A DNA stretch of 29,963 bases, from positions 1 through 29,963 of the IMG/VR virus record IMGVR_UViG_3300021602_000018. The stretch is one strand, 5' to 3'. Positions 1 to 29,963 of this stretch are shown here, piece after piece. The notes under the pieces were generated by a model, which saw only the letters and a list, made by a program, of their open reading frames with translations, was not told where the DNA came from and made no database searches. Numbering within the stretch: the first letter of the stretch is position 1; each line of letters starts with the position of its first letter. The stretch comes from a virus. The translations under genes were made by a program, and so were the position numbers.

Positions 1-1
1 T

Positions 2-2161
2 GGAGATAATTTAACTATAAGTATTTTTGAAACAACAGTTACGTATGAGATTGTTCTGAATGGTATATCTACAACAATACATACAGAAACAGTTACTGCT
101 AACAAAAATTTTGTAATTGGTTTTACACTTTCAAAATTATCTTTGCTTGCCTATAGTAATATTTCTAAGTTTTTCCAAAATTTATCTTTGTTGTCTTTGT
201 ATGTTGCTGGAAATAATGAAAAATCTTTTAGTGGAAAAATATATAAAATAGGATTTGATTCTTTTTATAATAATAAAAAAATTAATAAAATAGATAATGG
301 TGGATTTCTTAAAATTAGCGATTCTTCCACAATAACAAATGCTATAAAAAAAGAAAATAAAATTATATATACAGCAAACCATAATTTTATTATTGGTGAT
401 ATAGTAAGCATAACTGAAACAACATCAAGCATTCCTAGTGAATTTAATTTAAGTAATAAAGTTATTACAAATGTAACAGACACAACATTTTCTATTATTG
501 CATCGCCAAGTGGAACCTATACTTCTGGCGGTGTTGCACAAGTAACACAAGAAAACAGGGCAACAGGAATTCTTTCTCATACAGCAAACTATACATTAGT
601 GCCAATTGATAAGTTTGGACTATTTTTTGCAGACATTGCTATTTCTGGTTATTGGCAAGACTATATGCCACTTACATATTTTGCAAAGTATGTAAAAAAC
701 AACTTAAATGAATTAGTATATGATTTAGATTTTCTTCAATTTAATTTAGACTATCCAGAACCAATTGAGACATTTCAAATATCAACAAGTGGAGACATAA
801 CATATCAAGATCTAAAAGATAAATTTTCTATACCCTATAAAAAAACATATCACTACTTAGATAACAGTGCATTGACTGGATGGGAAGATTATGACGCACT
901 TAGGCTTGCACTTGTTGAAAAATCATATTATGATACAAGTAAATCTTCAATAAAATCTTTTATTTCTTTTCAAAATATAGTTGATGGCTCAAATAAAACT
1001 CTTACAGATTTTGATAATATTATTGATGCATTTTCATCATCAATTGTTGACCCAAATACAACTACTTTTAATTGGGAAGACTCTGCTTATTCAGTCGTAG
1101 ATGGTTCTATAATTTATCCACCATTAAAAAATATTGAAGAAAGAGCAGTTGATTTTAACAATATTGGTCTTGTGTATCATTTAGAGTTTACAATTAATGG
1201 AATTAATCACAATAAGATTGGTTTGAAAAAACTCCAAATTGCATCTCAAGTTTTAAATGCAGTAGACTTTACACCACTTGGAACAAAGTATGGAATTGAT
1301 ATTTATCCTTATGCAAAAAGAGGACTGTACTATAATTTTAAAGAAAAAAATCCAATATCTACCTATAAAGGTAGCACCCCATACTTATATCTAACAAGAC
1401 ATTCTGGATGGAGACTTAGAGGTGATTTTGATTTAGAGTTAGATCGTGGTATATCAATACCAATAAACAAAGAAGCAATTAAAGATATTAAAGTAAACTC
1501 TATTCAAGTTTGGTGTAAATATACAGAAAAAACTTTTCCTAGTGGAGAAGTAAAATTTTTATCATTAGTATCAAAAGATACAACATATGACTTTTATTTT
1601 GATGCAGACCAAACACTAGAACGTGCAAAAATATTTGCTAAAGACAGAAATACTGGTATAGTTCAAAAACAATTTTTATACTATGTTAATGGTAATTTTA
1701 CTAATAATCCATATATACTTCGTGAGGAATGGTCATCTCTAAGTATTGCATTTGGCTCACTTCTTGATTTTAACGAATATTCTGGTAGATTAAATCTAAA
1801 TGGCCCTTTAATCTATAACAATATTTCATATTATCTATCAAGTAATCTTGAGCAAGAACAAAGAATTCAAACAAGAAGTTGGGTAGAAGTTAGAGAATCA
1901 ACATGGGATTATTGGCAATCCACTGTGCCACCAGCAGATACTCTTTGGAATGATGTAAAGATTATATCTGTAAGCCAGTTTGCACTAGTTGATCCATCTG
2001 TAGGGTATGCAAAATATATAGGAAATGATAGAATAGTAGTAGATGATGGTATTGGTGGGTTATTAATTAATCCAAAACAGGTAATTGATAGTAATGATTA
2101 TGACAATATTAAGGTATATGGAACCACAGAGTGGTTAAACAGCACACGTATAGCAGTATAA
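2..2161 (+). CDS. Minor tail / adhesin-like structural protein with LamG-like folds (5' partial)
   Basis: The reading frame is open from the first bases of the window to TAA at 2159-2161, so the gene starts upstream; 719 codons are visible. I see beta-rich sequence typical of concanavalin/laminin-G-like domains: strands around SLYVAGNNEKSFSGKIYKIG (about nt 194-254) and a second such region at about nt 1490-1850 (VQVW-like strand, EEWSSLSIAFGSLLDF). Between them is a tail-protein-like block with GYWQDYMPLTYF and YDLDFLQFNLDYPEP (about nt 640-765). A separate small beta-module (FIIGDIVSIT ... TTFSI ... GTYTSGG, about nt 350-556) appears inserted in the first part. LamG folds in phage virions usually serve in host binding or tail-tip structure, so I infer a minor tail or fibre protein. 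Its position directly before the portal, away from the other tail genes, is unusual. The beta-rich fold call is firm; the exact role is not. Confidence 0.6.
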   Translation, partial: GDNLTISIFETTVTYEIVLNGISTTIHTETVTANKNFVIGFTLSKLSLLAYSNISKFFQNLSLLSLYVAGNNEKSFSGKIYKIGFDSFYNNKKINKIDNGGFLKISDSSTITNAIKKENKIIYTANHNFIIGDIVSITETTSSIPSEFNLSNKVITNVTDTTFSIIASPSGTYTSGGVAQVTQENRATGILSHTANYTLVPIDKFGLFFADIAISGYWQDYMPLTYFAKYVKNNLNELVYDLDFLQFNLDYPEPIETFQISTSGDITYQDLKDKFSIPYKKTYHYLDNSALTGWEDYDALRLALVEKSYYDTSKSSIKSFISFQNIVDGSNKTLTDFDNIIDAFSSSIVDPNTTTFNWEDSAYSVVDGSIIYPPLKNIEERAVDFNNIGLVYHLEFTINGINHNKIGLKKLQIASQVLNAVDFTPLGTKYGIDIYPYAKRGLYYNFKEKNPISTYKGSTPYLYLTRHSGWRLRGDFDLELDRGISIPINKEAIKDIKVNSIQVWCKYTEKTFPSGEVKFLSLVSKDTTYDFYFDADQTLERAKIFAKDRNTGIVQKQFLYYVNGNFTNNPYILREEWSSLSIAFGSLLDFNEYSGRLNLNGPLIYNNISYYLSSNLEQEQRIQTRSWVEVRESTWDYWQSTVPPADTLWNDVKIISVSQFALVDPSVGYAKYIGNDRIVVDDGIGGLLINPKQVIDSNDYDNIKVYGTTEWLNSTRIAV

Positions 2162-2163
2162 TC

Positions 2164-2172
2164 TGGTATACT
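2164..2172 (+). promoter_or_regulatory. Putative extended -10 promoter (leaderless start of the 2180 gene)
   Basis: TG-G-TATACT matches an extended -10 element (TG at 2164-2165, hexamer 2167-2172). No good -35 is visible. The usual start point 7 bases after the hexamer would be 2179, next to the ATG at 2180, and there is no Shine-Dalgarno before that ATG, so a leaderless transcript is plausible. Inferred from pattern only. Confidence 0.4.
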
Positions 2173-2179
2173 TATTGAT

Positions 2180-2587
2180 ATGGAAGCATCAGACAACCCA
2201 CTAATTAGTAAAAAAACAGGTAAACCAATAGTAAGTAATGTTCGTCGCAAGGTTATTGATAAGCATTATGATTGGGGCCTTTACGTTTACAAAAAGTCTA
2301 ATGGCAAATGGTTTACTGATGACAATGGTTCTATTCTAAATATCCCTTCAATGAAAGGCGATATTGGTCAAATTTCTAAATTAAAGCAAGCAGCAATATA
2401 CAATGGAGATCCAGGGGATGGCAAAGCAATCTTTGTTCCAGGTCTCACTAGAGTCACAGAAGAAGAGTATTCAGAACAAATGGAAAGATTAAAACAAGGA
2501 TTGATTCCTTCAATGAATGACCTTGGTGCATGGAAAGCAGCACAAGACACAGTTGACAAATATGGTAGGGGAGTTTTAGATGAGTGA
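2180..2587 (+). CDS. Hypothetical protein preceding the portal
   Basis: A 135-residue soluble, charged protein with no signal peptide or membrane segment. I do not recognise the family. Visible features are a basic N-terminal part (SKKTGKP, NVRRKVIDKHYDWGLYV), a Gly/Asp-rich centre (NGDPGDGKAIFVPG) and an acidic helical C-terminal half (TEEEYSEQMERLKQG). Its stop overlaps the portal start by 8 bases (ATGAGTGA), so the two are probably translationally coupled, which suggests a packaging or portal-associated role; that is inference from position. The ATG start has no Shine-Dalgarno but lies 8 bases after a putative extended -10 element. Compact coding with a canonical overlap makes it very likely a real gene; the function is unknown. 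Confidence 0.8.
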   Translation: MEASDNPLISKKTGKPIVSNVRRKVIDKHYDWGLYVYKKSNGKWFTDDNGSILNIPSMKGDIGQISKLKQAAIYNGDPGDGKAIFVPGLTRVTEEEYSEQMERLKQGLIPSMNDLGAWKAAQDTVDKYGRGVLDE

Positions 2588-4223
2588 TGAACTAGAATAT
2601 CAGTATGTGAGTGCTGCATTAAACACACAAGAACAAGAAGAAAGTATATTTAAGAAAAATGATCCATTTAATCAAGACTGGACATTGCTAAAAGATTTAG
2701 CAGGAATTGAACAAAACTTTAAAAGACGAACAGCCAGAAATATTGGAAAGGCTGTTGATACATATAGTTCAGCAGTAATGACAAGAAGTCAGCAACCAAC
2801 AACTGCATATCTTGCATCAGCCAATTCTGATCAAACAGGACAAGATGGAACTGGTTCAAAAACAATTAATCCTGGAACAGTATATAGAAATGGTTACGGA
2901 CTATTTGATGTAATCACTCCACCATATAACCTGTATGAACTTGCAAATTTTTATGATACTTCATTTGCTAATCATGCTGCTATAGATGCTAAGGTAGAAA
3001 ATGTAGTTGGACTTGGATATCACTTTGAAATGAATGCCCAGACAATGATGAAACTTTCCTCTGCAACAGATGATGCAGCAGTAGAAAGAGCAAGAAATAG
3101 AATCGAAAGACTTAAAATTGATTCTAGAGAATGGATTGAAGGTCTAAATTCTGACGATAGTTTTACAACTATTATGGAAAAAATTTATACAGATGTTCAG
3201 GCAACTGGCAATGGATATCTTGAAGTTGGTCGTAAAGTAAATGGAGAGATTGGTTATATTGGTCATGTTCCATCAACAACTATGCGTGTGCGTAGATTGC
3301 GTGATGGCTTTGTACAAATCATTGGTCCAAGACTTGTTTACTTCCGTAATTTTGGGGCTAAGAATCAAAATCCATTAACAGATGATAATCGTCCCAATGA
3401 GATAATTCACTTTAAAGAATACTCTCCATTAAACACATACTATGGTGTTCCAGATATCATTGCAGCACTTCCTTCTCTTATTGGAGATCAATTAGCATCA
3501 CAATACAATATTGATTATTTTGAAAATAAGGCTGTTCCAAGATATATTATTACTTTAAAGGGTGCAAAACTTTCTGCAGATGCAGAAGATAAGATGTTTA
3601 GATTCTTACAGACTGGTCTTAAATCTCAATCACATAGAACCTTGTATATCCCACTTCCTGGTGATACAGATACAACAAAAGTTGAATTCAAGATGGAGCC
3701 AATTGAAAATGGAATTCAAGATGGTTCATTTAAAGAGTACCGCAAGCAAAATCGTGATGATATTTTAATTGCTCATCAGGTTCCTATTTCAAAACTTGGT
3801 GGAGCAGATTCTGGAATTGCAGCAGCACTATCACAAGATAGAACATTCAAAGAGCAGGTCGCACGACCAGAACAAGAAAAAATTGAAAAAATTCTTTCTA
3901 AGATTTTTAAAGAATTTACAGACATAATTGAACTTAAGTTTAATGAATTAACACTTACAGACGAAATAGCACAATCACAAATTCTTGAAAGATATGTTAA
4001 GAATCAGATTATGCTTCCAAATGAGGCTCGTGAAATTCTTGATTTGCCACAAGCACCGCACGGAAACGATCCATTACAGTTGACTGCTCGTGCAGCAGCA
4101 GATGCAAGTGCTAATAGTGATAAGAATAGGGCAAGAGATGGGGAGAGGGCAAACAACTCTTCAGATAGTCCTGCAACTGTCGCTGGAAGAAATCCAAAAG
4201 GTGAAGGACGATCATCTCAATAA
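2580..4223 (+). CDS. Phage portal protein (PBSX/HK97-like)
   Basis: The 547-residue protein is the expected size for a portal, the dodecameric ring at the capsid vertex through which DNA enters and leaves and to which the connector binds. Typical portal features are visible: the central clip/stem region with YYGVPDIIAALPSLIGDQ and NIDYFENKAVPRYIITLKGA at about residues 286-330, the preceding motif NEIIHFKEYSPLNTYYG, and a helical crown-like C-terminal part with QVPISKLGG and FKEFTDIIELKFNEL. The last roughly 45 residues are Ala/Ser/Asn/Arg-rich and look disordered. It starts at the ATG overlapping the preceding stop and is followed by the prohead protease gene, the usual order. I would place it in the PBSX-type portal family by motif pattern. 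Confidence 0.93.
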   Translation: MSDELEYQYVSAALNTQEQEESIFKKNDPFNQDWTLLKDLAGIEQNFKRRTARNIGKAVDTYSSAVMTRSQQPTTAYLASANSDQTGQDGTGSKTINPGTVYRNGYGLFDVITPPYNLYELANFYDTSFANHAAIDAKVENVVGLGYHFEMNAQTMMKLSSATDDAAVERARNRIERLKIDSREWIEGLNSDDSFTTIMEKIYTDVQATGNGYLEVGRKVNGEIGYIGHVPSTTMRVRRLRDGFVQIIGPRLVYFRNFGAKNQNPLTDDNRPNEIIHFKEYSPLNTYYGVPDIIAALPSLIGDQLASQYNIDYFENKAVPRYIITLKGAKLSADAEDKMFRFLQTGLKSQSHRTLYIPLPGDTDTTKVEFKMEPIENGIQDGSFKEYRKQNRDDILIAHQVPISKLGGADSGIAAALSQDRTFKEQVARPEQEKIEKILSKIFKEFTDIIELKFNELTLTDEIAQSQILERYVKNQIMLPNEAREILDLPQAPHGNDPLQLTARAAADASANSDKNRARDGERANNSSDSPATVAGRNPKGEGRSSQ

Positions 4224-4245
4224 TTGATACATGTAGTAAAATGTT

Positions 4246-4254
4246 TGGTATAAT
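4246..4254 (+). promoter_or_regulatory. Putative extended -10 promoter before the protease-scaffold gene
   Basis: A perfect TG-G-TATAAT extended -10 element (hexamer 4249-4254) lies in the 40-base gap between portal and protease. A weak TTGATA lies 19 bases further upstream. The predicted start near 4261 leaves a 3-base leader before ATG 4264. A GGAG at 4256-4259 would serve only on read-through mRNA from upstream. Confidence 0.5.
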
Positions 4255-4263
4255 AGGAGTGAT

Positions 4264-5598
4264 ATGAACATAAATAAAGCACATTGGTCAACCGATGGTA
4301 CAAATGTTCGTCTCTCAATGCCATTTGCAAAAGTGGACGAAGAGCGTAGAATTGTATCTGGTTTTGCTACTCTAGACAACCTAGATAAGCAAGATGACAT
4401 TGTTACACAAGAAGCAAGTGTTGCAGCATTTGAAAAGTTCAAGGGCAACATTAGAGAAATGCATCAGCCACTAGCAGTAGGCAAACTAATGTCATTTAAG
4501 CAGGATCGTTATTTTGATCCAAACACAAAGAAGTTTTATAATGGTGTATATGTATCTGCATATATTTCAAAGGGTGCACAAGATACTTGGGAAAAGGTTC
4601 TTGATGGAACTCTATCAAGTTTTTCTATTGGTGGAAACATTCACAAGTGGGATGATGCTATTGACCAAAATACTCAAAAAGCAATACGTATCATTAAAGA
4701 CTATGACCTATTTGAATTATCTTTAGTAGACTCTCCAGCAAACCAACTGGCAAATATTTTATCAGTACAAAAAAATGCTGATGGACAAACAACTGTAACA
4801 GGTTCTTCATCTGAAGTTGTTTTAGAAAATGTATTTTGGGATTCAGAGAATGGAATTGTTTCATTGTCAGAAGAAGAATCTGCGACTAGTCCAGTAGATG
4901 GAAGTCCAATGAAAAATATAGGTTTCGTTGAAAAAAGTGATAACGAAAAAACAGAAATGATAAAGTTCTTAGTTGATAGTGCTAAAGGCATTAAGACAAT
5001 TAAGATGACAAAGGAGGTTAGTCCTATGACAGAAAATACAGACGTTTCAGTTGAGGATGTAAAGGTTGAAACAACAGTTGTTCCAATCGGATCAGAATCA
5101 GAAACACTAAATAGTTCAGAGGTCGCTCCAGAGACACAACCAGAAGAAGAGACACCAACACTTGATGCTTCATTGGCACAGTCTGAAGAAACTATTGGGG
5201 AACCAGTAGCAAATGATTCAGAAGCAGATGAACCACAAGATATTGTTGATGTTAAAAAGTCAGATACCGCTATCGCCGATGCAGTTTCAGACATGAAAAC
5301 TTCTCTTACAAATGCCTTTGGCGATTTAGCAGCAACCATTAAATCTATTAATGACCAGGTTGCTGAGTTGAGCAAGTCCCTTTCGTCAGTAACTTCTGAT
5401 GTTGCTAATGTAACAAAAGAAGTTCAAGACGTTAAGGAAAACTTTAACGAGTTTGGAAAGCGAGTAGATGCAGTAGAAACTGACACTGCTTTCCGCAAGT
5501 CTGGCGATCTTGGCGAGATCGTGCAGTTTGAACCTGTAAGGGTTCAGAAATCCCTATGGGGCGGTCGTTTCCTCAAAAATACCGACCTATTTAACTAA
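4264..5598 (+). CDS. Prohead protease (XkdF/S78-like) fused to scaffold
   Basis: 444 residues. Residues 1-170 look like a herpesvirus-type prohead serine protease: substrate-side beta strands, His67 in EMHQP, Ser121 in the SFSIGG motif (equivalent to the SIG motif of HK97-type proteases), and the family-typical SLVDSPANQLA at about 153-163. Residues 175-254 form an acidic linker. From about 255 the protein is acidic and low-complexity, then a likely coiled coil (about 335-415, with DVANVTKEVQDVKENF), ending in a compact basic/aromatic tail (SLWGGRFLKNTDLFN), as expected of a scaffold. Protease-scaffold fusions cleave the scaffold and the capsid arm after assembly. An in-frame start with strong Shine-Dalgarno at codon 255 implies a separate scaffold product. 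It is followed 25 bases later by the capsid gene. Confidence 0.88.
   Translation: MNINKAHWSTDGTNVRLSMPFAKVDEERRIVSGFATLDNLDKQDDIVTQEASVAAFEKFKGNIREMHQPLAVGKLMSFKQDRYFDPNTKKFYNGVYVSAYISKGAQDTWEKVLDGTLSSFSIGGNIHKWDDAIDQNTQKAIRIIKDYDLFELSLVDSPANQLANILSVQKNADGQTTVTGSSSEVVLENVFWDSENGIVSLSEEESATSPVDGSPMKNIGFVEKSDNEKTEMIKFLVDSAKGIKTIKMTKEVSPMTENTDVSVEDVKVETTVVPIGSESETLNSSEVAPETQPEEETPTLDASLAQSEETIGEPVANDSEADEPQDIVDVKKSDTAIADAVSDMKTSLTNAFGDLAATIKSINDQVAELSKSLSSVTSDVANVTKEVQDVKENFNEFGKRVDAVETDTAFRKSGDLGEIVQFEPVRVQKSLWGGRFLKNTDLFN
5011..5017 (+). promoter_or_regulatory. Strong internal Shine-Dalgarno for nested scaffold
   Basis: AAGGAGG lies 8 bases before an in-frame ATG at 5026 inside the protease-scaffold gene. 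It is a near-perfect anti-16S match at ideal spacing, at the boundary between linker and scaffold region. Confidence 0.7.
5026..5598 (+). CDS. Nested in-frame scaffolding protein (internal start)
   Basis: Translation from ATG 5026, exactly 254 codons into the protease frame, would give a 190-residue protease-free scaffold beginning MTENTDVSVEDVKVE. The evidence is the AAGGAGG at ideal spacing, the position at the domain boundary, and the less AT-rich codons in the 3' half of the gene, like those of the capsid gene, which fits higher expression. The model is established for lambda, where the scaffold Nu3 is the in-frame C-terminal part of protease C. The product would be acidic, with a central coiled coil and a conserved-looking C-terminal capsid-binding tail. 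It would be needed in hundreds of copies per head against few proteases. Not proven by sequence alone. Confidence 0.65.
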   Translation: MTENTDVSVEDVKVETTVVPIGSESETLNSSEVAPETQPEEETPTLDASLAQSEETIGEPVANDSEADEPQDIVDVKKSDTAIADAVSDMKTSLTNAFGDLAATIKSINDQVAELSKSLSSVTSDVANVTKEVQDVKENFNEFGKRVDAVETDTAFRKSGDLGEIVQFEPVRVQKSLWGGRFLKNTDLFN

Positions 5599-5610
5599 TA
5601 AAAAATCACA

Positions 5611-5615
5611 GGAGG
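5611..5615 (+). promoter_or_regulatory. Shine-Dalgarno deciding the capsid start
   Basis: GGAGG sits 8 bases before ATG 5624. A GTG at 5615 overlaps this site and cannot be the start, so the capsid protein begins MSEQNN. Confidence 0.85.
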
Positions 5616-5623
5616 TGAAATAT

Positions 5624-6754
5624 ATGTCGGAACAAAATAATACAGAGATCGTAAAGAACTATCCATCATCAGATGCACCAGCAGGTGCACTTAACGGTGA
5701 AGGTTCATTTGCATCTGGAACAACAGTTGGAGACGCAACCCCAAACGGGTATGGCGTTCTTAGCAACATTCCAGTTGCGAACCTAGGTTCAACAAGCGGT
5801 CCTAACGCAGTAAACCCAACTGGTGTCGCAGGAGGAATCTTGCTACCAGAGCAGGCTCGTCGTTTCATTGACTACGTGTGGGATGCAACAGTTCTCGCCC
5901 AAGACGGTCGTAAGGTTACTATGAGAGCCAACACCATCGAACTTGAGAAGGTTAATGTTGGTGAGCGTGTTATTCGTGCTGCTGCTCAAGCATCATACGA
6001 TTACACAAACACAGGTGCAACTTTTACAAAGGTTGAATTGACTACAAAGAAAATTCGTCTGGACTGGGAAGTTTCAACTGAGTCTCTAGAAGACAATATT
6101 GAGGGAGGTGCTCTTGAAGACCATATCGTTCGTTTGATGACAAATGCATTTGCAAATGACATCGAAGATCTCGCTATTAATGGCGATGGTTCAACAGGAG
6201 ATTTCCTATCTATTATGAACGGTTTCGTAAGCCGTACAACAGCAGGTGGATCAGGTGCACATGAATCAATCGTAGAGGTTGTAGACAATAAGTGGACAAC
6301 TGATGTTATGCAAAATATTATCTTGGCAATGCCACGCAAGTATCGTGCTCTCAAGCAAAACTTGAAGTTCTATGCTGGTACAGATGCATTCCAGGGAATT
6401 ATCAAGCACAACGGTACACTTGCTGATGCAATTGCAGAAGCCTTTGCTGGTACTCCAGCAGGTACACCTGCAAACCGTCAAGCATACCTTGATGGATCAG
6501 CACAGACATTCGGTGGTGCTCGCACTACTCGTGTTCTGGGTGTAGATGTTCAAGAAGTTCCATACTACCCTGCAGGATATGTCGATTTGACATTCCCACA
6601 GAACCGTGTATGGGGATTCCAAAGAGACATCACTGTTAATCGTGAATACAAGCCAAAGAAGGATACAATTGAGTATACAGTCTTTGTTCGCTTTGGTATT
6701 CAGTGGGAAGAACTTGATGCAGTTGCTTATGCAGATGCTGCAGAAGATCTATAA
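5624..6754 (+). CDS. Major capsid protein (HK97 fold)
   Basis: 376 residues from ATG 5624, normal for an HK97-fold capsid subunit. Residues 1-70 form a Gly/Asn/Ser/Pro-rich flexible N-arm, including LNGEGSFASG (23-32) and TSGPNAVNPTG (57-67). The fold appears to start at GGILLPEQARRFIDYVWD (about 70), followed by strands resembling the E-loop (TKKIRLDWEVS), the long spine helix (DHIVRLMTNAFANDIEDLAI), and a C-terminal domain closing with NREYKPKKDTIEYTVFVRFG. Codons are richer in C and G than in neighbouring genes, consistent with high expression. It follows the protease-scaffold gene and is followed by an intrinsic terminator. The N-arm is the probable protease or scaffold contact. A shorter relative of the arm is encoded just downstream at 6826-7065. 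Confidence 0.93.
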   Translation: MSEQNNTEIVKNYPSSDAPAGALNGEGSFASGTTVGDATPNGYGVLSNIPVANLGSTSGPNAVNPTGVAGGILLPEQARRFIDYVWDATVLAQDGRKVTMRANTIELEKVNVGERVIRAAAQASYDYTNTGATFTKVELTTKKIRLDWEVSTESLEDNIEGGALEDHIVRLMTNAFANDIEDLAINGDGSTGDFLSIMNGFVSRTTAGGSGAHESIVEVVDNKWTTDVMQNIILAMPRKYRALKQNLKFYAGTDAFQGIIKHNGTLADAIAEAFAGTPAGTPANRQAYLDGSAQTFGGARTTRVLGVDVQEVPYYPAGYVDLTFPQNRVWGFQRDITVNREYKPKKDTIEYTVFVRFGIQWEELDAVAYADAAEDL

Positions 6755-6777
6755 TTCTTAACACAACAAAGATAAGG

Positions 6778-6807
6778 GGGAGTAGAGTAAAATCTACTCC
6801 CTCTTTT
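6778..6807 (+). terminator. Intrinsic terminator after the capsid gene
   Basis: A perfect 9-bp stem (GGGAGTAGA at 6778-6786, TCTACTCCC at 6793-6801) with a 6-base loop is followed by TCTTTT. It lies 23 bases past the capsid stop and would cap the protease-scaffold-capsid transcript. Confidence 0.88.
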
Positions 6808-6825
6808 CAATTAGGGAGATAGTAA

Positions 6826-7065
6826 ATGTCTTATCAAAATAATGATGGCAATCAATTAAACGGCACTGGATCTTTTGCTGTAGGTGGCGTTGGTGGAGCA
6901 ATTGTTATGGGGCCAAATGGATTAACCACTCAGATGATTTTGGGTAATTTAAATGGTGGAGCAAATATGGGAGAAACATCAGGACCAAATGCTGTAAATC
7001 CATCTGGAACACCAAATGGTATTAGGCATGCACAACAAAACAATTTTAGAAGTTCCAGAAAATAA
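6826..7065 (+). CDS. Small free paralogue of the capsid N-terminal arm
   Basis: 79 residues, Gly/Asn-rich, no membrane segment. It aligns to residues 1-72 of the capsid protein: both begin MSxQNN, then LNGTGSFAVG against LNGEGSFASG, a PNG, and the near-identical TSGPNAVNPSG (residues 51-61) against TSGPNAVNPTG. The similarity stops where the capsid HK97 fold starts; here the chain ends in a short basic tail (FRSSRK). The DNA codons differ while the amino acids are kept, which points to an old duplication under protein-level selection. It has a Shine-Dalgarno (AGGGAGA) before ATG 6826 and lies between the terminator and a putative promoter, so it would be made from read-through. The role is unknown: a minor capsid or cement peptide, or a protease/scaffold ligand, are possibilities. 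Confidence 0.8.
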   Translation: MSYQNNDGNQLNGTGSFAVGGVGGAIVMGPNGLTTQMILGNLNGGANMGETSGPNAVNPSGTPNGIRHAQQNNFRSSRK

Positions 7066-7073
7066 CTATATTC

Positions 7074-7082
7074 TGGTATAAT
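7074..7082 (+). promoter_or_regulatory. Putative extended -10 promoter for the connector gene cluster
   Basis: A second perfect TG-G-TATAAT (hexamer 7077-7082) in an intergenic gap. The predicted start near 7089 falls on the AGGAGG (7089-7094) preceding ATG 7100. It could drive 7100 through 10529. Confidence 0.5.
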
Positions 7083-7099
7083 AATCCTAGGAGGTAATC

Positions 7100-7429
7100 A
7101 TGAAAGATTTTTTTAAATTCGAAGGTCAAGATAATGTTGATGATGTTTCAACAGATAACTATGACAATGAAGCAGCAATTGAAGAAGTAGATGTCCATGT
7201 TGAAGAAACACCAGTTTTGGAATATATTCCAGTAACTGAAAAAGTTGCATCAACCTTTACTTCAAGTTCTTCAGTAACAATTTACTCATTAAGAGATTTT
7301 GTTATCCCAGGAGTTGGTCCAATTAAAAAAGGATACAACACAGTTTCAAGTTTAGATCATGAAAAGTTAAAGCATATTAAGGCAATTCGTTTGGCTCGTC
7401 CAGATGAGATTGCAAGACGACAGAAATAA
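7100..7429 (+). CDS. Small structural-region protein, paralogue of the next gene
   Basis: 109 residues. The N-terminal half (about 1-55) is strongly acidic (DDVSTDNYDNEAAIEEVDVH) and probably disordered. The C-terminal half (about 58-109) is a compact basic/hydrophobic domain, VTIYSLRDFVIPGVGPIKKG then GYNTVSS and IKAIRLARPDEIAR. The same domain pattern (YS ... G ... K-GYN-V ... LK-KA-R-A-xEV) recurs at the C-terminus of the next gene, so the two are tandem paralogues. AGGAGG gives a clear start at ATG 7100. Position between capsid and adaptor suggests a head decoration, head fibre or connector accessory role; I do not recognise a named family. Confidence 0.8.
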   Translation: MKDFFKFEGQDNVDDVSTDNYDNEAAIEEVDVHVEETPVLEYIPVTEKVASTFTSSSSVTIYSLRDFVIPGVGPIKKGYNTVSSLDHEKLKHIKAIRLARPDEIARRQK

Positions 7430-7440
7430 GGAGATACATA

Positions 7441-7842
7441 ATGTCAGATTTATCAAATGATGCAACACCAGTTGCAGATGAAAGACAAGAAGCAATTCTT
7501 GAGGCAAAAGTATTTAATGAAGCATTGCAAGTAGAAATGGATAAGCAGCCAAAGCCTGCAAAGCCAGAACCAGTTGCAGAAGTAGATGATAGACAAGAAA
7601 ATGTTCTTCGTGCAAAAGCATTTGTTAAGCCAGTTGTACCAAAGGTTGTAGCAAAGCCAACAAAAAAGCCAAAGGCAGTTGCAAATGTCCCACTTTATTC
7701 TTCAAAGAATATACACGTAGGTGCAACATTCTTAAAATTTGGTTACAATATTGTTACTGAAGAAGCAGCAGCAAAATGGTTAAAGTTCAAGGCAGTTAGA
7801 AAAGCAACTGCAGAAGAAGTTAAAACAGCCTACGGGAAATAA
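7441..7842 (+). CDS. Small structural-region protein with internal repeat and shared C-terminal domain
   Basis: 133 residues, starting 11 bases after the preceding stop with an AAGGAGA site. The N-terminal part holds two copies of a short helical motif, DERQEAILEAKVF (about residue 13) and DDRQENVLRAKAF (about 48), separated by a Lys/Pro linker. A second Pro/Lys-rich linker (VAKPTKKPKAV) leads to a C-terminal domain of about 50 residues (VPLYSSKNIHVGATFLKFGY ... FKAVRKATAEEVKTAYG) that matches the preceding protein. The layout resembles multi-domain decoration or adaptor proteins with a docking domain and variable N-terminal region. Function unknown; the paralogy is seen directly. Confidence 0.8.
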   Translation: MSDLSNDATPVADERQEAILEAKVFNEALQVEMDKQPKPAKPEPVAEVDDRQENVLRAKAFVKPVVPKVVAKPTKKPKAVANVPLYSSKNIHVGATFLKFGYNIVTEEAAAKWLKFKAVRKATAEEVKTAYGK

Positions 7843-7844
7843 TA

Positions 7845-8834
7845 GTGATAATTAGAAGAGTACCTCCATATCCAATTGATATAAAATACTCTGTTCCGCT
7901 TCCAAATACGGAATATTATTTTACAATTGAAAACTCGCCTAAGACAGTTGAGGCAGAGGTAACTATTATGTCTGATGCAGATTCCCAGATAACCTATACG
8001 CTTACTGGGGATTTCATCAAATATGATCATGACTATGCAGTTAATGTATATGAAATAAATTCTGATGCAGAAGAACATATTGTTGTTCAAGATATTTTAA
8101 ATGTTATTCGACCATATGTTGATGTAAGAAGTTTAGTATCAACTGCCTCAGAAATAAAAGAATATGAAGACTATGAACTTCTTGCTAGAACAATTATCAA
8201 TTCAATTATTGGACCACAAGGATTTTTGTTTGAAAAAAGTATTCTTGAAGTAGTAGGACAAGGAAATGATTACCTACCACTTTGGAATTTGGCATATAAG
8301 ATTTTGCAAGTATACGAAAATTCAGAACTTGTTTATGATGCATCTCAAAACCCAACATATGTAAAGGGTGATTATGTCTATGGAATTACACAAGATCGTT
8401 CAGCAATATATAAAGACTTTATTGGAAATTCAGTAGGGTATCAAAATGGTGGTGCATATAATCGTTCAGAAAAAAAACCAACAAGACTTAGAAGAGCAGC
8501 ATCAGATTCATTTAATCAGTTTAGTTCATTAGATACTCCAGAACTATCAATGGGTCAGACAACAGTTATGTTTCCTGAAGGAACAGACTACGTTATTTTT
8601 TATGAAACAGGGCATAGAGTTATTCCAAACGATATTCGTGATGCAACCGTAAGATTAATTGATGACATTAAATGTGGTAAATTAGATTATTACAAACGAT
8701 CTATTGATTCATACCAAACAGATCAATTTACAATTACGTGGGATCAAAGACATCTTGATGGTACTGGTAATTTATTTGTTGATAAAGCATTGGAAAAATA
8801 CACGACTTCAATTCGTAAACCATGGGTGATTTAA
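7845..8834 (+). CDS. Putative head-to-tail adaptor protein
   Basis: 329 residues from GTG 7845, 2 bases after the preceding stop and with only a weak GGGA upstream, so translation is probably coupled. The N-terminal roughly 90 residues are beta-rich (EAEVTIMSDADSQITYTLTG). The C-terminal part has the helical pattern seen in portal-bound adaptor rings: VIPNDIRDATVRLIDDIKCG, then YYKRSIDSYQTDQFTITWDQ and LEKYTTSIRKPWVI. First of four genes between capsid accessory and tail tube, where the portal-proximal adaptor (HK97 gp6 / SPP1 gp15 type) normally sits. Longer than those minimal adaptors because of the N-terminal domain. Assignment rests on position plus the C-terminal pattern. Confidence 0.6.
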   Translation: MIIRRVPPYPIDIKYSVPLPNTEYYFTIENSPKTVEAEVTIMSDADSQITYTLTGDFIKYDHDYAVNVYEINSDAEEHIVVQDILNVIRPYVDVRSLVSTASEIKEYEDYELLARTIINSIIGPQGFLFEKSILEVVGQGNDYLPLWNLAYKILQVYENSELVYDASQNPTYVKGDYVYGITQDRSAIYKDFIGNSVGYQNGGAYNRSEKKPTRLRRAASDSFNQFSSLDTPELSMGQTTVMFPEGTDYVIFYETGHRVIPNDIRDATVRLIDDIKCGKLDYYKRSIDSYQTDQFTITWDQRHLDGTGNLFVDKALEKYTTSIRKPWVI

Positions 8835-9293
8835 ATGACTCATATTCCTTCAAACTGTGAAGAAACAGATCTTTATTTTCCTATGCTTGCAGATATTTAT
8901 TACCCAATAATTACACAAGGACAATATAATGAAGTTAAGAAAAATTGGGTATTTGACAAAAGTGTAGCAATTAATGTCATGCCATATTCTAGAAAAGGTA
9001 TGGGCGAAATTACACCACAAGTATTTCTTCAATACAAAGATACACTGATTGGAAGAGTTAGAACAGACATAAGAATTACTAGTCGTGAATCATCAGAAGC
9101 ATTAACTAATATATTAATAACAAATATAAGAGCAAATTCAGGACAGGCCATTCATCTAGAGTCGGCTGGACCTAGAGCAGGTAAAGGAACTATTTATGAG
9201 ATTGCATCATTTGATCCACACTTTGCTCCGTATGGAGATATAGATTTCTATTCATTAGTAATAAGAAGGTCAGAGAATCAGGCAGTAGAATAA
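8835..9293 (+). CDS. Putative head-closure (stopper) protein
   Basis: 152 residues, ATG directly abutting the preceding stop. The N-terminal part carries PMLADIYYPIITQGQYNEVKKNW, followed by beta strands (SVAINVMPYS, RVRTDIRITS, YEIASFDPHFAPYGDIDFYS), consistent with the small beta-barrel head-closure proteins (SPP1 gp16 / HK97 gp7 type) that seal the connector below the adaptor. It overlaps the next gene by one base (TAATG). Function is from gene order and fold-like pattern; an alternative is another neck component. Confidence 0.5.
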   Translation: MTHIPSNCEETDLYFPMLADIYYPIITQGQYNEVKKNWVFDKSVAINVMPYSRKGMGEITPQVFLQYKDTLIGRVRTDIRITSRESSEALTNILITNIRANSGQAIHLESAGPRAGKGTIYEIASFDPHFAPYGDIDFYSLVIRRSENQAVE

Positions 9294-9967
9294 TGATAAC
9301 AACATTAAATATGAAAGACTTTGATTCTAAAATGAATAACTTTATAGAATATTCAATAGGATTTTTAGATGGTATTCATTCTGCAAAACCAGTATTTTTT
9401 AAAGAATTAAGTTATGGAGTAGTTTTAGCACTTTCAAAATATATAGACTCAATGGCAAGAATGGATCCACAAGCACTGCATCATATTTATGAATGGTATC
9501 AGACTGGATCACCTGAAGCAAGATTGTTTAATTTAAAATCAACATCAAATAGTTCTGGTTTTATGGTTACATCATCTTTTAAACAATCAAAAACATTATC
9601 AAAAGATTCTCATCAAATTTTTGCAAACAAAGCAATGGTTATGGAAAATGGAATGCCAGTAACAATTACACCTAAAAAAGATGTTCTTGCATTTGAAATA
9701 GATGGAGAAATGGTTTTTACTAAAAAAAGTGTAACTGTAGCAAATCCTGGAGGTTCAAGGGTAAAAGGTTCTTATGAGCAAACATTTAATTCATTTTTTG
9801 ATAATTACTTTTCACAATCATTTCTTTTATCATCTGGATTGTTAAATCATCTTGAGGATGTTTCAACATATAAAAATAACCTAAAACAAGGATCTTTAGG
9901 CGGTAGATCAGTTGGAATAAAAACAGGGTACCAATGGTTATTAAATGCAAATATTGTAGTAGAATAA
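9293..9967 (+). CDS. Putative neck / HK97 gp10-like protein
   Basis: 224 residues. It starts at an ATG sharing one base with the preceding stop. The first half is helical (FIEYSIGFLDGIHSAKPVFF, then a helix ending HHIYEWYQTGSPEARLFNL). A beta-rich middle follows (GFMVTSSFK, MPVTITPKK, EIDGEMVFTK), then a helical C-terminus with FFDNYFSQSFLLSSGLLNHL. Gp10-like tail-completion proteins occupy this place between closure and terminator in HK97-type gene orders. It could equally be another neck protein. No catalytic motif seen. Confidence 0.45.
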   Translation: MITTLNMKDFDSKMNNFIEYSIGFLDGIHSAKPVFFKELSYGVVLALSKYIDSMARMDPQALHHIYEWYQTGSPEARLFNLKSTSNSSGFMVTSSFKQSKTLSKDSHQIFANKAMVMENGMPVTITPKKDVLAFEIDGEMVFTKKSVTVANPGGSRVKGSYEQTFNSFFDNYFSQSFLLSSGLLNHLEDVSTYKNNLKQGSLGGRSVGIKTGYQWLLNANIVVE

Positions 9968-9971
9968 GAAC

Positions 9972-10529
9972 ATGCCAAAAACAATAGACTTACCATACCC
10001 ACCATATTGGATCAATCAATATATTTATGAAAAGTTGGCAGAGTATGAAGACATTGGTATAAGTTCTGCATCTACATTAAATCCTATTTTTGCAACAAGC
10101 CCAACAAATATAGATGAAGTCTACAAAGATGTCATACAGGCTACAACAATATCTGAACCTCTTGTAATCATTTATGACAAAATGATAACATTTAGACCAA
10201 CCAAGTTTTATCCACATAAAAGAGAGCAATTGGTTTATTTCCTTTATAGCACTAGTCTGGCAAATGTAAATAATGCTAATATAGTAATATCACAAATTTT
10301 AGACAGAGAAGATGCTGCAGCACAGGACCTCAATCAATGGGCATTAGAAAAACAAAAGGGCACAAACCCACTGCCAATGCCATACAATGTTTTATTTCAT
10401 AATATAAAAGTTTATCAGGCTCAAGAATCTAGGGACCTTTTAGACCTAGCCTCTGCAAGAACTATGTTTATTAATAAGTTGATCATTGAGTATGACTATC
10501 ATGCTAAAAATGACTCAACCTATAAATGA
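9972..10529 (+). CDS. Putative tail terminator / tail completion protein
   Basis: 185 residues, 4 bases after the preceding stop. A Pro/Tyr-rich start (IDLPYPPYWINQYIYEKL) is followed by an alternating alpha/beta pattern: LVIIYDKMITFRPTKFYPHK, REQLVYFLYSTSLANVNNA, then KVYQAQESRDLLDLASART and a final strand INKLIIEYDYHA. This matches the usual tail-terminator topology, a ring that stops tube growth and joins tail to head. It is the last gene before the tail tube gene, the standard position. Role by position and pattern. Confidence 0.55.
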   Translation: MPKTIDLPYPPYWINQYIYEKLAEYEDIGISSASTLNPIFATSPTNIDEVYKDVIQATTISEPLVIIYDKMITFRPTKFYPHKREQLVYFLYSTSLANVNNANIVISQILDREDAAAQDLNQWALEKQKGTNPLPMPYNVLFHNIKVYQAQESRDLLDLASARTMFINKLIIEYDYHAKNDSTYK

Positions 10530-10541
10530 TAAAAACACTAG

Positions 10542-10547
10542 TATAAT
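10542..10547 (+). promoter_or_regulatory. Putative -10 promoter element before the tail tube gene
   Basis: TATAAT without the upstream TG, in the 79-base gap before the tail tube gene. A start near 10554 would give a leader of about 55 bases. No convincing -35. The pairing with the terminator at 11281-11315 would make the tail tube gene a single-gene unit. Confidence 0.35.
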
Positions 10548-10608
10548 AGGGCTTGAGGAAACAAACGCCGTACAACTTAATATAAATTCGAAAGAAGAGG
10601 TGAAATAA

Positions 10609-11259
10609 ATGGCTTATACCCGTGGTAATTCCAACCAAATCATTGTTGGTGCAGCAGCATTCTTTATCGCTGACTCACAACTTTCAGCACTTCCACATAG
10701 TCTTGATGCAAAGTACTCATACCGTGAGACACTTTCTGCTTCAGGTGTGACTGATGTTGTCAATGTTGGTTATACAACTAACGGTCTTGAATTGGCATTC
10801 GCACCAAATTTTGGTGAAGTGTCAGTAGATCAAATTTTGGACGTTGCAAAACTTTACAAGCAGGGCATGAAGGTTGATATGAAGACTGAGTTTGCAGAAG
10901 CAACACTTGAGAATCTATTGATTGCACTTGCTTATTCATCAGACGAACTTGATGGTGAAGTAGGAGATGCTGGTGGAAAGGTTCTTAATCTTTCTGCAGG
11001 TCAACTAGGAGAATGTCCAGTAGAGCGTGGAATCATTGCAGTTGGTCCAGGATCTGGAGACTGTGTTGATTCAGCACTTGCAGAGCGTATTTATGTCGGT
11101 TTCAGAGCATTGTCAATTGACAACGTTTCTGTAATGGCAAAGCGTGATGCTCCATCAATGTTCGCAGTAAACTTCCGTATGCTTCCAATTGATTCTGGTA
11201 CATATGGTAAGATTATTGACCGTACATTTACAACTTCAGGCCCAATCCCTGTAGTATAA
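10609..11259 (+). CDS. Major tail tube protein
   Basis: 216 residues, a normal size for a tail tube subunit. It starts at ATG 10609 after a GAGGTGA site. The sequence alternates beta strands and small helices: NQIIVGAAAFFIAD, a tube-type loop with YTTNGLELAFAPNFGEVSVD, the helix FAEATLENLLIALAY typical of tail tube folds, and a late strand pair around YVGFRALSIDN and MFAVNFRMLP. Hexamer rings of this protein stack around the tape measure. Codons are enriched in C-ending forms like the capsid gene, as expected of an abundant protein. It is followed by an intrinsic terminator and then the tail chaperones, the standard order. Confidence 0.88.
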   Translation: MAYTRGNSNQIIVGAAAFFIADSQLSALPHSLDAKYSYRETLSASGVTDVVNVGYTTNGLELAFAPNFGEVSVDQILDVAKLYKQGMKVDMKTEFAEATLENLLIALAYSSDELDGEVGDAGGKVLNLSAGQLGECPVERGIIAVGPGSGDCVDSALAERIYVGFRALSIDNVSVMAKRDAPSMFAVNFRMLPIDSGTYGKIIDRTFTTSGPIPVV

Positions 11260-11280
11260 TAAAAACTTAATAATAACATT

Positions 11281-11315
11281 ACCCATCACTGTAACAGGTG
11301 GTGGGTTTTGTTTTT
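11281..11315 (+). terminator. Intrinsic terminator after the tail tube gene
   Basis: ACCCATCAC (11281-11289) pairs with GTGGTGGGT (11298-11306) with one G-T wobble over an 8-base loop, followed by a T-rich run (TTTGTTTTT). It lies 21 bases past the tail tube stop. Confidence 0.85.
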
Positions 11316-11318
11316 CTA

Positions 11319-11327
11319 TGATAGAAT
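11319..11327 (+). promoter_or_regulatory. Putative extended -10 promoter (leaderless chaperone start)
   Basis: TG-A-TAGAAT (hexamer 11322-11327) directly follows the terminator T-run. The predicted start near 11334 is 2 bases before ATG 11336, and no Shine-Dalgarno precedes that ATG. Confidence 0.4.
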
Positions 11328-11335
11328 TGTAATAT

Positions 11336-12034
11336 ATGGCTACATCAATTTATTCAATTAAAAAAATATACACGGTTGATGATACTGAGATTGAAATCCA
11401 CCCACTGAAAATAAAATACCTAAGAGAATTTATGGATATTTTTCATACTGTTGACTCTGCAAAAACAGATGAATTAGTAGTTGATATACTTAGCGATTGT
11501 GCAAGAATTTGCATGAAACAGTATTACCCTAATTTTTCAAATAGTATAGCGTCAGTTCAAGATAATTTTGATATGGCAACAATATATCAAATACTTGATT
11601 ATTCTGTTGGAATTAAAATTAATGCTGATAAACAAGAAACTGTAAAACAACAAGCGACAACAGAAGAAAATGACTCTAGTTGGAAAAGCCTTGATTTGGC
11701 AAAATTAGAAACAGAGGCATTTCTATTGGGAATTTGGAAAGACTATAATGAACTAGAAATGTCTTTATCAATGCCAGAACTAATGTCTACAATTTCAAGT
11801 AGAAGAGAACTAGATTATGAGGAAAAAAAATTTTTAGCGGGAATTCAAGGTATAAATCTTGATGAACAATCAGGATCAGATAAAGGACAAAAAGAATGGG
11901 AAGACATGAAAGCAAGAGTCTTTAGCAAAGGACAAGCAAAAGACAGTAGAGATATTGTATCTTTACAGGGACAAAATGCAATAAATGCAGGATTTGGAAT
12001 TGGGATGGGATTAGAATATGAGAACCTATCTTAA
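11336..12034 (+). CDS. Tail assembly chaperone, long GT-like form
   Basis: 232 residues. The N-terminal roughly 100 residues (VDDTEIEIHPLKIKYLREFM ... CARICMKQYYPNFSNS ... FDMATIYQILDYSVG) are paralogous to the next gene. The C-terminal extension contains KLETEAFLLGIWKDYNELEM and SMPELMSTISSRRELDYEEK followed by FLAGIQGINLD, the pattern normally found in the frameshifted T-part of G/GT tail chaperones. The two parts are already in one frame here. Such proteins coat the tape measure and recruit tube subunits, and are not in the finished virion. The AT-rich codons and probable leaderless start contrast with the following gene and may keep this form scarce. Confidence 0.82.
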   Translation: MATSIYSIKKIYTVDDTEIEIHPLKIKYLREFMDIFHTVDSAKTDELVVDILSDCARICMKQYYPNFSNSIASVQDNFDMATIYQILDYSVGIKINADKQETVKQQATTEENDSSWKSLDLAKLETEAFLLGIWKDYNELEMSLSMPELMSTISSRRELDYEEKKFLAGIQGINLDEQSGSDKGQKEWEDMKARVFSKGQAKDSRDIVSLQGQNAINAGFGIGMGLEYENLS

Positions 12035-12043
12035 CGCCTAATA

Positions 12044-12052
12044 TGATATAAT
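12044..12052 (+). promoter_or_regulatory. Putative extended -10 promoter for short chaperone and tape measure
   Basis: A perfect TG-A-TATAAT (hexamer 12047-12052). The predicted start near 12059 gives a leader of about 19 bases carrying a strong AAGGAGGG (12067-12074) before ATG 12078. Confidence 0.5.
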
Positions 12053-12077
12053 TAACTAAACCTTATAAGGAGGGTAA

Positions 12078-12386
12078 ATGACAACAACAATTCATCAAGA
12101 ATCAGAAGTTACTCTGATTGATGGCACAATAATCAAGGTCAGACCATTGAAGATCTCTTTGCTTCGACCATTCATGAAATCATTTGAAAAGATTCAGGAC
12201 GTAGCAGAAGATAACGATAAGTCAATGACTCTACTTCTTGAGTGCGTACAGATTGCAATGCAACAGTATGCTCCAGAATTAGCAAAGGATGCAACAGCAC
12301 TTGAAGATCTAATTGATCTTCCAACAGTTTATGCAATTGTTGAAGCAGCATCTGGAACAAGACTTGCCGATACAGCAATGCTTTAA
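12078..12386 (+). CDS. Tail assembly chaperone, short G-like form
   Basis: 102 residues, starting after a strong AAGGAGGG. It parallels the N-terminal domain of the preceding protein: IDGTIIKVRPLKISLLRPFM against VDDTEIEIHPLKIKYLREFM, CVQIAMQQYAPELAK against CARICMKQYYPNFSN, and LIDLPTVYAIVEAASG against NFDMATIYQILDYSVG. Codons are richer in G and C. I find no slippery heptamer in the right frame at its 3' end; the -1 frame after the stop ends within about eight codons. It is the G-like chaperone made as a separate gene, probably in excess over the long form. The tape measure gene follows 38 bases later. Confidence 0.8.
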   Translation: MTTTIHQESEVTLIDGTIIKVRPLKISLLRPFMKSFEKIQDVAEDNDKSMTLLLECVQIAMQQYAPELAKDATALEDLIDLPTVYAIVEAASGTRLADTAML

Positions 12387-12424
12387 AAATTAATACAACA
12401 ATTGAATAGGAGAAGGGTCACTCT

Positions 12425-15400
12425 GTGAGAGATGTAAATGCTAATATAGTCGTAAATGTTAATACGTCTGAAGCATTAGCACAACTCAAGGCTTTACAGC
12501 GTGAAATAGCAACTCTCCATTCATCTATATCAAAATCTAGTGCTGCCTCAGTTGCAGCACAAAAGAATTTACAGACAAATCTTTTAAATTCTATTAATGC
12601 AACTGGACAGTTTAGTGCCCAGATGGGCGTTATAAGAACTTCTACGGAGTCGTTTACTCACGCATTAGAAAATAATAAACTCTCAATGCGTGAGTATTTC
12701 CGTTATGCGGGAGCATCTACCAAATCTTTTGGTCGTTTATTTAAATCAGAATTTGACACAATAGGAAAAGTTGCAGAAGATCGTGTAAGAAAACTTCAGA
12801 CACAATATATTAGTATGGGCCGTGATGCCAAGGGCGCAATGCAGGCAGTGTCAATCACACCAAATACATTAAATCTTAAAGATTTTTCAACTCAGGCAAT
12901 GATTGCTGCCCAGAAGCAAGCACTATTTGGACAATTATTAAAACAAGGTTCAACAAATATGTTAAACTTTGGTAAAAATACACAATGGGCTGGTCGCCAA
13001 CTTATGGTTGGTTTTACAGTTCCTCTTGTTTATTTTATGTCTGCTGCATCTAAAGCATTTATTGATCTTGAAAAAGAAGCGGTTAAGTTTAAGCGTGTTT
13101 ATGGTGATATGTTTACGACTACTGCAGATGTTACAAAAGCATTACAAGATGTACAAAATATTGCTAATGGTTTTGTAAAGTATGGTGTGGCAGCAAAAGA
13201 TACCATGGCAATTGCTGCTGACATTGCAGCAATGGGAAAAACTGGAGTTGACCTAACTAATCAATTAACTCAGGCAGTAAAACTATCCGTATTAGGAAAC
13301 ATTGATCAACAACAGGCACTTCAAACAACTATCTCAATTCAAAATGCTTTTGGCATTTCTACAGACCAATTAGCATCAAAGATTGACTTTTTAAATGCTG
13401 TTGAAAACCAGACAGTATTAAATATTGAAGACTTGACTGTGGCTATTCCAAAGGTTGCACCAGTAATTAAACAACTTGGTGGAACCGTAGAAGATGCTGC
13501 CTTCTTTATGACAGCAATGAAAGAGGGTGGAATTGAAGCAGCACAAGGTGCCAACGCACTTAAGTCTGCAATGGGTTCTATTATTAATCCAACTAAGTCT
13601 GCATCGGAATTCCTTGCTGGATTTGGCGTTAATATAAAAGGTATTGTAGATGCAAATGCAGGAAACCTTCGTGCAACGATTACAGGAGTTGCTCAGGCAC
13701 TTGATACTTTAGATCCACTTAATCGTTCTCGTGCTATTGAAATGATGTTTGGTAAATTTCAATTTGCACGTATTTCAACACTATTTAAAAATATCACAAA
13801 AGATGGTTCACAGGCAAATAAAGTATTAGAATTAACTCAAAATTCAGTTGAAGAACTTGCAATTTTATCTCAGCGAGAAATGAAAACTGTTCAAGATGCA
13901 GTAGGAACAAACTTTAAAGCATCAATTGAAAAATTAAAAATAACTATTGCACCAATTGGAAAAACATTTTTACAAGCAATTACTCCATTAGCAAAAGCAC
14001 TTGGAGATATTTTTGAAAAATTTAATAATTTAAGTGATGGTACAAAAAAGTTTATTGTTACTGTGGTTTCTCTAGGAGGAATTTTAGGACCATTAGCACT
14101 AATGACATTTGGTTTAGTCGCTAACGGTGCAGCAAACATAATTAAATTATTCCTAATTATGAGAAATGGTTTTCTTAGACTTGGCGGGGAATCTAGAAAT
14201 TTAGGACAACAACTAACATACTTTAATGAAGAACAACTTCAAGGAGTAACAGTCGCAGCATCTCTAAACCAAGCACACACACAATTAACACAAAAATTTG
14301 AACTTGAATCAGTAGCCGTAAATTCATTAAGAACTGCATATATTGCTGCTGCTGCTGCAGCAAGAGGGTTTGCCATTGCAAATCCAGGAATGATGACTAG
14401 TAAAGTTCCTGGTAAATTTGCAGTTGGGACAACAAGTGTGCCAGGACCAGCAGGCGCAGGAGATATTATTCCATCACTGTTATCCCCTGGAGAAGCAGTT
14501 ATTCCAGCGAAAGTTGCACAAGATCCAACGAATAAACCATTAATTTCAGCATTAGTAAATGGAACAGTTAAAAAATATTCAATTGGAACTGCAAATGCTG
14601 GAGAGCAATATTCACATGTTGGTGGATCTAAAATGCAGCCAATTGATACTTTGCTTGCATTGCCAAATATTAGCGAACTAGACAAAGCAAAATTAACTGT
14701 TTATAAAGACTTTTTATCTGCTAATGGATATAGCACAGAAGTTAGCACAAGACATAATCTTGCATTTTCTTTCCCAGGCGAATTAAATAGAGCACTGGCT
14801 GGATCAGGAATTTCTTTTGAAGAATTTCAAAAGGCTTGGACAAATGGTGGTGCAGGTAAATGGATTTCTTCAAACATACCAGCATCAGAAGCCAAATTAA
14901 TAGATGATGAAATTTTAAAAAAAATTCAATCAGGTAAGCATACTGCTATAACTGATAAGATTGTTGAGCAAGCATTTTTAGATCTTCCTGCTAAAATAAA
15001 AGCAATACCAACATATCAAACCATGAGTCAACTTTATTCAACTCTTGGAGAATATACTATAAGCAGAGGACTACCTTCTACTCCTAAAGGAATAATTGAA
15101 AAACTTAACATGGCAGGCAAAGATGGCATTGCTGCAGAAAGACTTGGAAAATATCCTGTTGTTGAAATTAATAATGCTACAGTTTTAACAGAAGGACCAG
15201 GTAAAGGGTTAACAATAAAGCAGGCAATGAGGGCTGGTAAGTGGAGACCTCCAAATTATCAGCATACAATTATTACAAGAGGTGACAGACTTGATCAAAA
15301 TAGTGGAATATATATTGCAGATAGTGATGGAATTCCACGCTCTGTTGGTCGAGGCGGAGATGGACAAAGAAATCCAATAGGGCAACGACCAAAACCACTA

Positions 15401-18400
15401 AAAATTCCAAAAATATCTAATCCAGTTATTGGAGCAGACCCAATTCCTGTTGGAGAATTTGAGTATACAAGTCAATCACTTTCTAGACCTGGTGGTTATA
15501 GTTATAAGGAAGCAAATCATTTAAGTGGAGTTTATGAAACATCAGATGGAAGAAAAGTTTTTGCAAAACCTGTAAGAGATTTATTGTCTGCTAGAGCAGA
15601 ACAAAGGGCTACACAAATTGCAAGAGATGTACATGGACTTAAAGCACCAACACAAACATTAAGATCTATGCTAGATCCAAAAACAGGAAAGCCAGTATTA
15701 TTTTTGGAATCACCATATGATGCAAACTTTGTAGAAATGAATGGCAAATTTACAAAGGGTCAATACTTTAAACAACTTGTTGCATTAGCACTTCGTGGCG
15801 ATATAGATCTTCAAAAATCAAATCTTTCTGGAGACAAAGTTGCAGATGTAGGTGCTGCTGGAGTATTTGATCGTGCTTCAGGAGAGAGAGAACTTTCTAA
15901 AGATATGCGGTCTATGAAAGATACTGCAAGGATTGCTCTTATGGGGGCAAAAGCAAAAGGAGCAAATTATGATTTTGCTAAATCAACTATGGACATACCA
16001 TTTAGTAAAGGTATGGATAGAGATAAATATCATGCATTAATTATTAATGAAATAGAAAAAACTCTTCCAAAACTTAAAAAGACTGTGGCAAATTTTGAAA
16101 ATCTCAGTCCACAAGAATTGACAGCAAATCAAAATATGATCAAAAGACTTGAGGCTGGTCTAAATGAAAACTGGAGAGAAATCTATGATACCCATGTACA
16201 GGTACGTCCAAAAGAAGACCTTAAGGAATTAGATAAGTCTTTGAGATCAAAGAGTAAAACACCAACAGCAAGGGGAGAAGTTGTTGCGGTTAACCTTAAA
16301 GAATTTATAAAGCATATAGATAAAAATGGAAAGATTTCTTATGAAGCAATAACAGGACAAAATGCAGAACTTTTGCCAAAAAGCATTAAGAGTACTCAAG
16401 GCGCTGCAGACACTCATGCAGTATTTTTGCCAAAGGGTTCAGAAATTGTTAAGTTAAAGGGTGGTGCTTCCAAAAAGGTAAACCCTATAAGAATTCCTGG
16501 ACATGCAGATGCTCCTACATTTTCTAATCCAGATCTATCAAATCCTGGGTCTGGGGCACAACAAAATTATAATCGTGCATTGACTTCTGGAGCAACTGCA
16601 ATAGAAGGACAAACTCAGCAAACAATTAAAACAGCAAAAGCAACATCACAATTTGGAAATAAAATGATGGGTGGAGTTAGTTTTGCTTCTGGATTAGTCT
16701 TTGCTATGTCATTTTTACATGGTAAAGTTGGAGAGTTTGCACAAAAAATTGTACCAATTGCAATTATTCTTCCACTAGTTTTACAAGCAATGACAATGAT
16801 GAAAGGCACACTACTTAAATCAAGTGCAGAGTTAGCAACACTTAGTGGTCCAGCAAAATGGATGGCAATGGCAAAAGGTCCAATGCTACTTGCAGTAGTT
16901 GCAATAACTGCCTTTACACTTGCAATAAAATCAATAAATGACGCTGCAAATAAAGCAAGAGAAGCCGTTTTAAATGTAGCAAAAAATACTGGAACAACAA
17001 GTGATAGTCTTGAAAAACTTGGTATTTTTGCAAATAAAGCATCTGCTGCAGAACAATTAAGATATAGACAAGAACAAAATAAAAAACCATTAGGTATAGC
17101 AGCAGGTAAAACATCTTATGGAGAAGCATTTGTTAAAACGCAAAACAATGCAGAATTTATTGCTTCTATCAAAGAAAACTTATCTACTAATGGTGTAACA
17201 AAAACTATTCAAGACCTACAAAGACAACTATCAACAGCAGTTGTTTCTGGAGTTCTTAATCAACAACAGGCAAAAAGCATTGCACTTGAAATGGGAACAG
17301 CATTAGGAAATCAGTCAATAGGAATTAACGTATCTGCAAAGTTAGATGAATTATTTGGACCTAATGGTGAAAATCTTTTAGATCCTAATGCTTCTATAAA
17401 TCTTAAAGTTAAATTACTTCAAGAAGCCAATTCACAAATTAAAAAACCAGGAGACTTAAAGTTAGGTCCAGTAGGAAAAATAGACTCTAAACTAGGATTG
17501 TTAGGAAGTATTGCTGCAGGAGCAACTGGTGGCTATGCAACAGGTTCAGTAGTTGGTGGTATTGGTGGCATGGTAACAGGTGGTCCGCTTGGAGCACTTG
17601 CTGGAGTAATGGCTGGCGGACCTATCGGAGGACTTATCGGTGCAATCTCTGGTGGCGTAATGGGAATGAAAGCCATGGCTTCACAAGGTAAACTAGTAGC
17701 AGCATGGTCTGCAGCAAATGTTGCATCACAGACTCAAGCACTTACAATTGCAAATGAAATGGAAGCATCTCTTCAACTTCAATATGAAAAAGAAATGGCA
17801 ACTGCTAAGTTGGCTGGAGATACAGCAAAACAAAGAAAATTAACAAAACAATATACACAAGATTTACTTGCCCTAGAAGAACAAAGAAATAAAATAGGAA
17901 AATCTGTTCTTAGATCTTATGATCAAGCACAAGGAAATACAGAAAGACAAATGCTTAAATCTGCAAAATCTGCAGCAGAAGCAAAAAATAAAGAAAATCC
18001 ACAATATGCTCTTGCCCAAGAACTGCTAAAGAGTACAAGTGGAAGAAGAGAATATGCTTTAACTGTTTCAATGGCATCTGGAGATTTAACACCAGAGCAA
18101 GTTGTACAAATTATGCAAACCTTTGGTAAAAATAAAAAAGACTTAAATGCTTTTGTAAATCTTTTGCCTAAAATAGGTGGCGCAGGACAAAGCAAGGCTG
18201 CAGATATTTTATCAGCATTTGTTAGTAAAGACGGAACAATAAATGAAAAGGCTCAGTCAGAATTTATTATTCAATTAACTAATACAAAAAATTCTAAAGA
18301 AGCAAACGACCTAATGAATTTTTATGATGTGCTTAGTAAAAATGCTGGAGTATTAGATGTTGGTGTAATAGTAAATTATTACTTAAATAATCCAGAAGCA

Positions 18401-21400
18401 AAAAAGACACTAGATGGAATATTAAAGAAAATAGATAAAAATGATGGCAAACTAAATATTGATGTTGCTACAAAAATACTTCCAGTTGAATATATGAACG
18501 CAGTAGACAAAGCATATTTTAATTCATTAGCACAAAATGAGAAAAAAGTTTATTTACAAGAAATTGCTCAAATTATGTCAATAGATGTTCAAACACTATT
18601 AAATGAAAATGATGATTTTGGAAAATGGGGAGTATCAAAGGGGTACCTAGTAAAAGGTAAGGGTGGACTAAAGGTAGCACCTAACGCTCCACTGCTATCA
18701 ACAATTAAAGAAGAATATGCAGATGCAATTGGACAAAAAGGTACTAATGCAAATAAGTCTTCTGCGGTCAAGTCTTCAACAGATGGAAGTACTTCATCTA
18801 GTGGTGTAACTAAAACAGATCCATATGCATTCTTACAAGGTGCAATAGATAGTGTAAGAAAGTTTAAAAACTTATCAATTGATGCAATAACGCCACTAAA
18901 TGCATTAAAACAAGTTATGTCAGGCAAAATAAAATTAGATGCATTTAATGGTCTTGCAGAAAAACTTGCAGCAGTAAAGAAGGTTGGCATTAAGGGTGGG
19001 GCTGGAATGTCAGAAGGATTCATGGATGCCCTTCTTGGACTTGATAAAGCAACATTTGATAAACTTAATAAAAAAATATATACTATTAAAAATGGAATCA
19101 TTACTTTAACAGCACAAGGTAAGGCAGCAAATAAATTATTCGATGCTCAAGCATTAGGTGAATCTGCTGGAGCATTACAAAAACTTGCAAGAGAAACAAA
19201 TGAACAATCAAAAGCATATCGTATGCTTATTGCAAGTGGTCTTGATAGTGCTACAGCAATGAAGATTTCTAGTGATGCAGCATTAGCATCACAGATTGCA
19301 AATAAGCGTTTAACCCTTACAAGTAAAGAATGGAAACAATATGCTGCATCAATCAAGGCAGCAAAGGCAGCAGAAAAAGAAGCATCAGTAACAAACTTAA
19401 TGGATAGATTAAGACAAGAAGTTAATGCAACAAATGATAAAAAAACTGCAACTGATAAATTAACTGCAGCAGGAATTAGTTTGGCAAGAGCCGAAGAAGT
19501 AGCATCAGACCAGGCTGCTGCTTTTGCTATAGCCAATGGAAAGATAAAGCCTGAAGATTGGCCAGTTTTGTTAGATTTAATTAAAAAAACTGGCAGTGCT
19601 ATTGGTGGTGCTACAAATGCTCTTGATGAATTTTTAAATAAAATGCATGCAGACACAAAGTTAAAAATGGACTTTGCTCCTACTCTTTTGCAATTAAAAG
19701 AAATGGGTGCTGATTCACAACTTATTCAAGATATACTCGGAAATCCTGAATTGATGCAAAGTATCCTTGATGGATTAGCAAAAGCATCAAATAAGGGTGA
19801 GTTTTTAAAACAAGTACTTGATGAAGCAACTAGAAATAGAACAGTTAATATTGATATTAATATGATTGCTGATCCAAAGACTGAAATTAATAATCAGATA
19901 AATGATTTAACATCTGCAATAGATTCTCAAATTTCAGTAATTGATGCACAGATAACAGTAGTTCATGATCAATTTGATCCATTAATTGCTGGAGCACAAG
20001 CATCAGTAGATGCAGCACAAGCATCAATAGATGCAATTAACGCAATGTACGATACACAAATTAATGCTATTCAATCTACGATTGATGCACAACAACATGC
20101 TATTGCTCAAATGTTTGATGCTCCTATCGCAGCATTCCAGAATGACATCGCTGCATTACAAAAGCAGATGGCAGACACTATTGATAAGCCAGTTCAAGCA
20201 CTTAATGATAAAATTTCTGCTATACAACATCAGATTGATATTCAGTTTACAAGACCTTTGGCTGCATTATCAGATGAGTCAAACATCCTTTCTAACAATT
20301 TAACAATTTTAAATCATCAAGAGCAAGCAATTAATGATAAATATGATAAGCAAATTGCTGCACTTGAAGAAGTCAATAAAATTAATCAAGATATATCTAA
20401 TCAAAAGAAATCACAACTGTCTATTGCAGATGCATTAAGTAAGGGTGATATTTCAGCAGCAGCCAAGGCTATTGAGGACATGAGGGCACAAGAGGCTGCC
20501 TCAGCAGGTCAATCAGCAGTAGATGCGATGAACGCAGCACGTAAGGGTGAATTAGGTGGCTTAACTGTCAACGGTATGACAAAAGTACAAATAGAACAGC
20601 GTCAGTATGAAATTCAACAGCAACAGTTTAAATTACAACAACAGCAAGCAGTACTTGATAAAGAAATTCAGGGTTATCAGGATCAAATTTACCAGATTGA
20701 ACTTGGACGAAAGGCTATTCAAGATCAAATTACGGCTATTGAAGAAAAAATTGCTGTACTTGAAGAACAGAAAAAGGCTGCCCTTGCAGTTATTGCTCAA
20801 GAAGAAGAACAAATTTATCAATTCAAACAACAACAAACTGCAGAACTTAATGCTGCAAATGCAGAATTAAAGAAAAAACAAGATGCTTTGGTTGCAATTC
20901 AAAAACAAATGGAAGATCAATTAAAACCACTTGAAGATCAAAAAACAAAGTGGGAAGAAATTAAGCATAAGTTAGAATTGCAACAAGCAGAATTAGATAA
21001 AATTCCAACGACATTAGAAGAAGCAAAAACAAAGGCTGGAGACCTTGCGACTAAGATTGCTAATATTGGTACAGCAGCAAAAAATGCAGCAGCAGAAATT
21101 GCAGCAATGGTGGCAGCAATAGGTGCAGCACAAGCAGCACAAGCAGCAGCAGCAGCAGCCCTGGCAGCATCACAAAATACTGGCAATGGTCCAGATGCAT
21201 TATACGATCAAAAATTAGCAGCAGATGCAGCAGCAGCACTCAATAAACTTACAAGTGGTCAAACATTAACTGCAGCAGAATATGCTTTACTTGGAATGAC
21301 ACCCCCAACTTCTGGTCCTTCTGTATCATTAGGTGTTGGTGGAGATCAAGGAAATCCACTTGTTGGAACAAGATTAGTTCCAGGAACAGGTATTTATAAT

Positions 21401-23083
21401 GGTAATGTTTTTGTTCCTCCACAATATTATGCAAGTGGTGGAGAAGTTGCGGGAATGTTTAAGAAAAAGGGTACTGATACAGTTCCAGCCATGCTAACTC
21501 CTGGTGAATATGTTATTAATAGACATTCAACAAAGAAATTTAGACCAATGCTTGATAAAATAAATAAGGGTAAGCACCCTCACGGCGAACACGAGGGTCG
21601 TGGAGATGGTGGTAAGCCAGGGGATAATGGTAAGCCAGGAACTGGAACTAGCACTAGAACTGGTTCAACAAGAGGTGGAGAAGCCAGAAGTTACGATCCT
21701 GGATTCAAAGGTACAACTGGAGACCTAAATGCTCCATCATTTGCTAACGGTACAGTCGGCGATGGAATGACATCAAACAATGGCAATAATTCAAATGCTA
21801 CAGGATATCAAAATGGAACAGGCGGAAACACAGGAACTAGTGGTTCTGGCGGAGGAGCACAATCATCTGCACAACAAGCATCTGCTCAAAAAGACTTATT
21901 AGCAATTGAAAAACAAATTGAAACTGTTTTAAAAGCAATTGCTGTTTTAGAAGAGCAGATTACAAATGCCATGAGCATGCAACTTCAAATTGAACAACAA
22001 GTTCAAGCAATTTATACAAAACTTCCACAACTTGCAATACAACTTATTGCACAACTTAAACTTGAAAAAGATTTTGCTACATCAATTTTAGAATTATTGA
22101 ATAAAGAATATAAAGTATTTGAGCAAATCCTTACAGATGAAATATTAATAAATGCACAGAATAATATACACAAAGAATTCTTATTGTATGCCTTAGATAA
22201 GGTGACTGGATATCCTAAGATATTCTCTTGGCTTGATCAAATGTGGTTAAAGATAAAGAATAATATTAATCCTGAACTTTTATTTTCAATAGAAAACTTT
22301 AAACAATTAATTATTAAAAATGAAATACTTTATAAAGCAATTGCTAAGGAATTGATTGATGCAATAGACAAAGCAAACACTGCTTTACAAAAAGTTCTTG
22401 GAACAATGTCAGGAATTGCTGCTAAAGCACAAGCAGCACTTGCTGCTATTATGGCATTAAATACCACCGTAGTTACAACTCATATTATTAATACTATTTA
22501 TACAACTTCGGGCACTCCGCCAGGAGTAGCAACTGGTGGATCTGTGACCAACGCCAGTAATAATGGTGGCGGTATTCCAAAACTTTTCTCGTCTACTGGC
22601 GGAATTGTTCCTAAGTATTTATCAGTTGGTGGGAACTCAAGCACATTCCAACCAGTAGGAACAGATACTATCCCAGCAATGCTTACGCCTGGCGAATTTG
22701 TTATTAATGCAAATGCAACTAAAAATAACATTGATCTATTACAAAGAATAAATTCTGGTTCCACTATCGATACTGCCTCAATAAATAATTTTAAAAGATC
22801 TGCAAAAATGCCAACATTTACAAAGCCAACCTCAAAAGTTCAAAGTCTATCTGCACCAAGATACTCTAGTTCAAATCTTCCAAGACAAGCATCTTCAGAA
22901 ATGAATACTGCAGTAGCAAAAACTCCAACATCAATATCTGACAACTCGGCAGTGTATAATTATAGTGTAAATGTAAATGTAAATGGAACAGAAGCAGGAA
23001 ATCCAAATGACATTGCAAATGCAGTAATGAGAAAAATTAGAGAAGTTGAATCACAACAAATTAGAAAGCAGGTTTCTAGATAA
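12425..23083 (+). CDS. Tape measure protein, giant, with embedded soluble domains
   Basis: 3552 residues from GTG 12425 (AAGGG 12413-12417 upstream). The tape measure sets tail length and fills the tube. In order: helical N-terminus (NANIVVNVNTSEALAQLKAL); TP901-type core (about 160-600: LMVGFTVPLVYFMSAASKAF, FFMTAMKEGGIEAAQGANAL); hydrophobic stretch about 540-580; SPGE-type motif at 679-693; soluble insertions about 720-1280, including a kinase-like part at about 1022-1260; hydrophobic segments about 1413-1458 and 1486-1502; glycine zipper about 1692-1750; helical repeats; Gln/Ala-rich coiled coil about 2495-2917; TPGE motifs at 3016 and 3412 flanking a Gly-rich linker; conserved-looking C-terminus (YSVNVNVNGTEAGNPND). 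At about 1.5 A per residue this implies a tail near 0.5 micrometre, less if the insertions fold. No peptidoglycan hydrolase motif was recognised. Confidence 0.97.
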   Translation: MRDVNANIVVNVNTSEALAQLKALQREIATLHSSISKSSAASVAAQKNLQTNLLNSINATGQFSAQMGVIRTSTESFTHALENNKLSMREYFRYAGASTKSFGRLFKSEFDTIGKVAEDRVRKLQTQYISMGRDAKGAMQAVSITPNTLNLKDFSTQAMIAAQKQALFGQLLKQGSTNMLNFGKNTQWAGRQLMVGFTVPLVYFMSAASKAFIDLEKEAVKFKRVYGDMFTTTADVTKALQDVQNIANGFVKYGVAAKDTMAIAADIAAMGKTGVDLTNQLTQAVKLSVLGNIDQQQALQTTISIQNAFGISTDQLASKIDFLNAVENQTVLNIEDLTVAIPKVAPVIKQLGGTVEDAAFFMTAMKEGGIEAAQGANALKSAMGSIINPTKSASEFLAGFGVNIKGIVDANAGNLRATITGVAQALDTLDPLNRSRAIEMMFGKFQFARISTLFKNITKDGSQANKVLELTQNSVEELAILSQREMKTVQDAVGTNFKASIEKLKITIAPIGKTFLQAITPLAKALGDIFEKFNNLSDGTKKFIVTVVSLGGILGPLALMTFGLVANGAANIIKLFLIMRNGFLRLGGESRNLGQQLTYFNEEQLQGVTVAASLNQAHTQLTQKFELESVAVNSLRTAYIAAAAAARGFAIANPGMMTSKVPGKFAVGTTSVPGPAGAGDIIPSLLSPGEAVIPAKVAQDPTNKPLISALVNGTVKKYSIGTANAGEQYSHVGGSKMQPIDTLLALPNISELDKAKLTVYKDFLSANGYSTEVSTRHNLAFSFPGELNRALAGSGISFEEFQKAWTNGGAGKWISSNIPASEAKLIDDEILKKIQSGKHTAITDKIVEQAFLDLPAKIKAIPTYQTMSQLYSTLGEYTISRGLPSTPKGIIEKLNMAGKDGIAAERLGKYPVVEINNATVLTEGPGKGLTIKQAMRAGKWRPPNYQHTIITRGDRLDQNSGIYIADSDGIPRSVGRGGDGQRNPIGQRPKPLKIPKISNPVIGADPIPVGEFEYTSQSLSRPGGYSYKEANHLSGVYETSDGRKVFAKPVRDLLSARAEQRATQIARDVHGLKAPTQTLRSMLDPKTGKPVLFLESPYDANFVEMNGKFTKGQYFKQLVALALRGDIDLQKSNLSGDKVADVGAAGVFDRASGERELSKDMRSMKDTARIALMGAKAKGANYDFAKSTMDIPFSKGMDRDKYHALIINEIEKTLPKLKKTVANFENLSPQELTANQNMIKRLEAGLNENWREIYDTHVQVRPKEDLKELDKSLRSKSKTPTARGEVVAVNLKEFIKHIDKNGKISYEAITGQNAELLPKSIKSTQGAADTHAVFLPKGSEIVKLKGGASKKVNPIRIPGHADAPTFSNPDLSNPGSGAQQNYNRALTSGATAIEGQTQQTIKTAKATSQFGNKMMGGVSFASGLVFAMSFLHGKVGEFAQKIVPIAIILPLVLQAMTMMKGTLLKSSAELATLSGPAKWMAMAKGPMLLAVVAITAFTLAIKSINDAANKAREAVLNVAKNTGTTSDSLEKLGIFANKASAAEQLRYRQEQNKKPLGIAAGKTSYGEAFVKTQNNAEFIASIKENLSTNGVTKTIQDLQRQLSTAVVSGVLNQQQAKSIALEMGTALGNQSIGINVSAKLDELFGPNGENLLDPNASINLKVKLLQEANSQIKKPGDLKLGPVGKIDSKLGLLGSIAAGATGGYATGSVVGGIGGMVTGGPLGALAGVMAGGPIGGLIGAISGGVMGMKAMASQGKLVAAWSAANVASQTQALTIANEMEASLQLQYEKEMATAKLAGDTAKQRKLTKQYTQDLLALEEQRNKIGKSVLRSYDQAQGNTERQMLKSAKSAAEAKNKENPQYALAQELLKSTSGRREYALTVSMASGDLTPEQVVQIMQTFGKNKKDLNAFVNLLPKIGGAGQSKAADILSAFVSKDGTINEKAQSEFIIQLTNTKNSKEANDLMNFYDVLSKNAGVLDVGVIVNYYLNNPEAKKTLDGILKKIDKNDGKLNIDVATKILPVEYMNAVDKAYFNSLAQNEKKVYLQEIAQIMSIDVQTLLNENDDFGKWGVSKGYLVKGKGGLKVAPNAPLLSTIKEEYADAIGQKGTNANKSSAVKSSTDGSTSSSGVTKTDPYAFLQGAIDSVRKFKNLSIDAITPLNALKQVMSGKIKLDAFNGLAEKLAAVKKVGIKGGAGMSEGFMDALLGLDKATFDKLNKKIYTIKNGIITLTAQGKAANKLFDAQALGESAGALQKLARETNEQSKAYRMLIASGLDSATAMKISSDAALASQIANKRLTLTSKEWKQYAASIKAAKAAEKEASVTNLMDRLRQEVNATNDKKTATDKLTAAGISLARAEEVASDQAAAFAIANGKIKPEDWPVLLDLIKKTGSAIGGATNALDEFLNKMHADTKLKMDFAPTLLQLKEMGADSQLIQDILGNPELMQSILDGLAKASNKGEFLKQVLDEATRNRTVNIDINMIADPKTEINNQINDLTSAIDSQISVIDAQITVVHDQFDPLIAGAQASVDAAQASIDAINAMYDTQINAIQSTIDAQQHAIAQMFDAPIAAFQNDIAALQKQMADTIDKPVQALNDKISAIQHQIDIQFTRPLAALSDESNILSNNLTILNHQEQAINDKYDKQIAALEEVNKINQDISNQKKSQLSIADALSKGDISAAAKAIEDMRAQEAASAGQSAVDAMNAARKGELGGLTVNGMTKVQIEQRQYEIQQQQFKLQQQQAVLDKEIQGYQDQIYQIELGRKAIQDQITAIEEKIAVLEEQKKAALAVIAQEEEQIYQFKQQQTAELNAANAELKKKQDALVAIQKQMEDQLKPLEDQKTKWEEIKHKLELQQAELDKIPTTLEEAKTKAGDLATKIANIGTAAKNAAAEIAAMVAAIGAAQAAQAAAAAALAASQNTGNGPDALYDQKLAADAAAALNKLTSGQTLTAAEYALLGMTPPTSGPSVSLGVGGDQGNPLVGTRLVPGTGIYNGNVFVPPQYYASGGEVAGMFKKKGTDTVPAMLTPGEYVINRHSTKKFRPMLDKINKGKHPHGEHEGRGDGGKPGDNGKPGTGTSTRTGSTRGGEARSYDPGFKGTTGDLNAPSFANGTVGDGMTSNNGNNSNATGYQNGTGGNTGTSGSGGGAQSSAQQASAQKDLLAIEKQIETVLKAIAVLEEQITNAMSMQLQIEQQVQAIYTKLPQLAIQLIAQLKLEKDFATSILELLNKEYKVFEQILTDEILINAQNNIHKEFLLYALDKVTGYPKIFSWLDQMWLKIKNNINPELLFSIENFKQLIIKNEILYKAIAKELIDAIDKANTALQKVLGTMSGIAAKAQAALAAIMALNTTVVTTHIINTIYTTSGTPPGVATGGSVTNASNNGGGIPKLFSSTGGIVPKYLSVGGNSSTFQPVGTDTIPAMLTPGEFVINANATKNNIDLLQRINSGSTIDTASINNFKRSAKMPTFTKPTSKVQSLSAPRYSSSNLPRQASSEMNTAVAKTPTSISDNSAVYNYSVNVNVNGTEAGNPNDIANAVMRKIREVESQQIRKQVSR
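14459..14503 (+). repeat. Tape-measure SPGE/TPGE motif, copy 1
   Basis: Encodes GDIIPSLLSPGEAVI (residues 679-693), similar to two C-terminal copies beginning at residues 3016 and 3412. This copy marks the boundary between the tape-measure core and the soluble insertions. Confidence 0.7.
15488..16205 (+). other. Kinase-like domain embedded in the tape measure
   Basis: Residues about 1022-1260. Two beta strands (SGVYETSDGRKVFAKP) put Lys1048 where the ATP-binding lysine of kinase-fold N-lobes lies, and Glu1059 in RAEQRATQIARD follows as a helix-C glutamate. After a hinge-like FLESPYD, a loop GDIDLQKSNLSGDKVADVG places Asp1128 and Asn1133 with the DxxxxN spacing of kinase catalytic loops, and Asp1141-Val-Gly where the metal-binding DFG would be, though the gap is short (8 residues). 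HipA-like/actin-fragmin-type kinase folds are known in other phage virion proteins. The fold is inferred from motif spacing; activity is unknown. Confidence 0.5.
17500..17672 (+). other. Glycine-zipper hydrophobic segment in the tape measure
   Basis: Residues about 1692-1750 are almost entirely Gly, Ala, Val, Ile and Met with repeated GxxxG spacing (GGIGGMVTGGPLGALAGVMA). Such segments insert into or across membranes and fit a role in DNA delivery through the host membrane. Confidence 0.7.
19909..21177 (+). other. Coiled-coil region of the tape measure ending in GCA-rich DNA
   Basis: Residues about 2495-2917 show continuous heptad-like Ile/Leu/Ala spacing with Gln/Asp/Glu/Lys at other positions, including a Gln-rich run (YEIQQQQFKLQQQQAVLD). 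It ends in an Ala-rich stretch encoded by imperfect GCA repeats (about 21071-21171). Confidence 0.7.
21470..21526 (+). repeat. Tape-measure TPGE motif, copy 2
   Basis: Encodes GTDTVPAMLTPGEYVINRH (residues 3016-3034), nearly the same as copy 3; a Gly/Asn/Ser-rich linker of about 100 residues follows. Confidence 0.8.
22658..22711 (+). repeat. Tape-measure TPGE motif, copy 3
   Basis: Encodes GTDTIPAMLTPGEFVINA (from residue 3412). The codons differ from copy 2, so the copies are old or selected at protein level. Confidence 0.8.
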
Positions 23084-23790
23084 TGTCTGAAGGCATGTAT
23101 ATTTATGGAGACCCATCAGTAACCAATGCAAAAACAGGTAGAAAGAAATATTCAAGACCACAAGCAATGCTATGGTCTAATAATCCTGGAAATTTAGTTT
23201 ATAGAGATCCATCAAATACAGAATTAGGAAGCGTATATGTTCCATCTGGTTATGAGTCTGGAGTAAATTTAACAGGTGTAGAAGATTTAGAAAATGCAGA
23301 TTCTTTTATTATTCTTTCAGATGATAATAGAGCAGAAATTTCTGCAACTCCACAAAGAATTGAACAAAGAAAAAGAATGATTAATGGAACTATGAGATCA
23401 AACTTTGTTGCTGACAAATTAAATCTTTCTACTTCTTGGACAATGCTTCCTTCAAGGTCTCACTCTTCATACCCAAATTTTAACAAAGATAATGGTGGAA
23501 CATCATATTATCATACTCAAGGAGAGTTTACATCAGATGGTGGAGCAGGTGGTGTTGAAATATTAAATTGGTATGAAACACACACAGGACCATTCTGGGT
23601 ATTTTTATCATATGATAAATATTCAAACTTTGGAAATGACAATGATGCAAAACTACATCTTTCAGAATATAATCAGGTTATCCAAATGTATATCTCATCA
23701 TTTAACTATTCAGTAGTTAAGCGTGGTGGTGGAGTTAATGGATTTGGGCATGATCTCTGGAACGTTAGCGTTTCATTGGAAGAGGTATAA
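23083..23790 (+). CDS. Minor tail protein, probably distal tail (Dit) component
   Basis: 235 residues, starting at an ATG that shares one base with the tape measure stop (TAATG) and ending in the same overlap with the next gene. Beta-rich with no enzyme motif. Visible blocks are an N-terminal part with MYIYGDPSVTNAKTGRKKY, a helical turn with TPQRIEQRKRMINGTMRSNF, and a long C-terminal beta part (GPFWVFLSYDKYSNFG, VIQMYISSFNYSVVKRGGG, LWNVSVSLEEV). The first gene after the tape measure normally encodes the distal tail protein that caps the tube and holds the hub. Assigned by position and size; motif evidence is weak. Confidence 0.6.
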   Translation: MSEGMYIYGDPSVTNAKTGRKKYSRPQAMLWSNNPGNLVYRDPSNTELGSVYVPSGYESGVNLTGVEDLENADSFIILSDDNRAEISATPQRIEQRKRMINGTMRSNFVADKLNLSTSWTMLPSRSHSSYPNFNKDNGGTSYYHTQGEFTSDGGAGGVEILNWYETHTGPFWVFLSYDKYSNFGNDNDAKLHLSEYNQVIQMYISSFNYSVVKRGGGVNGFGHDLWNVSVSLEEV

Positions 23791-26700
23791 TGTTTCAAAA
23801 TGATGATTTAAAAAAACATCTTGAAGAATCTTTTACTGTAGAGTCGCAAACTGCAGTTGTAGCAGAATGGAATATGAATCTTCCTGGAAATATTTTTAAA
23901 TTAGGTAATTATCGTTATAGAAAAAATGATACAAGATATAGTGCATTGCCAAATATTTTTGATAAACTAGATGTTGGAAATTTTTATACTGGAGCGACAA
24001 ACTCAGATATTGTTATTGAAAGTGGTTTGCAAGAAGATGAAGTAAATCCAATACTTTTTGCTTATCCTAAAATAAAAGAAAAGTTATATTTTTCATTAGA
24101 GGATTGTATTAAACCATTTAGACCAAGATCAGGAATTAATAAAGCGGTATATGGTAAGAATAGATATTTTCCAAACATAGGCAAAAATATGTATTTAAGA
24201 CCAAGATATTACATGCCACACAAAGATGATGAATTTAAATACTGGAGATCTTATAGAACCGAAAGTTTTAATGGAGGCTCAGATGGCGATGGAGGAGGAA
24301 CAATAGTTCCACCACCTCCAGTATGTCCACCACCAGTTACTGTAACGGTCAGTATAACGGGTGTAGTGCGTCATATAGAGGCTTCTGGGGGACTTTGGAC
24401 AGGTTCTATAGAGAAGTTAACGTCAACGTCTCCATTGGTCGTAGGAGCACTTGTATCATCTACAAATGGTCCAGCAAAATTAATAGGTGCAACAGCAACA
24501 GTTTCATCAATAACCCCCAGTGGAGGTACTGGTCCATTTACCGCAACCATATCTGGACTATCATCAACATCTAATGTGGCAGTTGGAGATAGGTTGACAG
24601 CAATTCCTGGAACTGGCAGACTCTATGGTGGAAATCCAACTTCAGTTATTGTTACAGAGATTATAGGTTCAACATCTTTAAAATATAGCGTAATTAGTGG
24701 AGGAACTCCACAATCTGGAAGCATAAGCAATTTATATGTAAATGCTGGATCCTTGGGTTCTGGTAAAGTAAAAATTAAATCTATTGATAAAAATGAAAAA
24801 AGTGTTACTTTTATTACAACTGGCGGTACACAACCAGTCGCTGGATATATTAGTGGTGTATCTACAATAACATATCAACCAATAACAAATGCAAATAAAG
24901 AATATGGTATATCAAAAAATAATTCAGAGACAATAACTACATATGGAGTATCCTCTTCTTCTAACATAATTGATGATGCTAATCCATTTGTTGTATACAA
25001 AGAAAGTGTCCCAGCAAATAGATTAATTGTAAAGGTTCAGACACATGTAGGAGATATTGATTTAGGTCCATTTAAAACAACATCTGGAACTACATTTAAA
25101 GATCCATTCTATGGTGATGCAAATAAAGTTGTTCCTAAAAAATTTAAAGTAGAATATTTAAATGATAATGATCAATGGATTACAGCATACACCTTTAATC
25201 AAAACTCATTAAGAGATGATGGAATATCTCCAGTATTTGGTAACGATGGATATCTTAGTTTACAATATGGAATAGAAATACCAATACAATATAAAAACAA
25301 TTTTGTTTTTGTAGGAACCATTTCTTCTGAAAGTGTTTTACCACAAGAAAGTATTCTTGGATATTCCTATTTATTAATAGAATCTGAAAATACAAAAGGA
25401 GTTATGTATGTTTATAATGGTGGAACAAATTCTAACAAACTAGAAAATTACGATAGTTTTGTTCCAAAATATAACTGGCAAATAGGTACTGATGGTGTAT
25501 ATGAAAATACACAATTTGTTACAGACTTTACTAACCCTTCATTTTTTTATGAACAAAATGATAGAAATAAAATCTTTAGAGAATTTGTTTTTGTAAAAGG
25601 AATAAGGGTTGCAGTTGAGACAATGAGTATTCCAGATACATCATTTGATTTAATTGAATTTTCACCAAGATTAGTATCAAATATAACAGACATGATGGTT
25701 GATTTTCAAGTAACTAAAGTTCTTTCAGACCTATCTAGTGCCTCATTACCTGTTGGGCAACTATTAGCCTCTACTGGAAAGATAAATCTTTTTGATAATG
25801 ATGAATCATTTAATATAAATAATATTTGGAATGGAGAATCTGGAAGTATTATCTCCAAGTATGTTCAAAAAAATGTAAAGGTTACATTCTATGAGGTCAT
25901 AAATAATGTTAACAATGTAAACTACTACGTTCCACTTAAAACTTTATACTCAGATGGGGTTCCACAGGTTGATCAAAATTCATCCAGTATTTCAATGAAC
26001 TTAAGAGATTTTTATTTTTATTTTGAATCCATAATTGCTCCAGAAATACTATTGACAGATGTATCATTAAGTCAAGCAGTAGCGATTCTATTAGATCATA
26101 TTGGTTTCTCAAATTATGTATTTAAAAGATTGCTATCAGAAAATGATCCAATTATTCCATATTTCTTTATTGCACCACAACAAAATGTTGCACAGGTTTT
26201 ATCACAAATTGCAATGGCAACACAATCTGGAATGTTCTTTGATGAATATAATAATTTTGTTGTTATGACAAAGGGATATCTTTTAGATGATACTAATACA
26301 AGAGCATTAGATTTTACGTTTTATGGAAACGAAACAAGTTTATCAAACGGAGCAATAGAAAACCAAATATCTGGAAAACTTCCAAATATTATTTCTATAT
26401 CTTCACAAGATAAAAAAGTTTTTAATGCGGGAACAATAAATTATACAAGTAGATATATACAAAGATCATATGGAACAATAAAGCAATCTATGCTTGATGA
26501 CCAAGAAAAAACATGGATATATAAGCCAGTTCTTTTGTGGGAAGTTTCAGGAACAGAAATGACTAAATCACAAAATTCAGAAAAACAATCTACTTATACT
26601 CTTGCTGCAATGCCACTAAATGGTGATATATCAAATGTAGTTCCTTATGTTTTAAATCATCAATTAACAAATAATATTATTGACTTTGGTGAAAATATAT

Positions 26701-29111
26701 ACTACATAACAAGATATCAGGGATATTTTTATGCAAATTCAGAAATTATAAAATATGATGCAGTTCAATTTAACATAACTGGAATTGGCAATGTTTGGAT
26801 TACTAGTAATTCTGAGTATCAAAATTATTTTTCTAAACTACCATTTAATGGAAAAATATATCCAACAGGGCTTGTAAGAATCTATACCGAACCATACTAT
26901 GAGACTATTAATGGTATAACAAAGTTAAAAAATGGATCTGTTTCAATGCATGGTCGTGGTCAGTTTGGAACGACTGTAACAACACATAACTCTGGACTTG
27001 ATACAAACTGGTCCAATAATGACTATGTTCAGGGTTGCAAAATGGATTCAAAATATATTTTTAATACAGATCCAAACTTTGTTGATTCTATAAATGGAAT
27101 ATTAGATTTAGCATCAAGTACTACTGGAACAGTTACAACCATTACCGTTTTAACTGGAGGATTTTCTGCAGTAATTGAAAATATGATAGACACATCTGGA
27201 TTTCAAATTGGTAGCGCAATAGTTGCTACATCTGGAACTGGTTCCCTATATGGTGGTATACCAGTATCTTGTGCAGTAAATAAAATTTTAAGTAGCACAT
27301 CTATTGAATATGTTGTTGAGGGTGGCACAACACCTGTTGCTGGAACAATAAATAATATTACAGAAGTTTCTACTTCTTTAAAACTTCCTGATACAGTAAC
27401 AGGTACTGCTGGAGTTGCAAAAGAAAAAGCAAAATCTTCACAAAGAAATGGCGTTATAAAAAATTTCCTATCTTCATTTTTTTCATCAGATAGTGCTATT
27501 AAATATTTAAAAACAACAAGTGCTGGAACTATACAGTCTTCTGCTCTTGTGTTTAATGGTCCAGAGTTTTCAACATCAGAAAATCCAAGAGATTATGTTT
27601 CCTATGCATGGAAAAATTTGTCAGAACCGTATAAGCATTTTGGAACTAGGATAAGAATTATTGGCAAAGTAGAAACGGCATCGTCAAACTCTCAAAGTTT
27701 GGTAGGTGGATCAACATATTACAACATACCAGGAATAGATCCAACACAAACAGTATCAATTGGTGGAGGTTCAGCAGGAATATGCATTGCAAATCCAGCA
27801 ACAAATAATGGATACTATTTTGAGATAACAGCATTAACAACTTCAGATATTTCAAGTTATCAAAATACAAACAGTACAACTGGAGAAATAACGGTTGCTT
27901 TAGATAATGTTAATTTTTATAAAATTAAAAGAAATAAAGGAGCAACATCAGATAACGATTCTGCCGTACCAATTAAATTGTGGGGTGGAGTTGCAAGCAT
28001 CATTGTTGATGATGGAAACTTTACTGGACAATATCGAATTTCTGGAGAACAGAATCCAACAGTATATGATTTATCAATTGAATATGTAGATGTTAGTTCA
28101 ACAATTAGAACTTTTTATCTTTACATTAATAATAGATTAGTTCAAGTAATAACAGACTATGAACCATTACCTATTGTTGGAAATACCGTAGGTCTTTTTG
28201 TTCGTGGTTCAGCAAAGGTAATGTTTGAAAACGTATATGCTATAAATAGAAATTATTCCGATAATTCAACCTTTGCAATTGATGCTCCAATATCTGAAAT
28301 ATTTGGGGGAAATAGTGAAGAAACAACTACTGCAAGTGATGTAATGTCAAAATACGCTGTAAGTGGTGTTGTACAAAAAACATTTTTAAGTGGAATAAAT
28401 GCAAATGGATCTTCTAAATATAGAATGTTTTATGATGAATTTGGTACAATTATGAGAGAATGTGAGTACTTTAATATTAAATATGATAAGGCTTATCCAG
28501 CGCTATATGCTAAAATTTCTAATACATTTAATAGAATAAGAGGCTATGTAGTTTCTGGATTTATGGCATCTTCCTATGGAGCAGAATTTTTAATATTTAA
28601 TGCAACAGATACAGCATTAAGTCTTGATGAAACTTCTGGAAATTATTTAAGAATACAAGGCGTAACATTTACTCAAGATACAACTCATTCATTAACAGTA
28701 GATGATTACTATAAGAAAAAGGGTAGTCTATCAAATCCAACATTAAAGGGAGATAGCGCTATTCAGTCACCATTTACATATATTGAAGACTATGATAAAA
28801 TAACAACAAGTAGGATTCTATATGGAAAAAATGAATTTTCACTAGATAGTCCATATATTCAAGATCAATCAACAGCAGAAGAGTTAATTGGTTGGATTGC
28901 TAAGAAAAATTTAAAGCCAAGGAAGATGGTTGGTTTAAATATATTTAATATTCCAACACTTCAACTTGGAGATGTTGTAAATATTCACTATAAAAATTCC
29001 GATGGTATTGATATATTGGGTTCAGAGACTACTAGATATACAGTTTACAATATTGATTACAGTAAATCTTCTGAAGGAAGTAACATGACCGTATTTTTGA
29101 GTGAGGTATAA
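23790..29111 (+). CDS. Large tail hub / tail-associated protein with repeated beta-modules
   Basis: 1773 residues. The N-terminal 165 residues are Tyr/Arg/Asn-rich, then a Gly/Pro linker (GGSDGDGGGTIVPPPPVCPP) leads into beta-modules (about 190-355). Residues about 560-830 look like a tail hub: VSLSQAVAILLDHIGFSNYV then IAPQQNVAQVLSQIAMATQS and GMFFDEYNNFVVM. Another module copy is at about 1113-1194. A concanavalin/LamG-like domain is at about 1270-1490 (HFGTRIRIIGKVE ... FYLYINNRLVQVI ... GLFVRGSAKVMFENVYAIN). The C-terminal domain (NIFNIPTLQLGDVVNIHYKN) closes the protein like other hub proteins. It probably forms the tail tip and contacts the host surface. It overlaps the distal tail gene by one base, and the next gene starts 2 bases after its stop. 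No hydrolase motif recognised. Confidence 0.75.
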   Translation: MFQNDDLKKHLEESFTVESQTAVVAEWNMNLPGNIFKLGNYRYRKNDTRYSALPNIFDKLDVGNFYTGATNSDIVIESGLQEDEVNPILFAYPKIKEKLYFSLEDCIKPFRPRSGINKAVYGKNRYFPNIGKNMYLRPRYYMPHKDDEFKYWRSYRTESFNGGSDGDGGGTIVPPPPVCPPPVTVTVSITGVVRHIEASGGLWTGSIEKLTSTSPLVVGALVSSTNGPAKLIGATATVSSITPSGGTGPFTATISGLSSTSNVAVGDRLTAIPGTGRLYGGNPTSVIVTEIIGSTSLKYSVISGGTPQSGSISNLYVNAGSLGSGKVKIKSIDKNEKSVTFITTGGTQPVAGYISGVSTITYQPITNANKEYGISKNNSETITTYGVSSSSNIIDDANPFVVYKESVPANRLIVKVQTHVGDIDLGPFKTTSGTTFKDPFYGDANKVVPKKFKVEYLNDNDQWITAYTFNQNSLRDDGISPVFGNDGYLSLQYGIEIPIQYKNNFVFVGTISSESVLPQESILGYSYLLIESENTKGVMYVYNGGTNSNKLENYDSFVPKYNWQIGTDGVYENTQFVTDFTNPSFFYEQNDRNKIFREFVFVKGIRVAVETMSIPDTSFDLIEFSPRLVSNITDMMVDFQVTKVLSDLSSASLPVGQLLASTGKINLFDNDESFNINNIWNGESGSIISKYVQKNVKVTFYEVINNVNNVNYYVPLKTLYSDGVPQVDQNSSSISMNLRDFYFYFESIIAPEILLTDVSLSQAVAILLDHIGFSNYVFKRLLSENDPIIPYFFIAPQQNVAQVLSQIAMATQSGMFFDEYNNFVVMTKGYLLDDTNTRALDFTFYGNETSLSNGAIENQISGKLPNIISISSQDKKVFNAGTINYTSRYIQRSYGTIKQSMLDDQEKTWIYKPVLLWEVSGTEMTKSQNSEKQSTYTLAAMPLNGDISNVVPYVLNHQLTNNIIDFGENIYYITRYQGYFYANSEIIKYDAVQFNITGIGNVWITSNSEYQNYFSKLPFNGKIYPTGLVRIYTEPYYETINGITKLKNGSVSMHGRGQFGTTVTTHNSGLDTNWSNNDYVQGCKMDSKYIFNTDPNFVDSINGILDLASSTTGTVTTITVLTGGFSAVIENMIDTSGFQIGSAIVATSGTGSLYGGIPVSCAVNKILSSTSIEYVVEGGTTPVAGTINNITEVSTSLKLPDTVTGTAGVAKEKAKSSQRNGVIKNFLSSFFSSDSAIKYLKTTSAGTIQSSALVFNGPEFSTSENPRDYVSYAWKNLSEPYKHFGTRIRIIGKVETASSNSQSLVGGSTYYNIPGIDPTQTVSIGGGSAGICIANPATNNGYYFEITALTTSDISSYQNTNSTTGEITVALDNVNFYKIKRNKGATSDNDSAVPIKLWGGVASIIVDDGNFTGQYRISGEQNPTVYDLSIEYVDVSSTIRTFYLYINNRLVQVITDYEPLPIVGNTVGLFVRGSAKVMFENVYAINRNYSDNSTFAIDAPISEIFGGNSEETTTASDVMSKYAVSGVVQKTFLSGINANGSSKYRMFYDEFGTIMRECEYFNIKYDKAYPALYAKISNTFNRIRGYVVSGFMASSYGAEFLIFNATDTALSLDETSGNYLRIQGVTFTQDTTHSLTVDDYYKKKGSLSNPTLKGDSAIQSPFTYIEDYDKITTSRILYGKNEFSLDSPYIQDQSTAEELIGWIAKKNLKPRKMVGLNIFNIPTLQLGDVVNIHYKNSDGIDILGSETTRYTVYNIDYSKSSEGSNMTVFLSEV
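24346..24855 (+). repeat. Beta-module repeats, N-terminal cluster in the tail hub gene
   Basis: A full copy lies at residues about 248-318 (ISGLSSTSNVAVGDRLTA, GTGRLYGGNPTSVIVTEI, STSLKYSVISGGTPQSGSI). An upstream half-copy (WTGSIEKLTSTSPLVVGALV) and a downstream partial (TFITTGGTQPVAGYISGV) flank it. Some codons here (ACG, GTC, CGT) look less AT-rich than the rest of the gene. Confidence 0.7.
27127..27371 (+). repeat. Beta-module repeat, distal copy in the tail hub gene
   Basis: Residues about 1113-1194 repeat the N-terminal module: FQIGSAIVATSGTGSLYGGI against VAVGDRLTAIPGTGRLYGGN, then SSTSIEYVVEGGTTPVAGTI against GSTSLKYSVISGGTPQSGSI. The copies are about 850 residues apart in one protein. 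Confidence 0.75.
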
Positions 29112-29113
29112 AG

Positions 29114-29963
29114 GTGCTTGCATATAATTTAATTGATGGTGGAGGAGCACCACCACCTCCATCACCTACTGCTAATGTTAGCAGTGTTGACACTTCAAGT
29201 CTTGCTGGAATTGCTGTAGCATCTGATCCAAATCTTCAAGCCTTGCAAACAGCAGCAAATCAAGCAGCAATCGATGCTGCTCAAAACCCTGGAGCAGGAG
29301 CAGATGCTCAACATGATGCAAGAGTGGCTGCAGCAGCAGCCCAAGCGTATGCAGATGCACTCGCTGCAGCATTGGCTGCATCAAAGCCAACACCAACTCC
29401 AACACCAACTCCAACTCCAACACCAACTCCAACACCGACTCCAACTCCAACACCGACTCCAACCGTTCCACCAATAGTTGTTCAGCCACCAATTGTTCAA
29501 CCATACATTCCTCCATACACTCCTCCATATGTCCCTCCAGTTGTTCCACCAACACCACCTGTGGTTACTCCACCACCACAAGTAGTAATCCCAACACCAC
29601 CAATTAAATCTGGAACACCACAGTATGTTTTATTTGATGATCAAGTTGTTCCTTATGAAATTATGGTTGATTTATTATTTGAAGATATTGGTGGAGAAGA
29701 GTTATTAACAATTGCAAGATCTGATACTGTCAATGGTCAAGAAATTGCTTACCAACCATTTAAAAATTTAGGAATTATTCAAAATCAGTATAATCCAAAT
29801 AATATTATTAAACTTCAGCAAACATCTGAAACATTTTTTTCTAATTTTCCGATACAACTTAATTCAAGAATACCAAATGTAGGAGATGGTCCAAATGGGA
29901 AAACGGTATACTTAAATACAGAGGCTCTTAATGTATATAACAGAACAAATATAGAGGTTGGAG
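29114..29963 (+). CDS. Minor tail protein with Pro-Thr stalk (3' partial)
   Basis: Open from GTG 29114 to the window end (283 complete codons). GAGG at 29103-29106 gives a Shine-Dalgarno 7 bases upstream, and the hub stop is 2 bases before. The N-terminus has a Pro cluster (GGGAPPPPSPTANVSS), then an Ala-rich helical region (about 45-90: AAIDAAQNPGAGADAQHD, AAAAAQAYADALAAALAA), a Pro-Thr dipeptide run (about 92-116), a Pro/Tyr/Val-rich stretch (QPPIVQPYIPPYTPPYVPP), and a globular start, PQYVLFDDQVVPYEIMVDLL with FKNLGIIQNQYNPNNIIKLQ. Probably a tail-tip or fibre protein on an extended stalk. The function of the globular part is not visible here. Confidence 0.7.
   Translation, partial: MLAYNLIDGGGAPPPPSPTANVSSVDTSSLAGIAVASDPNLQALQTAANQAAIDAAQNPGAGADAQHDARVAAAAAQAYADALAAALAASKPTPTPTPTPTPTPTPTPTPTPTPTPTVPPIVVQPPIVQPYIPPYTPPYVPPVVPPTPPVVTPPPQVVIPTPPIKSGTPQYVLFDDQVVPYEIMVDLLFEDIGGEELLTIARSDTVNGQEIAYQPFKNLGIIQNQYNPNNIIKLQQTSETFFSNFPIQLNSRIPNVGDGPNGKTVYLNTEALNVYNRTNIEVG
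29387..29463 (+). repeat. Pro-Thr dipeptide repeat (CCAACACCAACT-type DNA repeat)
   Basis: About 13 consecutive Pro-Thr codon pairs (CCA/CCG with ACA/ACT/ACC) form an imperfect 6/12-base DNA repeat in frame. Pro-Thr runs adopt extended linkers. Synonymous variation is present, so slippage is possible but the array is not perfect. Confidence 0.9.

Follow-up and report, generated by a model that had tools for sequence, protein, structure and literature searches.

We analyzed a 29,963-base virus record over its full length (IMG/VR record IMGVR_UViG_3300021602_000018, positions 1 to 29,963; herein the window). Its head genes are arranged in the order portal, S78 prohead protease with a coiled coil, major capsid protein (MCP), a 79-residue open reading frame (ORF), two small proteins, and presumed connector genes. 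An earlier note on this DNA had described the ORF just after the capsid gene as a separately encoded copy of the N-terminal arm of the capsid protein; the ORF is indeed found there, at 6826-7065 on the + strand with 79 residues, and its product is herein called the free arm. The features of the locus are listed below.

2580-4223: portal gene
4246-4254, + strand: extended -10 box, TGGTATAAT, ahead of the protease gene; located by pattern search, a candidate promoter
4264-5598, + strand: prohead protease (S78) with a C-terminal coiled coil; Pfam Peptidase_S78 1.4e-6, PHROG 9427 2.7e-117
5624-6754, + strand: MCP, 376 aa, ATG start, ribosome-binding site aggaggtgaaatat upstream; matches the major head protein family PHROG 10 (3.5e-7) and PHROG 1623 (1.4e-72, residues 69-371)
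5657-5854, + strand: arm module of the MCP, residues ~12-77, common to the free arm; absent from the MCPs of phages LukeCage and Francesca
6778-6801, + strand: GC-rich, terminator-like hairpin in the gap between the MCP gene and the free arm; conserved, with compensated pairs
6826-7065, + strand: free-standing arm gene, 79 aa, ATG start, MSY...TSGPNAVNPSGTPNGI...RSSRK; the MCP stop is at 6754
7074-7082, + strand: extended -10 box, TGGTATAAT, immediately downstream of the free arm; candidate start of the next unit

The Streptomyces phage LukeCage (Stanwilliamsviridae) and the Rhodococcus phage Francesca resemble the window in the order portal-protease-MCP-small protein-connectors and in an MCP core that is up to 45% identical; unlike the window, both have MCPs without the arm module and no free arm behind them. 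Homology of the LukeCage MCP with this group starts at residue 70, with just ~20 residues ahead of it (MSDELIEKVIRTTEVASGGGGLLNAEQ), and the Francesca MCP is similar to that of LukeCage. The fold boundary is placed at MCP residue ~70, where both PHROG 1623 (residue 69) and the similarity to LukeCage (residue 70) begin. Because the LukeCage and Francesca MCPs lack it, the arm can be defined as an additional module that lies between residue ~11 and the fold.

Several neighboring genes have features of their own. The coiled coil fused to the protease is a candidate scaffold and probably has this role as well. The protease C terminus (5540-5598) reads LWGGRFLKNTDLF and that of the LukeCage protease KWGGHFLSVSDI; the C-terminal motif conserved between the two may bind the MCP. 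The consecutive small proteins encoded at 7100-7429 and 7441-7842 have a common C-terminal domain (BLASTP E = 6e-5, 31% over 48 aa) and are a further pair of paralogues, immediately following the free arm; most relatives inspected have only one gene of this type after the arm or the MCP. Farther along is a very long ORF (12425-23083; 3552 aa), the probable gene for the tape measure protein; a long tail would follow from this.

The free arm is a paralogue of the MCP arm

The 79-residue ORF is a true paralogue of the MCP N-terminal arm. It aligns with the MCP at 52% identity over 62 aa (BLASTP E = 5e-10), and its Smith-Waterman score against the MCP, 113, was equaled by none of 5000 shuffled arms (36.6 ± 6.2, best 72), which rules out a low-complexity Gly match as the source of the likeness. 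The profile-profile alignment proposed in the earlier note is likewise significant beyond low complexity: a free-arm profile (42 sequences) and an MCP-arm profile (103 sequences) align over 70 columns with a probability of 99.7 and E = 3e-25 (hhalign). The only other raised score among the genes of the window (62) comes from a Gly-rich stretch of the 3552-aa protein; as 13 of 300 shuffles reach this value by chance, the stretch was dropped as a third copy of the arm.

The extent of the likeness differs from that first described. The homologous stretch of the MCP is residues ~12-77 (NYPSS...GILLPEQ) and not residues 1-72. A shared MSxQNN start turned out to be a coincidence in this one sequence; most other free arms start with MSYPG, which aligns in the relatives with MCP KNYPG (residues 11-15) and not with MSE. 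Nor does the likeness stop exactly where the capsid fold begins, as had been thought; it continues ~8 residues past the boundary and takes in the first conserved residues of the fold, GIxLPxQ.

Nearly all free arms end in a basic tail that is absent from the MCP module, the last 12 residues having a mean net charge of +4.3 (range +1 to +6). The tail is short and variable in both sequence and length, and the arm part is the most conserved portion of the protein, which is Gly-rich (18%). Eight free arms (L010, L013, L032, L055, L056, L066, L073, and L080) lack the GPNAVNP part that their own MCP arms keep, so this part is dispensable in the free form. Cysteines are found in some of the same proteins, two each in L032, L056, and L073 and one in L080.

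The earlier note knew of no named family with this architecture, and this agrees with our searches. With 32 members as queries, Pfam and PHROG gave no match at E ≤ 0.05, to a known decoration family or any other; the PDB gave none either. A tblastn search of 50,697 phage records (E ≤ 10) found no match, and thus no cultured phage with a free arm, and the open-access literature searched held no description of a free-standing MCP arm. AlphaFold (AF2) models of the MCP and the free arm were uninformative and of low confidence (mean pLDDT 38.6 and 47.2, respectively). The free-arm model has two short strands only, at a pLDDT of 47 that is no sign of disorder.

Age, distribution, and transcriptional context

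The free-arm gene arose by a single old split from the MCP arm and is under purifying selection. All free arms form one clade relative to all MCP arms (SH-aLRT 99, in a quick tree built on few columns). Synonymous differences between a free arm and its own MCP arm are saturated (pS ~0.70), and at identical residues the same codon is used in a proportion of 0.445 with the own MCP and 0.465 with other MCPs; together with the one old clade, these values rule out recent duplication or gene conversion. Between the two copies of the window pS is ~0.80, residues being kept while codons differ, just as had been noticed. Among free arms, dN/dS is ~0.31 when taken as the median of ratios and 0.46 as the ratio of means; among MCP arms it is ~0.25. 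The view of the earlier note that the duplication is neither recent nor neutral is thus borne out by saturated pS, one old clade, and a dN/dS between relatives, the check it had suggested, of ~0.3-0.5, well below 1.

Specific co-evolution of the free arm with its own MCP arm is not supported. The partial correlation between the two is 0.29 (permutation P = 0.0005), and other MCP segments give 0.13-0.54. In all 41 pairs the two copies agree in having or lacking an HxH motif, which is found in one large group; this concordance amounts to one evolutionary change.

The carriers appear to be a family of uncultured phages, mostly from freshwater, as judged from the cohort and a hint about the host rather than record by record. 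The host is probably a member of the Actinomycetota; the hint is weak and consists of one genome contig that carries the MCP, from a metagenome-assembled genome named Actinomycetota. The records are metagenomic and incomplete. A free arm is present in 53/116 loci whose MCPs are distinct and whose downstream sequence is 600 nt or longer, a proportion inflated by the half of the loci that were fetched using the arm itself; among loci fetched by the MCP alone, it is present in 16/80. In an enlarged set, every one of 132 free arms (59 unique) sits 60-90 nt behind the MCP gene. No third copy was found in 20 contigs of 50-112 kb, each of which has the motif once as the MCP N terminus plus at most one free copy, nor in 15 records searched by profile.

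The earlier note had proposed a survey of related phages for a short arm paralogue next to the capsid gene, and the outcome is mixed: relatives of the window carry the gene, including the 59 unique arms behind an MCP, but in the wider clade it is patchy, with seven gains or losses on the MCP-core tree. Two phages (L074 and L070) that have the same MCP arm as L073 are without a free arm, and in their gap the hairpin leads straight to the -10 box, i.e., an empty site. Its patchiness on the MCP tree and such empty sites behind an identical MCP arm mark the free-arm gene as accessory.

One locus (L105) contains an exact 1038-bp direct repeat (1308-2345 and 2389-3426, no mismatch) that fuses the beginning of a free-arm gene, out of frame, with the middle of another MCP arm; it reflects a tandem duplication of very recent date or else an artefact of assembly.

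The hairpin between the MCP and the free arm has a 10-bp consensus stem, 8 pairs of which show compensatory changes (26 sequences). A terminator search gave the same stem (6778-6801) on the - strand only, owing to the weak T tract on the + strand; because of this weak tract, the terminator activity of the hairpin is uncertain. The 8 nt after the stem contain a mean of 3.98 T in arm-bearing and 4.64 T in arm-less loci, a difference (P = 0.01) that is a hint only, as kinship is uncontrolled. In 60 of 61 arm-less loci TATAAT follows directly after the hairpin, whereas in arm-bearing loci it lies between hairpin and arm in 0/43 and right after the arm stop in 45/45; in the enlarged set, TGnTATAAT follows every one of the 57 unique arms for which sufficient DNA is available. 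The order is thus fixed as MCP stop, compensated hairpin, free arm where present, extended -10 box, and next gene. With this fixed order and no -10 box of its own, the arm appears to belong to the MCP transcription unit, behind a terminator-like hairpin.

Judged from the sequence pattern, the -10 box at 4246-4254 is likely to start the unit protease-MCP-(hairpin)-free arm, and the simplest reading is that the arm would be reached only by read-through of the hairpin. Ribosome-binding sites are present in the free arms inspected, and the frame is open in all 59 unique sequences. The window contains TGnTATAAT three times (4246, 7074, and 12044), a number not above chance, each copy within a short gap that precedes a + strand gene; the copy at 12044 precedes an ORF at 12078. 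These placements suggest a simple late promoter class.

Possible roles of the free arm

The closest working analogue of the free arm may be gp4 of the actinobacteriophages Patience and Adjutor, a capsid chasm or stabilization protein of 102 and 54 aa, respectively, that is bound among split-hexamer subunits; in Patience, free gp4 is a random coil, which becomes ordered among MCP subunits and is helical in the capsid (PMC10635136). Like the free arm, gp4 is a small accessory protein (54-102 aa) encoded apart from the MCP, with a length that varies among relatives. It is helical in the capsid and, unlike the free arm, has not been presented as a duplicate of part of the MCP; the searches of phage records and the PDB detected no kinship between the two. 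Decoration or cement proteins of HK97-fold capsids include lambda gpD, phage L Dec, and the P74-26 cement protein (PMC7602432). They resemble the free arm, a presumed capsid binder, in being encoded by a small separate gene near the MCP gene, but what the free-arm gene encodes is a stretch of the MCP. Decoration and cement proteins are folded and unrelated in sequence to the MCP arm. T4 gp24, a capsid paralogue of gp23 at special positions, is a whole capsid protein complete with fold. The free arm is likewise a capsid paralogue and may occupy positions that the MCP does not, but the fold is entirely missing from it.

Accessory capsid proteins are usually folded and unrelated to the MCP, and capsid paralogues are usually whole shell proteins. 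The age of the arm gene, the selection on it, and its invariant place suggest an accessory shell peptide of a kind not described before. That a selected, arm-only gene lies between the hairpin and the next promoter in many lake phages suggests that capsids can be tuned by trans-acting copies of their own arm.

The earlier note had listed cement, a scaffold or protease ligand, a competitor that tunes assembly, and a minor capsid peptide as possible roles. In our preferred reading, in which docking, location, and copy number are inferred and to which we assign a probability of about 0.5, the product is an accessory capsid peptide of minor abundance that split off from the phage's own MCP arm and would dock on the MCP lattice by arm mimicry. 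This reading draws on the homology, the single clade, purifying selection, the constant position with its hairpin and TATAAT pattern, the basic tail, the likeness that reaches into GIxLPxQ, and the precedent of gp4. Expressed late by read-through of the MCP transcript, it would be made in fewer copies than the MCP. The peptide would be flexible when free and would order on the inner or inter-subunit surface of the lattice, where by imitating the MCP arm (GxGAxAxG ... TSGPNAVNPSGTPxGI) it could fill or reinforce arm-docking sites while its basic tail reaches towards the DNA; it would tune capsid stability and not be required in every relative. Several observations count against this model: some phages have an identical MCP arm and no free arm, so the docking sites need no such filler; co-variation with the own MCP arm is no stronger than for other MCP segments, the HxH concordance being a single change; and the T tract of the hairpin is weak. 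A variant that we regard as doubtful would make the free arm a filler of symmetry mismatches, a trans-acting copy of the MCP arm placed in docking sites to which no MCP supplies an arm, namely a ring at the portal vertex, the position of the absent pentamer; terminator read-through would determine how much of it is made. Natural loci with and without the gene exist (L073 and L074, respectively), and the model makes a prediction about dose.

Other roles during assembly have also been weighed. That the free arm serves as a scaffold is less likely, given the coiled coil fused to the protease upstream and an arm that is Gly-rich and probably not helical; with that separate candidate in place, such a role is not needed. 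The HK97 delta domain and separate scaffolds are comparable in lying at or before the MCP N terminus and in being fused or free depending on the phage, but they are helical. The least unlikely of the remaining alternatives is that the free arm regulates assembly, competing with MCP arms for the scaffold/protease or for neighboring subunits during procapsid growth, so as to tune nucleation or the size of the shell, before it disappears or is degraded. Arm mimicry, the place in the protease-MCP transcription unit, and a possibly low dosage behind the hairpin would all suit such a regulator; the conserved basic tail, however, would have no obvious role, and the homologous capsids of LukeCage and Francesca, whose MCPs have no arm module, assemble without the arm. 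The tail would itself be the working part if the free arm were an internal DNA-associated protein, also an improbable reading, in which the arm is only a capsid-targeting tag and the tail condenses or anchors the DNA or is ejected with it. Its presence at the end of nearly all free arms, with a net charge of +1 to +6 over the last 12 residues, agrees with this, but it is the arm and not the short, changeable tail that is most conserved.

Display of both MCP arms and free arms on the outside, for adhesion or protection and with HxH as a possible metal ligand, we consider quite unlikely. The matching HxH status of all 41 pairs would fit, but it represents one change; moreover, the Pfam and PHROG searches found no Ig-like or other fold, and in HK97-type shells the sequence ahead of the N-arm usually starts inside. 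There is still less reason to place the free arm outside the virion altogether, as a soluble mimic that occupies a host defense sensor of the MCP arm or has some other trans-acting role. Patchy presence alongside near-identical MCPs is what would be expected of an accessory counter-defense gene, but every free arm found is in the late MCP unit, with none at another site, and we know of no sensor of the MCP arm. The same patchiness could be read as the mark of a nonfunctional tandem duplicate that is decaying and has persisted by chance; this is hardly credible, being largely refuted by purifying selection (dN/dS ~0.3-0.5), by the one old clade, and by 59 unique open frames with ribosome-binding sites wherever these were inspected.
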